Source: an uncultured SAR86 cluster bacterium
GTDB lineage: Bacteria > Pseudomonadota > Gammaproteobacteria > Magnimaribacterales > D2472
Assembly (NCBI GenBank): GCA_902511575.1
Contig: CABXFU010000001.1
Location: 62,001 to 126,000, forward strand
Direction of reading: 5' to 3'
DNA length: 64,000 nucleotides
How positions within the stretch are numbered: the stretch's first letter is position 1; every line of letters begins with the position of its first letter. The notes beneath the pieces are model-generated. The model made no database searches. It saw nothing but the letters and a program-made list of their open reading frames with translations, and had not been told where the DNA came from. Made by a program: the position numbers and the translations under genes. This document shows, one piece after another, positions 1 to 64,000 of the stretch.

Positions 1-404
1 GCGCTTATTGATGTGCTGGAGTGACCGACTCCAAAAGCGTCATATGGACTTTCTTCTCGATTTGGAAATGGAGCTAATCCATCTTTATGACGAATTGAAG
101 TAAGAGTATCTTTTCTTCCAGTAAGAATTTTATGCGGATAGGCTTGGTGACCAACATCCCAAATTATTTTGTCATCGGGAGTATCGTATAGGTACTGTAA
201 GACAACCGTAAGCTCAACTACCCCAAGACCTCCACCAAGATGGCCACCGCTTTGACCAACACTGTATAGCATATGCGCTCGCACATCATCAGCTAATGTC
301 TTGAGCTCTATGGGAGTTAAATTTTTAATGTCTTCAGGCAAGTTTACTTTGTCTAAAACTAGTGTCTTAGGAGGGCTGGTTGGAATTTCAGAGAATATTT
401 TCAT
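1..404 (-). CDS. dxs: 1-deoxy-D-xylulose-5-phosphate synthase, N-terminal part (runs off the left edge)
   Basis: Dxs condenses pyruvate and glyceraldehyde 3-phosphate into DXP, the first step of the MEP isoprenoid pathway, using thiamine diphosphate. About 134 N-terminal residues are visible. They read [15 protein letters not shown], then the family motifs [15 protein letters not shown] and [15 protein letters not shown] of the TPP-binding domain, and [11 protein letters not shown] at the window edge. The ATG is one base after the ispA stop, so the two genes are almost certainly co-transcribed and translationally coupled, as in the xseB-ispA-dxs cluster of many gammaproteobacteria. The catalytic and C-terminal domains lie outside the window. 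Confidence 0.95.
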
Positions 405-405
405 C

Positions 406-1275
406 TTAACTCTTTCTTTCAACCATAAATTTAGCTAATGCAAGCAGTTCGCCCACTTCATCATTATTGAATGAACTTTCTAATTTAGAAATACACGCAT
501 TTGATAAAGCATGCGCTTGATCAATGGATGCTTGTTTACCAAAGGCACTGACATAGGTTAATTTTTCATTTACCAAGTCTGATTGGTTGCTTTTTCCTAG
601 CGTGGTTGAATCTGAAGATACCTCTAATACATCATCGATAATCTGAAAAGCAAGACCAAGATCTCTACCAACCTCATCCAAAACTTTTAGTTGGTTTTTT
701 TGTTTTTCATTTCCTAGATGAGGCATTGTCATTGCAACTCTGATTAACTTTCCTGTTTTCAGCTCATGAATTTTTTTAATATCATTGTATTCATTTTTTT
801 CAGCATCTAAATCATATTGCTGACCTAAAATCATGCCTTCGTGCCCGCATGCATCAGCAAGGGCCTTGATTGATGCAATTTTTTGCGAATCGGTTATTTC
901 AGGTGATGCAACAATATTCTCATAAGCTAAAGCTTGCAATGCATCCCCAGTTAAAATAGCTGTAGCTTCATTAAATTTTATATGGTTTGAAGCTTGCCCT
1001 CTTCTCATCTCATCGTTATCCATTGATGGCAAGTCATCATGAATTAAAGAGTAGGTGTGCATGAGTTCAATGCTAGCGGCCATATCAATTAATGCTGAAT
1101 TAGAAATTTCTTTATTTAAATTTCCAGAGGCAAAAATTAAACCGGCTCGTATACATTTACTATCTGCTAGAGCTGAATATCGCATGGAAGAAGCTATTTT
1201 ATTGGTATCTGGGAGCAGGGCATCTATTCGATTGAATACTTTTTCTTTGCATTCAGATAGAAAGCTTAAAGACAT
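406..1275 (-). CDS. ispA: Farnesyl/geranyl diphosphate synthase (polyprenyl synthetase)
   Basis: Makes geranyl and farnesyl diphosphate from IPP and DMAPP, feeding undecaprenyl phosphate and ubiquinone side-chain synthesis. At 289 aa it has normal length for IspA. The first Asp-rich motif ([13 protein letters not shown]80, D81 and D86) and the second (FQIIDDVLE, about residue 213) bind the Mg-diphosphate. The usual GGKRxRP stretch is degenerate here ([10 protein letters not shown]40 and R43 kept). Sits between xseB and dxs in the standard order. The ATG at 1275 is 10 bp after the xseB stop. Confidence 0.95.
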
Positions 1276-1285
1276 AGATCCAATC

Positions 1286-1504
1286 TTAGCTATCCAGGTC
1301 TACTGAATCGCCGCTATCTAAAAGTTTTTTTACTTTTAACTCAGCTGCAGAAAGCTGTTTCTGACATTCCTTAACTAAACCAATCCCTTCTTCAAAAGAT
1401 TTAACGCTATCCTCTAAGCTCACATCTCCATCCTCAAGCTTGGCAACAATTTGCTCAAGTTTTTTAAGAGATGATTCAAAATTCACTGTATCTTTTTTTG
1501 TCAT
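1286..1504 (-). CDS. xseB: Exodeoxyribonuclease VII small subunit
   Basis: Small subunit of ExoVII, which degrades single-stranded DNA in both directions; several XseB chains decorate one XseA. The 72-aa product has the family signature FESSLKKLEQIVAKLEDGD followed by a second helix rich in Glu, Lys and Gln, consistent with the two-helix XseB fold. The length is typical (E. coli about 80). It follows the RND permease with a 34-bp gap and precedes ispA, so it probably belongs to one minus-strand operon running from the efflux adaptor to dxs. XseA is not in the window. Confidence 0.93.
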   Translation of the reverse strand: MTKKDTVNFESSLKKLEQIVAKLEDGDVSLEDSVKSFEEGIGLVKECQKQLSAAELKVKKLLDSGDSVDLDS

Positions 1505-1538
1505 GCTTTATTGTAACCGATGCTATTTTTTTGGGCAC

Positions 1539-4500
1539 TTAACTCGCTGTTTTAAATAGACCAAATCTATTTTGAAGCCACGCTTTAACTCTAGATGGAA
1601 GTATGAGTGCGGCAGGGGTAAAAATTAAAGTTAATACTGTGCTAAATGATAGACCAAACACAATTGATGATGCTAATAATGTCCACCACTCAACAACCCG
1701 GCTACCTATTAATATTTCTCTCGACAACACATCAATGCTTACACCCACTGCAAGGGGAAGAAGGCCAAAAATGGTTGTTGTGGTTGTTAATAGAATCGGT
1801 CTCAGGCGCTGTTTGCAAGCTTTCATAATTACCTCTTCTTTTGAAAGATTTGGAAATTCTCCGGTTAATCTATTAAATGTATCGATAAGAACAATATTGT
1901 TATTCACAACTATTCCTGACAAAGCAACAATTGCAATTCCATTCATAGTAGTACTGAAGGGTTTTCCCATGATCATAAGGCCTATCAAAACACCAACCAC
2001 CGACATAAATACTGCGCTCAGCACAAGTATTGATTGATAAAAGCTATTAAATTGAGTCACTAACAAGATTAGCATCAGAGCTAGAGCTGTTAGAGCAGCA
2101 CCACTAAGAAATGCTGTCACTTCTTCGGTTTCTTCTTGTTGCCCTCTAAATTGAGTTGTAATCTCAGAGCCAAAGTCCTGAGTTTCTAGCCAAGCTCCAA
2201 TTTCAGTTACTTTATCAGATACAAGATACCCAGTGTCAGTTGCAATTCCTATCTCATGGAAAAATTTACCATTCCTTCTGACAACAGATTGACGATTTTG
2301 TGAAGGTACTAGCTTTATAAAGGTGCTAATTGGAATAAGGCCATTAATTGAATTAACCTTAAGATCTTTTATACCACTCAAGGACCTAAGCTCAGTATCA
2401 AATCTTGCTCTGATTTCAATTTCATCTTTTGAATCATCTGGCCTGTACTCTCCAACCTTGAAACCATTTGTGAGCATTTGAACTAATGCACCTATATCCA
2501 TCATGCTCACACCAAGTTGAGCAGCTTTTTGTTTGTCTACTTCAACCTTCCACTCAATTAATGGGTGAGGCAGTGTTGTATTTATATTTGTAAGGCCGAT
2601 GACGTCGTCTTGCAAATATTTTTCAATTCTTTGGGTTGCTTGCGCAACCTGATCTTCATTATTTCCAAAAATACCAAGTTCTATAGGTGAGCTAAAGCCA
2701 GGGCCTCCTTCTTCTGGAGTAATTTCAACAATTATTCCTGGTAGGTAAGAAACTGCCGCCTCAACATTTTTAATAATCTCATTTCCCGTTAACTCTCCAT
2801 CATTTGTCATTCCTACTTCAAGAAAGCCCCTAGACATGGTATCTCCACCTGAGTTAAACCACTGTGAGCCAGTTGTAAGATATAGGTTTTCAACGCCACG
2901 CACATCAGATATGGAAGACTCAACTTTTTCCATAATCTCTTTTGATTCAAGTGCTGAGAAGTTTCCTCGCGCTCGAATATTTATTTCCGCTGCAAAAGGA
3001 TCCACATCAGCAAAATAAATGGTACCTTTCCCAAAGTTTCCATACATCGCATATCCAAAGAACCAAAGAAGCATCAACACAGCAATTAGGGTTTCTCCAG
3101 GATTCTTAACAAATGTTCTTAGCCATTTTCCATAAAAAGTAGAAATCTTATCGAATACAATTTCCCCAGTTTGTTCATTTTCACCAGATACTAAAGTAGA
3201 TCTTCTTTGCCCAAATATTGAACCAATGACAGGAGTTACTATCATTGCGTAAACAAGAGATGCAGTCAAAACGATAAAAACCGTTACAGGAAGATAGCGC
3301 ATAAATTGACCAGTGAAGCCTGGCCAGAAGATTAAAGGTATAAAAGCTGCAATGGTGGTGGCTGTAGAAGAAAGAATAGGATAAAACATTCTTTTAGAGG
3401 CCAATCGATATGCCTCTAATCTATTTAAACCCTCAGAAATTTTTCTATCGGCATACTCGGTTACTACTATTGAACCATCAATCAACATTCCCAACCCAAG
3501 AAGAAGACCCATCATGACTAGAAAGTTAAACTCAATTCCTACAACCTTTAAAATAATAAAAGTTAATAGAAAACAAAAAGGGATCGAGAGACCAACCAAC
3601 ATTCCAACTCTCACTCCCATGCTTGCAATAACCAACACCATAACCAAGAAAATGGCCGTAATAATATTTCCTTCCAGCTCCGAAATCATCATTTCTGCCC
3701 AGACAGTTTCATCATTCGTTTTTACTATCGAAAGATTTGGTGGCAAGGTTTCCTGAAAGTTAGATACTACTTTTAAAATTTCGGTTTTAGCATCAATTGC
3801 ATTTGCGCCTACTCTTATTCTAATTTCAAGCGTTATTGCATCTTCGCCATTAACTTTTGCAAAAGAAGAGTAATCTTTAAACGTTCTTTTTATTTCTCCA
3901 ATATCGCTTAAGGTTACAACTGCATCGCGAGTAACTTTAATTGGAATGTTGTAAACATCTTCTGCAGTTTCGAAAATTCCTGGCACTTCGATATTAAACT
4001 TGCCTGAGCCTGTGTCTTGAGCTCCACCTGGAATAATCAAATTATTGCTTGAAATAGAGTTATAGAGTTGGTTTAAGGTAATTCCATATGTTTCCATTTT
4101 GGATTTATCTATGATTCCAACAAGAACCTCTTGCGGAACTCCCTCAAGATCTGCGGCAAGCACTTCGCTGATAGATTCCAATTTATCTTGAAGTTCTCTT
4201 GCTATAAAAACTTTTTGTCTTAATGACGCTGACCCAATAAGACTTAAATTCATCACAGGAAACATAGCAAAGGAATATTCTCTGATTTGAGGATCTTCTG
4301 CCTCTCTTGGAAGCTCAAATTTAACTTCCTCCACTGCTTGTTTGATATCTCTTAGAGCCGTATCTATGCTGTAACCAACCTCGAACTCTGCAACTATTCG
4401 CGCGTAACTTAATCTAGCCGATGAGGAAAGCTCTTTTACACCAGGAACGCTTCTTAATCTGGTTTCTAAAGGTCTCGCAATGAGTCTTGAAGCATCCTCT

Positions 4501-4670
4501 GGAGAGGCTCCATCTAAAAATACTGACACGCTAACAAGAGGCAATTGAATATTTGGATCAGCAGCCACACCAAGAGAAGATCGTGCGATCGATCCAGCAA
4601 CAATTACAAGCAGAGCTAGGGCAAGGGTAGTTCTTGCTTTTGATAAAGCAAAATCTACAATTTTAGTCAT
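1539..4670 (-). CDS. RND-family efflux transporter permease (AcrB/MexB-like superfamily)
   Basis: Inner-membrane proton-driven exporter of 1043 aa, typical for hydrophobe/amphiphile RND pumps. The N-terminal TM1 is followed by a periplasmic porter domain (DGASPEDASRLI, VPGVKELSS), a TM2-TM6 block, a second periplasmic loop and TM7-TM12. In TM4 the usual Asp-Asp pair reads LIDGSIVV (about residue 395), leaving one Asp; in TM10 the region is GIVVNNNIVLID (about residue 920), with Asn where AcrB has Lys940. These variants occur in less-studied RND subfamilies, so the substrate cannot be inferred from AcrB. The start overlaps the adaptor stop by 4 bp. No outer-membrane TolC-type gene is adjacent. 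Confidence 0.9.
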   Translation of the reverse strand: MTKIVDFALSKARTTLALALLVIVAGSIARSSLGVAADPNIQLPLVSVSVFLDGASPEDASRLIARPLETRLRSVPGVKELSSSARLSYARIVAEFEVGYSIDTALRDIKQAVEEVKFELPREAEDPQIREYSFAMFPVMNLSLIGSASLRQKVFIARELQDKLESISEVLAADLEGVPQEVLVGIIDKSKMETYGITLNQLYNSISSNNLIIPGGAQDTGSGKFNIEVPGIFETAEDVYNIPIKVTRDAVVTLSDIGEIKRTFKDYSSFAKVNGEDAITLEIRIRVGANAIDAKTEILKVVSNFQETLPPNLSIVKTNDETVWAEMMISELEGNIITAIFLVMVLVIASMGVRVGMLVGLSIPFCFLLTFIILKVVGIEFNFLVMMGLLLGLGMLIDGSIVVTEYADRKISEGLNRLEAYRLASKRMFYPILSSTATTIAAFIPLIFWPGFTGQFMRYLPVTVFIVLTASLVYAMIVTPVIGSIFGQRRSTLVSGENEQTGEIVFDKISTFYGKWLRTFVKNPGETLIAVLMLLWFFGYAMYGNFGKGTIYFADVDPFAAEINIRARGNFSALESKEIMEKVESSISDVRGVENLYLTTGSQWFNSGGDTMSRGFLEVGMTNDGELTGNEIIKNVEAAVSYLPGIIVEITPEEGGPGFSSPIELGIFGNNEDQVAQATQRIEKYLQDDVIGLTNINTTLPHPLIEWKVEVDKQKAAQLGVSMMDIGALVQMLTNGFKVGEYRPDDSKDEIEIRARFDTELRSLSGIKDLKVNSINGLIPISTFIKLVPSQNRQSVVRRNGKFFHEIGIATDTGYLVSDKVTEIGAWLETQDFGSEITTQFRGQQEETEEVTAFLSGAALTALALMLILLVTQFNSFYQSILVLSAVFMSVVGVLIGLMIMGKPFSTTMNGIAIVALSGIVVNNNIVLIDTFNRLTGEFPNLSKEEVIMKACKQRLRPILLTTTTTIFGLLPLAVGVSIDVLSREILIGSRVVEWWTLLASSIVFGLSFSTVLTLIFTPAALILPSRVKAWLQNRFGLFKTAS

Positions 4671-5548
4671 GCATCAGACGGGAAAGTTGTTTGTACCTTC
4701 TCGCCATTTTTTACAAATCCCTGACCAAGCACAATAAGCTTTGAAAGATTTGGAATTCCTGTAACCCATATTCCATCATTAGTATCTTCAATGATTTTAA
4801 TTGGTAAAAATTTAACCTCATCATTTTCATTGACAGCTCTTACACCAAGGTCACCTTCATCTGATAGTAGTAAAATAGATGGCGATATTTTATTCGCAAG
4901 CACCTTATTGGTTTGGATTGTCATTGTGCCGGTAATTCCATCTCTTATCTTGCCACTAGCATTTGAAACTTTTGCTTCGACTCTAAAGGTACGAGTAGAA
5001 GCCGATGCACTTTTTGATACAAAACTTAATTTACTCTTGATCACTTCACCTGTAACAAGTTCAATTGAAACTTTTTGCTCATTGATTACCCTTTTAATTT
5101 CTGTTTCAGGAACTTCAGCAACAAAGGTGATAGGATCCAATTCAATTATCACAGCGCATGCTTGACCTTTGCTTAGGTAATTACCTGGCTTAACAATTCT
5201 TTCAATATAGCCTTTGAATGGTGCTTTTACTTCTGTTCTGTTGAGTTCAACTACGCCTAGTCTGCAGAGTACTTGGTCTTTTTCTACCCAGTCGCCTTGA
5301 AAGACATTATTTGGCATAACTTCTCCTGAGGTTTTAGCTAAAATATTTACTCTTTTCTCAGAAGTGGCTGAAGAATTTAATTTAATTGAAGGCGAAAAGA
5401 ATGCAGATTGACTTTCAGCAATAACAACTGAAGATAATTTATTATTTGCCTTTTCTGCTAATTTTACGTCTTCTACAAATTGACCAGAAATCATCCAGGC
5501 TATTACTGGAATTAAAATATATAGAGAAATCCTGACGTTTTTTGACAT
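4667..5548 (-). CDS. RND efflux periplasmic adaptor (membrane fusion protein) lacking the alpha-hairpin
   Basis: Adaptor linking the RND permease to an outer-membrane channel. A hydrophobic N-terminal anchor (about residues 6-22, no lipobox Cys) is followed by the biotinyl-lipoyl half-motif AKTSGEVMPNNVFQGDWVEK. Only a few residues later comes the second half-motif EVKAPFKGYIERIVKPGN, then the beta-barrel and membrane-proximal domains. In AcrA/MexA about 70 residues of coiled-coil hairpin separate the two lipoyl halves. Here they are absent, explaining the short length (293 aa against about 380). Encoded immediately upstream of the permease (4-bp overlap) behind a promoter carrying a perfect palindrome. 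Confidence 0.85.
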   Translation of the reverse strand: MSKNVRISLYILIPVIAWMISGQFVEDVKLAEKANNKLSSVVIAESQSAFFSPSIKLNSSATSEKRVNILAKTSGEVMPNNVFQGDWVEKDQVLCRLGVVELNRTEVKAPFKGYIERIVKPGNYLSKGQACAVIIELDPITFVAEVPETEIKRVINEQKVSIELVTGEVIKSKLSFVSKSASASTRTFRVEAKVSNASGKIRDGITGTMTIQTNKVLANKISPSILLLSDEGDLGVRAVNENDEVKFLPIKIIEDTNDGIWVTGIPNLSKLIVLGQGFVKNGEKVQTTFPSDA

Positions 5549-5600
5549 TTCTTATTTTTTATAATTTTTACGCTATTTTTATTTCGACAAGCGGGAGTGG

Positions 5601-5636
5601 ATTATAGTCCATCTTTTTTGTAAAGTACACTTTACA
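5601..5636 (-). promoter_or_regulatory. Promoter with perfect 18-bp palindrome upstream of the RND pump operon
   Basis: On the minus strand an exact TATAAT (-10, plus coordinates 5601-5606) lies 12 bp downstream of the palindrome TGTAAAGT-GT-ACTTTACA (5619-5636). The palindrome covers the expected -35 position, so a bound regulator could block or activate RNA polymerase. It matches the TGTAAA-N6-TTTACA pattern of TyrR/PhhR boxes, but a TetR-type regulator is an equal possibility. No regulator gene is adjacent. Confidence 0.6.
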
Positions 5637-5638
5637 TT

Positions 5639-6298
5639 CTAGATGTTGTGTTTTTTTCTAAGTTTTTCTAATAAATCTATATCTAAAGGCTCCAAAGCAT
5701 CTAATTGTTCCTTGGGTGCAACTTTAAATTCTTTTCCAGCTTTCATTTCTCTGACCAAGCGCATATAGGTTTTTGAAAAAGCTTGAAAAGCATTATTATT
5801 ATTTTGAGAATTAATTAAATCCCAGCCAATCTCTCTTCCTGCCCAATAAACAATGGGATGAGTCCAAGCAAAGTTTTGCCTTGGTGATGAAGATTTCTGA
5901 GCTTCAATAAATGCCTCTTGCGGAGTTGGAATATTTATTGCACCCATTGATCCTGAGCATGCTTTGAGGACTTCCGTAAGAGTTGGGAGATAGTCATTTG
6001 ATTGAATCACCGTTTCTACAGCAGCATTAATGCATTCAGCTGGATATTTTTTTAAGCTTTCTGCCCAAAGCTTTTTTGCCTCAGTGAGTCTGATATCAGT
6101 GCCAAAAACTTTATAAAATTGATAATGATAAGAAAGCTCCAGCTTTAAAAAAAGATTATCAATTGCCTCAATAAAGCTTTTTCTATCAGAATTCGAGATT
6201 TTCTGCCCAGGAATCATCTTTTGTTCTGTCTTTGAACTTTTGAGAAAATTCTCCTGGTTCATTATGTCTGTTATTTTTTTTGTCATTTTTTTCTTCAT
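5639..6298 (-). CDS. Lambda replication protein P-like helicase-loader candidate
   Basis: A 219-aa protein resembling the phage lambda P / 'replication protein P' family, whose phage member recruits and remodels the DnaB helicase. The recognisable order is a helical segment DNLFLKLELSYHYQFYK, then EAKKLWAESLKKYP, then the family-typical SNDYLPTLTEVLKACSG. A C-terminal half follows with HPIVYWAGREIGW and MRLVREMKAGKEF. The start is ambiguous: ATG at 6298 overlaps the upstream gene by 113 bp, while internal Met codons at 6286, 6259 and 6217 would shorten the overlap. It directly follows a DnaT-domain gene, which supports a primosome role. No other phage genes are nearby. Function is inferred from family resemblance only. 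Confidence 0.65.
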   Translation of the reverse strand: MKKKMTKKITDIMNQENFLKSSKTEQKMIPGQKISNSDRKSFIEAIDNLFLKLELSYHYQFYKVFGTDIRLTEAKKLWAESLKKYPAECINAAVETVIQSNDYLPTLTEVLKACSGSMGAINIPTPQEAFIEAQKSSSPRQNFAWTHPIVYWAGREIGWDLINSQNNNNAFQAFSKTYMRLVREMKAGKEFKVAPKEQLDALEPLDIDLLEKLRKKHNI

Positions 6299-7004
6299 AG
6301 GAGCCTATAAACTCTTTGCGTTTAACAAAATCTACAAATTTTGAGTTCCAAGACCTTAGAGCAGTTCCATTTTCTTTCCAATAGAGTATAAACTCCTTCA
6401 AGTGTTTTAATGCATCATTTTTTGAAACATTCGCTAATTCTAAAATATCAAAAGCATCAGAAGAGGGTGACCAGCTTTCATCTATACAGACAGGCAAACC
6501 CTTATTTTCAGAGTTTTCTTTGACCCACTCTCTACGAATAAAATCCACAAATAACACATTCCAGTTATCCCTAACTTGATTTTTTTCCAACCAATACATT
6601 TTGAATTCATTCACTTTGCTCTCAATAAATTCTTTATTAATCTTGCCCATACTCAAGACTTCAAATGCTTGAATAGAAGGGGCCCAAGAGTAATCAAGCT
6701 TTCTTTTTCCGGCATTGAGATTATTGGAAGGTAGCTTCAAAGAATAAAGGTTTTTTTTTCGAGAATCTTCGTTTTTTTTAGAGGCTGCTTCTGAAGGGAT
6801 TAATTTTAGATCAATTAATCTCTTTATATGTTTAAGGATTTCCTCGTTCTCTAAAAAAGGAATTTTCTCTTTCAGGCTTGTTGCTATTTCGCTTGGCGTA
6901 AATATTTTAGTTTTAATTGTTTTAGCGGCAGCTAGAACAACAGCACATTCTATGCCCAATGTTTCTGCTTCTTGAATGGAGAAAGTAAATAAGTCTTCTT
7001 TCAA
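6186..7004 (-). CDS. Protein with two tandem DnaT-type ssDNA-binding domains
   Basis: The 272-aa product has a helical N-terminus (1-90) that may form a winged-helix. It is followed by two copies of the DnaT C-terminal domain: residues about 107-160 (SWAPSIQAFEVL, then EFKMYWLEKNQVRDNWNVLF) and about 178-231 (SWSPSSDAFDIL, then EFILYWKENGTALRSWNSKF). The Trp-Pro, YW and W-N-x-x-F positions are the family hallmarks. E. coli DnaT has one such domain and acts in PriA-dependent replication restart. The TTG start at 7004 abuts the stop of the DAHP synthase gene at 7005, and the 3' end overlaps the P-like gene. Likely binds ssDNA or primosome partners; unproven. Confidence 0.75.
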   Translation of the reverse strand: MKEDLFTFSIQEAETLGIECAVVLAAAKTIKTKIFTPSEIATSLKEKIPFLENEEILKHIKRLIDLKLIPSEAASKKNEDSRKKNLYSLKLPSNNLNAGKRKLDYSWAPSIQAFEVLSMGKINKEFIESKVNEFKMYWLEKNQVRDNWNVLFVDFIRREWVKENSENKGLPVCIDESWSPSSDAFDILELANVSKNDALKHLKEFILYWKENGTALRSWNSKFVDFVKRKEFIGSYEEKNDKKNNRHNEPGEFSQKFKDRTKDDSWAENLEF

Positions 7005-8057
7005 TTATCCTCGCCTCTTTTCAACAGCTTCGCTGATTGTGTTAAGGCAGTTAAGAGTGTCATCCCAGTTCATGCATGCATCAGTAATGCTTTGACCGTA
7101 AGTGAGGCTTTCTGTAATACTTTGATTTCCCTCAACTAAATGACTTTCGAGCATCAGACCTCTTAAACTTTGATTGCCTGCTGAAATTTGTGTAGCTAGA
7201 TTATTTACAACATCAATTTGTTTTTTAAATTGTTTTTGACTATTTCCATGGCTCGCATCAACCATAATGGAGTCATTTACATCAGCCTCAACTAATGCTG
7301 TTAATGTTTGTTGGATTGCTTCTGAACTAAAATTAGGCTCTTTCCCACCTCTAAGAATAATGTGTGAGTCTGAATTTCCAGATGTCTTATATATTGAAAC
7401 TTTCCCATCTTTGGTATTTGAAAAAAATACATGCGGATGATTTGCAGCTTGAATACCATCAATTGCAGGTTTTAACGCACCAGTTGTTCCATTCTTTATG
7501 CCAATTGGACAAGATAGGCCAGATGCAAGCTCTCTATGCGACTGACTTTCTGCAGTTCTAGCCCCTATGGCTCCCCAAGAAATAAGATCTGCAACATATT
7601 GAGGTGAAATTGGATCTAAAAATTCCGTTCCGACTGGTAGACCCATTGAAGTGATGTCTCTGAGAATTTTTCTTGCTAGCTTTAAGCCTTTGTTTGCGTC
7701 ATAGCTTTCATTAATATCTGGATCATTAATTAAACCTTTCCAGCCTACAGTTGTTCTTGGCTTCTCAAAATATACCCTCATGATGATAAGCAAATTAGCG
7801 TTTAATGATTCTTTGGCTTCTTTTAACAAGTGGGCGTATTCAAGAGCAGATTTTGGATCATGAATTGAGCAAGGACCACACACAACAATCACTCTATCGT
7901 CTTTCCCATGAAGGATTTGGCTAGCCTCATTCCTTGTTCCATACACTAATTTTGAAATTTCATCAGTAAGTGGATATTCAGAAATTACGTCATTCGGCGT
8001 AATGAGATCGAACTTTTCAACAATTCTTGTATTGTCTGTGTGGTAAATAGATTCCAT
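7005..8057 (-). CDS. aroG: 3-deoxy-7-phosphoheptulonate (DAHP) synthase, class I
   Basis: First enzyme of the shikimate pathway: phosphoenolpyruvate plus erythrose 4-phosphate give DAHP. The 350-aa length equals the E. coli AroF/G/H isozymes. Visible motifs are VVCGPCSIHDPKSALEYA (metal Cys), KPRTTVGWKGLINDP, GARTAESQSHRELASGL and the C-terminal metal site MVDASHGNSQKQ. The feedback-inhibited isozyme type (Phe, Tyr or Trp) cannot be told from sequence alone, so the gene symbol is provisional. ATG at 8057 faces the divergent scpA gene across a 166-bp control region. Two replication-like genes follow it without a gap. Confidence 0.93.
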   Translation of the reverse strand: MESIYHTDNTRIVEKFDLITPNDVISEYPLTDEISKLVYGTRNEASQILHGKDDRVIVVCGPCSIHDPKSALEYAHLLKEAKESLNANLLIIMRVYFEKPRTTVGWKGLINDPDINESYDANKGLKLARKILRDITSMGLPVGTEFLDPISPQYVADLISWGAIGARTAESQSHRELASGLSCPIGIKNGTTGALKPAIDGIQAANHPHVFFSNTKDGKVSIYKTSGNSDSHIILRGGKEPNFSSEAIQQTLTALVEADVNDSIMVDASHGNSQKQFKKQIDVVNNLATQISAGNQSLRGLMLESHLVEGNQSITESLTYGQSITDACMNWDDTLNCLNTISEAVEKRRG

Positions 8058-8164
8058 GCATCAAATATTAATGCAATTAAATTAAAAAAATAGGTTTTCA
8101 CTGATCTTATTATTTCTTTTTCAAAGTCAGTAAAAACCCTTTAAATCAACATTTTTATGCAAAA

Positions 8165-8212
8165 TCACAAGATGTTGTGTTAAAAACAGCTTATAATTAC
8201 AGCATCTTGTAT
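8165..8212 (+). promoter_or_regulatory. scpA promoter with two NrdR-box-like palindromes
   Basis: An exact TATAAT at 8192-8197 sits 26 bp before the scpA ATG. Box 1 (8165-8180, TCACAAGATGTTGTGT) agrees with 13 of 16 positions of the NrdR consensus acaCwAtATaTwGtgt. Box 2 (8197-8212, TTACAGCATCTTGTAT) agrees with 10 of 16. Their centres are 32 bp apart, about three helical turns, the spacing typical of paired NrdR boxes. The inner parts also form a near-perfect inverted repeat (8167-8178 with 8199-8210, 11 of 12). No nrd gene is present, so the assignment is an inference. Confidence 0.45.
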
Positions 8213-8223
8213 AAATTGAACTT

Positions 8224-9018
8224 ATGAAGTCTCAAGCACAACTAGAATTTCCACAATTTAAAGGAGAGGCTTTAACGCAACTTCCTGACGATTTATTTAT
8301 TCCACCAGAAGCATTAGAAATTTATTTAGAGGATTTTTCTGGCCCAATGGATGTCTTGCTTTATTTAATTCAGAAGAAAGATATTGATATCTTAGATTTA
8401 GATATTTCCGAGATTACTGATCAATACATTCAGTATATTGAATTAATGGATGCTCTAAAGATTGAACTTGCCGCTGATTATTTGGTGATGGCTGCAACAC
8501 TTGCTCAAATTAAATCTAGAATGCTTATTCCACAGTCCGAAGAAGAGGAAGAGGAGCAAGATCCACGGTCTGAGCTTATTAAACGATTACAAGAATATCA
8601 AAGGTATAAAAGCGCATCAGAATCTATTTCTAATCTGCCCAGACTGGATAGAGATTTCTTTCTTGCAACAACAGGATTGCCCAAGTTTAAAGAACGAGAA
8701 GTATCCATAAATATTTCTCCCAAAGAGCTTGCTGCAATCTTTCAAGAAGCTAGTTCGCGACCTAAATTTTCTGCTCATCATGAAATTCATTTTGAAGAAT
8801 TATCTACGCAAGACAGGATTGCTTTAATCTTATCCATTCTCAATAAAAGAAATGTGATTCAATTCTTTCAAACATATCAAAAAAAAGAAGGTAAGCAGGG
8901 AGTTGTTGTAGCGTTATTGGCTTCTTTAGATTTGGCCAAAGATGGACATGTTGAACTTATTCAAAACAAAGATTCTAATCAACTTTATCTTAAATCAACC
9001 AATCGAGGAGTTCACTAG
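8224..9018 (+). CDS. scpA: Segregation and condensation protein A (kleisin)
   Basis: Kleisin subunit of the Smc-ScpA-ScpB condensin that compacts and segregates the chromosome. The 264-aa product opens with a short Gln-rich leader. It continues with the ScpA signature LEDFSGPMDVLLYLIQKKDIDI, then ADYLVMAATLAQIKSRMLIP, an acidic linker (EEEEEEQDP) and a C-terminal winged helix (DRIALILSILNKRN). The ATG at 8224 follows a TATAAT promoter. The stop at 9018 directly abuts the scpB ATG. Smc is not in the window. Confidence 0.93.
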   Translation: MKSQAQLEFPQFKGEALTQLPDDLFIPPEALEIYLEDFSGPMDVLLYLIQKKDIDILDLDISEITDQYIQYIELMDALKIELAADYLVMAATLAQIKSRMLIPQSEEEEEEQDPRSELIKRLQEYQRYKSASESISNLPRLDRDFFLATTGLPKFKEREVSINISPKELAAIFQEASSRPKFSAHHEIHFEELSTQDRIALILSILNKRNVIQFFQTYQKKEGKQGVVVALLASLDLAKDGHVELIQNKDSNQLYLKSTNRGVH

Positions 9019-9582
9019 ATGACTAATACTGAAAACTTACCAAATCTTGTTGAATCTATTCTTTTCGGTGCAGGGAGACCGATGCGTTTATCTGAGATTA
9101 AAACACTAATGGGATCTCAGAATATAGAGGTAGACTTGCCCAGCATTAAAGTTGCATTAAATATGTTGGAGGAAAGATACGCAGAGAGCTCTATTGAAAT
9201 TAAAGAAGTTGCTTCAGGTTTTAGAATGCAGGTAAGAGAGAGTTATGGTGATTGCCTTTACCCTTTATGGAATGACACATCAAGCAGGCTCTCAAAAGCA
9301 TTGATGGAAACGGTATCCATAATTGCCTACAAACAACCAGTTACCAGAGGTGATATAGAGGATATAAGAGGCGTCACTGTCAGCACTCAGATAATTAGAG
9401 CATTACTTGATAGAGAGTGGATAAAAGTATCTGGCTATCGTGATGTTCCAGGCAGGCCTGCTTTATATGAAACAACCAAAGCTTTTTTAAATGATTTAAA
9501 TCTTAAATCAATTAATGATTTACCTCCATTGCCTGAGGCCTTACCTGCGGAAGATGCACTGGATCAGCTAGAAGCTGGTTAA
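9019..9582 (+). CDS. scpB: Segregation and condensation protein B
   Basis: Partner of ScpA; the dimer regulates the SMC complex. The 187-aa protein has two winged-helix units: NLVESILFGAGRPMRLSEIK at the N-terminus and the diagnostic SIIAYKQPVTRGDIEDIRGV around residue 100, followed by WIKVSGYRDVPGRPALYETT. Length is normal. The gene starts at the base after the scpA stop and is followed after 4 bp by rluB, the usual scpA-scpB-rluB order in gammaproteobacteria. Confidence 0.95.
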   Translation: MTNTENLPNLVESILFGAGRPMRLSEIKTLMGSQNIEVDLPSIKVALNMLEERYAESSIEIKEVASGFRMQVRESYGDCLYPLWNDTSSRLSKALMETVSIIAYKQPVTRGDIEDIRGVTVSTQIIRALLDREWIKVSGYRDVPGRPALYETTKAFLNDLNLKSINDLPPLPEALPAEDALDQLEAG

Positions 9583-9586
9583 CTCG

Positions 9587-10309
9587 ATGCTGCGTTTGCA
9601 GAAATTCTTGGCCCAAGCCGGTTTAGGTTCAAGACGTTCATGCGAACAACTTATTAAAGATAATAAAGTTTTTGTTAATGGCAAGGTGGCTATCCTGGGA
9701 GCCAAAGTCTCTGAAGCTGACGAGGTAACTTTCGAAGGCGAAAGGGTGCTTTTAAAAAAAGCAGACTTAAAAGTAATTATGCTAAATAAGCCACGCGGAG
9801 TTCTGTCTTCAAAGAAAGATGATAAAAAAATTAAACTTGTGTTTGATTTTCTTCCAAAAGTTCTAAATGAACCTGACTGGATTGCAGTAGGAAGATTGGA
9901 TATTAATACTTCTGGATTAATGTTATTTACCAATGATGGCACCCTTGCACATCAACTCATGCATCCATCATTTGAAATTGATAGAGAGTATCTTGTTCGA
10001 GCCAGAGGCCATTTTAATGAGCAAAAGAAAAAAAATATGTTGTCTGGAGTTAAAATTGAGAACGAGATTTATCAATTTTCAGACATTGTTCCAGGAGAAA
10101 AGCAAAGTTCAAATCAGTGGTTTTCAGTTTGCATGCTCACTGGAAAAAATCGTGAGGTCAGGAAACTTTTTGAATCTCAGGAGTTAGAGGTAAGTAGGTT
10201 GAAGAGAGTTAGAATTGGACCAATTTTTTTACCTTCAACTCTCAGAGAAGGTTCATGCATAAATTTAACTGATTCTCAAATAAAAGAACTCCAGAATTAT
10301 GGAAAGTGA
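9587..10309 (+). CDS. rluB: 23S rRNA pseudouridine synthase (RluB family)
   Basis: Isomerises a uridine of 23S rRNA (U2605 in E. coli) to pseudouridine. The 240-aa protein has an N-terminal S4 RNA-binding domain (LQKFLAQAGLGSRRSCEQLI) and the RsuA-family catalytic motif GRLDINTSGLMLFTNDG with the essential Asp near residue 104. The substrate-loop stretch LMHPSFEIDREYLVRARG and the C-terminal GKNREVRKLFES also fit. The position after scpB favours RluB over RluE/RluF/RsuA. It overlaps the next gene by 11 bp. Confidence 0.9.
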   Translation: MLRLQKFLAQAGLGSRRSCEQLIKDNKVFVNGKVAILGAKVSEADEVTFEGERVLLKKADLKVIMLNKPRGVLSSKKDDKKIKLVFDFLPKVLNEPDWIAVGRLDINTSGLMLFTNDGTLAHQLMHPSFEIDREYLVRARGHFNEQKKKNMLSGVKIENEIYQFSDIVPGEKQSSNQWFSVCMLTGKNREVRKLFESQELEVSRLKRVRIGPIFLPSTLREGSCINLTDSQIKELQNYGK

Positions 10310-10883
10310 TAATGCTCACAAAACTTTATTAAGGGTCTCAAAAGAAAAAAAATTTGATTTATTAGAGAAATACCTTCAAGAGTCTGAACCAGTTCAAATT
10401 AATTTATCATCATTGCCCTTGGTTGAATATCTTTCATCAGTTGTTGTGAGTCAGCAAGTTTCTACAAAGGCTGCTAAAACTATATGGTCAAGAGTTCATC
10501 CAATCATCAAGACCCATACAAATTATCAAAAACTAGAAACCGAATTACATGCAGCAGGACTATCAAAATCAAAAGCAAATTATGTAATTGGTATGATCAA
10601 CAATTTAAATTTATCCTCATTGCAGCGAAGCGATTTAAAGCAATTATCAAGTATTGAATTTGAAAATTTACTTATTGCAAACAAAGGAATTGGACCCTGG
10701 TCAGTTCAGATGGCTAAAATGTTTTATTTAGGAGATACAGATGTCATGCCTATCAATGACCTTGGAATAAAGCATGCCCATGAATATTTTTTTAGTGAGC
10801 ATGAAATGAGTGAAAAGTTTTATGAGCCCTTTAGGCCTTGGAGAACTTATTTGAGTCTTCTTATGTGGAAGTCACTTTCTTAG
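10299..10883 (+). CDS. HhH-GPD base-excision DNA glycosylase (AlkA/Mag-like)
   Basis: Predicted to remove alkylated bases such as 3-methyladenine. The compact 194-aa protein consists of the glycosylase core. SSVVVSQQVSTKAAKTIW is the helix that AlkA-like enzymes start with; LIANKGIGPWSVQMAKMF is the helix-hairpin-helix, and DVMPINDLGI carries the catalytic Asp. There are no Fe-S cysteines, so it is not EndoIII/MutY. It lacks the N-terminal TBP-like domain of E. coli AlkA, resembling the shorter Mag/MagIII-type enzymes. The start overlaps rluB by 11 bp and the 3' end overlaps the convergent yciK by 23 bp. Confidence 0.85.
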   Translation: MESDNAHKTLLRVSKEKKFDLLEKYLQESEPVQINLSSLPLVEYLSSVVVSQQVSTKAAKTIWSRVHPIIKTHTNYQKLETELHAAGLSKSKANYVIGMINNLNLSSLQRSDLKQLSSIEFENLLIANKGIGPWSVQMAKMFYLGDTDVMPINDLGIKHAHEYFFSEHEMSEKFYEPFRPWRTYLSLLMWKSLS

Positions 10884-11607
10884 ACAGATCAGCATATTCA
10901 TAATACTTTTCAGTTGAATTAGAGCTTTCCTCACTAAAAAACCATAAGTAACAATCTATTAGAGCATGAGGGGTTTTAATGGAATTAGGATCTTCAGCAG
11001 GTCTAGCAGATGACCTCATTTTTGTTTTAGTTGCCCCAGGATCAAAATTAAATACTTTAATCGAAGAGGTTCTTTCAAGCTCATTAGCAAAAATTTCTGC
11101 CAAGCCTTTTAAGCCAAATTTTGAAACTGAGTAGGCGCCCCAAAAAGCCCTGCCAATATTTGCTACGCCAGAAGAAGTAAAAATAATTCTAGGTAGTGTT
11201 GAGTCTTCAAGGATTGATTTAAGTGTTTTGGTTAATAGAAAAGGAGCTCTTAGATTAATATTCAATACTTCGTCCCATTTAGATAATTCATAATCCTCCA
11301 AAGTAGTCATGGTGCCTAAGATTGCAGCATTATGAATAATGCCATCTAAGCAAGTAAATTCTCCCGTGATTGCTCTTAAAATTTCATGAGCTGATTCATT
11401 GTTCAATAAATTAAGGTCTGCCTGCAAGATTAAATGTTTTTGAGAGCTAAAAGATTGATCGAGTTGATCATAAACTTTATCTAACTTTGCAGGATTTCTT
11501 CCTAGAAGGATAATATTAGAACCTAGTTTTGAAAATTCGACTGCTAAAACTTCACCAATTCCATCAGATGCTCCAGTTATAAGTATTGTCTTATTCAGAA
11601 GATCCAT
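10861..11607 (-). CDS. yciK: SDR-family oxidoreductase, YciK-like
   Basis: Short-chain dehydrogenase/reductase of 248 aa. The Rossmann motif TGASDGIGEVLAVEF, NNAA-equivalent HNAAILG, the catalytic Ser region FTSSGVANIGRAFWGAY and the active-site SVSKFG with Tyr-x3-Lys are visible. Its substrate is unknown. It is the last gene of ubiG-mupP-yciK, an order conserved in Pseudomonas. The ATG lies one base after the stop of the phosphatase gene, indicating co-expression. The convergent 3' end overlaps the glycosylase gene. Confidence 0.85.
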   Translation of the reverse strand: MDLLNKTILITGASDGIGEVLAVEFSKLGSNIILLGRNPAKLDKVYDQLDQSFSSQKHLILQADLNLLNNESAHEILRAITGEFTCLDGIIHNAAILGTMTTLEDYELSKWDEVLNINLRAPFLLTKTLKSILEDSTLPRIIFTSSGVANIGRAFWGAYSVSKFGLKGLAEIFANELERTSSIKVFNFDPGATKTKMRSSARPAEDPNSIKTPHALIDCYLWFFSEESSNSTEKYYEYADLSKKVTST

Positions 11608-11608
11608 T

Positions 11609-12271
11609 TTATAGTCGAGAAATTAGTTCATATAATTCATCTGGATGATGCACTCCGTGAACATGTTCTTTATGATCACTAGCTTTGAGTGAATACCCAA
11701 AATAACAAGCAATAACTTGTGTACCCGCGTTTATACCCGCTTCAAGATCTTTCTTATGATCACCTACATAAATGCATTCAGCTGGGTGAAAGCCTAAATC
11801 TTTACAGCCTCTTAAAATTCCTTCTGGATCTGGTTTGATAGCATCTAAATGATCTGGACATATTAATGTTTTGCAATCTTTGAATGCAATCTCATTCATT
11901 AATATCGGTTTGGCAAAACGTAACGGTTTATTGGTTACAATGCCATAAGGGATATTATCTTTCTCCAAGGAAGCTAGCACCTGTTTAATCCCATCAAATG
12001 CTCCTCCATATTTCAGAAGATTTGATTCATATTCTTCTAATAATTCATCTCTTAAAACTGCACACTGATCATCAGATATATCAATATTAAAACCCAGGCT
12101 TGTAAGTTTCCAGCTTCCATCAGATACATGGCTTCTAATTATTTCTGGATCAAGTTTTGGTTTGTTATGTTTTGTCAGAAGATTGTTTAAGCTAGCAACA
12201 AAGTCAGGCGCTGAATCTAAAAGAGTACCATCAAGATCAAATAATACGCCTTTAGGCATTTTTAGATCCAT
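11609..12271 (-). CDS. mupP: HAD phosphatase, MupP/Gph type
   Basis: HAD hydrolase of 220 aa with motif I LFDLDGTLLDSAPDF, motif II-like IVTNKP, a Lys in IKPDPEG and motif IV YVGDHKKDLEAGINAG. In Pseudomonas the gene at this position is MupP, the N-acetylmuramate-6-phosphate phosphatase of the peptidoglycan recycling shortcut. In other annotations the same family is called phosphoglycolate phosphatase (Gph). Context between ubiG and yciK favours MupP; the substrate is not proven. ATG at 12271 overlaps ubiG by 20 bp; a second ATG at 12259 overlaps by 8 bp and is equally plausible. Confidence 0.8.
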   Translation of the reverse strand: MDLKMPKGVLFDLDGTLLDSAPDFVASLNNLLTKHNKPKLDPEIIRSHVSDGSWKLTSLGFNIDISDDQCAVLRDELLEEYESNLLKYGGAFDGIKQVLASLEKDNIPYGIVTNKPLRFAKPILMNEIAFKDCKTLICPDHLDAIKPDPEGILRGCKDLGFHPAECIYVGDHKKDLEAGINAGTQVIACYFGYSLKASDHKEHVHGVHHPDELYELISRL

Positions 12272-12953
12272 GCATCATATAATTCACCCCGAGATCATCA
12301 TTTAAAGTTGCAGTATGGAAAATAGGATTATAAAACATCCCCTTGCTTTCATTTAATTTTATACCTGCATTTCGCATATACCTTTCTAATTCTGATGGCT
12401 TAATAAATTTATTCCATTCATGAGTTCCTTTTGGTAATACATTAAAAATATATTCTGCACCAACAATTGCCGTAACAAAGGACCTAGGATTTCTATTTAA
12501 AGTAGAAAGAAACATTTGACCATTTGACTTGAGAAGATCAGAACAAGCTTGAATAAGCTGCCCTGGATCTGGCACATGCTCAATTACTTCCAGGCACGTA
12601 ACCACATCAAAGGCTTCCTTTTTTTCTGTTGCTAATTCTTCAGCAGTGATTAGTCTGTAATCAATACTTATTTGCATCTTTTTGGCATGCAACCGAGCAA
12701 CCCCAATATTAGCTTCAGTTACATCAATGGCAGTTACCTCTGCTCCTTTTGCATTAAGGGCCTCTGCCAAGAGACCTCCACCGCACCCAACATCTAATAC
12801 TTTTAAACCCTCAATAGATGATTTTTGATCAATGTAATTCGCGCGAAGGGGATTGATCACATGCAAGGGTTTAAAATCACCGGTTGGATCCCACCAATTC
12901 TCAGCTATTTCAGCAAATTTATTTACTTCATTTTGATCAATATTTTGGCTCAT
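12252..12953 (-). CDS. ubiG: Ubiquinone biosynthesis O-methyltransferase
   Basis: SAM-dependent methyltransferase performing both O-methylations in ubiquinone synthesis. The 233-aa product begins MSQNIDQNEVNKFAEIAENWWDP, typical for UbiG. It carries the SAM motif VLDVGCGGGLLAEAL and the UbiG-specific SRNPRS-like block STLNRNPRSFVTAIVGAEY with LPKGTHEW. An in-frame GTG at 12959 would add two residues, but the ATG at 12953 matches the family N-terminus. It is the first gene of the minus-strand ubiG-mupP-yciK operon, divergent from the SDR gene at 13041. Confidence 0.93.
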   Translation of the reverse strand: MSQNIDQNEVNKFAEIAENWWDPTGDFKPLHVINPLRANYIDQKSSIEGLKVLDVGCGGGLLAEALNAKGAEVTAIDVTEANIGVARLHAKKMQISIDYRLITAEELATEKKEAFDVVTCLEVIEHVPDPGQLIQACSDLLKSNGQMFLSTLNRNPRSFVTAIVGAEYIFNVLPKGTHEWNKFIKPSELERYMRNAGIKLNESKGMFYNPIFHTATLNDDLGVNYMMHGSKNA

Positions 12954-12987
12954 AAACACTACTTCTTTAAGTTGGCAGATTACTTTA

Positions 12988-13016
12988 TTGCATGCAAGAA
13001 TAGGTAAGTTTATTAT
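12988..13016 (+). promoter_or_regulatory. Candidate sigma70 promoter for the SDR gene
   Basis: TTGCAT (12988-12993) and TATTAT (13011-13016) are separated by 17 bp. The -10 matches consensus at five of six positions; the -35 at three. A clear Shine-Dalgarno (AAAGGAAG) and the ATG at 13041 follow. Confidence 0.4.
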
Positions 13017-13040
13017 TTTTTATAAAAGGAAGCTAACACT

Positions 13041-13805
13041 ATGTCAGATAATCCAGTCGCTATTGTTACCGGGGGAAGCCGAGGGGTAGGTGCTGCAACG
13101 GCAAAAATGCTTTCTGAAAATGGTTGGAATGTAATAATTACATGCTCCTCATCTATTGAAGAGGCAGAAAATGTAGCCAGTTTATGCTCAAATAAAACTG
13201 CAGAGGTGATTGCTATTCAAGCTGATGTTTCAGATAACACAGACTGCATAGCCACCGTTAATAAAGCTATAGAAAAATGGGAAAGGGTTGATGCTCTTAT
13301 CAATAATGCTGGAACAACTAAATTTGTTTGGGACCACTCCGATCTGAATGGTCTTGATGCTGCTGACTTTCAATATATTTACGGTGTAAATGTTATTGGA
13401 CCATTCCAGATGGTAAAAGCAGCAAAAGAGAAACTTTTAAAAAGTGAAAATCCTTGTGTTGTGAATGTATCATCAATCGCAGGTCTTAAGGGCATTGGTA
13501 GTTCGCTTGCTTATGCTTCCTCAAAAGGAGCTTTAAACACTATGACTTTATCTATGGCAAGAAATTTAGGACCAATCAGAGTAAATGCCGTATGCCCTGG
13601 ATTCATTGAGGGAGAGTGGTTAAAAAATGGAATGGGTTCCGAGATGTATGAGGCAGTGAAATTGCGTGTTCAAACTACCACGCCACTGAAAAAAACATGC
13701 ACTCCTGAATCTGTTGCTGAGGTAATAGTAAATTTAATTGAAAAAAGTGAGCTAATGACTGGGCAGTTGATAACTGTTGACGGTGGAGCAAGCTTAAACT
13801 TATAG
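13041..13805 (+). CDS. SDR-family oxidoreductase (FabG-like)
   Basis: Classical short-chain dehydrogenase/reductase of 254 aa. TGGSRGVGAATAKML is the cofactor-binding glycine motif, NNAGTTKF the structural NNAG, VSSIAGLKG and YASSKGALNT hold the catalytic Ser-Tyr-x3-Lys, and VCPGFIEG follows. The C-terminus GQLITVDGGASL is typical of FabG/3-oxoacyl reductases, but many SDRs share it. There is no fatty-acid gene nearby, so a dedicated FabG is unlikely; the substrate is unknown. It is a single-gene unit with a candidate promoter upstream and a hairpin terminator downstream. Confidence 0.8.
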   Translation: MSDNPVAIVTGGSRGVGAATAKMLSENGWNVIITCSSSIEEAENVASLCSNKTAEVIAIQADVSDNTDCIATVNKAIEKWERVDALINNAGTTKFVWDHSDLNGLDAADFQYIYGVNVIGPFQMVKAAKEKLLKSENPCVVNVSSIAGLKGIGSSLAYASSKGALNTMTLSMARNLGPIRVNAVCPGFIEGEWLKNGMGSEMYEAVKLRVQTTTPLKKTCTPESVAEVIVNLIEKSELMTGQLITVDGGASLNL

Positions 13806-13821
13806 AAATTTTTCTTATTTT

Positions 13822-13848
13822 ATGTAGTGAAACTACAGTATTTTTTAT
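13822..13848 (+). terminator. Probable Rho-independent terminator after the SDR gene
   Basis: The stem TGTAGT / ACTACA (13823-13828 with 13832-13837) has a GAA loop and is followed by a run of six T at 13841-13846. The stem is only six base pairs, so strength is uncertain. It separates the SDR gene from the transhydrogenase operon. Confidence 0.55.
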
Positions 13849-13884
13849 TAATAGAACATGTTTTAAAAGGATTTTTTTTAAATA

Positions 13885-13913
13885 TTGACAATGTCCACTA
13901 AATAAATTGCAAT
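13885..13913 (+). promoter_or_regulatory. Promoter of the pnt (transhydrogenase) operon
   Basis: A perfect TTGACA (13885-13890) is followed after 17 bp by TGCAAT (13908-13913, four of six matches to TATAAT). The spacing is optimal. The pntAA ATG at 13943 is 30 bp further on, without an obvious Shine-Dalgarno, so the leader would be short. Confidence 0.55.
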
Positions 13914-13942
13914 GTACTACAAGTTTTTTTAAATTAAATTAA

Positions 13943-15064
13943 ATGCATATTGTTGCCTTAAAATCTCCGGACACAAGAGATCAAAGATCTGTAATCCACC
14001 CAGAAACAGTAAACAAGATTTTAGATCTGAAAGGAGTATCATTCTCATTTGAATCAGGTATCGGGGATGGCATTAATATCTCTGATCAAACTTTTATTGA
14101 CCTTGGCCTAAAAGCAATCTCAAGGGATGAATGTCTCACAAAAGGTAATCTCATAATTTCTCCCACCTCATTGACTCTAGCAGAATCAGGTTTAGTTCAG
14201 CCAGGCTCAACAGTCATAGGCATGCTAAATCCATTTTATTCTGAAGATGAACTTAAAGGATTAAACCAATCAAAAATTAATGCAGTTAGCATGGAATTCA
14301 TACCCAGGATAACTAGAGCTCAAAAAATGGATGTGCTGAGTTCACAAGCCAACCTTGCAGGGTATGCAGCAGTTTTAGAAGCTGCTCAGCATTTATCTTC
14401 AGCTCTTCCAATGATGATGACTGCCGCAGGAACACTCAAACCAGCAAAAGTATTTGTTATTGGAGTTGGTGTTGCGGGTTTACAAGCAATTGCAACTGCA
14501 AAGAGATTAGGTGCTAGAGTTGAGGCATTCGATACTCGCGATGTTGTGGAGGAGCAAGTAAAATCTCTTGGCGCAAAGTTTGTAAAAATTGATCTAGGCG
14601 ATACTGGTCAAACTGATCAAGGGTATGCCAAAGAACTTACCCCCGAGCAAATAACGAAACAAAAAGAACTTCAAAGTCTTGTTTGCGCTCGATCAGATAT
14701 CGTAATTACTACTGCTCAAATTTTTGGAAGACCTGCTCCCAAAATTATAGATGAAGCTACCATTAAAAAAATGAAACCGGGTAGCGTCATTCTTGACATG
14801 GCTGTAGAAACTGGTGGAAATGTTGAAGGTTCTGTGGTTGATGAGGTAGTGGATGTAAATGGGGTTAAAGTTGTAGGTATTTCATACTTAGCTTCTAAAG
14901 TATCTACTCATGCTTCTTTTGCACTATCTAATAATATTATTAATTGGATTACTGATTTTTATGATGATGAATCTCATGGCATTAATTTTGATTTTGAAGA
15001 TGAGGTTATTCAAAGCAGCGTCCTTGCCTTTGAAGGAAAAATAATGAATGAGAGGTTTTCATAA
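13943..15064 (+). CDS. pntAA: NAD(P) transhydrogenase alpha subunit, part 1 (NAD-binding domain I)
   Basis: Soluble NAD(H)-binding dI component of the proton-translocating transhydrogenase, which reduces NADP+ with NADH at the expense of the proton gradient. The 373-aa product contains RDQRSVIHP near the N-terminus and the RQD-loop region RAQKMDVLSSQ. It also has the Rossmann motif VIGVGVAGLQAIATAKRLG followed by VEAFDTRD. As in Rhodospirillum rubrum, the alpha subunit is split into separate dI and membrane polypeptides. The stop overlaps the pntAB ATG by one base. Confidence 0.95.
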   Translation: MHIVALKSPDTRDQRSVIHPETVNKILDLKGVSFSFESGIGDGINISDQTFIDLGLKAISRDECLTKGNLIISPTSLTLAESGLVQPGSTVIGMLNPFYSEDELKGLNQSKINAVSMEFIPRITRAQKMDVLSSQANLAGYAAVLEAAQHLSSALPMMMTAAGTLKPAKVFVIGVGVAGLQAIATAKRLGARVEAFDTRDVVEEQVKSLGAKFVKIDLGDTGQTDQGYAKELTPEQITKQKELQSLVCARSDIVITTAQIFGRPAPKIIDEATIKKMKPGSVILDMAVETGGNVEGSVVDEVVDVNGVKVVGISYLASKVSTHASFALSNNIINWITDFYDDESHGINFDFEDEVIQSSVLAFEGKIMNERFS

Positions 15065-15336
15065 TGGAAATATATATATTGCTGGGCTTCGTTTTATTGC
15101 TATCAATCTTTTTAGGTTTAGAGCTTATTGCAAAAGTACCAAGCACACTTCATACCCCTTTGATGTCAGGAGCTAATGCTATCTCTGGTATTGCCCTTGT
15201 GGGTGCCTTGATGCTCTCTAGCGCTGGTCAGATGCAAGATATATTAGCTTTTGGTGCTATTTTATTTGCTTCTATCAATGTATTTGGTGGCTACCTAGTA
15301 ACTAACAGAATGCTGAGCATGTTTAAGAAGAAATAA
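15064..15336 (+). CDS. pntAB: NAD(P) transhydrogenase alpha subunit, part 2 (membrane segment)
   Basis: A 90-aa membrane protein with three predicted transmembrane helices (about residues 3-19, 36-53 and 59-77), corresponding to the membrane part of E. coli PntA. Family stretches KVPSTLHTPLMSGANAISG and FGGYLVTNRML are present. The ATAATG overlap with pntAA and a 3-bp gap to pntB indicate one three-gene operon. Together with PntB it forms the proton channel. Confidence 0.95.
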   Translation: MEIYILLGFVLLLSIFLGLELIAKVPSTLHTPLMSGANAISGIALVGALMLSSAGQMQDILAFGAILFASINVFGGYLVTNRMLSMFKKK

Positions 15337-15339
15337 ATC

Positions 15340-16731
15340 ATGGAAAATTTAGTCAATATTCAAGTCATCCAAAATATCGTTTACATAGTTTCCTCTGTAA
15401 TGTTTATTCTTGGTATTAAAATGCTAGGCAAGGAAGCTACTGCGGTTAAGGGGAATTATTTATCTGCCCTTGCCATGTTTTCTGCAGTCGGAATAACCTG
15501 CTTAAGCCTTGAGATTGACTTAAAGATAATACTTGCTGGTGTCTTACTGGGGGGTCTAATAGGCTCTTTGATAGCTATCAAAGTGAAAATGACAGCTATT
15601 CCAGAAATGGTAGCTTTATTTAATGGTTTTGGTGGCTTGGCCACATTCTTAATTGCATGGTCGCAATTCAATGAGCCTAATAACTCCATGCTTCAGCATG
15701 TCTTGATAATGCTTACTATCTATATCGGGGGCATTACATTTTCTGGTTCTCTCATAGCTTATGGGAAGCTATCTGAAAAGTTAAAACTTGGAAAAGGGTC
15801 CTTGATTACAAATATTTTTATATCCTTTTTCTATTTAAGCATGCCGGCATTAATTTATGTAATAGCTGAACCTTCTATTTCTCAATTCATTCCCCAAGCC
15901 CCATCTTATTTCTCAATCTTTTTAGTTTTAACACTAGTTGCTGGAATTGGGTTTGTGATGCCTATTGGTGGCGGTGATATGCCAGTAGTTATTTCTTTGC
16001 TTAATTCCTTGTCTGGAATTGCAGCAGCTTTTGCAGGCTTGTTATTGCTTAACAATGTATTAATCGTTGCAGGATCTCTTGTTGGTGCCAGCGGCTTAAT
16101 CTTGACAATTATCATGGCTAAAGCAATGAATAGAACAATTACCAATATTTTATTTGTTGGATATGCATCTTCTAGCCAATCTACTTCCTCTGAAGAGCAA
16201 GGCGAGGTGAAACCAATTACATCTGACGACGCCTATTTAATACTAGAGAATGCATCAAGTGTTTTAGTGGTTCCTGGTTATGGTATGGCAGTAGCTCAGG
16301 CACAGCATGTTGTTAGAGAAATGGGAGAGCTCTTAGAGGAAAATGGTACAGAAGTGAAATACGGAATTCATCCTGTTGCAGGGCGTATGCCTGGGCATAT
16401 GAATGTTCTTCTTGCGGAAGCAAATGTTTCATATGATTTGCTTGCTGAGCCAGACGATGTTAATCCATCTATGGACACGATAGATGTGGCAATTGTCATT
16501 GGTGCTAATGATGTCGTTAACCCCTCAGCAACTGAAGAAGAGGGTAGTCCAATTTATGGAATGCCAATAATTGAAGTTCACAATGCCAAGACAGTTTTTG
16601 TCCTTAAAAGATCAATGTCTTCTGGCTTTGCTGGTGTTCAGAATCCATTATTTTTTAGAGAAAATACTAGAATGTTATTTGGCGATGCTAAGGAATCAAT
16701 TGGCCAAATTGTAGCCGAATTTAAAGACTAA
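15340..16731 (+). CDS. pntB: NAD(P) transhydrogenase beta subunit
   Basis: The 463-aa protein combines a membrane domain (about residues 8-260, many hydrophobic helices including PEMVALFNGFGG) with a C-terminal NADP(H)-binding domain III. The latter is marked by VVPGYGMAVAQAQHVVREM, HPVAGRMPGHMNVLLAEA and VIGANDVVNPSA. It completes the PntAA-PntAB-PntB enzyme, a main NADPH source in many heterotrophs. Length is as in E. coli (462 aa). An inverted repeat (16731-16738 with 16770-16777) follows the stop. Confidence 0.96.
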   Translation: MENLVNIQVIQNIVYIVSSVMFILGIKMLGKEATAVKGNYLSALAMFSAVGITCLSLEIDLKIILAGVLLGGLIGSLIAIKVKMTAIPEMVALFNGFGGLATFLIAWSQFNEPNNSMLQHVLIMLTIYIGGITFSGSLIAYGKLSEKLKLGKGSLITNIFISFFYLSMPALIYVIAEPSISQFIPQAPSYFSIFLVLTLVAGIGFVMPIGGGDMPVVISLLNSLSGIAAAFAGLLLLNNVLIVAGSLVGASGLILTIIMAKAMNRTITNILFVGYASSSQSTSSEEQGEVKPITSDDAYLILENASSVLVVPGYGMAVAQAQHVVREMGELLEENGTEVKYGIHPVAGRMPGHMNVLLAEANVSYDLLAEPDDVNPSMDTIDVAIVIGANDVVNPSATEEEGSPIYGMPIIEVHNAKTVFVLKRSMSSGFAGVQNPLFFRENTRMLFGDAKESIGQIVAEFKD

Positions 16732-16746
16732 AATTCCCCCGAAGTA

Positions 16747-16755
16747 TGGTAAAAT
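16747..16755 (+). promoter_or_regulatory. Candidate extended -10 promoter of gyrA
   Basis: TG-G-TAAAAT is an extended -10 element about 58 bp before the gyrA ATG. No convincing -35 is seen. It lies in the loop between the inverted repeat arms AAATTCCC (16731-16738) and GGGAATTT (16770-16777), which could mark a regulatory structure. Confidence 0.35.
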
Positions 16756-16813
16756 TTAACCTTAAATAAGGGAATTTCCTGCGTATAAAAAATATCGCTT
16801 TTAGGGCTAAAAA

Positions 16814-19351
16814 ATGACTGATTTTGCAAAAGAAATCTTACCAATCAATATTGAAGATGAGCTAAAAACTTCATACTTAAGTTATGCAATGAGCGTTATT
16901 CATGGAAGGGCGCTTCCAGACGTAAGAGATGGTCTAAAACCAGTGCATAGAAGAATTTTATTTGCACAACATGTATTGAGAAACACCTACCGCCAACCAT
17001 ACAAGAAGTCAGCAAGAGTGGTAGGAGATGTAATAGGTAAATATCATCCTCATGGTGATTCAGCCGTATACGAAGCCATGGTCAGAATGGCACAAGATTT
17101 TTCTATGAGGTACACCTTGGTTGAAGGTCAGGGCAATTTTGGTTCAATAGATGGAGACTCTCCAGCTGCCATGCGTTATACCGAAGTCAGGATGGCAAAA
17201 ATAACAGATATGATTCTCAATGATATTGAGAAAGAGACTGTAAGTTATTCCCCTAACTATGATGGAACAGAGCAAATTCCAGATGTTATGCCAACAAGGA
17301 TTCCAGCATTGCTTGTAAATGGTTCATCAGGTATTGCAGTTGGGATGGCAACAAATGTACCCCCACATAATCTAACAGAAGTATTAAACGGGTGCTTGCT
17401 GTTGTTGGATAATCCTAAAGCCAGCATTGATGAGATCATTCAAATTATTACTGGACCTGATTTTCCAACAGGCGGAACTATAGATGGAAAAATTGGAATA
17501 TATGAGGGCTACAAGACTGGCAGAGGTATTATTCATGTTCGCGCCAAAACTTCCGTAGAGGAGGATAAATCTGGAAAGAGCTCCTTGATAATTAATGAAA
17601 TACCTTACATGGTAAATAAAGCCAAGATGCTTGAAAGAATTGCTGAGATGGTTAAAGACAAAAAAATAGATGGAATCAGCGAAATTAGAGATGAGTCTGA
17701 TAAAGATGGTCTTAGGGTAGTTATTGAAGTAAAGCGTGGTGAGTCTGTTGAAGTCCTAGAAAATAATTTATTTGCTCAATCACAATTGGAACAATCTTTC
17801 GGCATAAATTTCACTGTTCTTGTGGATGGCCAACCTCGCGTATTAAATATTAAAGAAATCCTTCAAGAGTTCATAAAACACAGAAAAGATGTTGTCACAA
17901 AAAGAACTAAGTTTGATTTAAGAAAAGCCAAAGAAAGAGGGCATATTGTTGAGGGTTTAATGGTTTCAATAGCAAATATTGATGAAGTTATTAAAATTAT
18001 TAAAAAATCCAAAGATACAAAGATTGCAGCAACCGAGCTATGCAAAAAATCTTGGAAAGCTGGTCCGATTGAAGCGATTCTTAAAAAAGCTGGTAATGAC
18101 GCTTGTCGACCCAAAGGCCTTTCATCAGAGTATGGTATCAAAGGAAAAAATTATAAATTATCTCCAGCTCAAGCAAAGTCTATTCTTGAATTAAGGCTTG
18201 GAAGACTGACGGGTTTAGAGCAAGACAACCTCTCTACGGAATTTAATGAAATCTTAGAGGTAATTTTAGAACTTCAAAAAATCCTTGATGACAAAGAAAC
18301 CCTCCTTCAATTAATTAAAGATGAATTGATAGAAGTTAGAGAAAATTTTGGAGATGATAGAAAGACTAATATCAATGACACCCGTCATGATATTTCAAAT
18401 GAGGATTTAATTCCTGAAGAAACAAGGGTATTAACTCTCTCGCGAAGTGGCTACGCTAAGACTCAGCCACTAGATGAATACAGGGAGCAACGAAGAGGAG
18501 GAGTTGGTAAAGCTGGGGCAAAAGTTAAAGAAGAGGATTTAATACAAAACCTTTATGTTTTAAGTTCTCATAGTCAGCTTTTATGTTTCACAACTAAAGG
18601 TAAGGTTTTTTGGTTGAAGGTTTATGAAGTTCCAGTTGCAAGCAGAACTTCTAAAGGAAGACCCTTAGTTAATATGTTGAAATTAGATGATGATGAAACC
18701 GTCACTCAGATTCTACCTGTCGATGAATTTTCAGAAGATAAATATATTTTCATGGCAACTCGAAATGGCGTTGTTAAAAAAACAAATCTAAATTTATTTC
18801 ATAAAAAATATAAATCTGGAATTAAGGCTATTCGATTAGATGATGATGATAGATTAGTTGGAACTGTTATTACTCATGGTGATAATGATATTTTACTTTC
18901 ATCTTATTCTGGAAAACTCATTAGATTTCATGAGTCAAAAGTTCGTCCAATGGGAAGAACCGCTAGAGGAGTCAAAGGAATTACTCTCAAAGACGGAATG
19001 AAGGTTATTTCTCTCATGATCGGCGATCCATCAAAGACTATTTTATGTTTATCTGAAAATGGTTTTGGAAAGAGGACAAAGTTAGAAGACTTCCCATCTT
19101 ATAATAGAGGTGGGCAGGGCGTTATTGCTTTGAAGACTAGCGATAGAAATGGAAATATGGTCTCCGCTGTCTCTGTAGACGAAAATGATGGGATTATGCT
19201 TATTAGCGATAAGGGCACATTAATTAGAACAGCCATTAGTCAAATACCTACCCTCGGCAGAAATACTCAAGGGGTTAAAGTGATTTCTCCCAAAGATGGT
19301 GAAAAATTAATCGAAGGTGTGAGAATTCCTCCAGAAGAAGAAGAGGAATAA
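16814..19351 (+). CDS. gyrA: DNA gyrase subunit A
   Basis: Breakage-reunion subunit of gyrase (845 aa; E. coli 875). The catalytic Tyr is Y122 in [10 protein letters not shown], the same number as in E. coli. The quinolone-determining region reads [11 protein letters not shown], with Ser83 kept and Glu at position 87 where E. coli has Asp. The GyrA box QRRGGVG lies near residue 559, followed by the beta-pinwheel C-terminal domain and an acidic tail (PPEEEEE). The stop overlaps the serC start as TAATG, beginning the conserved gyrA-serC-pheA-hisC-tyrA-aroA-cmk-rpsA block. Confidence 0.97.
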
Positions 19352-20424
19352 TGAGAAAATGGAATTTCTCAGCAGGTCCTGCTGCTATTCCTGAGGCTGT
19401 TTTACAAGAAGCTCAAGCTGAGATGCTAGAATGGCAAGGTTCCGGAATGTCAGTTATGGAAATGAGCCATAGATCTTCTGATTACATAGGTATAGCTAAT
19501 AAAGCACGGGAAGATTTCATTGATTTATTAAAAATTCCTAGTGATTATCAAGTTCTTTTTCTTCAAGGAGGTGCAACTCTTCAGTTCTCCATGGTTCCAA
19601 TGAATTTTGGCTCTCAAAAAGTTGCTGACTATGTTTTGTCTGGAAGTTGGTCAAAAAAAGCTATCAATGAAGCTTCAAAAATAATTGATATTAATATTGT
19701 AACTAGTTCTGAGTCATCTAATTTTAATAATGTGCCCAATGAGGAGAGCTGGAATTGCTCTGAAGATGCATCTTATCTTCATTATGTTGCTAATGAGACA
19801 ATTCAAGGAAATGCATTGCATGTCCCTCCGATCAACAATGCGCCATTAATATCAGATATGTCATCAGTTATCTTGAGTGAGCCAATCGATGTGTCAAGGT
19901 TTGCAATGATATACGCAGGTGCTCAAAAAAATATTGGTCCAGCCGGGTTAACTATTTGCATTATTAAAAATGATTTTTTGGAAACAGCTTCAACTGAATT
20001 GCCGGGCATGCTTCAGTATTCAAAACATGCTGATGCAGATTCAATGTTTAATACTCCTCCCACCTTTGCATGGTATCTATCAGGCAAGGTTTTTACATGG
20101 CTTAAAGATAATGGAGGCTTAGAATCTATGGGTAAGATTAATCAGCTCAAAGCAAAGAATTTATATGATTTTATAGATCAGTCTAATTTTTATTCTAATC
20201 CTGTCACCGAGCAGAATAGATCTATTATGAATGTACCTTTTCTATTGAAAAATTCAGAATTAGACGCCGAATTCTTGCATGAAGCAGAAAATGCAGGTTT
20301 ACTTAACCTAAAGGGACACAGGTCAGTTGGCGGTATGAGAGCAAGCATCTATAATGCTACGCCAATCGAAGCGGTAGATGCATTGATTAATTTCATGGGA
20401 GATTTTCAATCTAAGCACGGATAA
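19351..20424 (+). CDS. serC: Phosphoserine aminotransferase
   Basis: PLP enzyme converting 3-phosphohydroxypyruvate to phosphoserine, and also acting in pyridoxal 5'-phosphate synthesis. The 357-aa product starts with the family hallmark WNFSAGPAAIPEAVL, continues with MEMSHRSSDY and LFLQGGATLQFSM, and has the PLP lysine in YAGAQKNIGPAG. The C-terminal SVGGMRASIYNATP is also diagnostic. It overlaps gyrA by one base; the pheA GTG follows 5 bp after its stop. Confidence 0.97.
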   Translation: MRKWNFSAGPAAIPEAVLQEAQAEMLEWQGSGMSVMEMSHRSSDYIGIANKAREDFIDLLKIPSDYQVLFLQGGATLQFSMVPMNFGSQKVADYVLSGSWSKKAINEASKIIDINIVTSSESSNFNNVPNEESWNCSEDASYLHYVANETIQGNALHVPPINNAPLISDMSSVILSEPIDVSRFAMIYAGAQKNIGPAGLTICIIKNDFLETASTELPGMLQYSKHADADSMFNTPPTFAWYLSGKVFTWLKDNGGLESMGKINQLKAKNLYDFIDQSNFYSNPVTEQNRSIMNVPFLLKNSELDAEFLHEAENAGLLNLKGHRSVGGMRASIYNATPIEAVDALINFMGDFQSKHG

Positions 20425-20428
20425 AGTT

Positions 20429-21511
20429 GTGAGCAAGAATAAAATTAAACCTATAAGGCAAAAAATTGATGCTATTGATCATCAAATCTTGAAGCTAATT
20501 CAAAGAAGAGGGTCTTTGGCACAAAAAATAGGTAAATTAAAAAGCTTGATGAGCTCAAATACGTCTTTCTATAAACCTAAAAGAGAAGCAGAGATCTTGA
20601 GAAATATTTCTAAACTCAATAATGGCCCAATTTCAGAGAATAAAGTTCATCATATTTTTAAAGAGATTATTTCTTCTTGCCTTTCATTAGAGGAAGAATT
20701 AACAATTGCATACCTTGGCCCTGAAGGAACTCATTCTGAAGGGGCTGTAATTCAGCATTTTGGTTCTTCGCCAATAAGATCTCCACGATCAACGATAGAG
20801 GATGTTTTTCATCAAGTGAGAACTGGTTCAGCAAACTTTGGGATTGTGCCGGTAGAAAATTCTTCCGAAGGAGTAGTAAATGCAACCTTAAACTCTTTAG
20901 CAGATGAAGAGATCAAGATTTGTGGTGAAACTTATCTTCCTATTCATCATCAACTAGCTTCAGCCAGAAAATTTAAACTCGAGGATACTAAAATTGTTGC
21001 ATCGCACCCTCAAGCTCTTGGCCAATGCAGCAAGTGGTTGGATGCTAATTTACCCAATGCAAAAAGGGAGACTACATCAAGCACAGCAGAAGCTGCCAAG
21101 CTTTCAAAAGCCCATCCAAAAACTTTATGTATAGTCAGTTCGTTGGCAATTAATAAATATAATTTACATCAATATCAAAAAGATATTGAAGATTTTTCTG
21201 GGAACAACACAAGATTTTTGGTGATTGGCAATATTGAAATTGAGCAAACCAAAAAAGACAAAACCTCCCTTTTAATCCAAACAGATAATCAGCCTGGAGC
21301 TTTAATTAAAATACTTGAACCATTCAATAAAAGAAAAATTAATCTAGAAAGAATTGAAACACGTCCATCAAGAGAGTCATTGAATGCTCATAATTTTTTT
21401 ATAGATAGCACCGGTCACTATAAGGATACAAAACTCAAGCAGGTTATTGCCAACCTTAAGGAATTGGGAGCATCTGTTCGAATTCTTGGCTCATATCCAT
21501 CAGATTCATGA
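20429..21511 (+). CDS. pheA: Bifunctional chorismate mutase / prephenate dehydratase (P-protein)
   Basis: Converts chorismate to prephenate and then phenylpyruvate for phenylalanine. The 360-aa protein has an AroQ mutase domain (1-90: IDAIDHQILKLIQRRGSLAQKIG), a dehydratase domain (IAYLGPEGTHSEGAV, FGIVPVENSSEGVVNATL, GNNTRFLVIG) and a C-terminal ACT regulatory domain (NQPGALIKILEPF, then ETRPSRE), so Phe feedback is expected. It starts at GTG (20429), in frame with the mutase N-terminus. The 3' end overlaps hisC by 4 bp. Confidence 0.96.
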   Translation: MSKNKIKPIRQKIDAIDHQILKLIQRRGSLAQKIGKLKSLMSSNTSFYKPKREAEILRNISKLNNGPISENKVHHIFKEIISSCLSLEEELTIAYLGPEGTHSEGAVIQHFGSSPIRSPRSTIEDVFHQVRTGSANFGIVPVENSSEGVVNATLNSLADEEIKICGETYLPIHHQLASARKFKLEDTKIVASHPQALGQCSKWLDANLPNAKRETTSSTAEAAKLSKAHPKTLCIVSSLAINKYNLHQYQKDIEDFSGNNTRFLVIGNIEIEQTKKDKTSLLIQTDNQPGALIKILEPFNKRKINLERIETRPSRESLNAHNFFIDSTGHYKDTKLKQVIANLKELGASVRILGSYPSDS

Positions 21512-22605
21512 GCTCAGATATTCTTAATAATCTTAACCCTGGGATTGAGGATCTTCATCCATATGAGCCTGGCCGCTCAATCGACGAAGTCGTTGCAGAA
21601 TTTGGCCATCATCAGGTTGTAAAACTAGCAAGCAATGAAAATCCACTTGGAGCATCTCCGAAGGCGCTTTCAATTTTAGCAGGACTGGAAAATGATTTGC
21701 ATTTATACCCTGATGGAAATGGAACAAAGCTTAAAGAAGAAATTGCAAATCATGAGGGCGTCCTTTTTGACAATATAATTATAGGAAATGGCTCTAATGA
21801 GATTTTGGAATTAGCAGCCCGCGCTTTCTTGAATCCAAATACGTCATCTATTGCTTCAAAGCACGCATTTGCAGTCTATAAAATTGTTACTCAGTCTGCA
21901 GGCGCATCATTAATAGAGGTTCCTACATGCAACTGGGCACACGATTTAAAATCATTTGAGGATTATTTAGATAGCAGCACTAGAGTAATTTTTATTGCGA
22001 ATCCAAATAATCCAACAGGCACATATAACAGTCACGAAGAAGTCCACTCGTTATTAAAAAAAGTTCCTTCATCTGTATTGGTGGTCTTAGATTGTGCATA
22101 TTTTGAGTATGTTACTAAAGAAGATTACGTCAAGCCTTTAGATTTGCTAAATGAATTTGATAATTTACTAGTTACAAAAACATTCTCTAAGATTCATGGT
22201 CTGGCCAGTATCCGTGTTGGATACGGCATTGCGAACCCATCTTTAATTGAGGTTCTCAATCGAATCAGACAGCCTTTCAATGTAAATACCATAGCTCAAG
22301 CGATGGCTTGTGTAGCAATTAACGATCATGCGCATATTAGACAAAGCATTGAGTTAAATTCACAACAGTATGAGTTTGTATTCGATAAATTATCCAAACT
22401 TGGGCTTGAATGCATTCCATCAGTTGGGAACTTTATTACTTTTAAAGGTAACTTTATTGGCCAAGAAATGTTTAACAATCTTATGCAAAAAGGAGTCATC
22501 GTAAGATCTGTTGATTTGTATGATATGAAAGATTTTATAAGGGTCACAATTGGAACAGAAGCTGAAAACGTAAAATTTCTTAGCGCTTTAGAAGAACTTT
22601 TATGA
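21508..22605 (+). CDS. hisC: Histidinol-phosphate / aromatic aminotransferase
   Basis: Class I/II PLP aminotransferase of 365 aa. VVKLASNENPLGASPKAL is the HisC N-terminal motif, FIANPNNPTGTY the substrate loop, and VTKTFSKIHGLASIRVGYG holds the PLP lysine. Located between pheA and tyrA, it corresponds to HisC2 of Pseudomonas and likely also transaminates phenylpyruvate and hydroxyphenylpyruvate. Whether it is the only HisC of the genome is unknown. It overlaps both neighbours by 4 bp. Confidence 0.94.
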   Translation: MSSDILNNLNPGIEDLHPYEPGRSIDEVVAEFGHHQVVKLASNENPLGASPKALSILAGLENDLHLYPDGNGTKLKEEIANHEGVLFDNIIIGNGSNEILELAARAFLNPNTSSIASKHAFAVYKIVTQSAGASLIEVPTCNWAHDLKSFEDYLDSSTRVIFIANPNNPTGTYNSHEEVHSLLKKVPSSVLVVLDCAYFEYVTKEDYVKPLDLLNEFDNLLVTKTFSKIHGLASIRVGYGIANPSLIEVLNRIRQPFNVNTIAQAMACVAINDHAHIRQSIELNSQQYEFVFDKLSKLGLECIPSVGNFITFKGNFIGQEMFNNLMQKGVIVRSVDLYDMKDFIRVTIGTEAENVKFLSALEELL

Positions 22606-23444
22606 AAATTATTATTATTGGGCTAGGATTAATTGGAGGATCAATAGCTAAAGCTTTATCAAGCGTTCAAGATTATGAGATCTTAGCTTTTGATTCAGAT
22701 CAACAAAGCATAAATAATGCATTGAATAATCAATCCATCAAGGGCTCACTTAATTCTCTTAATGATTTAGAAAGTGCTGAATACTCAGATTCATTGGTTA
22801 TTATCTCGACTCCTCCGAGTGTGACTAATAGCATTCTAAAATCTTTAGATTTTTTATTTAATTCTTCAGTGACTATCACGGATACGACAAGTTCTAAAAG
22901 CTCTTTAAATATAACCTTGCAAGAATTTAACTTTCCTAAAAATTTTATTTTTTCCCATCCTGTAGCAGGCTCGCATCTTTCGGGTGAAAAAAATTCAGTT
23001 GCTAATCTTTTCGATGGAAAATCTACAATCCTGTCTTATCATGATTCTGTAGCATCACAGCATGTTGATCGAGTTAAAAGTCTTTGGAGTAAACTTGGAT
23101 CAAACATTATGGTGCTGGATGCTGAGTTGCATGATCAAATATTTGCATACACCAGCCACCTTCCTCACATAGCAGCATATGCATTATTAAATACTTTAAA
23201 GGGGTTTGACCAAGATGATCTTTCAGATTTTTCAGGCGGTGGTCTTGGAGAATTTTTAAGATTGGTTTCATCCTCTCCTGAAATGTGGGCAGATATTTTT
23301 TCAATGAATGAAAAGAATATTGCCTTAGCGGTAGATGAATTGATAAAAAGTCTCAGTATCTTGAAGGATATGATAGGAAATGACCCTCAAAGTCTTCAGG
23401 CTTTTTTAAGCGAACTTAAAGATTTTAAGGAATCGAACTATTGA
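22602..23444 (+). CDS. tyrA: Prephenate (arogenate) dehydrogenase
   Basis: NAD(P)-dependent oxidative decarboxylation of prephenate to hydroxyphenylpyruvate, or arogenate to tyrosine. The 280-aa product has a Rossmann motif IIGLGLIGGSIAKAL and the catalytic stretch HPVAGSHLSGE. TSHLPHIAAYALLNT comes later, followed by a helical dimerisation domain. There is no ACT or chorismate mutase domain. In Pseudomonas this protein is fused to AroA; here the two are separate but overlap by 4 bp. Confidence 0.94.
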   Translation: MKIIIIGLGLIGGSIAKALSSVQDYEILAFDSDQQSINNALNNQSIKGSLNSLNDLESAEYSDSLVIISTPPSVTNSILKSLDFLFNSSVTITDTTSSKSSLNITLQEFNFPKNFIFSHPVAGSHLSGEKNSVANLFDGKSTILSYHDSVASQHVDRVKSLWSKLGSNIMVLDAELHDQIFAYTSHLPHIAAYALLNTLKGFDQDDLSDFSGGGLGEFLRLVSSSPEMWADIFSMNEKNIALAVDELIKSLSILKDMIGNDPQSLQAFLSELKDFKESNY

Positions 23445-24757
23445 ATTTAACTACCTCTGTTCATAACCAGATCTTTGGAACGGTTCAATGCCCTGGAGAT
23501 AAATCTATATCGCAAAGAGCTCTAATGATTGGAGCTTTAATGAATCAAGAAATGACAGTGGATGGTTTCTTGCATGCAGAAGATCCCCTTTCAACAATGA
23601 ATGCCCTCAATCAAATTGGAGCCGGTATTAAAGTTGATGAAAATGGATTGGTACATTTGTGTAAAAGAAATTATATTTTTCAAAATTGTGACGAGCCACT
23701 TGATCTTGGGAATTCTGGGACTGGCTTGCGTCTTATGCTGGGCCTGACTTCTGGAATTGGTTTAAACCTTTCTTTTTGTGGTGATGAGTCTTTGTCTTCT
23801 CGACCAATGAGCAGGGTAATAAACCCCTTGACTGAAATGGGTGCCAATATTAAATCATCGAGCGGTAAGCTACCCATTTCAATATCGGCAAGATCACTTC
23901 AAAAGCAATACAGATATGAGTTGCCAGTAGCAAGTGCTCAAGTAAAATCAAGCATCTTATTGGCTGGTCTAGCTTCAGGGACCGGCGTTGAAATTATTGA
24001 ACCTATTCAAACAAGAGACCATACAGAAAGAATGCTAAAAAACTTTGGTGCAAATATAGAGATTGCATCTGAGGGAGGTAAGAATATTATTCAATTGGCA
24101 CCCTCCAATCATTTGCATGCTGAAAATTATAAAGTGGTGGGTGATATTTCTTCGGCTGCTTTTTTAATAGTAGCCGCTTTAATAAGTGATTCACCAGGGC
24201 TAGAAATAACGAATGTTGGAATGAACCCCTCAAGAACAGGGGTGTTGCAAGCTTTGCAAAATATGGGTGCAAATATTGACGTAAGAAATCAAAGATTGGA
24301 GTCAGGAGAGCCTTGCGCTGACTTAATAATTAAAAAATCTATATTAAAAGGTGTGGAACTTTCCGGGGATATTATCCCAAATATTATCGATGAAATTCCT
24401 ATCATTTCTATTGCAGCTGCATTTGCAGAGGGTGAGACAATAATTCGAGATGCAGAAGAGTTAAGAGTAAAAGAATCAGATAGGCTAAAAGCTGTTTCTG
24501 ATGGTTTCACAAGACTTGGAATCGCCCATAAAAATTTTGAAGATGGCATGAGTATTATGGGAAGCTCAAACTTTCTTTTACTAGATCAATCAACTTCTAT
24601 TGAATCCCATGAAGATCATAGAATTGCAATGAGTTTTTTAATTGCTGGTTTGAAATGCTCAAAACCAATTATAGTAAAGAATTGTAAAAATATTTTTACC
24701 TCATTTCCTGATTTCATAGAGCTAATTTCTTCTATAGGATATAAGCTTGAAAAATAA
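23441..24757 (+). CDS. aroA: 3-phosphoshikimate 1-carboxyvinyltransferase (EPSP synthase)
   Basis: Joins shikimate 3-phosphate and phosphoenolpyruvate to EPSP. The 438-aa protein shows PGDKSISQRALMIGAL (PEP-binding Lys), LGNSGTGLRLMLGL, ASAQVKSSILLAG, NVGMNPSRTGVLQ and ESHEDHRIAMSFLI. NSGTG and SISQRA are typical of class I/II variants; glyphosate sensitivity cannot be stated. The TTG start at 23441 overlaps the tyrA stop, and the 3' end overlaps cmk by 11 bp. Confidence 0.95.
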   Translation: MNLTTSVHNQIFGTVQCPGDKSISQRALMIGALMNQEMTVDGFLHAEDPLSTMNALNQIGAGIKVDENGLVHLCKRNYIFQNCDEPLDLGNSGTGLRLMLGLTSGIGLNLSFCGDESLSSRPMSRVINPLTEMGANIKSSSGKLPISISARSLQKQYRYELPVASAQVKSSILLAGLASGTGVEIIEPIQTRDHTERMLKNFGANIEIASEGGKNIIQLAPSNHLHAENYKVVGDISSAAFLIVAALISDSPGLEITNVGMNPSRTGVLQALQNMGANIDVRNQRLESGEPCADLIIKKSILKGVELSGDIIPNIIDEIPIISIAAAFAEGETIIRDAEELRVKESDRLKAVSDGFTRLGIAHKNFEDGMSIMGSSNFLLLDQSTSIESHEDHRIAMSFLIAGLKCSKPIIVKNCKNIFTSFPDFIELISSIGYKLEK

Positions 24758-25409
24758 CAATATTATTACTGTTGACGGCCCATCTGCATCTGGCAAAGGA
24801 TCGCTTGCTAAAGCATTAGCAAAAGAGCTCAATTTTATTTTATTAGATAGCGGCTTACTTTATCGAGCATATTCATACTGTTTTGATAAGAGTCAAAATC
24901 ATTCTTCTGCCAAGGACCTTTTTTCCAATTTAAGAATTAATAGCATTGATCATGAGATGCATGTTTTTGAGAATAATAAAGACATTACTTCAATCCTTAG
25001 ACACGAAAACATAGCTAAATCTGCATCTCAATTGAGTAGTTTAAAAGAAACTAGAGATAACTTAATTAGCTTTCAAAGAGACTTAGCTAGTGATCATGGA
25101 TTGGTTGCAGATGGCAGGGATATGGGCACCGTTGTATTTCCAGATGCTGGAACAAAAATTTTTTTAGTTGCCGATGCAGAAGTAAGAGCAAAGAGAAGGT
25201 TTTTAGAGTTGCAGAATGCGGACCAAGGCGTTAATATGCGCGATCTAATTGAAGATATTAGATTGCGAGATGAGGCAGATAAGGCAAGAGAAATATCTCC
25301 CTTGATGCCAGCAGATGATTCCATTGAAGTGAATTCCTCTGATCTAACTCCTCAAGAAGTATTAGAAATAGTTTTAAAAATTTATAAAGAACATACCAAG
25401 GAAGTATAA
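24747..25409 (+). CDS. cmk: Cytidylate kinase
   Basis: Phosphorylates CMP and dCMP. The 220-aa protein has the P-loop [43 protein letters not shown] and the lid region [10 protein letters not shown]. The likely start is TTG at 24747, which gives the correct N-terminus immediately before the P-loop and overlaps aroA by 11 bp. rpsA follows 5 bp later, the universal cmk-rpsA pair. Confidence 0.95.
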
Positions 25410-25414
25410 AAAAT

Positions 25415-26722
25415 ATGTCAGAAAGCTTTGCTGCACTATTAGATGAAAGTCTAAGCACACTTGAAATGCAACCCGGCTCCATTGTCACAGGAGTTGTTTT
25501 AGACGTTGATAAGGAATGGGTGACAGTTCATGTTGGATTGAAATCAGAAGGAGTCATTTCTCTAGATGAGTTTAGAAATAATGATGGATCGGTTGAAATT
25601 GAATCTGGTGATGAGGTACAAGTTGCATTGGAAGCTGTTGAGGATGGCTACGGAGAGACAAGAATTTCCCGCGAAAAGGCTAGAAAAATTGGAACTTGGA
25701 AAAAGCTAGAGGAAGCCTTAGAGACAGGAGAATTTGTTGAAGGAAAAGTTCTTACAAGAGTTAAAGGTGGTTTTTCTGTTGAGGTTGATGTTGTCAAAGC
25801 ATTTTTACCTGGCTCCCTTGTAGATATTAGGCCTGTTAAGGAAGCCCCAGAACTTGAGAATACTGTCCAAGAATTTAAGGTTATTAAGCTAGATTACAAA
25901 AGAAACAATGTTGTGCTATCAAGAAAAGCTGTTTTAGAGAAAATCAATTCCGCGGAAAAGGTTGAGTTGTTAAAAAATCTTGATGAAGGCCAAATCGTTA
26001 AAGGAATAGTTAAAAACTTAACTGACTATGGCGCATTTGTTGATCTAGGAGGTTTAGACGGCTTATTACATATAACTGATATCTCATGGTCTAGGGTTAC
26101 TAACCCATCGGAGGTTTTAAGCCTTGGACAAGAAATTGATGTAAAAATATTAAGTTTTGACAAAGAAAAACTTCGAGTTTCATTAGGATTGAAGCAAATT
26201 CAAAATGATCCATGGGAAACTATCGAAGGAAAATACTCAGTAGGCGGTGTGTATGAGGCGACAGTTTCAAACTTAACTGATTATGGATGTTTTGCTGAGC
26301 TCGAGCAGGGCGTTGAAGGATTAATACATTTATCAGAGCTAGATTGGACTAATAAAAATATTCATCCATCAAAAGTTGTTGATTTAGAAGAAAAAATTAA
26401 GGTTATGGTTTTAGAGATTGATCATGATAAGAGAAGAATTTCTCTTGGTTTAAAACAAACCAAGGCTAATCCATGGACAGAGTTTGCTAACAAGTATGGA
26501 TTAGGCGATTCTGTTGAAGGCAGCATCAAATCGGTTACTGACTTCGGTATTTTCGTAGGTTTAGAGGGCGATATAGATGGTTTGATCCACCTTTCCGATA
26601 TTACTGAAGATGAAAATCCTGCAGATGCAATGGAAAATTACAAGAAGGGTGACAAGCTTTCTTGTATTATCTTTGGAATCGATGCTGAAAGAGAAAGGAT
26701 TTCACTCAAGCTTAGTGCTTAA
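25415..26722 (+). CDS. rpsA: 30S ribosomal protein S1 with five S1 domains
   Basis: mRNA-binding ribosomal protein needed for initiation on structured or weak-SD messages. The 435-aa product has five S1 (OB-fold) repeats starting near residues 18, 104, 188, 273 and 361. The first two are the divergent ribosome-binding repeats, and repeats 3-5 share the [11 protein letters not shown] / [10 protein letters not shown] / RVSLGLKQ pattern. E. coli S1 (557 aa) has six, so the last is missing. The ORF ends cleanly at SLKLSA and tRNA-Leu begins 50 bp downstream, so this is a true C-terminus and not a frameshift. Confidence 0.94.
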
Positions 26723-26772
26723 TTTTTCCAAAATAATTACAACAAAAAAAGTATTGATCGAACAAACTAATT

Positions 26773-26859
26773 GCCCAGGTGGTGGAATTGGTAGACACAA
26801 GGGACTTAAAATCCCTCGAAGGCAACTTCGTGCCGGTTCAAGTCCGGCTCTGGGCACCA
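26773..26859 (+). tRNA. tRNA-Leu (anticodon TAA)
   Basis: The 87-nt cloverleaf has acceptor arms GCCCAGG / TCTGGGC and an encoded CCA. A D-arm with TGGTAGAC, anticodon stem GGGAC-TTAAAAT-CCCT centred on TAA, a long class II variable arm and the T-loop GTTCAAGTC are visible. It lies between rpsA and pdxH; the pdxH ATG is only 16 bp downstream, so pdxH may be read through from the tRNA transcript. Confidence 0.95.
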
Positions 26860-26875
26860 TCACATTTCATACCGC

Positions 26876-27475
26876 ATGATCAAATTTCTTAATATAAATT
26901 CTGAAAAACCCTATATCCATTTTCAATCTCTTTATCAGGAGGCCTTGGACAAAGGCCAAAAAGGCATAGAAGCGATTTCTGTTTCATCATACAACCAGAT
27001 AAAAAATGAAGTTGAAGCAAGATATGTAAATCTTAAATATATTTCCAATAATGATTGGATATTTTTTTCAAATTACAATTCTCCAAAAGCAAGTCAGTTT
27101 GAGTCACATAGCCAAGTTTCTATTCTAATTTTTTGGGCAAGCATTAATACTCAAATTAGAATGAAAGCAAAAATTTTTAAAACATCTAATGAATTCTCAG
27201 ATGAGCATTTTCAAGGCAGGACTAGAGAGAAGAATGCTTTAGCCATAAGTTCTAATCAATCTCAGATTATTAATTCGTTTGATGAAGTTGAAAAAAATTT
27301 CAATGAGACACTTCAGGTCATGACTTCTGAAACGCCTAGACCAAATTTTTGGGGGGGTTATTCATTCACCCCTTATTATTTTGAGTTTTGGCAAGGTCAT
27401 GAAAATAGATTAAATAAAAGGCATGTCTATGAGCAACTAGGCACCGAATGGGCAGAACGATTTCTTCAACCATAA
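26876..27475 (+). CDS. pdxH: Pyridoxamine 5'-phosphate oxidase
   Basis: FMN-dependent oxidation of pyridoxine or pyridoxamine 5'-phosphate to PLP. The 199-aa product (E. coli 218) has the split-barrel FMN region EARYVNLKYISNNDWIFFSN, with NSPKASQFESH, and the C-terminal PdxH signature RPNFWGGYSFTPYYFEFWQG followed by RLNKRHVYE. The N-terminal region is short and the FMN motif is more divergent than usual. The ATG lies 16 bp after tRNA-Leu with no clear Shine-Dalgarno. Confidence 0.85.
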   Translation: MIKFLNINSEKPYIHFQSLYQEALDKGQKGIEAISVSSYNQIKNEVEARYVNLKYISNNDWIFFSNYNSPKASQFESHSQVSILIFWASINTQIRMKAKIFKTSNEFSDEHFQGRTREKNALAISSNQSQIINSFDEVEKNFNETLQVMTSETPRPNFWGGYSFTPYYFEFWQGHENRLNKRHVYEQLGTEWAERFLQP

Positions 27476-27547
27476 GAATGTTTTCTTTTTATGAATAATG
27501 CTATAAAATCCATTTCAATGTTAAATCACTTAACAATTCATTTCTCA

Positions 27548-27566
27548 AATCAAAGATACTTTGATT
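27548..27566 (+). promoter_or_regulatory. Hairpin in the infC leader
   Basis: AATCAAAG (27548-27555) and CTTTGATT (27559-27566) form a perfect 8-bp stem with an ATA loop about 33 bp before the infC start, followed by a pyrimidine-rich stretch. A possible TATAAA -10 is at 27502-27507. The hairpin may act in control of the IF3-L35-L20 operon or as a weak terminator of pdxH; no specific binding site is recognised. Confidence 0.4.
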
Positions 27567-27598
27567 AATTTCTCTCTTACCATATAAGGTCTCTAGCT

Positions 27599-28126
27599 AT
27601 CGCTTTGAAGAAAAAATCAACGACTCCTATAAATAACAAAATCTATGCTAAAGAGGTTATGTTAATTGGTTCTGATGGAGAAAAAATTGGATTATTAGCT
27701 ATTGATGAAGCTTTAGACGAAGCTCAGAAAAAAAGTCTTGATCTAGTTCAGGTATCTCCTTCGGATGCTCAGCCAGTAGTATGCAAGTTATTGGATTTTG
27801 GTAAATTTCAATTTGAAAAGAAGAAAAGCACTGGCGGTACAAAAAAACCAAAAAAGCAATCCTTAAAAGAGATTAAGTTTCGTCCAACTACTGATATCGG
27901 CGATTACAATATTAAATTAAAAAAGATAAAAAGCTTTATTAATGACGGAGATAAGACTAAAATCAGCGTTCGATTTAGAGGTAGAGAGATATTAAATAGT
28001 AATTTAGGTCTTGATCTTTTAAATCGTTTGAGGGATGACCTCCAAGATATTGCTCAAGTTGATCAAGAGCCATCTCTTGAAGGCAGGCAATTGTTGATGG
28101 TTCTCTCACAAATAAGAAAGAAATAA
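27599..28126 (+). CDS. infC: Translation initiation factor IF-3, probable AUC start codon
   Basis: IF-3 prevents premature subunit joining and proofreads initiation codons. The IF3-N domain ([20 protein letters not shown]) and C domain ([34 protein letters not shown]) are complete. The ORF can begin at TTG (27605), but the Shine-Dalgarno AAGG (27586-27589) is then 15 nt away. The in-frame ATC at 27599 is 9 nt away and gives (M)ALKKKS, matching the MTIKRE-type N-terminus of Pseudomonas IF3. Rare starts (AUU in E. coli) autoregulate infC. thrS, the usual upstream neighbour, is absent here. Confidence 0.93.
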
Positions 28127-28128
28127 TT

Positions 28129-28326
28129 ATGGGTTACAAATTAAAAACACATTCAAGCGCAAAAAAGCGTTTCAAAGCTACTGGCAGTGGTTTAAAAAGA
28201 AGAAGTGCTTCTCGCGCTCATATCTTGACTAAGCAAACGACCAAAAGAAAACGTCATAATCGTGGAATGATTAAGATGGCTGACGAGACCAAAAAAATAG
28301 CGCAAAAACTTCTATATAACATTTAA
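28129..28326 (+). CDS. rpmI: 50S ribosomal protein L35
   Basis: A 65-aa very basic protein with the L35 signature [18 protein letters not shown] and a central [20 protein letters not shown]. The ATG is 2 bp after the infC stop, the usual infC-rpmI-rplT order. Confidence 0.97.
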
Positions 28327-28331
28327 ATATC

Positions 28332-28679
28332 ATGCCAAGAGTAACTAAAGCATTAGCTGCAAAAGCAAAACATAAGAAAGTCTTAAAAGCTACTAAGGGA
28401 CATTACGGTGCAAGAAGTAGGTTGTATAAAACTGCAAAGCAATCTAATGTAAAGGCTCTGCAATATGCTTTCAGAGATAGAAGAAATAAAAAAAGAACTT
28501 TTCGATCATTATGGATTTCAAGGATCTCTGCAGCCTTATTGCCTTTAGAAGTTTCTTATAGCAGATTTATTAATCAGCTCTCCAAGGCAGATATAAAACT
28601 CGACAGGAAATCCTTAGCCGGAATTGCATTTTCTGATCCTGATACTTTTAAGAAAATCGTAGAAAAAGTCAGGGTATAA
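28332..28679 (+). CDS. rplT: 50S ribosomal protein L20
   Basis: A 115-aa basic protein with the L20 signatures KHKKVLKATKGHYGARSRLY, YAFRDRRNKKRTFRSLWI and YSRFINQLSKADIKLDRKSL. In E. coli L20 represses rpmI-rplT translation through an RNA pseudoknot; no equivalent structure was identified here. The pheS start is 8 bp after the stop. Confidence 0.97.
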   Translation: MPRVTKALAAKAKHKKVLKATKGHYGARSRLYKTAKQSNVKALQYAFRDRRNKKRTFRSLWISRISAALLPLEVSYSRFINQLSKADIKLDRKSLAGIAFSDPDTFKKIVEKVRV

Positions 28680-28686
28680 TGTTCTC

Positions 28687-29670
28687 ATGCAAATCCCTCA
28701 GGATTTAATTGAAACAGCCGCGCTCAAATTAAAATCCGTTCAATCAGAGGCTGAATTCTTTCAACTAAGATCTCAATTTCTTGGTAAAAAATCTTTTGTT
28801 GTTAGCGCATTCTCAAAGCTGAGAGACCTCAAATCAGATGAAAAAGTAATTGCTGCAAAAGAGTTAAATTTTCTTAAGAATAATTTAACAAAATTATTTG
28901 AGAGCTCCCTTACAGATATAGAAAATAGAAGTAACCTTAAGAAATTAGATGTAACTCTTCCTGCTGACCCTTTTTTAGTTGGTTCTGAGCATCCAATAAC
29001 TAAAATTTCGCAAAAAATTATCAACTATTTCACTCCATTAAATTATCAAATTTTTTCTGGAAATGAGATAGAAACAGATTTTTACAATTTTGAAGCATTA
29101 AATTTTCCAGAAAATCATCCTGCGAGACAAATGCATGACACTTTTTATCTTAATTCTAATAGCAAGTCAGAATATTTGTTAAGAACGCATACCTCGAATA
29201 CTCAAGTTCATGCAATGCTTTCAGAAGACTTGCCCTTGTATATGCTTTCTCCTGGCAGAGTATTTAGATGTGACTCTGATACCACCCATCTGCCAATGTT
29301 TACTCAAATTGAGGGTTTGGTAGTTGATGAAGATGTAACCTTCGGCGATTTAAAAGGAGTTTTAATTGCTTTCTTGGAAGATTTTTTTAATGAAAAAATG
29401 GAAGTTAGATTTAGACCATCATATTTCCCGTTCACCGAGCCCTCAGCAGAAGTAGATATAAAATTTGGTAAACAGGGATGGTTAGAAGTTTTAGGATGCG
29501 GAATGGTCCATCCCAATGTATTGAATGGTTGCAACATAGATACAAAAAAATTTCGTGGTTTTGCCTTTGGTATGGGAGTTGAGCGATTAGCTATGCTTTA
29601 CTTTGGTGTAACAGACATCAGAGAATTTTATTCTTCCAACTTAGATTTTTTAAACCAATTTCAATCATGA
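28687..29670 (+). CDS. pheS: Phenylalanyl-tRNA synthetase alpha subunit
   Basis: Catalytic subunit of PheRS (327 aa; E. coli 327). It has an N-terminal coiled-coil (about 1-85) and the class II core. Motif 2 is RVFRCDSDTTHLPMFTQIEG, the Phe-binding and motif 3 regions are GWLEVLGCGMVHPNVL and GFAFGMGVERLAML. The stop overlaps the pheT ATG by 4 bp. Confidence 0.97.
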   Translation: MQIPQDLIETAALKLKSVQSEAEFFQLRSQFLGKKSFVVSAFSKLRDLKSDEKVIAAKELNFLKNNLTKLFESSLTDIENRSNLKKLDVTLPADPFLVGSEHPITKISQKIINYFTPLNYQIFSGNEIETDFYNFEALNFPENHPARQMHDTFYLNSNSKSEYLLRTHTSNTQVHAMLSEDLPLYMLSPGRVFRCDSDTTHLPMFTQIEGLVVDEDVTFGDLKGVLIAFLEDFFNEKMEVRFRPSYFPFTEPSAEVDIKFGKQGWLEVLGCGMVHPNVLNGCNIDTKKFRGFAFGMGVERLAMLYFGVTDIREFYSSNLDFLNQFQS

Positions 29671-31682
29671 AAATTCAATATTCATACTTAAAGAATTTTC
29701 TCAATACAAAGCTTAGCCAAAAAAAACTTAGTGATGTATTTACTCAAGTTGGTTTTGAGTGTGAGATTGAAGGAGATTTAATAGAATTTGACATCACCCC
29801 AAATCGAGGAGATGTTTTATCACTTAAGGGTTTGGAGAGAGAATTTTATGCATATCAATCAAAAAAACCTAGCCAAAAACTAGATACTTCATCATTAAAA
29901 CTGACTAAAGATAAAAAAATTATCAACCAAATTGATGGCATTGGTTGTGGTAATTATCACTTAATGGTGGTTCAGGGTTTGCAGAAAGTAAATAATCTAG
30001 ATGCTAAAAAGCGGAGCTTCATAGAGTCTGCCGGTATTCCATTGATAAATCCTTTGGTTGATTTGGGCAACTATGTAATGTTAGAAATTGGTGCGCCTAT
30101 GCATGTATTTGATTTGGATAAGTTGGCTCTTCCAATTAATGTTCGCTTTCCTAAAAAAGATAACACCTCAGTAACAGTTATTGGTGGCGATGTTAAAAAT
30201 GTTCGGTCTTCATCTTTAACAATCCAGGATCAATGCGGGATTCAAGCGATAGCGGGGATCATTGGTAGCGAGTCATCTTCAGTATCATCATATACTACTA
30301 ACATAGCCGTCGAAGCTGCATTTTTTAGGCCTGAGGTTATTGTGAATCAAGCTAGAAAGTATGGGCTAGCCACCGATGCTTCTCATCGCTTTGAGAGAGG
30401 GGTAGATCCTGAGATGCAGCAATTAGCATTAGAAAGATATTTATTTCTATTAAGTCAAATAGCAGAATACGATTCAGTTGTACTCAATTATTCAAATTCC
30501 CAAAAGACCAAAAATAAAAATGTGAGATTAGATGTAGAAAGATTTAATAAATTTTCTGGCCTAACCTTAAAGGCTAGTCAAGCAGTTCTAATATTGAAAA
30601 ACCTTGGTTTTAAAGAACTTAATAGAGTTAAAAATATCGTGACATTCAATATTCCCAGTCATAGATTTGATATCTCTCTAGAAGAGGATTTATATGAGGA
30701 ATTATTAAGATCTTATGGATACGACAATATTCCTATATCAAAACCTAAGGCAGGACCAATCATTAAAAATAAGCAGGATAATGTAGTAGACAATCTTAGA
30801 CTTGGTTTTATACATTCTGGCTTTAAAGAGCTAATGCATATGCCATTTGTTTCAAGAGAGTCTTTTCAACAATTAAATTCTAATAATTCTACGGCTGCTG
30901 AATTACAGAACCCAATAAATGAGAATGAACCATTGCTAAGAGGCAATCTTTTTAGGTCTCTATTTACAGCACTAAATAATAATGTAAAAAAAGGATACAC
31001 ATCAATTAAAGTTTTTGAAGTTGGCAATGTATTTTCAAAAGAGAAAAATGGTTTTACCCAGTCATTGCATTTATCAGGAATAATTTACCATCATGAACCT
31101 CAGCAAACTTGGAGTCAGAAAGAATTGGTATATGACTTCTATTCATTAAAAGCAGAAATCTCTAAATTATTACAAACTCTTGGTATGCAGAATATTAAGT
31201 TTCAACAAGCAAGTTCTTTAATGCCATTCAATGAAAATGCTTTGGATATATTTATTGGTAAACATAAGATTGCAGTAATTGGTGAAATAGACCTTTCTGT
31301 CACAGAGAAGCTGGTTAAGAAACCGGCATATGGGTTTGAAATGTATCCTGAAAAAATTTCAATAGCTTCTTCTAATCCAAAAATTAAAAAAACTAGTAAA
31401 TTCCCTCTTTCGACTCGAGATATAAACATTATTATAGATAAATCTATTGCTTATAAAGAGGTTGAAAGCTTGATTTCTAAGGGGTCAATTAAGTTCCTAA
31501 CCTCATTTAGTCTTATTAATACTTTTGAAGGAAAAGATATTCCTAAAGGCTTTGTTAGCATGACATTAAGGGTTGTTTTTCAAAGCAATGCTAAGTCTTT
31601 ATCAGAATCTGATATTAATGGTTCCACGCAAATGACCTTGAAGCTTTTAGAAAAAAGATTGAATGCTAAAATAAGGTCATGA
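29667..31682 (+). CDS. pheT: Phenylalanyl-tRNA synthetase beta subunit lacking the B2 OB-fold domain
   Basis: Structural and editing subunit of PheRS. B1 starts normally (MKIQYSYLKNFLNTKLS, then QVGFECEIEG), but the chain jumps directly to IEFDITPNRGDVLSLKGLER. The EMAP-II-like tRNA-binding domain (about residues 39-148 in E. coli) is missing. The B3/B4 editing module (INPLVDLGNYVMLEIGAPMHVFDLD), B5, B6/B7 and the C-terminal anticodon-binding ferredoxin-like domain (FPLSTRDINIII) are present. Length is 671 aa against 795 in E. coli, matching the deletion. The reading frame is intact. Overlaps pheS and ihfA by 4 bp each. Confidence 0.93.
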   Translation: MKIQYSYLKNFLNTKLSQKKLSDVFTQVGFECEIEGDLIEFDITPNRGDVLSLKGLEREFYAYQSKKPSQKLDTSSLKLTKDKKIINQIDGIGCGNYHLMVVQGLQKVNNLDAKKRSFIESAGIPLINPLVDLGNYVMLEIGAPMHVFDLDKLALPINVRFPKKDNTSVTVIGGDVKNVRSSSLTIQDQCGIQAIAGIIGSESSSVSSYTTNIAVEAAFFRPEVIVNQARKYGLATDASHRFERGVDPEMQQLALERYLFLLSQIAEYDSVVLNYSNSQKTKNKNVRLDVERFNKFSGLTLKASQAVLILKNLGFKELNRVKNIVTFNIPSHRFDISLEEDLYEELLRSYGYDNIPISKPKAGPIIKNKQDNVVDNLRLGFIHSGFKELMHMPFVSRESFQQLNSNNSTAAELQNPINENEPLLRGNLFRSLFTALNNNVKKGYTSIKVFEVGNVFSKEKNGFTQSLHLSGIIYHHEPQQTWSQKELVYDFYSLKAEISKLLQTLGMQNIKFQQASSLMPFNENALDIFIGKHKIAVIGEIDLSVTEKLVKKPAYGFEMYPEKISIASSNPKIKKTSKFPLSTRDINIIIDKSIAYKEVESLISKGSIKFLTSFSLINTFEGKDIPKGFVSMTLRVVFQSNAKSLSESDINGSTQMTLKLLEKRLNAKIRS

Positions 31683-31957
31683 ACTTGACCAAAAAGGATC
31701 TGAGCGCAATCTTAAGAAAAGAATTGAAGCTTTCAGTGGATATTTCTGATTCTTTGGTCGATGAATTTTTTCAGGTAATTAAAACAACACTTAGATCTCA
31801 AAAGAGTCTTAAGCTGTCTGGATTTGGTTCTTTTGAAATATTTGCTTCAAAAGAAAGGTCCGGTAGAAATCCAAAGACTATGAAAAATTACAAGATTCCG
31901 TCTCAAAATAAGGTTCGCTTTAGTCCAACCTCAAAAGCTAAATACTTTTTAAATTAA
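31679..31957 (+). CDS. ihfA: Integration host factor alpha subunit
   Basis: DNA-bending protein of the HU/IHF family (92 aa). LTKKDLSAILRKEL, KLSGFGSFEIFASKERSGRNP and KVRFSPTSKAKYFLN are diagnostic; the KERSGRNPKT beta-arm region is IHF-like. Its place directly after pheT is the standard one for ihfA. The stop overlaps the start of a second HU/IHF gene, so both IHF chains may be co-expressed. Confidence 0.9.
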   Translation: MNLTKKDLSAILRKELKLSVDISDSLVDEFFQVIKTTLRSQKSLKLSGFGSFEIFASKERSGRNPKTMKNYKIPSQNKVRFSPTSKAKYFLN

Positions 31958-32256
31958 TGATGAAAAAGCAGGTACAAAATTTTAATAAATCTGATTTAGC
32001 AATTCATTTATCAAGAAAATTTTCATCTTTGAATGACGAAATAATTATTGAGGGTATCGATTTAATCTTGCAGGAAATTATTAACACTGTTGCCTTAGAT
32101 AATAGGGTGGAGATAAGAGGCTTTGGTTCATTCTCAAAAAAAACTATCAGACCAAGAAGATTTATTAACCCCAAGACAAAAGAAGAATCTTATTTAGGTG
32201 AAACTTCAGTCATGCATTTTAAAGCATCCAAGAAACTCCTTCATGCTCATGACTGA
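31957..32256 (+). CDS. ihfB: Integration host factor beta subunit
   Basis: A second HU/IHF-family chain of 99 aa. NKSDLAIHLSRKF, VEIRGFGSFSKKTIRPRRFINPKT and HFKASKKLLHAHD resemble IhfB (which also has RxxRxxRNPKTG in the arm). In E. coli and Pseudomonas ihfB follows rpsA, whereas here it sits directly behind ihfA and before pyrF. The assignment to beta rests on the arm motif and on pyrF, which neighbours lapAB-pyrF downstream of ihfB in many relatives. ATGATG start; one-base overlap with ihfA. Confidence 0.85.
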   Translation: MMKKQVQNFNKSDLAIHLSRKFSSLNDEIIIEGIDLILQEIINTVALDNRVEIRGFGSFSKKTIRPRRFINPKTKEESYLGETSVMHFKASKKLLHAHD

Positions 32257-32932
32257 TCCAAGAATAATTGTAGCGATTGATACATTTGACCTAACGAAGG
32301 CTAATGCTATTTTGGCTGAGCTTGATCCAGATCTTTGTAAGATTAAAATTGGAAGTGTTGTTTATAATGCCCTTGGAAAATCATTTCTCAAGGATGTGTC
32401 TTTAAGAGGGTTTAGAATTTTCTTAGATTTAAAATTGCATGACATACCAAATACTGTTCATGAAACAATTTTAGGTTTTCATGATTGCGATATTGAGATG
32501 TTAACTGTTCATTTATCTGGTGGCGAAGAAATGCTCAGGAAAGCTATGCTCGCAGGTCAATCCATTCATACTAAAGTAATTGGAGTATCTATACTCACAA
32601 GCTTAGGAGAATCAGATACATTGGCCTTATTTGGTAACAATCTTGATGACCAAATTGGTAACCTATTCAAAATAGCCACTAAAGTAAATTTAGATGGGGT
32701 TGTTTGCTCACCTCATGAGCTAGAGATCGCAAATACAATTCTAGATCAATGCAAAATAAAAATAACACCAGGAATAAGGGACATTGCAGTTGAGGATGAT
32801 CAGACAAGAACTATGAGCGCAAAAGAAGCAACTCAAAAAGGCGCCACATTCATAGTAATTGGCAGGCCAATTACCCAAGCTGAGGATATTTCAGTGGCAT
32901 TAAAAAATTTTAGTGATTCAATTGAAAAATAA
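32249..32932 (+). CDS. pyrF: Orotidine 5'-phosphate decarboxylase
   Basis: Last step of UMP synthesis. The 227-aa product has IIVAIDTFDL near the start, the catalytic FLDLKLHDIPNTVHET with the Lys-Asp pair, KVIGVSILTSLGES, CSPHELEIA and TPGIRD. The C-terminal IVIGRPITQAED binds phosphate. ATG codons at 32243 and 32249 both fit; the latter gives the family N-terminus MTDPRIIVAID. The gene overlaps ihfB by 8 bp and pgi by about 20 bp. Confidence 0.95.
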   Translation: MTDPRIIVAIDTFDLTKANAILAELDPDLCKIKIGSVVYNALGKSFLKDVSLRGFRIFLDLKLHDIPNTVHETILGFHDCDIEMLTVHLSGGEEMLRKAMLAGQSIHTKVIGVSILTSLGESDTLALFGNNLDDQIGNLFKIATKVNLDGVVCSPHELEIANTILDQCKIKITPGIRDIAVEDDQTRTMSAKEATQKGATFIVIGRPITQAEDISVALKNFSDSIEK

Positions 32933-34292
32933 TAAATTAATTCAAAGCGCCTTATCGGATTTAAATAAGCTATCAAAGGTCGAGATTGCAAAAAAAAAGT
33001 TATCATTTAAATTTGAATCAGAATTTCTTAATTATCAACCTTTCTTAAAAGAATTTTCGTCTCAACATTATAAAATCTTCAATGAAATTTCATATCAATT
33101 AGATCTTCATGGCTCGATAGTTGATCTCTTTGGAGGGGAAGTTGTTAATAAGACAGAAAATAGGCCAGCCTTACATCACCAATATCGCATTAACCAAAAA
33201 TCTAAAGAGTTTAATTTCAAGAAAATTACTCAACCCTTCATAAAAAGGATTAAAAAAGAAGGTTTTAAGAATATCATTACTTTCGGTATCGGTGGTTCGT
33301 ACGAAGGGCCAAAATTACTTCATGAATTCACAAAGAATCAATCAGCAAAATTAAATTATTATTTTTTATCCGGGCCAGATAAAGACGAATTTAATACAGT
33401 ATTAAAACCATTAAGCGAACAAAAAAATTTTTATATTTTTTCATCTAAATCATTAGAAACAGATGAAACCTTGTTATGTTTAAAGTGGTTGGGCCAAAAA
33501 AGGAATTCAAACAACTCCATAGTCATAACAGCAAATTCAAAAAAAGCTCTTTCAATGGGTTTTGCAAAAGAATGCATTGTTTCGTTTCCAGACTCCGTAG
33601 GAGGCAGGTATTCTATTTGGTCGCCAATATCTCTTACTGCTGGGCTAGAAAATAATTTCTCTTCATTTTTAAAAGGTGGATCGATAGCAGACAAAATGCT
33701 GTTAGGAAATTCAAAAGAAGATAAACAATATCAAAAATTTATAAAGATACTGGCATTTTCTGATCTATGGTTTAGTAACTTTAAAAATAAAAAAAATAGG
33801 GTTGTTCTTTCTTATAACTGGAGATTGCGCTCTCTAACAAATTATATTCAGCAGCTTGAAATGGAATCACTTGGAAAGCAGGCTAATCCTACATCTATTT
33901 TTAAGGAAACAGGTCAGTCTATATTCGGGGGCTTTGGTTCAACTGCTCAACATTCATACTTTCAACTATTACATCAGGGCACAGCGGGATTTTGTACAGA
34001 TATTATTTATTCGGCATCAAGAAGTAGCCCCCTATCCTCCGCTCAGGCAAAAGGTCAGGCTTCTTTACTATCTTCTGATTTCAGGGGATCAGTCAATTTA
34101 CTTGAAAAAACGAATAGTAATTCTCCAGTTAATCTTTTCCACTTAAATAAGCTATCTCTTGCAGGACTTGGTTTCTTACTTGCAACTTGGGAGCATCGAG
34201 TTTTTATAACGGCATCTATGTTAGAAATTAATCCCTTTGATCAATATGGAGTTACTGCCGGTAAAACTATCGCAAAGAAATTTCTTAGTTAA
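32913..34292 (+). CDS. pgi: Glucose-6-phosphate isomerase, short form
   Basis: Interconverts glucose 6-phosphate and fructose 6-phosphate. The 459-aa product (E. coli 549) carries ITFGIGGSYEGPKLLHEF, SVGGRYSIWSPISLTAG, QLEMESLGKQ and the C-terminal WEHRVFITASMLEINPFDQYGV. The region equivalent to WGEPGTNGQH reads IFGGFGSTAQHSYFQ, so the Glu often taken as the catalytic base is Gly here. The His and the rest of the motif remain. Start may be GTG (32913) or TTG (32922). It overlaps uvrC by one base. Confidence 0.9.
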   Translation: MIQLKNNKLIQSALSDLNKLSKVEIAKKKLSFKFESEFLNYQPFLKEFSSQHYKIFNEISYQLDLHGSIVDLFGGEVVNKTENRPALHHQYRINQKSKEFNFKKITQPFIKRIKKEGFKNIITFGIGGSYEGPKLLHEFTKNQSAKLNYYFLSGPDKDEFNTVLKPLSEQKNFYIFSSKSLETDETLLCLKWLGQKRNSNNSIVITANSKKALSMGFAKECIVSFPDSVGGRYSIWSPISLTAGLENNFSSFLKGGSIADKMLLGNSKEDKQYQKFIKILAFSDLWFSNFKNKKNRVVLSYNWRLRSLTNYIQQLEMESLGKQANPTSIFKETGQSIFGGFGSTAQHSYFQLLHQGTAGFCTDIIYSASRSSPLSSAQAKGQASLLSSDFRGSVNLLEKTNSNSPVNLFHLNKLSLAGLGFLLATWEHRVFITASMLEINPFDQYGVTAGKTIAKKFLS

Positions 34293-36076
34293 TGGCCTTA
34301 GATTTAAAACAAGTTCCTAAAACCCCTGGGATATATAAATTTTTCTCTAAAAATAAAATTATATATATAGGCAAAGCAAAAGATTTAAAAAAAAGAGTTT
34401 CCTCATATTTTGGCAATTCTTTCAAGGATAGAAAAACACAACAAATTAAAATCCTTACAGATAAAATTGAAACTTTTTCAACAACTACTGAGGCCGAGGC
34501 TTTGCTCCTAGAGCAATCCTTGATTAAAGAAAATTTACCTCGATTTAATATCCTCTTGCGTGATGATAAGACATATCCTTATGTGCATTTTTCTTTGGAT
34601 CATAAATATCCAAGCATTAGTATGAAAAGATCAAAACATGCCGTCTCAAAAAACTTTTTTGGCCCCTTTATAAGTGCTCAAGCTGTTAAAGCAACAATTA
34701 AGGATTTACAGAAAATTTACCAAATTCGAAATTGTAGCGATACAACATTTAATAACAGGTCTAGACCATGTATTGAGCATCAAATGCAAAGATGCTCTGC
34801 TCCATGCGTCAATTTAATTTCTGAAATTAGTTATCAAGGAGATATTATATCTTCGCAGCATTACCTATCATCCTCTGGAAAGAAAACTAAGTCATTAATG
34901 ACTACCCAGATGCATAAACTTGCAGAACAGCAAGAATTTGAGAGAGCGCAGGAAGTTAAAAAAAGAATTAGGAGCTTGGATCTTCTGCATCAAGAGCAAT
35001 CCTTTAATAGCTCATTGATTAGTGTTGATTTTTTTGCATGTGTTTCTAAGCTTGATAGAACTGGGATATGTATATTATCAGTTAGAGATGGGAAGATTAG
35101 AGGGACTAAGACTCACTATCTAAAGGGAAATCAGCTACATGATATTGATAGCTTGTTTCAGAGTTTAATATTTTCTTATTATCAAAATGCCTTCTCACTA
35201 CCTAAGAAAATTGTTTTAAATATTAAGCCCAGTAATCTTCTTCTTATCAAGCAGGCTGTTAGACTAAAGTTTGGTAAAGAAATTTCAATTTCTACAAGTA
35301 TTCATTCAAATCTTAGAAAAGTTGCTAAATTAGGCACATTAAATGCTTACCAAGTTATTAAAAATAGAGTTAATCAGGCTGATAAATATTTATTTGCTAT
35401 AAAAGATCTCAGTTTAAACTTAGGCCTTGCTAGCAAACATCTAACAATAGAAGGGTTTGATGTCAGTCATCATGGAGGTAAGTTTGCCGTAGCGTCAGCT
35501 GTGAGGTTCTCCTCTTATGGGCCTGAAAAAAAGAATTACAGACTTTTTAATATACCAAAAGAATTATCCGGAAATGATATAGGATCAATTAGACATGTTC
35601 TTGAAAGAAGAATTAATAAAGCTAATATAAATCCATTACCAGATATCATTCTAATTGATGGGGGGAAGCTCCAATTGAACGCTGTATTGAGCATCTTTTC
35701 AGCCTTGATAAAAAACCCACCCATCATCCTGAGCATTGTGAAGGGATCTAAACGGGTTAGAGCAACTGAAACAATTCTTTCCAAAGATGGGATTATTGAA
35801 ATGCCAAAAGATAGCCCAGGATTTTTATTCCTCCAACAGATTCGTGATGAATCTCATAGATTTGCTATTACAAGCAACAGAAAGAAAAAAAATAAGTCTG
35901 TAAAGAAATCTTCCCTTGATAGCATCAAGGGTCTTGGACCCAAGAAAAGGAAAGATCTAATGAATTACTTTAAGTCTATCCAATCGATTAAGGAAGCTTC
36001 AGTAGATGATTTATGCAAGGTTTCAGGAATTAGTATTAAACTAGCAGAAGAGATAAATATTTTTTATAGATCATGA
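34292..36076 (+). CDS. uvrC: Excinuclease ABC subunit C
   Basis: Dual-incision nuclease of nucleotide excision repair (594 aa). The GIY-YIG domain is PGIYKFF then IIYIGKAKDLKKRVSSYF. Four Cys (NCSD, RPCIEH, RCSAPC) match the Fe-S ligands described in E. coli UvrC. A UVR motif (QEFERAQEVKKRI), the RNase H-like domain (IEGFDVSHHGGKFAVAS) and a C-terminal double HhH (SIKGLGPKKRKDLM, KVSGISIKLAEEI) complete the protein. Overlaps pgi by 1 bp and pgsA by 4 bp. Confidence 0.97.
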   Translation: MALDLKQVPKTPGIYKFFSKNKIIYIGKAKDLKKRVSSYFGNSFKDRKTQQIKILTDKIETFSTTTEAEALLLEQSLIKENLPRFNILLRDDKTYPYVHFSLDHKYPSISMKRSKHAVSKNFFGPFISAQAVKATIKDLQKIYQIRNCSDTTFNNRSRPCIEHQMQRCSAPCVNLISEISYQGDIISSQHYLSSSGKKTKSLMTTQMHKLAEQQEFERAQEVKKRIRSLDLLHQEQSFNSSLISVDFFACVSKLDRTGICILSVRDGKIRGTKTHYLKGNQLHDIDSLFQSLIFSYYQNAFSLPKKIVLNIKPSNLLLIKQAVRLKFGKEISISTSIHSNLRKVAKLGTLNAYQVIKNRVNQADKYLFAIKDLSLNLGLASKHLTIEGFDVSHHGGKFAVASAVRFSSYGPEKKNYRLFNIPKELSGNDIGSIRHVLERRINKANINPLPDIILIDGGKLQLNAVLSIFSALIKNPPIILSIVKGSKRVRATETILSKDGIIEMPKDSPGFLFLQQIRDESHRFAITSNRKKKNKSVKKSSLDSIKGLGPKKRKDLMNYFKSIQSIKEASVDDLCKVSGISIKLAEEINIFYRS

Positions 36077-36609
36077 ATTATTTCATTCAATCATTAACTT
36101 ACTTCAGAATTTTAATTTCTCCCATTATTTTTTTGTTAATTACTGTATATGACTCCTATGGTTGGGCACTCTTTCTTTTTTTTCTTGCTAGTATTTCTGA
36201 TTACTGGGATGGCTTCCTCGCAAGAAAATATAAACTGGAATCTACTATTGGAGCCGTATTAGATCCGATCGCAGATAAAATATTAGTTACATTTTTAATT
36301 CTTGCTTTGAGCCTCGAATTGTCCAGTATATTTATTGGGATGGTAGGTGGATTAATGCTCGTAAGGGAGTTTTGGGTTGGTGCTTTAAGGGACTACAGTG
36401 CGAGGCAAAATAACCCTGATGCTACAAAAGTTACCTTGCTCGCTAAAATCAAAACATTAATTCAATTTGTAACATTTTCTTCATATCTATTTGGACTATT
36501 CCTTAACAATTCATTGATATTATTTTCATCTAACTTTGTTTTATTTTTAGCGTTAATAATTACACTTCAAACAGGACTTTCATATACAATGTCAACTTTT
36601 AAGCAATAG
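36073..36609 (+). CDS. pgsA: CDP-diacylglycerol-glycerol-3-phosphate 3-phosphatidyltransferase
   Basis: Integral membrane enzyme making phosphatidylglycerol phosphate. The 178-aa protein has the CDP-alcohol phosphotransferase signature SDYWDGFLARKYKLES followed by GAVLDPIADK, matching D-x2-DG-x2-AR-x8-G-x3-D-x3-D. At least four hydrophobic helices are visible. The uvrC-pgsA pair with a following tRNA is conserved in Pseudomonas. The stop codon is immediately followed by tRNA-Cys. Confidence 0.95.
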   Translation: MNYFIQSLTYFRILISPIIFLLITVYDSYGWALFLFFLASISDYWDGFLARKYKLESTIGAVLDPIADKILVTFLILALSLELSSIFIGMVGGLMLVREFWVGALRDYSARQNNPDATKVTLLAKIKTLIQFVTFSSYLFGLFLNNSLILFSSNFVLFLALIITLQTGLSYTMSTFKQ

Positions 36610-36683
36610 GGCTGGATGGCAGAGTGGTTATGCAGCGGCCTGCAAAGCCGTTTACGCCGGTTCGATTCCGGCTTCAGCCTCCA
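36610..36683 (+). tRNA. tRNA-Cys (anticodon GCA)
   Basis: The 74-nt cloverleaf starts at the base after the pgsA stop. Acceptor arms GGCTGGA / TTCAGCC, anticodon loop CTGCAAA, T-loop GGTTCGATTCC and an encoded CCA are present. It marks the boundary between the housekeeping block and the polysaccharide cluster. Confidence 0.95.
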
Positions 36684-36874
36684 ATTCGTTTTCTTTCGAT
36701 CTTATTAATTTTTCAACTATTTTTTGATACGTGCTAAATGCATAGAGGTTGCAATGATTGCCCCATACTTTTTTTAAAAAAGCTCCTAAGAGCAATCAAT
36801 ATTTCGATGTATTTTGATTATTTGCTAATATTTATCCAATATTCCTTGTAAAATAGATCTAAAATTAAATTATT
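36684..36874. other. AT-rich gap between tRNA-Cys and the polysaccharide cluster
   Basis: The 191-bp stretch has no ORF of note. It holds a T7-A6 palindrome (CTTTTTTTAAAAAAG, 36768-36782) followed by the small repeat GCTC-CTAA-GAGC. A possible -10 (TAAAAT, 36849-36854) precedes the wzz ATG at 36875. No JUMPstart/ops element was found. Confidence 0.4.
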
Positions 36875-37792
36875 ATGATTAGCACTGACGAAAATCTTAA
36901 ACTCAATACCTCAGAAACGGCAGATCTGATTTCAATGTTGAGAGTTTTATTTGATAAAAGAAAACCAATTATTTTGTTTACTTCCTTAATAACTTTGTGT
37001 TCTATTATTGTTTCTCTTTGGTTGCCAAATATTTACACCTCTGAAGCTGTTTTGTTGGTTAGAGAGCAAGATAATAATTCTATTCAGGGACAAGCGCCAA
37101 CTCTTGGAGGTCTTCAAGCTTTTTCTGGATTAAATTTTAAAGCTGGAAATGAAGAATTATCTAAGAGAGCTAACGAAGGAATCTATATTATTCGTTCAAG
37201 ACAGTTTTATAAAATGCTTGTTGATAAATATAATTATATCCCCCCAATAATGGCTTCTAAGTCATTTGATCACTCTAATAATAAATTAATTTATTCTGGC
37301 GCTTATGATGAAAATTTAAATGTATGGGCTGATGGTAAGCAGCCTTCATATGAAGATGGATATAACGAATATTCTGATATAGTCTCTGTTTCAAGAAATG
37401 TAAAAACTGGTTTTCTAACTCTTAGAGTGGATCATTTATCCCCATACTTTGCCCAAGAGCTTGCATCAAATATTATTGATGAAGTAAACGCAAGAATGCT
37501 ATCTAGCGATATGTCTGATGCAAATCAAAGCCTTGCTTATCTTACAGAAATTTCTCAAACTCCTACTTATTCTGAAACCAAATCAGCAATTGCTAAACTA
37601 ATTGAGAGAAAGCTTAATGTGCTGGTAGTATCCTCGATACATAAAGACTATGTTTTTAAGTATATAGATCCTCCTTCATTGCCTGTTATTAAAACTGGAC
37701 CACCAAGAGCTATTATAGTTCTTATCTCATTATTGATTTCTTTTATAACATCAAGCATATATTTTCTTGCTATTCCTTATTTCAAAAAATAG
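36875..37792 (+). CDS. wzz: Wzz-family polysaccharide chain-length regulator
   Basis: Polysaccharide co-polymerase controlling O-antigen length with Wzy. The 305-aa protein has the Wzz layout: a cytoplasmic N-terminus (ETADLISMLRVLFDKRK), TM1 at about residues 33-50, an IYTSEAVLLVRE segment directly after it, a periplasmic domain, a proline-glycine-rich KTGPPRA segment and TM2 at about 281-301. No kinase domain, so it is not a Wzc. First gene after tRNA-Cys; wzz also opens the P. aeruginosa O-antigen locus, followed by wbpA. Confidence 0.85.
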   Translation: MISTDENLKLNTSETADLISMLRVLFDKRKPIILFTSLITLCSIIVSLWLPNIYTSEAVLLVREQDNNSIQGQAPTLGGLQAFSGLNFKAGNEELSKRANEGIYIIRSRQFYKMLVDKYNYIPPIMASKSFDHSNNKLIYSGAYDENLNVWADGKQPSYEDGYNEYSDIVSVSRNVKTGFLTLRVDHLSPYFAQELASNIIDEVNARMLSSDMSDANQSLAYLTEISQTPTYSETKSAIAKLIERKLNVLVVSSIHKDYVFKYIDPPSLPVIKTGPPRAIIVLISLLISFITSSIYFLAIPYFKK

Positions 37793-37832
37793 TTAGGAGA
37801 GATATAAAATTTCAAGACTATAGATTCATTCC

Positions 37833-38030
37833 ATGTTAGTTGACATGCCACTTATTATTAGCATGCCTGTTTATAACGGTAGTAGGTCTATAGAGTTTGA
37901 AATTAAAAACATCCTTGAGCTAATAGATATAAATCTTGAAATTATAATTTCTGATAACAATCTACAAGTTAATAGCTTGCATATATCCAAAGAACGGTCT
38001 TTGGGGTCAATCACTGAATGGCGTAATTAA
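37833..38030 (+). pseudogene. N-terminal remnant of a family 2 glycosyltransferase
   Basis: The 65-aa reading frame begins with the GT2 nucleotide-binding start MPLIISMPVYNGSRSIEFEI and the strand INLEIIISDNN. These resemble PLVSIGMPVFNG and NLEIIISDNG in the intact GT2 at 55077. It then loses similarity and stops, without the DxD and acceptor regions (full enzymes have about 250-330 residues). It is most simply a truncated gene left by rearrangement between wzz and the epimerase gene. Confidence 0.7.
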
Positions 38031-38040
38031 TGTTTTTATC

Positions 38041-39015
38041 ATGAAAAATATTCTTGTTACAGGCTGTGCTGGCTTTATAGGTTTTCATCTTTCTAAGCTA
38101 CTGTTAAGTCAAGGGTACAGAGTTTATGGAATAGATAATCTTAACGATTATTATTGTAAACAATTAAAATCTGCTCGCATTCAAATATTGAAAAGGCATA
38201 GTAAATTTATTTTTCATAATAACGATATTATTGATCTTCATAAAATTCAATTTAATTCAAGGATAGATTGTGTTGTAAATTTAGCAGCTCAGGCTGGAGT
38301 AAGATTACCTAGAAAGGATTTTAATAAGTACCTTTCTTCAAATATTGAAGGTTTTTTATCAGTGCTGGATTTCTGCGTTGACAACAGCATTAATAAAGTT
38401 CTTTATGCATCAAGTAGCTCAGTATACGGTGAAACAAATTCAATACCATTTTCAGAAGATGAACCTATCAACTCTCCTAAATCAATATATGCTTCTTCTA
38501 AAATATTTAATGAAAATATAGCTTCAATTTATTCATCAGAATTTAATATTAACCTTATCGGATTTCGTTTTTTTACAGTATATGGTCCCTGGGGCAGACC
38601 TGACATGGCTTATTATAAATTTTCAGAGGCTATTTTAAACAATGAGCCTATTTACTTAAATAATAAAGGTCAAATGAGTAGAGATATGACTCATGTTTCT
38701 GACATCGTAAAGGGAATTTTCTCAGGCCTTCAGCGCCTATTCGATATGAAGAATGGAAATAAAAGCTTTGAGAATCTTATTTTAAATCTAGGCAATGATT
38801 CTCCGATTCAAACAATTGATTTGCTTGAAAAATTAGAAAAGATATTAGAAAAAAAAGCAAAAATTATTTTTGCAGAGACCTCTAATGAAGTTTTATCAAC
38901 TCATGCAGATCTTAAGAAGCCATTTAAATATTTAGATTACTGCCCAAAAGTAAGCGTTGATGACGGGCTAGTAGACTTTATATCATGGCTTTTAAAATAT
39001 AGAGATACAACCTAA
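38041..39015 (+). CDS. NAD-dependent sugar epimerase, UDP-glucuronate 4-epimerase-like
   Basis: Extended SDR of 324 aa. The Rossmann motif VTGCAGFIGFHLSKLLL is followed by GIDNLNDYYCKQLK and NLAAQAGVRLPRKDFNKYLSSN, both typical of UDP-glucuronate 4-epimerases. The catalytic region SSSSVYGE and YASSKIFNE supplies Ser and Tyr-x3-Lys; FFTVYGPWGRPDMA is also family-typical. It may supply UDP-galacturonate or an epimerised aminouronate; no UDP-glucose dehydrogenase of the Ugd type is seen in the window. Confidence 0.8.
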   Translation: MKNILVTGCAGFIGFHLSKLLLSQGYRVYGIDNLNDYYCKQLKSARIQILKRHSKFIFHNNDIIDLHKIQFNSRIDCVVNLAAQAGVRLPRKDFNKYLSSNIEGFLSVLDFCVDNSINKVLYASSSSVYGETNSIPFSEDEPINSPKSIYASSKIFNENIASIYSSEFNINLIGFRFFTVYGPWGRPDMAYYKFSEAILNNEPIYLNNKGQMSRDMTHVSDIVKGIFSGLQRLFDMKNGNKSFENLILNLGNDSPIQTIDLLEKLEKILEKKAKIIFAETSNEVLSTHADLKKPFKYLDYCPKVSVDDGLVDFISWLLKYRDTT

Positions 39016-40134
39016 TTGGACATTATTGAAACAGACGTTCTAGTTGTAGGCGGTGGCATTGTCGGGCTAGCTCTTTTAAAGGAAGTGTCAAAAGATAAAA
39101 ATTGCATTCTTGTTGAAAAAAATCATTCCTTGATTGAAGAAACTTCTTCTAGAAACTCAGGAGTTATTCATTCTGGCATCTACTACCCAGAAGACTCTTA
39201 TAAAAGTAAATTTTGCATAGAAGGAAAGAAGCTTTTGTATAAGTTTTGTGAAAAATATGATATTTCCCATAAGAAAACTGGAAAATTGCTGATTGGGAAT
39301 AAAGATAATATCCAAAAATTTTTTTCATTGGTTGAAAATGCATCTGATATGGAAATTGAGCATGAATTGCTTTCTAAGCAGCAAATTGCATCCACTCTTC
39401 CATTTTTAGAGGGTCAAGAATTTCTAAATATCAAGGATTCTGGAGTGATTGATGTTCACGAGTTTTCATCAAAACTAGAACTTTTGAGCGAGCGTAATGG
39501 CGCATACATTTCTCTGCAGTCTTCGCTTGTAAATGTTACTCAATACTCTGATACTTTGTATGAGTCTGAGATTCACACAAACAATGAGTATTTTATAATT
39601 AAATCCAAAAGTATTGTCTTTGCTGCCGGACTTCATACTCACGCTTTAATTTCTAGCTTAAATTTAAGATTAAATGATCACTTAAAAGAAAATTTTTTTT
39701 TAATGGGCCATTACTATAAAACTAAAAATTGGTTAAATCTAAAAAAATTAATTTATCCTGTCCCAGAAAAAAATTCTCTTGGGGTGCACTTAACCATAGC
39801 TGCAAACGATCCTAATACATTAATATTAGGACCAGATGCTATTGAGGTAAACAGCATCAATTATCAGAATAATTTTTTTTCAGAAGAATTGAAAGAGTCA
39901 TTCTTAAGTTCGATTGAGAAATATATACCAAGCATCAGGAAGGTTGAGATATTCCCAGATTATGTTGGTATTAGGCCTAAAATTCATACTACTGGTTTTC
40001 AGGATTTTCAAATCATTGAGCAGAAAGCTCACAATTATAAAAATTTGTTTATACTACAAGGCATTGACAGCCCTGGTTTAACAAGCTGTCTAGCAATTGC
40101 ACAATATGTTAACAATAAAATAGACCTAGGATAA
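39016..40134 (+). CDS. FAD-dependent oxidoreductase, L-2-hydroxyglutarate oxidase (LhgO)-like
   Basis: DAO-family flavoprotein of 372 aa. The FAD motif VLVVGGGIVGLALLKE is followed by SSRNSGVIHSGIYYPE and CIEGKKLLYKFCEKY with KTGKLLIG, the signature run of L-2-hydroxyglutarate oxidase/dehydrogenase. The C-terminal GIRPKI and GIDSPGLTSCLAIAQYV match as well. The TTG start directly follows the epimerase stop, and wbpA begins 5 bp after its end. WbpB-type dehydrogenases regenerate NAD+ by reducing 2-oxoglutarate to 2-hydroxyglutarate, so this enzyme may recycle that by-product. That role is inference. Confidence 0.8.
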   Translation: MDIIETDVLVVGGGIVGLALLKEVSKDKNCILVEKNHSLIEETSSRNSGVIHSGIYYPEDSYKSKFCIEGKKLLYKFCEKYDISHKKTGKLLIGNKDNIQKFFSLVENASDMEIEHELLSKQQIASTLPFLEGQEFLNIKDSGVIDVHEFSSKLELLSERNGAYISLQSSLVNVTQYSDTLYESEIHTNNEYFIIKSKSIVFAAGLHTHALISSLNLRLNDHLKENFFLMGHYYKTKNWLNLKKLIYPVPEKNSLGVHLTIAANDPNTLILGPDAIEVNSINYQNNFFSEELKESFLSSIEKYIPSIRKVEIFPDYVGIRPKIHTTGFQDFQIIEQKAHNYKNLFILQGIDSPGLTSCLAIAQYVNNKIDLG

Positions 40135-40139
40135 ATTTG

Positions 40140-41405
40140 ATGAAAAAAATTGGAATAATTGGTATGGGCTATGTTGGTCTTCCCTTATGGATTAATTTCT
40201 CAAAAAATGGCTTTCAGGCAGTTGGCTTTGATGCTAATAAAGATATTGTTTCAGCTCTTAACAAGGGTCAGAGTTATATTGGGCATATTCCCAGTGAAGA
40301 TATTAATGAATCAATGAAAGTTGGTTCATATGGCACAAGCGATATGTCAGAAATTCAAAGTGTAGATGCAATTATTATTTGTGTTCCAACCCCTATCTCT
40401 AAAAACAGAGAGCCAGATTTGCAGTATGTAAAATCAGTCATGCGTCAAGCAGCGCCCTTTCTAAGGAAAGGGCAGCTAATCTCGCTAGAGAGCACCACAT
40501 ACCCTGGCACAACTGAGGAATTAATTATTCCAGTTATCGAAGAGCAGAATTTTACAATTGGCAGAGATTTTTATGTTGTCTATTCTCCAGAAAGAGAAAA
40601 TCCCGGTGGGGATATTCGCCAGGAAAATATTACTAAAATACTGGGTGGAGCGACTAAAGCATGCGCGCAAAAGGGCCATGCTCTTTACGGCAAAGTATTT
40701 AAAGAGGTAAACATAGTAAGCTCTATTAAAATAGCAGAGCTTACAAAACTTTTAGAAAATATACATCGCGCAGTTAATCTCGGCATGATTAATGAGTTTA
40801 AGATGATTTGTGACAAAATGGGAGTGGATACTATGGAAGTGGTCGATGCTGCTGCTACTAAGCCATTTGGTTTTGTGCCATATTATCCAGGTCCTGGATG
40901 GGGCGGACATTGTATTCCTGTTGACCCATTTTATTTTTCATGGAAAGCCAAAGAATTTGGTATGAATGCAAGATTTATTGAGCTTGCAGGTGAGATGAAT
41001 CTTAATGTTCAGGATTGGTTGCAAGATAAAATTCTTCATGTATTAAATCTTGATGGCATCGCGTTATCATCATCCAAAATTTTACTACTTGGTCTCTCTT
41101 ATAAAGAAAATGTAGATGATGCCAGGGAATCTCCCTCCTTAAGGCTTTATGATTGGATTTCATCTAATGGAGGGCATGTGAAGTATTCTGATCCACATTT
41201 TCCAAAATTTCCATCTTCAATGAAATATAGCTTCAAGGATTCTAGTGTTAAATTAACATCTGCTAGCCTTAAGAAATTTGATTTAGTAGTTCTTTTAACT
41301 AAGCATAAAGATTTTGATTACTCCCTTATTAAAAAATATAGCAAAAGAATTATTGACACTAGAGGGGTCTTTGCGCCCAATCAAAAAACAGTTTTTAGAG
41401 GCTAG
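40140..41405 (+). CDS. wbpA: UDP-N-acetylglucosamine 6-dehydrogenase
   Basis: Oxidises UDP-GlcNAc to UDP-GlcNAcA with NAD+. The 421-aa protein of the UDP-glucose/GDP-mannose dehydrogenase family starts MKKIGIIGMGYVGLPL and has IICVPTPIS, LESTTYPGTTEELI, YSPERENPGG, ELTKLLENIHRAVN, the catalytic Cys in GPGWGGHCIPVDPFY and the C-terminal LLGLSYKENVDDARESP. GHCIPVDPFY is typical of WbpA. ATG at 40140 is preferred over TTG at 40137. First dedicated step of the 2,3-diamino uronic acid pathway. Confidence 0.92.
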   Translation: MKKIGIIGMGYVGLPLWINFSKNGFQAVGFDANKDIVSALNKGQSYIGHIPSEDINESMKVGSYGTSDMSEIQSVDAIIICVPTPISKNREPDLQYVKSVMRQAAPFLRKGQLISLESTTYPGTTEELIIPVIEEQNFTIGRDFYVVYSPERENPGGDIRQENITKILGGATKACAQKGHALYGKVFKEVNIVSSIKIAELTKLLENIHRAVNLGMINEFKMICDKMGVDTMEVVDAAATKPFGFVPYYPGPGWGGHCIPVDPFYFSWKAKEFGMNARFIELAGEMNLNVQDWLQDKILHVLNLDGIALSSSKILLLGLSYKENVDDARESPSLRLYDWISSNGGHVKYSDPHFPKFPSSMKYSFKDSSVKLTSASLKKFDLVVLLTKHKDFDYSLIKKYSKRIIDTRGVFAPNQKTVFRG

Positions 41406-41408
41406 AAT

Positions 41409-42263
41409 TTGAAATTTTCAATCATCGGGCCCTCTGGCTATATTGCCAAAAGACATATTGCAGCCATTGAAAGGCTCGAAAGTTCTAGCATCTATTCATA
41501 TCTAGATATTCAAGACTCAGACTTTTCAGTGAAAACTGATAAATCTAAATTTTTTAGTGATCCGAAAGAGTTCTTTAAAGATCTAGAAATAAATCCTATA
41601 AATTTTTTAATTATATGTTCTCCAAATCATCTGCATTTTAATCAGATATCGAGAGCTATTGAGATAGGGATTCCTGTTATATGCGAAAAGCCAATATGTA
41701 TAAATCTTGAGGATTTAGAGGTCTTGAGTTTGTTACCAGATAATAAAAGAGATTTGATTCATTCTATTATGCAATTAAGACTTCACCCAGTTGCTGGGCA
41801 AATCAGGGATTTAATCTCCTCAAATCAATCATCCATTAATGCAAATATTCAGTTTGTGACGCGCAGAGATGATGCGTATAAAAAATCTTGGAAAGTGACT
41901 CGAGAGTTTTCTGGGGGGATTCTATTTAACCTTGGGATTCATTATTTTGATCTAATTTTTAATGCATTAGGTCAACCTCATGATTCGAAGATTGAGATTT
42001 TGGATGACTTTACAGCAAAAGGGATAACTAGTTTTGCCAAAGGTCAATTAAACTGGTTTTTCTCCATAGACGATCAGTATTTAAATGAAGCCCAGAATAC
42101 AATAAGAGAGTTTTCAATTGATAACGCTAAAATTGATTTTTCCAGTGTATCTGAGGATTTGCACTACTTAAATTATTTAGAAATTATAAATAATAATAAA
42201 TTTAAATTTAAAGAAATGTATAATGTCCATCAATACATAGCGAATCTATACAAGCATGTCTAA
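41409..42263 (+). CDS. wbpB: UDP-GlcNAcA 3-dehydrogenase (Gfo/Idh/MocA family, WbpB/WlbA-like)
   Basis: Predicted to oxidise C3 of UDP-GlcNAcA to the 3-keto sugar. The 284-aa protein has an N-terminal nucleotide-binding start FSIIGPSGYIAKRHIAAIER (the family's GxGxxxxRH with Ser-Gly variation). The EKP motif is in PVICEKPICINLED, followed by MQLRLHPV and GGILFNLGIHYFDL, the His-Asp region typical of WbpB. It is shorter than P. aeruginosa WbpB (316 aa). The TTG start is 3 bp after wbpA, and wbpD overlaps its end by 8 bp. Confidence 0.87.
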   Translation: MKFSIIGPSGYIAKRHIAAIERLESSSIYSYLDIQDSDFSVKTDKSKFFSDPKEFFKDLEINPINFLIICSPNHLHFNQISRAIEIGIPVICEKPICINLEDLEVLSLLPDNKRDLIHSIMQLRLHPVAGQIRDLISSNQSSINANIQFVTRRDDAYKKSWKVTREFSGGILFNLGIHYFDLIFNALGQPHDSKIEILDDFTAKGITSFAKGQLNWFFSIDDQYLNEAQNTIREFSIDNAKIDFSSVSEDLHYLNYLEIINNNKFKFKEMYNVHQYIANLYKHV

Positions 42264-42828
42264 ATTTATACACGAAACGGCCATTGTTGATGAGGGCGCT
42301 ATTATTGGATATGGCACAAAAATATGGCACTTTTGTCATGTAATGGGTAATGCAAAAATTGGTAGCGAGTGCTCATTTGGTCAAAATGTATATATAGGAA
42401 ATGTTGTCATAGGGTCAAATGTAAAAGTACAAAATAATGTTTCAATATATGACGGCGTTACTATAGAAGATGATGTTTTTTGTGGCCCCTCATGTGTATT
42501 TACTAATGTTAAAAATCCAAGATCAGCAGTTAATAGGCGGGGTGAGTATAGCCTTACAAAGGTAAGTAAAGGCGTCTCTATTGGCGCAAATGCAACAATA
42601 GTTTGCGGAGTGACGCTTGGCGAATATTCGTTTGTGGGAGCTGGATCAACAGTAACAAAAGATACCAAGCCTTTTTCTTTAAATGTTGGCTCGCCATCAA
42701 AGCAGATTGGTTGGATGACCAAGCATGGAGAGAGGATAAAATTCGAAGAGGGTGAATATCTATGTATTATCACGCATGAAAAATATGTTTTAAAGGGAGA
42801 TAATGTTTACATAGAACCATCGTCTTGA
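42256..42828 (+). CDS. wbpD: UDP-3-amino uronate N-acetyltransferase (left-handed beta-helix)
   Basis: Acetylates the 3-amino group formed by WbpE to give UDP-2,3-diacetamido-glucuronate. The 190-aa hexapeptide-repeat protein shows FIHETAIVDEGAIIGYGTKIW, IGSECSFGQNVYIGN, VFTNVKNPRSAVNRRGEY and the WbpD-specific PSKQIGWMTKHGE end. Length fits WbpD/WlbB (about 190 aa). Overlaps wbpB by 8 bp. The matching aminotransferase WbpE is 16 kb away at 58778. Confidence 0.93.
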   Translation: MSKFIHETAIVDEGAIIGYGTKIWHFCHVMGNAKIGSECSFGQNVYIGNVVIGSNVKVQNNVSIYDGVTIEDDVFCGPSCVFTNVKNPRSAVNRRGEYSLTKVSKGVSIGANATIVCGVTLGEYSFVGAGSTVTKDTKPFSLNVGSPSKQIGWMTKHGERIKFEEGEYLCIITHEKYVLKGDNVYIEPSS

Positions 42829-42870
42829 GTCAATGAAAGGATATCAATCAACCTAAAGGAAAATTTTATT

Positions 42871-43836
42871 ATGGAATTAAAAGGAAAGAAATTTGTTGTA
42901 GTTGGTGGCGCTGGTCTTATTGGATCCCATACCGTCGATCAATTGCTTGAAGAAGATGTAAAGGAAATCATTGTGTATGATAACTTTGCAAGAGGTAGTT
43001 TTGAGAACTTAAATACAGCCTTAAAAGATCCCAGAGTAACTATTTATGATGTTGGTGGAGACATTCTTAGTACTGATATACTCGAGTCTGCTTTTAATGG
43101 TGCTGATGGTGTATTTCAATTTGCTGCCTTGTGGCTTTTGCAATGTCATGAGTATCCGGAAAGTGCATTTGAAGTTAATGTAAGAGGAACATTTAATATT
43201 ATGCAAGCATGCATTAAGCAGAAGATTGAAAGATTAGTTTTTTCATCTTCAGCTTCTGTATACGGAGATGCTATTACTGAGCCAATGGCCGAGGATCACC
43301 CCTTTAATAACAAGAATTTTTATGGTGCCACAAAAATAGCTGGTGAAGCAATGTTAAGGGCCTATCATCATAGGTATGGCTTAAATTTTGTAGGATTACG
43401 TTATATGAATGTATATGGGCCCCGACAAGACTATAAAGGTGCCTATATCGCTGTGATTATGAGAATGCTTGATGCTATTGATAAAGGCGAGAGTCCCACG
43501 ATTATGGGTGATGGGACTGAAGCTTTTGACTTTGTTGCGGTTAAAGATTGTGCGGCTGCCAATATTTGTGCGATGAAATCTAATGCAAATGATGAATTTT
43601 ATAATGTAGGAACAGGCAAAAGGACTTCTCTTAAAGAACTTGCAGAAATATTAATTGAGCTAACCGGCTGTACAAAAGAAATTAATTATTTACCTAATAG
43701 TTCGGCTACACTAGTTAAAAATAGAATAGGAGATCCAGCAAAAGCTATGAAAGAAATTGGATTTACTTCTAAAATTGACTTGCATGAAGGTCTGAATCAG
43801 CTAATAGAATGGAGATCAGCCCAAGTATCCTCTTAA
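42871..43836 (+). CDS. NAD-dependent UDP-sugar epimerase (WbmG/WbpP-like)
   Basis: Extended SDR of 321 aa. Motifs are VVVGGAGLIGSHTVDQLL, VYDNFARGSFENL, FQFAALWLLQCHEYP, SSSASVYGDAI, FYGATKIAGEAM (Tyr-x3-Lys) and YMNVYGPRQDYKGAY. Similar genes lie beside an asparagine-synthase-type amidotransferase in the Bordetella wbm O-antigen locus. There they are thought to invert 2,3-diacetamido-uronates. A C4 epimerase acting on the WbpABDE product is the likely role; specificity cannot be read from sequence. Strong AAAGGAAA Shine-Dalgarno upstream. Confidence 0.82.
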   Translation: MELKGKKFVVVGGAGLIGSHTVDQLLEEDVKEIIVYDNFARGSFENLNTALKDPRVTIYDVGGDILSTDILESAFNGADGVFQFAALWLLQCHEYPESAFEVNVRGTFNIMQACIKQKIERLVFSSSASVYGDAITEPMAEDHPFNNKNFYGATKIAGEAMLRAYHHRYGLNFVGLRYMNVYGPRQDYKGAYIAVIMRMLDAIDKGESPTIMGDGTEAFDFVAVKDCAAANICAMKSNANDEFYNVGTGKRTSLKELAEILIELTGCTKEINYLPNSSATLVKNRIGDPAKAMKEIGFTSKIDLHEGLNQLIEWRSAQVSS

Positions 43837-43871
43837 TATTTTTGAAGATATCAACTCAATAACACTTTTTT

Positions 43872-45758
43872 ATGTGTGGAATTACAGGACTAGTTAATCT
43901 TCAAGGCTACGATATATCACCTAGTCTTCTAAAAGTCATGACTCGTGCTATTGAGCATAGGGGTCCAGATGGTGAGGGTAACTGGGTATACAAAAATATT
44001 GGGTTTGGTCATCGAAGATTATCTATTCTTGATTTATCAGATAATGCCAAGCAACCAATGATTAGCTCTGATGGTAACCTAATCCTTTCCTATAACGGAG
44101 AAATTTATAATTTCCAAGAATTACGAGCTGAACTTCAACAGTTTGGGTATAAATTTTCTTCCTCCTCAGATACAGAGGTTCTGCTTTACGCATTTCATAA
44201 ATGGGGCGTCGGTTCATTTGTAAAACTTAACGGCATGTTTGCTTTGAGTATTTATGATAAATCTGCAAATAAGCTCTTTATTGCCAGAGACCGCTATGGA
44301 ATTAAGCCGTTATATTATTTACAGAATGATAATTTATTTCAGTTTGCATCAGAGCAAAAAGCTATTCTTTCCAGTCAATCGCGCAAACCGCAGTTAGATT
44401 TGGATGGTATATATGAGTACTTTACTTTTCAAAATATCATTTCAAATAAAACATTCTTTCAAGGAATAAATATGTTTCCAAGTGGGAGTTATGGAGAGAT
44501 AAACCTAAACTCAAAAAAACCTATGCTCAATATATACTCATATTGGGACTATGAATTTAAAGAACAAACCCATTCTATTGATGAGGATGAGTGTGGGCTT
44601 GAGTTAAAAAGACTTTTTGAGCAGGCAGTAAAAAGACAGATGATCAGTGATGTCGAGATTGGATCATACTTGAGTGGTGGAATTGATAGTGGCTCTATTA
44701 CTGCAATTGCATCAAGAGAATCTTTAAACTTTAAGACATTTACTTGTGGATTTGATGTTACCAATGTTTCAAATTTAGAAAAAAAATTTGATGAAACAAA
44801 AAGAGCTAAATTAGCTTCATCGTTTCTTGGTACAGATCACTTTGAGACAAAGATTTATCCGAGTGATATTGAGAGATGCTTAAGTCAGCTTGTTTACCAC
44901 TTAGAGGAACCAAGGGTTGGGCAAAGCTATCCAAATTTTTATGCAGCATCGTTGTCCAGCTCTCATCTAAAAGTTGTCATGTCTGGTGCTGGGGGAGATG
45001 AATTATTTGCAGGATACCCATGGAGATATTATCCAGTTTTAGATCTAGTGAATAAAAAAGAATTTTTAGACAGCCACTTTCTAAGTTGGAATCGGCTCCT
45101 TGAGCCAATGCAACTTAGAAAGTTATTTGCTCCACTAAATATAGATATGGATAGGCCTAGAAATGTCTATAATGACTTCTTTGCTGATCTGGAAGAGACA
45201 GGACTAACGCCAGAAAATATCGCAAATGAGTGTTTGGCTTTTGAGGCTAAAACATTCCTTCAGGGTTTATTTGTAGTGGAAGACAAAATTAGTATGGCTC
45301 ATGGTCTCGAGACAAGAGTACCATTCATGGATAATGATCTGGTTGATTTTGCTATGGAGTGTCCAATACATTTAAAGCTTGGAGAGTTCCTCACCTTTAA
45401 ATCTAGACTTGGCAAAGGTATTTCTAAACTTGACCAGGTTAATAACGAGCATACTGACGGTAAGATGATTTTGCGAAAAATGCTCGCGGAATATGTTCCT
45501 GAGGAAATACAAAATGCACGTAAGCAAGGCTTCTCCTCTCCTGATGCAACTTGGTTTCGAGACCAGAACTCAAATTTTGTATTGAATCATATTCATGATA
45601 ATAAGAACTTACTTCATACAATTATGGATACAAGTATGATTGATGAGATAATTGCAAATCATATGTCAGGACAAAATAATTCTCGATTGCTTGTATGGTC
45701 ATTCTTATACATGAGTGAATTTTTGAAACAATTTTCTCAACTTGAGAGCTCTAGCTAA
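43872..45758 (+). CDS. Asparagine-synthase-like amidotransferase (first copy)
   Basis: Glutamine-dependent amidotransferase of 628 aa. The N-terminal Ntn glutaminase has Cys2 (MCGITGLV), EHRGPDGEG, LSYNGEIYNFQELR and SSDTEVLL. The synthetase half has the PP-loop SYLSGGIDSGSITA and SGAGGDELFAGYPWRYY, then ETRVPFMDNDLVDFAM. In O-antigen clusters such enzymes (for example Bordetella WbmE) are thought to amidate the carboxyl of uronic acids, a better fit here than free asparagine synthesis. One-base overlap with the next epimerase. Confidence 0.88.
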   Translation: MCGITGLVNLQGYDISPSLLKVMTRAIEHRGPDGEGNWVYKNIGFGHRRLSILDLSDNAKQPMISSDGNLILSYNGEIYNFQELRAELQQFGYKFSSSSDTEVLLYAFHKWGVGSFVKLNGMFALSIYDKSANKLFIARDRYGIKPLYYLQNDNLFQFASEQKAILSSQSRKPQLDLDGIYEYFTFQNIISNKTFFQGINMFPSGSYGEINLNSKKPMLNIYSYWDYEFKEQTHSIDEDECGLELKRLFEQAVKRQMISDVEIGSYLSGGIDSGSITAIASRESLNFKTFTCGFDVTNVSNLEKKFDETKRAKLASSFLGTDHFETKIYPSDIERCLSQLVYHLEEPRVGQSYPNFYAASLSSSHLKVVMSGAGGDELFAGYPWRYYPVLDLVNKKEFLDSHFLSWNRLLEPMQLRKLFAPLNIDMDRPRNVYNDFFADLEETGLTPENIANECLAFEAKTFLQGLFVVEDKISMAHGLETRVPFMDNDLVDFAMECPIHLKLGEFLTFKSRLGKGISKLDQVNNEHTDGKMILRKMLAEYVPEEIQNARKQGFSSPDATWFRDQNSNFVLNHIHDNKNLLHTIMDTSMIDEIIANHMSGQNNSRLLVWSFLYMSEFLKQFSQLESSS

Positions 45759-46624
45759 TGAAAAAAACTATATTAGTAACTGGTGCAGGCGGCTTTATAG
45801 GATCTCATATTCTTGAATTGCTTCAAGAGGACTTTGAAATATTTGGGTTATTTCACAACGAGCCACCAGAAAGTATAGGGGTTAATGTACTTGTTGGTAA
45901 TCTAGCAAATGATATTTCTCATACCCTTCCAAGAAAAATAGATATAGTATTGCACTTAGCTCAATCAAATTTCTATCGAGATGCTAAAAATAATGGCCAG
46001 GATATTTTTGATATTAATACCTTATCAACATTCAACCTTTTGAATTGGGCAAAGAAAGCTGGAGCACATAAGTTTATTTTTTCCTCGACAGCCAATGTCT
46101 ATAAACCAACCTCAGAAATCCTAATAGAAAGCTCGTTGGTTAAGCCAATGTCTCTTTATGCTGCCACAAAAGCCTCTGCTGAAATGTTGGTGGGCCAATT
46201 TTCTAGTGATTTCCATACTACAATTTTACGAGTATTTACTGTCTATGGTCCGGGACAAAAAAATATGCTTGTTTCTCAAATGATTGAGCGTTTAAAAAGT
46301 AATGACGAAATTTCTTTGGCTGGAGGAAAAGGGATATTCTTAACTCCAATATATATTTCTGATGCTGCTCAAATTATGGCCAAATTACTTTATTTATCTA
46401 AATACAGCAGTGGCGATGTATTCAATCTTTCTGGTGTAGAGGAAACAAATCTCGCTGAGATAGTTGGTATCCTCGCGCAGATTCTAGAAGTTAAACCAAA
46501 TATTTTAATTAAAGATGGCTCCCCGGGCAGTTTGATTGGAAGCCCAAAAAAGCTTCTTAAAACTCTCAATTATTCAGACTTAATCTCTTTACATGATGGT
46601 TTGAGATTTACCGCTGATAGTTAA
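45758..46624 (+). CDS. NAD(P)-dependent sugar epimerase/dehydratase
   Basis: Extended SDR of 288 aa with VTGAGGFIGSHILELL, LHLAQSNFYRDAKNNG, FSSTANVYKP and SLYAATKASAEML (Tyr-x3-Lys), then RVFTVYGPGQKNMLVSQM. Shorter than most UDP-sugar 4-epimerases. It starts within the stop codon of the amidotransferase, an arrangement like the wbmE-wbmF-wbmG-wbmH group of Bordetella. Substrate probably a UDP-aminouronate, unproven. A 290-bp AT-rich gap follows, ending this transcription block. Confidence 0.8.
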   Translation: MKKTILVTGAGGFIGSHILELLQEDFEIFGLFHNEPPESIGVNVLVGNLANDISHTLPRKIDIVLHLAQSNFYRDAKNNGQDIFDINTLSTFNLLNWAKKAGAHKFIFSSTANVYKPTSEILIESSLVKPMSLYAATKASAEMLVGQFSSDFHTTILRVFTVYGPGQKNMLVSQMIERLKSNDEISLAGGKGIFLTPIYISDAAQIMAKLLYLSKYSSGDVFNLSGVEETNLAEIVGILAQILEVKPNILIKDGSPGSLIGSPKKLLKTLNYSDLISLHDGLRFTADS

Positions 46625-46914
46625 TCATTTATCTTCTTTTAATAAACTTAGAGTTTTGTATATCAAAAATAAACGTATTAATTTCTTATGATTCTACTAA
46701 AAGGATTTTTATTTTAAAATACAAATAAATTTAAATTTTTAACTCAAGACAAATATTAAAAAATTGTTATTATTTTTAAAGTTTTCTAACATTTCTTGCG
46801 ACTATCTATTATGGCTTTAAAGCGGTTAAAATAGTGGTAACAGCTGAGCAAAAAATTTAAATATTAGAATTCAATTTTTTAGATTAGTAATCAAGAGAAA
46901 GGGTATATAAAATT
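46625..46914. other. AT-rich intergenic stretch before the CDP-sugar cassette
   Basis: The 290-bp stretch is visibly richer in A and T than the flanking genes and has no credible ORF. It probably carries the promoter for rfbF, but no -35/-10 pair with good spacing stands out. The segment around 46812-46850 was inspected for a JUMPstart/ops element and does not match. Confidence 0.4.
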
Positions 46915-47685
46915 ATGAAAGCGGTAATCTTAGCAGGTGGACTCGGAACAAGAATCAGTGAAGAAACCCATTTAAAGCCAAAGCCAATGATAGAGATTGG
47001 AGGAATGCCAATCCTTTGGCACATCATGAAAGGCTATTCTTCTCATGGTGTTAATGATTTCATTATTTGCTGTGGTTACAAAGGTTTTTTAATCAAAGAA
47101 TATTTTTCTAATTATTTTTTGCATATGTCAGATGTAACTATAGATCTTCAGGCAAATGATATTGAAATTCATGAAAATTATTCAGAACCCTGGAAAATTA
47201 CCCTAGTAGATACAGGGCCTGACACCATGACAGGCGGCAGGTTAAAAAGAGTTAAGCATTTCTTAAAAGATGAAGATGCTTTTTGCTTCACTTATGGAGA
47301 TGGTATTTCTGATATTAATATTAAAAGCTTAATAGATTTTCATAGTTCGCATAATAAGTTAGCTACAATTACTGGAGTTGTTCCACCTGGAAGATATGGA
47401 GCAATTGTGGGTGATGGAGATGCTGTTAAATCGTTTGAGGAAAAGCCCCAAGGAGATGGTGCTATCATTAATGGTGGTTTTTTTGTTTTATCGCCCTCGG
47501 TGATAGATCTTATTGATGGTGATGAAACTAGCTGGGAATTAGAGCCGCTCCTCAAGCTAGTCGAAGATGAGAATCTAATGGTATATAAACATGATGGTTT
47601 TTGGCAGCCAATGGATACCTTAAGAGATAAAAATTATTTAGAGGAGCTTTGGGCAACTAATCCTCCTTGGAAGTCCTGGTCTTAA
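46915..47685 (+). CDS. rfbF: Glucose-1-phosphate cytidylyltransferase
   Basis: Activates glucose 1-phosphate with CTP to CDP-glucose. The 256-aa nucleotidyltransferase has the N-terminal ILAGGLGTRISEETHLKPKP, IEIGGMPILWHIM, FIICCGYKG, FTYGDGISDI and WQPMDTLRDKNYLEELW. The ETxxxPKPM and YGxxxFIICCGYKG stretches are specific for cytidylyltransferases of the RfbF type. The stop is directly followed by the ATG of the CDP-glucose 4,6-dehydratase gene. Confidence 0.93.
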   Translation: MKAVILAGGLGTRISEETHLKPKPMIEIGGMPILWHIMKGYSSHGVNDFIICCGYKGFLIKEYFSNYFLHMSDVTIDLQANDIEIHENYSEPWKITLVDTGPDTMTGGRLKRVKHFLKDEDAFCFTYGDGISDINIKSLIDFHSSHNKLATITGVVPPGRYGAIVGDGDAVKSFEEKPQGDGAIINGGFFVLSPSVIDLIDGDETSWELEPLLKLVEDENLMVYKHDGFWQPMDTLRDKNYLEELWATNPPWKSWS

Positions 47686-48750
47686 ATGAACTCAACATAT
47701 AACCAACTCAGTAGTTTCTGGCTTGGAAAAAAAGTCTTGGTTACAGGGCATACTGGTTTTAAAGGAAGCTGGCTTGCAATTATGCTTCATCGACTCGGTG
47801 CAAATGTTTCGGGGATTAGTTTAGAGCCTGAATCCCAAGAAAACTTATTTTCTTCAGCTGCTGTTGAATCATTTGCAGAAAGCTATATTTGCGACATTTC
47901 AAATCTCGAAGCCACAAGAAAAATTGTTAAAGCCATTCAACCTGAGTATATTTTTCATTTAGCGGCACAATCTTTAGTTTTAGAAAGTTACAGAAAACCT
48001 ATATCTAATCATTTAACCAATATAATGGGCACAGCTAATATGCTCGAAATAATAAGAGAGTTTGATATCAAGTCTGCTGTATTTATTACCACTGATAAGG
48101 TTTATAAAATGGAAGAGTGGGTATATCCCTACCGAGAAACCGATGCTCTTGGTGGAATAGATCCCTATAGTGCCAGTAAAGCAGCATGTGAAATATTAGT
48201 TGAGAGTTATAAGGGCAGTTTTCTTAACGATCTAAAGATCCCGATAGCTTCGGCGAGAGCTGGAAATGTTATTGGTGGAGGAGACTGGTCAAAGAACAGA
48301 TTAATACCAGACGCAATAAAGCAGTGGAATGATGGTAAGGAGTTATTGATCAGAAGACCGCAAGCAATAAGGCCATGGCAGCATGTTATTGAGCCACTCA
48401 CTGGATATCTTCAGTTAGCTCAATTAATATCAAAGAATCCTCAATTATCAGGCCCATTTAATTTTGGACCAAATTCTCATGATGCTATGTCAGTAGAAGA
48501 TGTAATTAAGATATTGCAGCATAATTATGTTAACGGAAAGGTTAAATTTGATGTTGAATCGAGCAATTTTCATGAATCTGGTCTGTTAACTTTAGACATA
48601 AGTAAGGCAAAAGACTTGCTAAATTTTAAACCAAAATGGAACATTTCGTCTGCAATTGCGTATACCGCTAAATGGTATAAATCATATTACGAAGGACAGG
48701 ATGCTTATGAACTTTGCCTAGCTGACATAGAGCAGTATTTTAATGAGTAA
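47686..48750 (+). CDS. rfbG: CDP-glucose 4,6-dehydratase
   Basis: Converts CDP-glucose to CDP-4-keto-6-deoxyglucose with bound NAD+. The 354-aa extended SDR has VLVTGHTGFKGSWLAIMLHRLG, FHLAAQSLVLESYRKP, FITTDKVYKMEEWVYPYRE, DPYSASKAACE (Tyr-x3-Lys), SARAGNVIGGGDW and IRPWQHVIEPLTGY, all RfbG hallmarks. It abuts rfbF and overlaps the next gene by 8 bp, so the CDP-sugar cassette is one operon. Confidence 0.94.
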   Translation: MNSTYNQLSSFWLGKKVLVTGHTGFKGSWLAIMLHRLGANVSGISLEPESQENLFSSAAVESFAESYICDISNLEATRKIVKAIQPEYIFHLAAQSLVLESYRKPISNHLTNIMGTANMLEIIREFDIKSAVFITTDKVYKMEEWVYPYRETDALGGIDPYSASKAACEILVESYKGSFLNDLKIPIASARAGNVIGGGDWSKNRLIPDAIKQWNDGKELLIRRPQAIRPWQHVIEPLTGYLQLAQLISKNPQLSGPFNFGPNSHDAMSVEDVIKILQHNYVNGKVKFDVESSNFHESGLLTLDISKAKDLLNFKPKWNISSAIAYTAKWYKSYYEGQDAYELCLADIEQYFNE

Positions 48751-49309
48751 AATTAGCATTACAAATTTAAAATTGGATGGCCTGAAATTGCTCACTCGCA
48801 ATAATTACTCTGATTTACGCGGCGCTTTTCATAAAATTTTTTCATCTAATCATTTGGTCGATGCTTGGAATTTTCCTATAAAGCAGATTAATTTATCGCA
48901 GACTGTTGAAAAAGGAACTGTAAGAGGTATGCACCTTCAGCTACCCCCAGAAACTGAAGCAAAGATAGTGACTTGTTTAAAAGGAGCAATTTTTGATGTT
49001 GCTGTTGATCTTCGCAAAGATTCAGAGACCTTTCTTCAATGGCATGCTGAAGAATTATCTGAAGATAACCTTTCTTCTCTGCTAATTCCGGCTGGGTTTG
49101 CGCATGGTTTTCAAGCACTATCTGATGATGTTGAAATGCTATATATTCACTCACATAACTATGTTAAGGATAAAGAATTTGGGATTCATCACTTAGATGA
49201 AACTTTAAAAATTAATTGGCCACTGCAAATTACTGTTTGCTCAGATAAAGATAAAACATTACCCAGACTTTCTAAAAAAATTATTGAGGAGATCAAAAAT
49301 GAAATGTAG
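48743..49309 (+). CDS. dTDP-4-dehydrorhamnose 3,5-epimerase family protein
   Basis: Cupin epimerase of 188 aa. The catalytic His region TVRGMHLQLPP, the KIVTCLKGAIFDVAVDLRK strand, LIPAGFAHGFQAL and a Tyr in HSHNYVKDKEFGI are present, ending DETLKINWP. In this position it should epimerise C3 and/or C5 of CDP-4-keto-6-deoxyglucose, possibly on the C-methylated sugar, rather than the dTDP substrate of RmlC. Overlaps rfbG by 8 bp and the methyltransferase by 11 bp. Confidence 0.85.
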   Translation: MSKISITNLKLDGLKLLTRNNYSDLRGAFHKIFSSNHLVDAWNFPIKQINLSQTVEKGTVRGMHLQLPPETEAKIVTCLKGAIFDVAVDLRKDSETFLQWHAEELSEDNLSSLLIPAGFAHGFQALSDDVEMLYIHSHNYVKDKEFGIHHLDETLKINWPLQITVCSDKDKTLPRLSKKIIEEIKNEM

Positions 49310-50522
49310 GCACTGCCAAAGTAAAATTTCACTAGAATTATGCAACTTGGGATTTGCGCCTATATCTAATGGCTATCTTTCAAAAGAGGCTTTAAGTGCG
49401 AAAGAAAATTATTACCCACTTAGGGTGGGTGTTTGTAATTCTTGTTGGCTAGTTCAAACAGAGGATTTTAGCTCCCCTGAAGAGTTATTTTCTTCTGACT
49501 ATGCATATTTTTCTAGCGCCTCTTCAAGCTTTCTTGCTCATGCTAAGTCATATGCACAGATGATCGAGCAAAGATTAAACTTGAATAGTTCTAGTTTGGT
49601 TTGCGAGATTGCCTCAAATGATGGATACCTTTTAAAAAACTTTCAAGAAAAAAATATTCCATGTTACGGAGTTGAGCCCACGCATAGTACTGCTGAGGCA
49701 TCTGAAAAACTAGGAATTCAGAATATAAAGGAATTTTTTGGTACTAAGCTTGCAAAAGAACTTGTAATAAAAGATATGCAATGCGATTTAATTCTTGGAA
49801 ACAACGTTTTTGCCCATGTGCCTGACATAAATGATTTCACTTCTGGTATGGCGACACTTCTTAAACCAAGTGGTGTTATTACCCTGGAGTTTCCTCACTT
49901 ATTAAAGCTTCTCGAATTTTGCCAATTTGACACAATTTACCATGAACACTACTCATATCTTTCGCTTCATGCAGTGCAAAAGATATTTAGTAAAGCAGGT
50001 TTAAGAATTTTTGACATTGAGGAGATTGATACCCATGGTGGAAGTATTAGAGTCTATGCTTGTCACGATACAAGTTCTCTAAAAGAGGAGCAGTCTGTTA
50101 AAAATCTCTTAGATTGCGAAAAAGATTTTGGAATTTGCAATGAGTCAACATATGATGGCTTTCAACCAAAAGTTAACTTTATAAAAAATAGTCTACTAGA
50201 GTTTTTATTAGAACAGAAAGCTAACAATAAAATAGTTGTTGGTTATGGTGCAGCTGCAAAGGGCAATACACTACTTAACTATGCAGGTATTAAAACAGAT
50301 CTTGTCTCCCATGTGTTTGACGGAGCAGAATCAAAACAAAATAAATTTTTACCTGGTAGCCATATTCCAATTTTGGAACCTTCCAGAATTAGTGAAATTG
50401 ATCCTGACTATATAGTTATCTTTCCCTGGAATATTGCTGACGAGATTCAAAAAATTGCCAGGCCAATGGTTAGAGAAGAAGCCAAATTTGTTGTGGCGAT
50501 ACCTGAGCTAAAAATTATATGA
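49299..50522 (+). CDS. NDP-hexose C-methyltransferase (TylCIII-like)
   Basis: SAM-dependent methyltransferase of 407 aa with the three-domain layout of sugar C-3 methyltransferases. An N-terminal zinc-binding part carries CRHC and CNSC with LGFAPISNGYL. The SAM domain contains VCEIASNDGYLLKNF, GNNVFAHVPD and FDTIYHEHYSYLS; the C-terminal domain has KIVVGYGAAAKGNTLLNY. The start is ATG at 49299, preceded by GAGGAG; an upstream TTG at 49284 would read through this Shine-Dalgarno. Likely adds a branch methyl to a CDP-4-keto-6-deoxyhexose. Confidence 0.88.
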   Translation: MKCRHCQSKISLELCNLGFAPISNGYLSKEALSAKENYYPLRVGVCNSCWLVQTEDFSSPEELFSSDYAYFSSASSSFLAHAKSYAQMIEQRLNLNSSSLVCEIASNDGYLLKNFQEKNIPCYGVEPTHSTAEASEKLGIQNIKEFFGTKLAKELVIKDMQCDLILGNNVFAHVPDINDFTSGMATLLKPSGVITLEFPHLLKLLEFCQFDTIYHEHYSYLSLHAVQKIFSKAGLRIFDIEEIDTHGGSIRVYACHDTSSLKEEQSVKNLLDCEKDFGICNESTYDGFQPKVNFIKNSLLEFLLEQKANNKIVVGYGAAAKGNTLLNYAGIKTDLVSHVFDGAESKQNKFLPGSHIPILEPSRISEIDPDYIVIFPWNIADEIQKIARPMVREEAKFVVAIPELKII

Positions 50523-51631
50523 CAAATAAAATTTATTATACCAAGCCTTCGATTACAAATTTAGAAATAGAGTACGCAAATGATGCTGCTAAAAATGGTT
50601 GGGGGAATGATTGTTATAAGTATATTGATTTATTTGAAAAAAAATTTTCTGCCCATCTCAATGTTAAACATGCTCATGCTACATCAAGTTGTACGGGAGC
50701 TCTTCATTTAGGCTTTTATTCATTGGGTATCAAGCCAGGTGATGAAGTAATTTTAGCTGATACTAATTGGATCGCTTCTGTTTCGCCTATTGTGCACCTT
50801 GGCGCAACTCCAGTATTTGTTGATATTGATCCAAAAACATGGTGTCTTGATCCGGATTTGGTTGAAAAAGCTATAACAAATAAAACAAAAGCAATTCTTG
50901 CAGTGCATTTGTATGGAAACTTAGCAGATATGTCCGAAATTCTTAAAATTTCTTCGAAATATAATATTCCCGTTATTGAGGATGCTGCTGAAGCTATTGG
51001 AAGTGAATTTCATGGAAAAAAAGCTGGCTCTATGGGAGAATTTGGAACTTTTTCCTTTCATGGTACCAAGACAATAACTACCGGTGAGGGCGGGATGTTT
51101 GTTACAAACAACGATCAGACTTTTGAGCGTATTCTTCAGTTGAATAACCATGGCCGCTCTCCAAGTCAAATTAAACAATTTTGGCCAGAAGAGATTGGAT
51201 TCAAGTACAAAATTTCTAATATCCAAGCTGCTATAGGTTGCGCTCAAATGGAAAGAATTGATGAATTAATTAATAAAAAAAGAGAGATTTACAATATCTA
51301 TAAGGAACTCATAAGTGAAATGCAGGGCGTTACCATCAATTATGAGCAAGAAAATTGTAAAATAGGAGCATGGATAAATAATATTGTCCTAGATCCCTCT
51401 TTGAATGTATCAAGAGAAGCTCTCATTAAAAATTTTCAAAAATACCAAATTGATGCAAGAGTATTTTTTTGGCCCTTAAGCTCTCTTGATATGTTTTTAT
51501 CAAGAGAAAGTAACATACATTCATGGGACATACCTTCAAGAGCTATCAATCTTCCGAGCTACCATGATTTAACCATTGATGATCAGGTCCGAGTTATTAA
51601 TGTTATAAAGGAGACGATTCTAGCTTCATGA
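50519..51631 (+). CDS. DegT/DnrJ/EryC1/StrS-family sugar aminotransferase
   Basis: PLP-dependent aminotransferase of 370 aa. SSCTGALHLGFYSLGI, DVIL-like DEVILADTNWIAS, IEDAAEAIGSEFHGKKAG and the PLP lysine in FSFHGTKTITTGEGG are present. The retained Lys shows it is an aminotransferase and not an RfbH-type 3-dehydratase, which has His there. GTKTITTGEGGM is typical of perosamine-synthetase-like C4 aminotransferases. Being last in the cassette, it likely aminates the 4-keto group. Overlaps the methyltransferase by 4 bp. Confidence 0.88.
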   Translation: MTNKIYYTKPSITNLEIEYANDAAKNGWGNDCYKYIDLFEKKFSAHLNVKHAHATSSCTGALHLGFYSLGIKPGDEVILADTNWIASVSPIVHLGATPVFVDIDPKTWCLDPDLVEKAITNKTKAILAVHLYGNLADMSEILKISSKYNIPVIEDAAEAIGSEFHGKKAGSMGEFGTFSFHGTKTITTGEGGMFVTNNDQTFERILQLNNHGRSPSQIKQFWPEEIGFKYKISNIQAAIGCAQMERIDELINKKREIYNIYKELISEMQGVTINYEQENCKIGAWINNIVLDPSLNVSREALIKNFQKYQIDARVFFWPLSSLDMFLSRESNIHSWDIPSRAINLPSYHDLTIDDQVRVINVIKETILAS

Positions 51632-51642
51632 GAATAATTATA

Positions 51643-51672
51643 TTAGCCAATAGAATTTACCTGTAATATAAT
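51643..51672 (+). promoter_or_regulatory. Internal promoter before the methyltransferase/acetamidino block
   Basis: An exact TATAAT lies at 51667-51672, with a weak TTAGCC (51643-51648) 18 bp upstream. A strong Shine-Dalgarno AAAGGAAG (51703-51710) follows, 7 bp before the ATG at 51718. The 86-bp gap separates the CDP-sugar cassette from the next block, suggesting independent transcription. Confidence 0.5.
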
Positions 51673-51717
51673 CTCACGACTTTAAATCCAATCAACAACA
51701 TTAAAGGAAGTATTCTA

Positions 51718-52485
51718 ATGGACCCAATTCAAAAATTTTTAATGGAATGTGAACAAGAGATTCAGCTTCAATCAGGAGATGAAGAATTTATTGCTTTGAG
51801 TAAACAATGGATTGAAAAGGCTAATAGCCTCAAATATTCCTATCATTTTAACTGGATGGATCGTCCTATAATTCAATATCCTACAGATATAATGGCTCTT
51901 CATGAGATTATTTATAAAACAAAGCCAACATATATAATCGAAACGGGTATTGCTCATGGTGGTTCAGTTACATTCAATGCCAGTCAAATGGCTCTTTTAG
52001 ACTTAGTTGATCCTTTGCCAAGTGGCAAAAAACGTCACGTTTTTGCAATTGATATAGATATTAGGGACCACAACCGAAAAAAACTAGAAGAACATCCATT
52101 AGTTAATTATTACACGCTTTACGAAGGTTCCAGCACAGACGCTAATTTAATAAAGAAAGTTGAAGAGGATATCGAAGGCCTGCAACATAATCTAGATGGC
52201 GGTATGGTAATTCTTGACAGTAATCATACTCATGATCATGTGCTCAAAGAATTAAATTGCTTTGAAAAATTTGTTAGTTCTGGTAACTATTTGGTTGTTT
52301 TTGATACCATCGTTGAATTCCTAGAAAATTCATCATGGCCAGGACGTGATTGGTCCAAAGGCAACAATCCATATACAGCAGTCATTGATTTTTTATCTCA
52401 AAATAGTCAATTTGAAATTGATAAATCGATTGATAATCAAATCATGTTTGGTGTTGCCCCGTCAGGCTACTTAAAGAAAAAATGA
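51718..52485 (+). CDS. CmcI-family methyltransferase (cephalosporin hydroxylase/rhamnosyl O-methyltransferase)
   Basis: A 255-aa protein with a CmcI-type SAM fold: YPTDIMALHEII, YIIETGIAHGGSVTF (SAM glycine motif), VFAIDIDIRDHNR and YEGSSTDANL. VILDSNHTHDHVLKEL provides the metal-binding Asp and His, and RDWSKGNNPYTAV is also family-typical. Homologues O-methylate sugars. Its stop overlaps the wbpG start by 4 bp. A 28-codon stretch of its N-terminus (IQKF, EIQLQ, DEEFIALSK) recurs as a degenerate copy at 57084-57194. Confidence 0.87.
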   Translation: MDPIQKFLMECEQEIQLQSGDEEFIALSKQWIEKANSLKYSYHFNWMDRPIIQYPTDIMALHEIIYKTKPTYIIETGIAHGGSVTFNASQMALLDLVDPLPSGKKRHVFAIDIDIRDHNRKKLEEHPLVNYYTLYEGSSTDANLIKKVEEDIEGLQHNLDGGMVILDSNHTHDHVLKELNCFEKFVSSGNYLVVFDTIVEFLENSSWPGRDWSKGNNPYTAVIDFLSQNSQFEIDKSIDNQIMFGVAPSGYLKKK

Positions 52486-53657
52486 CGATCCAATATTGCA
52501 CAAATTGTGTTCTACCCTCATGTAAGCCAGTCACTGCAAAAGAAGGAAAAAAAGTAACTGCTTCAGCCACAAATACCATTAACTTTCAAGATGGCGTCTG
52601 CGAGGCTTGTCGATGGAATTTAATTAAAGAGAATAGTATCGATTGGGAAGCACGGGAGACTGAGCTTGAAACGCTGTTAAATAGATATCGCTCAACTGAT
52701 GGATCATATGATGTGATTGTTCCAGCTAGTGGTGGCAAAGATTCAGTATATGTTTCTCATATTTTAAAGCATAAGTATGGAATGACCCCTCTGACTGTAA
52801 CGTGGGCTCCTAGTTTGTGGACTGAACAAGGTCGTCGTAATCAAGAAAATCTCATAAAATCAGGTTTTGACAATATACTAATCTCTCCAAATGGTGAAAT
52901 TCATCGGTTATTAACTAAATTGGCTTTCACAAAATTAGGACATCCCTTTCAACCTTTTATTTTTGGTCAGAGAAGTGTTGGCCCAAAAATGGCACTCAAA
53001 CATAATGTGGGATTGGTATTTTATGGTGAGAACGTAGCAGAATACGGTAACCCATTAGAAGAAAACTACAATCCGCAAATGGATGTAAATTTATTCACTA
53101 CCTACAACATCAGAGATCCCAAGACCATGCTTGCTGGGTACACGATTGAAGAATTGGAAGCAAATTTTAAAATTAAACAAAACGATTTAAATGCATATAA
53201 TCCACCTAATCAGTCTGAACTAACTCAAGGGAACATTGAAGTTCATTATATGAGCTACTATCGCAAGTGGGTACCACAGGAAAATTACTATTATTCAGTA
53301 AAAAACACATTCTTCGAACCTGCGCCAACTAGAAGTAAAGGTAGTTATTCACGCTATTCTGGTCTTGATGATAAGATGGAATGGTTACATTACCATCTTA
53401 TGCATATTAAATTTTATTGTGGTCGTGCTATGCATGATGCCGCTCAAGAAGTAAGAACAAAAAAAATAGATCGGGAAGAGGGTGTAGCGTTAGTAAATAA
53501 GTATGATGCTGAATTGCCTGAGGAATTTATAGGTGATTATTTGGAATATATGGATATATCTGAAAATGATTTTTTAGCTGCCCTTGATAGTTTTAGAGAG
53601 CCAAGCAAGTGGAGTAATATTGATGGTAGTTGGGTTAAAAAATATCCATTGACTTGA
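52482..53657 (+). CDS. wbpG: N-acetyl sugar amidotransferase (acetamidino-forming)
   Basis: ATP-dependent amidotransferase of the WbpG/PseA/WbuX type, which with HisF2 and HisH2 turns an acetamido group into an acetamidino group using ammonia from glutamine. The 391-aa protein begins with a zinc-knuckle-like pair YCTNCVLPSC and GVCEACRWN. The PP-loop SGGKDSVYVSHIL and the family runs PLTVTWAP, FQPFIFGQR and MSYYRKWVPQENYYY follow. In P. aeruginosa O5 the equivalent trio makes ManNAc3NAmA. HisF2 follows after an 80-bp gap. Confidence 0.92.
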   Translation: MTIQYCTNCVLPSCKPVTAKEGKKVTASATNTINFQDGVCEACRWNLIKENSIDWEARETELETLLNRYRSTDGSYDVIVPASGGKDSVYVSHILKHKYGMTPLTVTWAPSLWTEQGRRNQENLIKSGFDNILISPNGEIHRLLTKLAFTKLGHPFQPFIFGQRSVGPKMALKHNVGLVFYGENVAEYGNPLEENYNPQMDVNLFTTYNIRDPKTMLAGYTIEELEANFKIKQNDLNAYNPPNQSELTQGNIEVHYMSYYRKWVPQENYYYSVKNTFFEPAPTRSKGSYSRYSGLDDKMEWLHYHLMHIKFYCGRAMHDAAQEVRTKKIDREEGVALVNKYDAELPEEFIGDYLEYMDISENDFLAALDSFREPSKWSNIDGSWVKKYPLT

Positions 53658-53737
53658 CTCAATTATTAATTTTGGCGACCTCTAGAAATATTAAATCTCT
53701 AGACGAAGAAAAGCCTAAAATTTAGTATATTAATCTC

Positions 53738-54433
53738 ATGAGAATTTTGGCGAAAGTTGACACAAAATCAGAGTTTGTAATAAAAGGTGTTCAGCTGGAA
53801 GGAGTTGAAAAAGTTGGCCACATTGATGCTGTATTGGATGAGTTGGTTAGATTAGGTGTCAATGAATTTATTCTATCAGATACTATGGCTTCCCTATACA
53901 TGAGGAATTCTCTTATTTCAGTAATTGGTAGGCATACAAAAGATTTTCGATATCCGATTTGTGCTGGTGGTGGAATACAGAGTGTTTCTGATGCTACGGA
54001 CTTAATTAAAGCTGGAGCTGATAGAATATCTATTAACACTTACGCTATAGAAGACCAATCAATAATCAAATCTTTAACTAGATCTCTTGGTATTTCGTGC
54101 GTTGTATCTCAAATTGATGTAAGGAAAATAGATAATGAATTTAGGTTGTTTACTCATGCTGGGCGTGAACTATCTGAGTATAACTTAAAGAGTTGGCTAG
54201 ATTTTTTAAATAAAAATTATGTAGGTGAAATTATAGTAACATCTATTGACAGAGATGGAACCAGCCGAGGTATTGACTGGGACCTTATAAATTTCATGGA
54301 ACGTGAAAGTCCTCTGCCATATATTTACTCGGGAGGATTAGCAGATTTGGCCGAACTAAAGAGTGTGGAAGAGTTAAAGAAAATGAGTGGTATTGCTGCA
54401 ATGAAAATTTTTATTGACAGTTTGCAAGATTAG
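53738..54433 (+). CDS. hisF2: HisF-like cyclase subunit for acetamidino synthesis
   Basis: A (beta/alpha)8 protein of 231 aa similar to imidazole-glycerol-phosphate synthase HisF. The N-terminal RILAKVDTKSEFVIKGVQ keeps the Asp equivalent to D11; VSQIDVRK supplies the second Asp. Phosphate-binding ICAGGGIQSVSDATDLI and IYSGGLADLAEL are present, but the sequence is divergent from histidine-pathway HisF. It lies between wbpG and hisH2, so ammonia delivery to WbpG is the probable function. Confidence 0.88.
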   Translation: MRILAKVDTKSEFVIKGVQLEGVEKVGHIDAVLDELVRLGVNEFILSDTMASLYMRNSLISVIGRHTKDFRYPICAGGGIQSVSDATDLIKAGADRISINTYAIEDQSIIKSLTRSLGISCVVSQIDVRKIDNEFRLFTHAGRELSEYNLKSWLDFLNKNYVGEIIVTSIDRDGTSRGIDWDLINFMERESPLPYIYSGGLADLAELKSVEELKKMSGIAAMKIFIDSLQD

Positions 54434-54435
54434 TT

Positions 54436-55071
54436 ATGAAAAAGATTTGCATATTAAACTTAGGTTACTCAAATATTAAGAGTGTCAGAGGTGCTTTTGA
54501 AGAAATAGATATTGAGACAGCGGTTATAGAGAAAATTGATAGTGCAGAAATTAATGCGCCCCTAGTGCTACCTGGTGTTGGAGCTTTTGGTAGTGCTATG
54601 AATAGACTCACTTTTGATAACACAAGCTATTATCTTCATGAGGCATTCAAAAAAGGACATCCTATACTGGGTATCTGCTTGGGGATGCAAGTAATGTTTG
54701 AAGGCAGTGAAGAGGATAGTAAAATTGATGGTTTGAGTTTTTTGCCTGGTCATATTAGAAACTTAAACCAAAGTATAGAAAAATTTAGCCCTCCATCCAA
54801 TATTGGCTATTCCCGTTTAAATGCTTGTAAAACTGAGGGTTTAGGCCAATATGAGAAGTTCATCGGCGAACATTTTTACTTTATGCATTCCTTTGGGCTT
54901 GTTGATGATGAATTAGCCACAGACCAAAAATTATATATAAACTTTAATGATCAAGAAGTATTGGCAATGTTCCACCATCAAAATTTAGTAGGAATACAGT
55001 TTCATCCAGAACGAAGTGGGAAGCCTGGTGTGGAGCTATTAAGCTCCATTGTCAAGGAATTTAACTTATAA
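54436..55071 (+). CDS. hisH2: HisH-like glutaminase subunit for acetamidino synthesis
   Basis: Class I glutamine amidotransferase of 211 aa. ILNLGYSNIKSVRGAFE, VLPGVGAFGSAMNRL, the nucleophile Cys in GICLGMQVMFEGSEED and the His/Glu pair in GIQFHPERSGKPG are all present. Two bp separate it from hisF2. Together with WbpG the trio forms an acetamidino synthesis module; there is no other his gene here except hisC far away. Confidence 0.92.
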   Translation: MKKICILNLGYSNIKSVRGAFEEIDIETAVIEKIDSAEINAPLVLPGVGAFGSAMNRLTFDNTSYYLHEAFKKGHPILGICLGMQVMFEGSEEDSKIDGLSFLPGHIRNLNQSIEKFSPPSNIGYSRLNACKTEGLGQYEKFIGEHFYFMHSFGLVDDELATDQKLYINFNDQEVLAMFHHQNLVGIQFHPERSGKPGVELLSSIVKEFNL

Positions 55072-55076
55072 CCGAT

Positions 55077-56075
55077 ATGGAAAAAGCAAACTACCCTTTG
55101 GTAAGCATCGGTATGCCAGTGTTTAACGGAGAGAAAAGTCTCGCTCAGGCTTTAGACGCCTTGCTTAAACAAGATTATACTAATTTAGAGATCATCATTT
55201 CAGACAATGGCTCAACTGATCATACACCAGAGATCTGTCAAGAATTTCTTAAGAAAGACTCACGGATAAAATATTATCATTCCCCAGAGAACCTTGGCTC
55301 TAATTGGAATTTCAACCGGGTTTTTAATTTATCCTCTGGTAAGTATTTTATGTGGGCTGCGCACGATGACCTGCGTGACCTATCATTTGTGCGCGCATGT
55401 GTTGAAAAGCTAGAGCAATTTCCAGAAGCAGTGCTCTGTCATACGCACACCTCAATTTTTATTGAAAATCGAAAAGAAAGGCTAGTTGTTGCTAATCTTG
55501 ATAGCTTTGATGGAGTAACAGGCCTAGTAGGGCGATATCGAGAAACTCTGAAACATTTTCCAGCAGTAGCAATATATGGTGTTTATCGCTCGGCTGCTTT
55601 GAAAAAGACACATATTTTTGAACGGGCAATTGCAACTGACCTAGCTTTCATTCAAGAGCTATCCATCTACGGTAGCTTTGTTCAGGTTCCTGAAATACTT
55701 TTCACCTACATTGGTCGAGAAAAATGGAATACTATTCATGATGATTATAAAGATTTTTCTGGAAAGGACAGAAAGCCCTGGTGGTATCTTCCTTTTGTAG
55801 TTCTGTTTTTCGATCACTGGAGCCGGGTAGCTCGTGCTGAAATAACTTTCGGTTTAAAGCTTCGTCTATGGTCACTATTGATTGCTCACGAGGTGAGACA
55901 GATCACCTTGAAGATATTAATAAAAGTTTGTCGAAGAGTTTGTCCAGTAAACATGAAAGAAAGGCTTGCAAGTGTTATTTATAGACGCTGGATGCAAGGC
56001 CCCAATTTGGAGATTGACTGCGAAGACTTATTTTTTGAGAGGATAATTAAACCACAGGTGGGTTGGTGGAGATAA
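55077..56075 (+). CDS. Family 2 glycosyltransferase
   Basis: Inverting GT-A glycosyltransferase of 332 aa. PLVSIGMPVFNGEKSLAQAL is the nucleotide-binding start, followed by LEIIISDNGSTDHTPEIC, ENLGSNWNFNRVF and the DxD-like AAHDDLRD near residue 98. A long basic C-terminal tail (about 245-332) lacks a strong transmembrane helix but may associate with the membrane. The gene looks less AT-rich, with codons such as CGG, CGC and CTG, than its neighbours, hinting at separate acquisition. Sugar specificity unknown. Confidence 0.87.
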   Translation: MEKANYPLVSIGMPVFNGEKSLAQALDALLKQDYTNLEIIISDNGSTDHTPEICQEFLKKDSRIKYYHSPENLGSNWNFNRVFNLSSGKYFMWAAHDDLRDLSFVRACVEKLEQFPEAVLCHTHTSIFIENRKERLVVANLDSFDGVTGLVGRYRETLKHFPAVAIYGVYRSAALKKTHIFERAIATDLAFIQELSIYGSFVQVPEILFTYIGREKWNTIHDDYKDFSGKDRKPWWYLPFVVLFFDHWSRVARAEITFGLKLRLWSLLIAHEVRQITLKILIKVCRRVCPVNMKERLASVIYRRWMQGPNLEIDCEDLFFERIIKPQVGWWR

Positions 56076-56202
56076 ATGAAATGTGTAATAAATGTTTAAA
56101 AATTTTTAGAATTAATACCTCAAAACTCACTTTAGTTATTTAACTTCCTATAAAATAGAATATTGCGATTGCAACAAAAATTTTAAATAACAGGTTAAAA
56201 TT

Positions 56203-56367
56203 ATGATATCGAAATTAGTTTCATCGGATTGTAGAATACTTTTCACAATCTCATGTTGTGAGAGTATTTCAAAAAAATACTCTGAATTAATTGAGAGCTA
56301 TACTGATCAACTAGAATTAGTTTTGATGAGCGATAGCAAAAAAACACTTTGGAAAATAGGGAGCTAG
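56203..56367 (+). CDS. Small unrecognised ORF between two polysaccharide genes
   Basis: A 54-codon frame (MISKLVSSDCRIL start, SKKTLWKIGS end) ends 4 bp before the formyltransferase TTG. I recognise no family. It has no transmembrane segment and a weak Shine-Dalgarno. It could be a real small gene, a leader ORF translationally coupled to the formyltransferase, or a decayed fragment. The rest of the 296-bp gap (56076-56371) is AT-rich and featureless. Confidence 0.3.
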   Translation: MISKLVSSDCRILFTISCCESISKKYSELIESYTDQLELVLMSDSKKTLWKIGS

Positions 56368-56371
56368 AAAG

Positions 56372-57106
56372 TTGAATTGTCTTTTCCCGAGTTCTGGAAT
56401 GGGTATCCAATTATTTAATTTGATCAAGGATTTATTTGATCCTAAATGCACTTATATCATTTCTGATTTTTTAAATAACGATGACAATGAAATTTTATTA
56501 AGTCAAAATTGGAAACTACTAAAACTTGAGGAAGTTCTATCTCAAAAAGATGATTATTTCCTAGGTTTCTTGTTATGGTGGCCAACAATCCTTGATGAAA
56601 AAATTATAAACAAATTCAAGACGGGTGTTGTTAACTTTCATCCAAGCTATCTCCCATATGGACGGGGTAAAGATCCCTATTTTTGGTCTATAGTCAATGA
56701 TGAGCCATTTGGTATTAGTTGTCATTTTATTGATAAACAAATAGACGGTGGAAATCTTATTTTGCAAAAAAGAATTGCGAAAGATTGGACTGACACAGGC
56801 GAAAGTCTTCGAGAAAAAGCAATTAAAGAATTAAAATTTGTTATTAAAGACTGGGTCAGTAAAGTCATACAATCAGACTATGTTTTGGAGAAGGTTGTCG
56901 ACCTAACTGTGAATTATAGAAAGGATATGCTTAGTAAATGTTTCGTGGAATTAGATAGTCAATATACATTTCGTGAATTCTTAAATCTGATAAGAGCCAA
57001 ATCAAATAGTGATCATATTGGAGTAGTATTTTCAGATTCAGATGATCGTTTTCACGTTAAATTGCAAATAGAGGAGTGTTCTAATGAAACAAATCCAAAA
57101 ATTTAG
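56372..57106 (+). CDS. Formyltransferase-fold protein (sugar N-formyltransferase candidate)
   Basis: The 244-aa product contains the formyl-transferase N-terminal catalytic core. VVNFHPSYLPYGRGKDPYFW holds the Asn and His of the catalytic triad, GISCHFIDKQIDGGNLIL the Asp. It is too short to be methionyl-tRNA formyltransferase and sits in a polysaccharide cluster. This fits the 10-formyl-THF-dependent enzymes (VioF, FdtF and QdtF types) that formylate amino sugars. The 4-amino sugar made by the CDP cassette is a plausible acceptor. TTG start at 56372 is uncertain. Confidence 0.8.
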   Translation: MNCLFPSSGMGIQLFNLIKDLFDPKCTYIISDFLNNDDNEILLSQNWKLLKLEEVLSQKDDYFLGFLLWWPTILDEKIINKFKTGVVNFHPSYLPYGRGKDPYFWSIVNDEPFGISCHFIDKQIDGGNLILQKRIAKDWTDTGESLREKAIKELKFVIKDWVSKVIQSDYVLEKVVDLTVNYRKDMLSKCFVELDSQYTFREFLNLIRAKSNSDHIGVVFSDSDDRFHVKLQIEECSNETNPKI

Positions 57107-57194
57107 CATGGTATATGAACATAGGATTCAGCTCCAATTACAAGATGAAGAATTTACTGCTTTAAGCAAAAAGTTTTGCTTTAACAAGAGTTGA
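57084..57194 (+). pseudogene. Relic of a CmcI-family methyltransferase gene (N-terminal fragment)
   Basis: A 36-codon frame starting at ATG 57084 (GAGGAG Shine-Dalgarno just upstream) reads QIQKFS, then RIQLQLQDEEFTALSKK, and stops at TGA 57192. It aligns without gaps to the N-terminus of the CmcI-family protein at 51718 (IQKFLM, EIQLQSGDEEFIALSKQ). By hand count 18 of 28 residues and 65 of 84 bases agree. It overlaps the end of the formyltransferase gene by 23 bp and the wzx start by 4 bp, so it is a leftover of duplication or recombination. Confidence 0.75.
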
Positions 57195-58693
57195 GTACGT
57201 CAACATATAAAAGTGTCTCCTATACGGTAGTTTCAAGCTTGTGGATAATGCTTGCAACCCTCATTTGCACTCCTCTTTATATTTTATATCTCGGAGTTGA
57301 GTCGTATGGTTTAATAGGCTTTTACACCACTCTACTTGCAATTGTTGCAGTCATTGATTCTGGGTTCTCTTCAACCGCTTCGAGAGAAATCGCGCGGATG
57401 AATGGTGATCCTAATGAGGAAAATAATTTAAAAAACTTTTTTTTTTCATTAGAGGTAGCATATTGGCCAATTATTCTAGTGGTGGTTTTATGCATTTTTT
57501 TTATAGTAAATGCAGGAGATAATCCATGGTTAAACAGCGAGACTTTAGGAAATGAAATTATTCAAGATTCAATTTCATTAATCTTACTTCTGACACTCTT
57601 TCAAATTCCATGCGGGCTATACATGGATGCGTTAATTGGATTTCAGAAACATGCAACTTTCTCTATCTTAGCTGCAGTATTTGGTTCAATTAGAACTTTT
57701 GGAGTGCTGCCTCTTTTACTTTACTATGAAGATGTAAGAATTTTCTTTCTATGGCAAATTCTTTGGGCTATCATCCAAGTGCTAATCATCAAGATTATTT
57801 TATTTAGGAGTTTTAAGAGAATTACACCTATACCAGCAAGCTTCTCTATAGACGTTTTGTTAAAAATTAAATCCTATTTAGGGGGAATGTTTTTGATCAC
57901 CGCGCTCAGTCTTGCAGTATCACAAGTTGATAAAATTATATTAAGTAAAATTCTTACCTTGGAAAATTTTGCTTATTATATGCTAGCTTTTACTGTGGCA
58001 TTAAGCCTTTCTAGGCTTACAACACCAATTATTCAAGTCTTTTGGCCTCAATTTAGCAGCCTTAGTAAAGACAGTCAAAATTTTGAATTAAGTTCAAAGT
58101 TTTTAGAATGCATTGAATTATTAAGCATTGCACTTATTCCATTTGCAGCAATTATTTTTATTTATTCTGAACCTTTGCTATTTCTATGGACATCCGATCT
58201 TGAGATTACAAAGAATACAAAAACCCTTCTTTCAATAATTATTATAGGGACTTCATTGACTACATTATGCCTGCCTGCTTTATGTGTACTATATGTTCGA
58301 GAGGTGCTATTTTACGTTATTAAAGTTAATTTATTTACTCTCATTGTAATAATTCCTCTATTATTTTTTTATATTCCTATTTATGGCTCTAATGCAGCAG
58401 CATTCATAATTTTATTTTACGGAGCAGTAATGTGTGCTTTATTTAATTTTAAGGCAGCATCAGTTTTAAGGACAGAGAAGTTACTTTTTTTAGCCCTCAA
58501 AAAGCTTATAACTCCAATCTTTATAAGCTTTACAATTTCTAGTTTTTTTTATTTTGCCCTCTATGCTGCAGAGGATAGAGTGTATATCTTTGTACTCTTT
58601 ACTTTACTAATCTTATTATCATTACTTGCAAATATTCTATGTAATCGAAGATTGAGAGGTTTATTGCTTGAGGCAATAGAAAACATATATTAG
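57191..58693 (+). CDS. wzx: Oligosaccharide flippase (Wzx)
   Basis: Polytopic MATE/MOP-type membrane protein of 500 aa predicted to flip lipid-linked repeat units across the inner membrane. The N-terminus SVSYTVVSSLWIMLATLIC, with LYILYLGVESYGLIGFYTTL and IDSGFSSTASREIARM, is typical of polysaccharide_synt proteins. About 12-14 hydrophobic helices span the rest. TTG start at 57191 overlaps the small relic ORF by 4 bp. Works with the polymerase at 62110 and Wzz at 36875. Confidence 0.9.
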   Translation: MSTSTYKSVSYTVVSSLWIMLATLICTPLYILYLGVESYGLIGFYTTLLAIVAVIDSGFSSTASREIARMNGDPNEENNLKNFFFSLEVAYWPIILVVVLCIFFIVNAGDNPWLNSETLGNEIIQDSISLILLLTLFQIPCGLYMDALIGFQKHATFSILAAVFGSIRTFGVLPLLLYYEDVRIFFLWQILWAIIQVLIIKIILFRSFKRITPIPASFSIDVLLKIKSYLGGMFLITALSLAVSQVDKIILSKILTLENFAYYMLAFTVALSLSRLTTPIIQVFWPQFSSLSKDSQNFELSSKFLECIELLSIALIPFAAIIFIYSEPLLFLWTSDLEITKNTKTLLSIIIIGTSLTTLCLPALCVLYVREVLFYVIKVNLFTLIVIIPLLFFYIPIYGSNAAAFIILFYGAVMCALFNFKAASVLRTEKLLFLALKKLITPIFISFTISSFFYFALYAAEDRVYIFVLFTLLILLSLLANILCNRRLRGLLLEAIENIY

Positions 58694-58777
58694 TTATAGT
58701 GAAAAAAATACGTTATTTAGATAGATTTCTTTTTCAATTTTTATTAATCATAATACTCATTTAAATTAGGAGCATGC

Positions 58778-59890
58778 ATGCAATTTATCGATCTTAACAA
58801 ACAGTATTTACGTTACAAAGAAAGAATTGATGGGGCTATTTCTGCATCTTTAAGCTCATCAAGCTTTATATTGGGAAAGGAAGTCAATACTTTAGAAAGT
58901 AGACTAGCCGAATACGTTGGTTGCAAGTACTGTCTGACAGTTGCCAATGGAACCGATGCACTTCATATTGCAGAGATAGCAATGGGTATAGATAGTAACT
59001 GTAATGTGATATTACCATCTTATACATGGGTATCAACGGCTGAGACCATAGAAATGCTTGGAGCTGAAATAAGATTTGCCGATATTGATAAAGAGACCTT
59101 TAACATAGATCCTGAACATGTTAAGAAACTTCTAGATGCTAATACTAAATTAATCATTGGGGTGTCAATCTTTGGGCAAACTTGTGAGCTAGAAGAATTG
59201 CAAAAAATTGCTGACCAAGCCCAAATTAATTTTTTAGAGGATGGCGCGCAAAGTTTTGGTGCAATGATTGGCAATATTAAGTCATGTTCATATGCTGATA
59301 TTTCTACAACTAGTTTTTTTCCCTCTAAACCTCTTGGCTGCTATGGAGATGGAGGAGCTATCTTTACAAATAATGTTGAGATTTATAACAAATGCAAATT
59401 ATTGGCAAGGCACGGGCAAGATGATAATAAAGTTTTTCAAATAGCTGGTTTCAATAGTAGACTTGATGCAATCCAAGCAGCTGTTCTAAATGTAAAATTA
59501 GACTACATCGATGAAGAAATTCAGCTTAGGCAGGATGTTGCTAGTTTTTATAAAGATAAGTTTTCTGCTCATACAGATGAGATTATAGTTCCGCACATTA
59601 AAAATAATATGATTTCAGCTTATGCTCAGTACACTATTCAATTTCTTGATAGTGGCTTGCCAGAATTTGTAAAAAAATATTTACATGAATCAGGCATTCC
59701 ATCTGTTACCTATTACACTCCTCCGGTTCACATGCATCCAGCATATTCGAAGCATTCCTCGACACTGAATGTAACTGAAAAGTTAAGCAGCAGAACTTTA
59801 AGTCTTCCTTTCCATCCATTCATGACCCAAGAGGAAGTAGAATTTATCTCTTCTTCCGTCATTAAGGCATTAGAGCTTTTTACTGAATAA
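58778..59890 (+). CDS. wbpE: UDP-3-keto-GlcNAcA aminotransferase
   Basis: DegT/StrS-family PLP enzyme of 370 aa that transfers an amino group from glutamate to C3 of UDP-3-keto-GlcNAcA. The sequence FIDLNKQYLRYKERID, GTDALHIAEIAMGI, LEDGAQSFGA, the PLP lysine in TTSFFPSKPLGCYGDGG, LARHGQDDNK and GFNSRLDAIQAAVL closely follows WbpE/WlbC. It completes the WbpA-B-E-D pathway although wbpABD are 16 kb upstream. TTAGGAG Shine-Dalgarno precedes the ATG. Confidence 0.92.
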   Translation: MQFIDLNKQYLRYKERIDGAISASLSSSSFILGKEVNTLESRLAEYVGCKYCLTVANGTDALHIAEIAMGIDSNCNVILPSYTWVSTAETIEMLGAEIRFADIDKETFNIDPEHVKKLLDANTKLIIGVSIFGQTCELEELQKIADQAQINFLEDGAQSFGAMIGNIKSCSYADISTTSFFPSKPLGCYGDGGAIFTNNVEIYNKCKLLARHGQDDNKVFQIAGFNSRLDAIQAAVLNVKLDYIDEEIQLRQDVASFYKDKFSAHTDEIIVPHIKNNMISAYAQYTIQFLDSGLPEFVKKYLHESGIPSVTYYTPPVHMHPAYSKHSSTLNVTEKLSSRTLSLPFHPFMTQEEVEFISSSVIKALELFTE

Positions 59891-60171
59891 ATATATCCCA
59901 ACACTTATTTAGTTTAAAATATCTTAATCATATGACTGATTCTATTTATACTTCTAATTCAGCAGATGGGTCCTCAGACAAAGATATTGACCCAAATGTA
60001 AATTTTTTTTGTAGGGTTAATTTGGGAAAGCGCTGCTTGTTTACTGTTGTCAGTATTACACTCCTGTAATTCACCATGACTACTTATACACATATGGCAT
60101 TAAGATTAAAAATGACAAAATTATGCCAAGTTAGTCATGTTCATAGAAATGTATTTTTAGGATAAGTTAGT
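59891..60171. other. Gap with possible remnants of an acyltransferase gene
   Basis: The 281-bp stretch holds two short frames: 59932-60069 (45 residues, containing DIDPNVNFFCRVNLGKRCLF) and 60076-60165 (29 residues, ending HVHRNVFLG). Both show hexapeptide-repeat-like spacing of hydrophobic residues and glycine, as in left-handed beta-helix acetyltransferases. Neither is convincing alone. They may be debris of one decayed gene. No promoter for asnB was identified. Confidence 0.25.
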
Positions 60172-62109
60172 ATGTGTGGTATTTCAGGAATATTGTATTC
60201 GCACTCACATCATGAAGTCTCATTTATTAGTAAGCTAATGAATCAGGAGTTAACTCATCGTGGGCCAGATGCAAGTGGTCAATGGATCGATGACAATAAT
60301 ACAGTTGCCTTATCTCATAGAAGATTATCAATTCTTGGCCTAGGAATTGATGGTAATCAGCCTATGTCCTCAAAGTGCGGAAGATTTATTATAGTGTTTA
60401 ATGGAGAGATTTATAACTTTCAGCAAATCAAGAAACAATTACAATTATCAGATTTAAAAAGCGGGTCAGATACTGAGGTGCTTATAGAGGCTATTTCTAA
60501 AATAGGCATAACTCGAACCTTGGATATTGCAAATGGAATGTTTGCTTTTGCTGTATGGGATAAAAAAAATTTATGCATGACTTTGGCGCGGGATAGAATG
60601 GGCGAGAAACCTATTTATTACAGTATTCAAAATAATGCATTAATTTTTGCATCTGAGTTGAAAGCCCTAACTAAAGCAAGTGGATTCGAATTTAAAATTT
60701 GCTCAAAAGCATTGAATCTTTATTTTCAGCATGGTTATGTACCTGCACCGTATTCTATTTATAAGCAGGTTAATAAGTTACTTCCAGGACACTTTATTGA
60801 ATTTTCTCAGGAAAATTTAACTAATCAAGATTCTCTTGTTCAGTCAAAACCTTTTTGGGAGCTAAGACATTCTTTAGATTTTAAAAAAAAGGTTTTTTAT
60901 AAGAACAATCCCCAGGATGCTATAAAAGATCTAACAATTCTCTTGGAGCAATCAACAAAAAAACAAATGGTATCTGATGTTCCAATTGGATCTTTTTTAT
61001 CTGGTGGGATTGATTCATCAATTATTACAGCTTTGATGCAGAAAAATTCTATGAATCCAATTAATACTTTTTCCATTGGCTTTTATGATAAAAGTTTTAA
61101 TGAAGCTCAATATGCTAAAGAAGTTGCAAATTTTCTTGGCACTAACCATATTGAGCATTACGTATCTCCAGATGAAGCGTATGAGGTGATTCCTGACTTA
61201 GGAAGGATATACGATGAGCCATTTGCTGATCCATCGCAAATTCCTACTTATCTTGTCTCTAAAATTGCAAAACAAAATGTCACTGTTGCCTTATCTGGTG
61301 ATGGAGGCGATGAATTATTTGGAGGCTACAATAGACATGTGTTCTTAAAAATGTGGGAATCCTTTGAGGTTCTTCCATATCAAATGCGAAAATTAGCAGG
61401 AAAATTGTTAAATGCTGGACAAAATATTAAATTGTTCAATATTTTGGAGAGTGCAGATCTTATAAATTTTTTACCAAACAATTTAAATGATAAAGTTTCT
61501 AAAATCTCAAATAGATTGATTGATATCAAGGATTCTAAGGAATTGATCAAAAGCTTATCAAAGATAGATAATTCTTATCAAACAGCTATTAATGAAAATT
61601 TAATTGCAGAGAACGCAGAAGCATTTCATAATTTTGAGACCTACCCAGGCTCTTTGATGGAAAAAATGACATATCTTGATGCTATGAAATATCTTCCTGA
61701 TGATATTTTGGTGAAAGTGGATCGAGCATCTATGGCAAATAGTCTTGAGACCAGGGCTCCCTTCCTGGATTATGAATTAGTCAATTTTGCGTTTGGGCTT
61801 CCAGAGGATCTTAGGGTTAGAAATAGAAATTCTAAATGGATATTAAAGCAGGCTTTATATAAATTTGTCCCTAGAGAGCTAATTGATAGACCTAAAATGG
61901 GTTTTGGTGTTCCAGTTGGCTCTTGGATTAATGGACCTTTAAAAAATTGGGCAAATTCTTTATTAACTGAAGAGAAGTTAAATAGGGAGGGGCTATTAAA
62001 TACAAAATTAATCAGAGATAGATGGCTTGCACATCAAAATGGAAGCGCTAACTGGGATTCATTTTTATGGAGTGTCCTTATGTTTGTGCAATGGATGGAT
62101 AGCCAATAA
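60172..62109 (+). CDS. Asparagine-synthase-like amidotransferase (second copy)
   Basis: Glutamine-hydrolysing amidotransferase of 645 aa. MCGISGILYS (Cys2), THRGPDASG, VFNGEIYNFQQIK and SGSDTEVLIE form the glutaminase half. SFLSGGIDSSIIT is the PP-loop, followed by ALSGDGGDELFGGYNRH and ETRAPFLDYELVNFAF. It is distinct from the first copy at 43872, so it probably amidates a different uronic acid or acts at a different position. Followed directly by the polymerase gene. Confidence 0.88.
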   Translation: MCGISGILYSHSHHEVSFISKLMNQELTHRGPDASGQWIDDNNTVALSHRRLSILGLGIDGNQPMSSKCGRFIIVFNGEIYNFQQIKKQLQLSDLKSGSDTEVLIEAISKIGITRTLDIANGMFAFAVWDKKNLCMTLARDRMGEKPIYYSIQNNALIFASELKALTKASGFEFKICSKALNLYFQHGYVPAPYSIYKQVNKLLPGHFIEFSQENLTNQDSLVQSKPFWELRHSLDFKKKVFYKNNPQDAIKDLTILLEQSTKKQMVSDVPIGSFLSGGIDSSIITALMQKNSMNPINTFSIGFYDKSFNEAQYAKEVANFLGTNHIEHYVSPDEAYEVIPDLGRIYDEPFADPSQIPTYLVSKIAKQNVTVALSGDGGDELFGGYNRHVFLKMWESFEVLPYQMRKLAGKLLNAGQNIKLFNILESADLINFLPNNLNDKVSKISNRLIDIKDSKELIKSLSKIDNSYQTAINENLIAENAEAFHNFETYPGSLMEKMTYLDAMKYLPDDILVKVDRASMANSLETRAPFLDYELVNFAFGLPEDLRVRNRNSKWILKQALYKFVPRELIDRPKMGFGVPVGSWINGPLKNWANSLLTEEKLNREGLLNTKLIRDRWLAHQNGSANWDSFLWSVLMFVQWMDSQ

Positions 62110-63147
62110 ATGATTTTTTATGCTTCAATCTTTCTTTTGCCGGCATTGATTGCTATGGCAAATATTCAGCCAAATTCAGCACTTGCAAAATCCTTTTTTT
62201 ATTTATTCTGTTTTATTCTGATCATTATTGTTGGCCTGAGATTTGAAAATGGTGTTGATTGGTGGAATTATCTTGTATTTCAAAGTGGTTATGAAAACAT
62301 AACATTTAGAGAAATATTTGATGACCAGGACCCTGGATATGGAGTGCTTAATTGGCTTAGCTATAAATTATTTGATGGAAGTATATTTTTTGTTAATTTT
62401 GTCTCAGCAGCAATTTTTTTAATAGGTCTTGCAGTTTTCTGTAAAGCCATGCCATCTCCCTGGCTAGCATTGGCAATCTCAATATCTTTTCTAGTAATTG
62501 TAATGGGCATGAATTATACCCGACAGAGTGCTTCCTTGGGTTTTGGTCTAATGGCTTTAGTGTCTCTCTTCAATAAAAAAAATATTAAGTTTTTTGTATC
62601 CATGTTGCTAGCAATTAGCTTTCATAAAAGCGCTATTGTCTTGTTGCCACTTGCGTTATTGGGATTACAAAACAGGCTGATTGTTTTAGTAGCTTTGATA
62701 TTTCTTGCACCGTTCTTTTATTATGTATTTGTTAGTACTTATATAGAAAATGCAATTGATTTGTATCTTGGTGCGGGCGGCATGGATTCTGACGGAGCCT
62801 TTGTGAGGGTCGCATTAAACTTTATTGCATCAATTTTCTATTTATTATCTAGAAGACAAGTAAATCTTGCCCAAAATATCCAACTGATTTTTGATGCTAT
62901 GGCCGTTATCAATTCTTTCCTTTTTTTGATGCTATTTATCTTTCCATCAACAACTGTAATTGATCGTTTTGCACTATTTTTTACTCCTATGCAAATATTT
63001 ATGTTTTCTGCTTTACCATACATCTTAAAACCATTTCCCCTGACAGCCCTAGTTATTTTAATCGTTTATGGGTTTCAATTATTTCTTTGGTTATCATTTT
63101 CAGTTTATGCGCCTCTGTGGATCCCATATAATTTTTGGATTTTTTAG
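62110..63147 (+). CDS. wzy: EpsG/Wzy-type polysaccharide polymerase
   Basis: Polytopic membrane protein of 345 aa with about ten hydrophobic segments. The motif GLRFENGVDWWNYLVFQSGY after the first helices is the GxDxxxY signature of the EpsG/Wzy family, followed by DPGYGVLNWLSYKL and a central LAISFHKSAIVLLPLALLG. Wzy enzymes polymerise repeat units in the periplasm and are poorly conserved, so the assignment rests on topology, motif and cluster context. It starts at the base after the asnB stop. Confidence 0.82.
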   Translation: MIFYASIFLLPALIAMANIQPNSALAKSFFYLFCFILIIIVGLRFENGVDWWNYLVFQSGYENITFREIFDDQDPGYGVLNWLSYKLFDGSIFFVNFVSAAIFLIGLAVFCKAMPSPWLALAISISFLVIVMGMNYTRQSASLGFGLMALVSLFNKKNIKFFVSMLLAISFHKSAIVLLPLALLGLQNRLIVLVALIFLAPFFYYVFVSTYIENAIDLYLGAGGMDSDGAFVRVALNFIASIFYLLSRRQVNLAQNIQLIFDAMAVINSFLFLMLFIFPSTTVIDRFALFFTPMQIFMFSALPYILKPFPLTALVILIVYGFQLFLWLSFSVYAPLWIPYNFWIF

Positions 63148-63149
63148 AA

Positions 63150-64000
63150 GTGGGCGCTAAGAAAAAAATTATCTTATCAATCAATACTGTATGGAATGTA
63201 GTAAATTTTAGGGCGCCGCTTATTAAATTTCTGCAGAAAAAAAATTTTGAAGTTATTGTATTGGCACAATCTGATGATTATCTTCAAGAGTTAGCTATGC
63301 TGAATATTAGATTTATTTCTATTCCAATTAATAGTCAAAAAATATCTGTATTGAATGATCTTAAGTTACTTATGTTATACATTTGGTATTTTTTTAAAAT
63401 TCAGCCAGATATTTATCTTGGCTATACGATTAAACCTAATTTATATGGGTCTATTGCCGCTAAAATTTTTCATATTCCAGTAGTGAATAATATCAATGGT
63501 CTTGGTAAAGCATTTAGCGAACAGGGTTTACTTTTTAGATTTGCTAGATACGCATATAAATTTGCTTTAAGCAAATCCAAAACTATCTTTTTTCAAAATA
63601 AAGAGGATAAAGATTTTTTTTTACAGCTTGGAATTACTGGTAATCATAATGCACGCTTGCTTCCAGGTTCTGGGGTCAACCTTGAAACTTTTAATGAAAA
63701 TCTTTTTTCACAACAAGCAGAACAACCTTTTGCATTTATTCTCATTGCTAGACTTTTAAAAGAGAAGGGCATTTTTGAATATATTCAAGCAGCTCGATTA
63801 ACTCTTGAAGATTTTCCTGATACGAATTTTTTTTTAATGGGCATAATTGATGAAAATAATCCTTCATCCCTTTCTAAAAATCAAATAAATGATTGGCATA
63901 ATGAGGGAGTTATAAATTTTTTAGGTGCTCAAGATGATGTTCGGCCATTTATTGCACGGTCAGATTGTGTTGTGCTGCCCTCATATTACAATGAGGGAAC
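63150..64000 (+). CDS. Family 4 glycosyltransferase, N-terminal part (runs off the right edge)
   Basis: Retaining GT-B glycosyltransferase of the PglA/WbpT type, 283 residues visible. It opens KKKIILSINTVWNVVNFRAPL, continues with YTIKPNLYGSIAAKIFHIPVV and NNINGLGKAF. The donor-binding domain begins at LLPGSGVNLETF, with IARLLKEKGIFEYIQAARL and the edge sequence CVVLPSYYNEG containing the start of the EGxxxxxxE region. GTG at 63150 follows the wzy stop by 2 bp. Sugar specificity unknown. Confidence 0.88.
   Translation, partial: MGAKKKIILSINTVWNVVNFRAPLIKFLQKKNFEVIVLAQSDDYLQELAMLNIRFISIPINSQKISVLNDLKLLMLYIWYFFKIQPDIYLGYTIKPNLYGSIAAKIFHIPVVNNINGLGKAFSEQGLLFRFARYAYKFALSKSKTIFFQNKEDKDFFLQLGITGNHNARLLPGSGVNLETFNENLFSQQAEQPFAFILIARLLKEKGIFEYIQAARLTLEDFPDTNFFLMGIIDENNPSSLSKNQINDWHNEGVINFLGAQDDVRPFIARSDCVVLPSYYNEG

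Follow-up and report, generated by a model that had tools for sequence, protein, structure and literature searches.

A DnaT-type and lambda-P-type gene pair as the candidate DnaB-loading system of SAR86 bacteria

The T/P gene pair behind the DAHP synthase gene

The window analysed here, a stretch of 64,000 nucleotides from an uncultured SAR86 cluster bacterium with a genome size of 1.39 Mb, carries on its minus strand a gene cluster that begins upstream with an AroG-type DAHP synthase gene (7005..8057; PF00793, E 1.5e-90). It continues with two genes, which we call T (6186..7004) and P (5639..6286), and with a conserved downstream neighbour coding for the membrane-fusion protein (MFP) of an RND pump (4667..5548; PF16576, E 4e-19), whose function is probably unrelated to that of T and P. 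The AroG stop and the T start adjoin (TAATTG, window 7002-7010), with the TTG start of T right after the TAA; as originally predicted, both genes lie behind the DAHP synthase gene without a gap. The genus of the window shares this gapless junction, and in genus g7 it reads TAG-GTG; the start of T is mostly only a few bases away from the AroG stop, often at a non-ATG codon (TTG or GTG), an arrangement that suggests translational coupling of AroG and T. The neighbouring ORFs (IspA, RND pump, MFP, AroG, ScpA/ScpB) include no phage gene, which agrees with the earlier statement that phage structural, integrase and lysis genes are missing around the pair.

T encodes a protein of 272 aa with the C-terminal end SWAENLEF. 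An N-terminal helical domain, predicted at low confidence to be winged-helix-like, precedes two tandem domains of the DnaT ssDNA-binding type; the Pfam DnaT profile (PF17948; cut-off 25 bits) matches T at two places, with 107.7 bits (E 2.4e-31), bearing out the tandem DnaT domains of the original prediction. A match to PHROG_1032 ('replication initiation protein') covers the DnaT-like part only, and in the Pfam search T shows no match to a phage O family, matching DnaT instead. The top Foldseek matches of the AlphaFold model of T are the ssDNA-binding domains of E. coli and Salmonella DnaT (prob 0.90-0.98), at weak E-values of 0.2. The protein is 100% identical to one of SAR86 cluster bacterium AG-313-N18, and the remaining 79 best T loci come nearly all from SAR86 or marine gammaproteobacteria.

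For P, both profiles and structure prediction point to a protein of the lambda-P / G39P type. Like T with PF17948, P scores above the threshold of its Pfam family, PF06992 (Phage_lambda_P), with 33.2 bits where 26 are needed (E 5.5e-8), and it matches PHROG_109 ('P-like helicase loader') with an E-value of 1.4e-16; a G39P-type profile match falls just below its cut-off, and the first domain of P compares with G39P by sequence at E 0.02. The top Foldseek matches of its AlphaFold model are chains of 9oa1, in which lambda P is bound to DnaB (prob 1.00, again with a weak E-value of 2e-3), and the first domain also matches G39P (1no1; prob 0.96). The model consists of a helical body, a low-confidence linker (pLDDT<50) and an isolated C-terminal helix (194-203).

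The overlap of the DnaT-type gene with the lambda-P-like gene, also part of the original prediction, comprises about 101 nt of the minus strand (6186..6286) that encode the C-terminus of T in one frame and the N-terminus of P in another. The longest frame of P runs from 6298, but translation probably starts at the ATG at 6286, which lies 101 nt upstream of the T stop and is kept in 19 of 19 same-genus loci. The codon variation of the T frame at unchanged residues drops from about 0.45 to 0.21 in the overlap. A halving of this kind is expected for DNA that is read in two frames, which argues for a real overlap of the two genes.

Conservation of the locus and its phage relatives

Since a class-wide search with PF06992 proved insensitive, missing even the P of the window, profiles built from SAR86 sequences were used instead. 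T is present in 133 of the 151 genomes of the order, including 39 of the 40 good ones, and in 22 of 22 genera. P was found by genome-wide profile search in 86 of the 151 SAR86 genomes, distributed over the families f1 (50/55), f3 (36/40), f2 (0/35) and f4 (0/21); among 61 family genomes, 55 have a single copy, as do all 19 of the good ones. A handful of incomplete genomes lack T and P. The gene order AroG-T-(P)-MFP-AcrB holds at the loci examined in all four SAR86 families and is kept also where P is missing, and ScpA/ScpB lie on its other side at every locus long enough to show it. Because this synteny spans all four families, the T-(P) locus is, as judged from gene order, a resident one and not a prophage; the genes are kept in one place through SAR86, with P absent in f2 and f4, and the pair is not a feature merely of prophages in relatives.

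A prophage remnant was rejected on the grounds of order-wide synteny and missing phage neighbours. The pair could nevertheless be the stable relic of an ancient prophage that has no cellular role, or it could act against phages, for example by sequestering DnaB. G39P-type proteins are able to inhibit helicases, and relatives of P exist in Halomonas phage QHHSV-1 and Bordetella phage PHB09. However, the pair is kept order-wide in a single place, in genomes streamlined to ~1 Mb, its reading frames are conserved, DciA is excluded, and integrase and structural genes are absent among the neighbours, making either reading very improbable in our view.

A phage reservoir of the T-P pair was rejected as well: in 50,697 phage records, T has no match and P has two weak ones. 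Viral contigs yielded no match to P and a single T-like one, in an apparently Mu-like contig; the protein encoded there (L228:3893-4585) has two DnaT repeats, so that DnaT arrays occur in mobile elements too. P-like genes were also seen in apparent prophage or conjugative-element settings of other gammaproteobacteria, most of them with DciA (L060, L061, L063, L065). Genes of this type probably make up the mobile source pool.

The C-terminal tail and the loss of P

The C-terminal tail of P (...DLLEKLRKKHNI; 5639..5677, minus strand) is predicted to form an isolated helix after a flexible linker, and we propose it as a DnaB-docking helix. P of the window ends in LLEKLRKKHNI, and a tail of the pattern LxxL(R/K)xK(H/Y)x(I/L) ends P in families f1 and f3. 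The T proteins of f2 and f4 have a longer end, which finishes in the same kind of tail (e.g. FKKLKEKHQI, IKDLRKKYKI). Relocation of P to another place in the f2 and f4 genomes was considered and discarded, as the genome-wide profile search finds no P there. When 146 loci were scored with a fixed pattern, the tail was found on P at 120 of the 131 P-bearing loci, the other 11 being truncated, ambiguous, one-residue variants or the distant loci L058 and L059. On T it was found at 15 of 15 P-less loci, as against 0 of 131 P-bearing ones; since the pattern was drawn up with the sequences in view and the loci share ancestry, these counts represent a contrast and not independent trials.

The motif spans only about ten residues, of which five or six are informative, and it seemed conceivable that the tails of P and of P-less T are alike by chance, as short basic hydrophobic C-termini, in which case T of f2 and f4 would work otherwise. 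Yet of 719 other proteins encoded at these loci none ends in the pattern, and of shuffled T ends only 0.2% do, set against the T proteins of the 15 P-less loci, which all carry it, and those of the P-bearing loci, which all lack it; its occurrence on T coincides with the loss of P, in two families that are not sisters. A chance likeness therefore appears quite unlikely to us. The relationship of the families was obtained from a five-gene tree, (f2,(f3,(f4,f1))), with a support of 1.0 at both deep nodes joining f1, f3 and f4, in which f2 and f4 are not sisters under any rooting. As f2 and f4 are non-sister, P was probably lost twice, on separate occasions, with the tail kept on T, which is the simplest reading of these sequences. 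The tailed forms of T, in which the tail may have been fused on or have arisen anew, also differ from each other, with the end motif of T being kept before the tail in f2, but not in f4. While the pair was confirmed where the original prediction had placed it, the more informative fact lies outside the coordinates given there, in the half of the SAR86 families that are without P and have the tail on T.

P also occurs in shortened form. In genus g7 it has 145-151 aa and lacks the second domain, with the tail being kept, and the shortened P proteins of g7 and L058 both retain the G39P-like module. At L058 (4982-6491), in a genome that lacks DciA and belongs to a different family, a T with three DnaT repeats overlaps a short P of 170 aa; this pair has a weak tail and sits among genes of housekeeping type, between biotin-carboxylase-like and homoserine-acetyltransferase-like ones. 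The order AroG-T-P recurs at L059, in a distant genome from another family of the class, where the tail is not clear. In a further DciA-lacking genome from another family, a single ORF of 397 aa (L062:5335-6525) joins two T-like N-terminal segments to a P domain; a DnaT domain was not detected in this ORF, and the fusion speaks for a physical link between T and P.

Helicase loading in SAR86 and in known systems

DciA (PF05258) was not found in any of the 151 SAR86 genomes at E <= 0.01, and the same model matches 191 of 230 genomes across the class. A likely AAA+ loader of the DnaC/DnaI type was not found in SAR86 either: the PF01695 (DnaC/I) matches listed are partial, lie in DnaA-sized (~430-485 aa) or Lon-sized (~800 aa) frames and look like DnaA or Lon, an assignment made from the length of the frames, the range of the profile matched and the location at the start of closed contigs. 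Class-wide, five of the genomes with a PF17948 hit lack DciA and one has it (Fisher p = 6e-4, counting related genomes as separate cases); in the one that has it, the DnaT-domain gene adjoins a DnaB-like helicase gene in an apparent prophage. With DciA absent from 151 of 151 genomes and no likely DnaC/I among the matches listed, T-(P) is, on the strength of these profile searches, the strongest candidate for loading DnaB on the chromosome of SAR86, although an unrecognised other loader could exist.

T and P might instead be an accessory of replication restart (the primosome) only, with oriC using another loader or DnaB loading itself. For the DnaT domain, a part in restart is known: E. coli DnaT forms filaments on ssDNA with PriA and PriB (PMC13377028). 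In SAR86, however, PriB_gamma does not rise above its cut-off in any of 11 genomes, so that a primosome of the E. coli PriA-PriB-DnaT style is unlikely; moreover, the essential loader would be missing altogether, given the absence of DciA and of a likely DnaC/I, and the partner P is of the loader type, not of the restart type. We consider a role confined to restart unlikely. Of the original prediction, which saw in the pair an alternative way of loading DnaB at restart or initiation, the loading role remains the best reading, with an E. coli-style primosome being unlikely and the system not new in kind.

We think it likely that T and P constitute a resident DnaB-loading system of SAR86 that stands in for DciA and DnaC, and that the tail on T takes over the gripping by P in f2 and f4. 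T would coat or bind ssDNA by means of its tandem DnaT domains and thereby mark the loading site, and P, held by T, would deliver DnaB. The system would act at oriC, either in place of restart or in addition to it. The tail helix of P may bind DnaB at its linker-helix/docking-helix site, which DciA and DnaC also use (PMC9912922). This contact is proposed by analogy with lambda P. In the cryo-EM complex, the C-terminal segment of each lambda P forms a lasso, through which a helix comes to lie on the linker helix of DnaB; lambda P residues K177, K200 and K229 crosslink near the DnaB CTD, and a construct of residues 103-233 binds DnaB, with the register of sequence to structure being tentative according to the authors (PMC6391071). 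Residues 219-228 of lambda P, IAEIKAKFGL, fit the SAR86 tail pattern. The tail would then be the key, irreducible DnaB contact of P, and in f2 and f4, where the globular part of P is lost, T alone would bind DNA and grip DnaB by its own tail. More tentatively, a single DnaT-repeat protein may be a complete DnaB loader or recruiter in these two families, with a lambda-P-type tail derived from P, a state that would have been reached twice independently. If so, a loader can be reduced to a DNA-binding array and a docking peptide that is portable, and proteins of the DnaT type can interact with DnaB without an intermediary.

SAR86 is an abundant lineage of the surface ocean, and a literature search turned up no study of how its helicase is loaded. 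If our reading is true, an entire order relies on a loader that is neither DciA nor DnaC and has a DnaT-type partner, and the natural deletion series of full P, shortened P and a tail only on T names the indispensable part of a lambda-P-type loader. It also bears on how DnaT leads to the recruitment of DnaB in E. coli restart, which is stated to be unknown (PMC13377028), as the DnaT-domain protein of SAR86 seems to carry a DnaB-docking helix of its own.

Among the known systems, DciA is proposed to share its job with SAR86 T-P, but has an unrelated fold and occurs in 0 of the 151 genomes. E. coli DnaT has in common with T the domain of the ssDNA-binding type; T, however, has two to three copies of it, a different N-terminal domain, P as a partner instead of DnaC and, in f2 and f4, a loader-type tail, and PriB was not found alongside it in 11 genomes. 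SPP1 G39P (1no1) resembles P in the first domain and in being a small module with a flexible C-terminal part, whereas it lacks the second domain and a resident chromosomal role. With phage lambda P (6BBM, 9oa1), P shares the Pfam family, the predicted fold, the C-terminal helix after a linker and the tail pattern; unlike lambda P, which reaches only 15.6 bits with the SAR86 profile, it is resident and sometimes shortened or absent.

The closest parallel is a chromosomal one. According to Brezellec et al. 2017, lambda O/P have reportedly been domesticated in other gammaproteobacteria as DopC/DopE, a proposed DnaB loader. Two species (G254, G366) of one DciA-lacking genus carry, in the same chromosomal place, a lambda-O-like gene (332-348 aa) paired with a lambda-P-like one (263 aa; L090:3765-5583, L091:3937-5707), which is probably of this published type; the P end there, LSKLKAQFTKA, resembles the SAR86 tail. 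The domestication work of 2017 is cited in PMC13326638. As in DopC/DopE, which we compare by description only, P of SAR86 is a chromosomal lambda-P-type gene next to that of a DNA-binding partner, in genomes without DciA and DnaC/I. In contrast to DopC/DopE, this partner has tandem DnaT domains, is encoded behind AroG and is not of the lambda-O type, and two families have lost P and carry the tail on T. A chromosomal loader derived from lambda P is thus not new in kind; what sets SAR86 apart is its DnaT-type partner and the loss of P with a tail on T.
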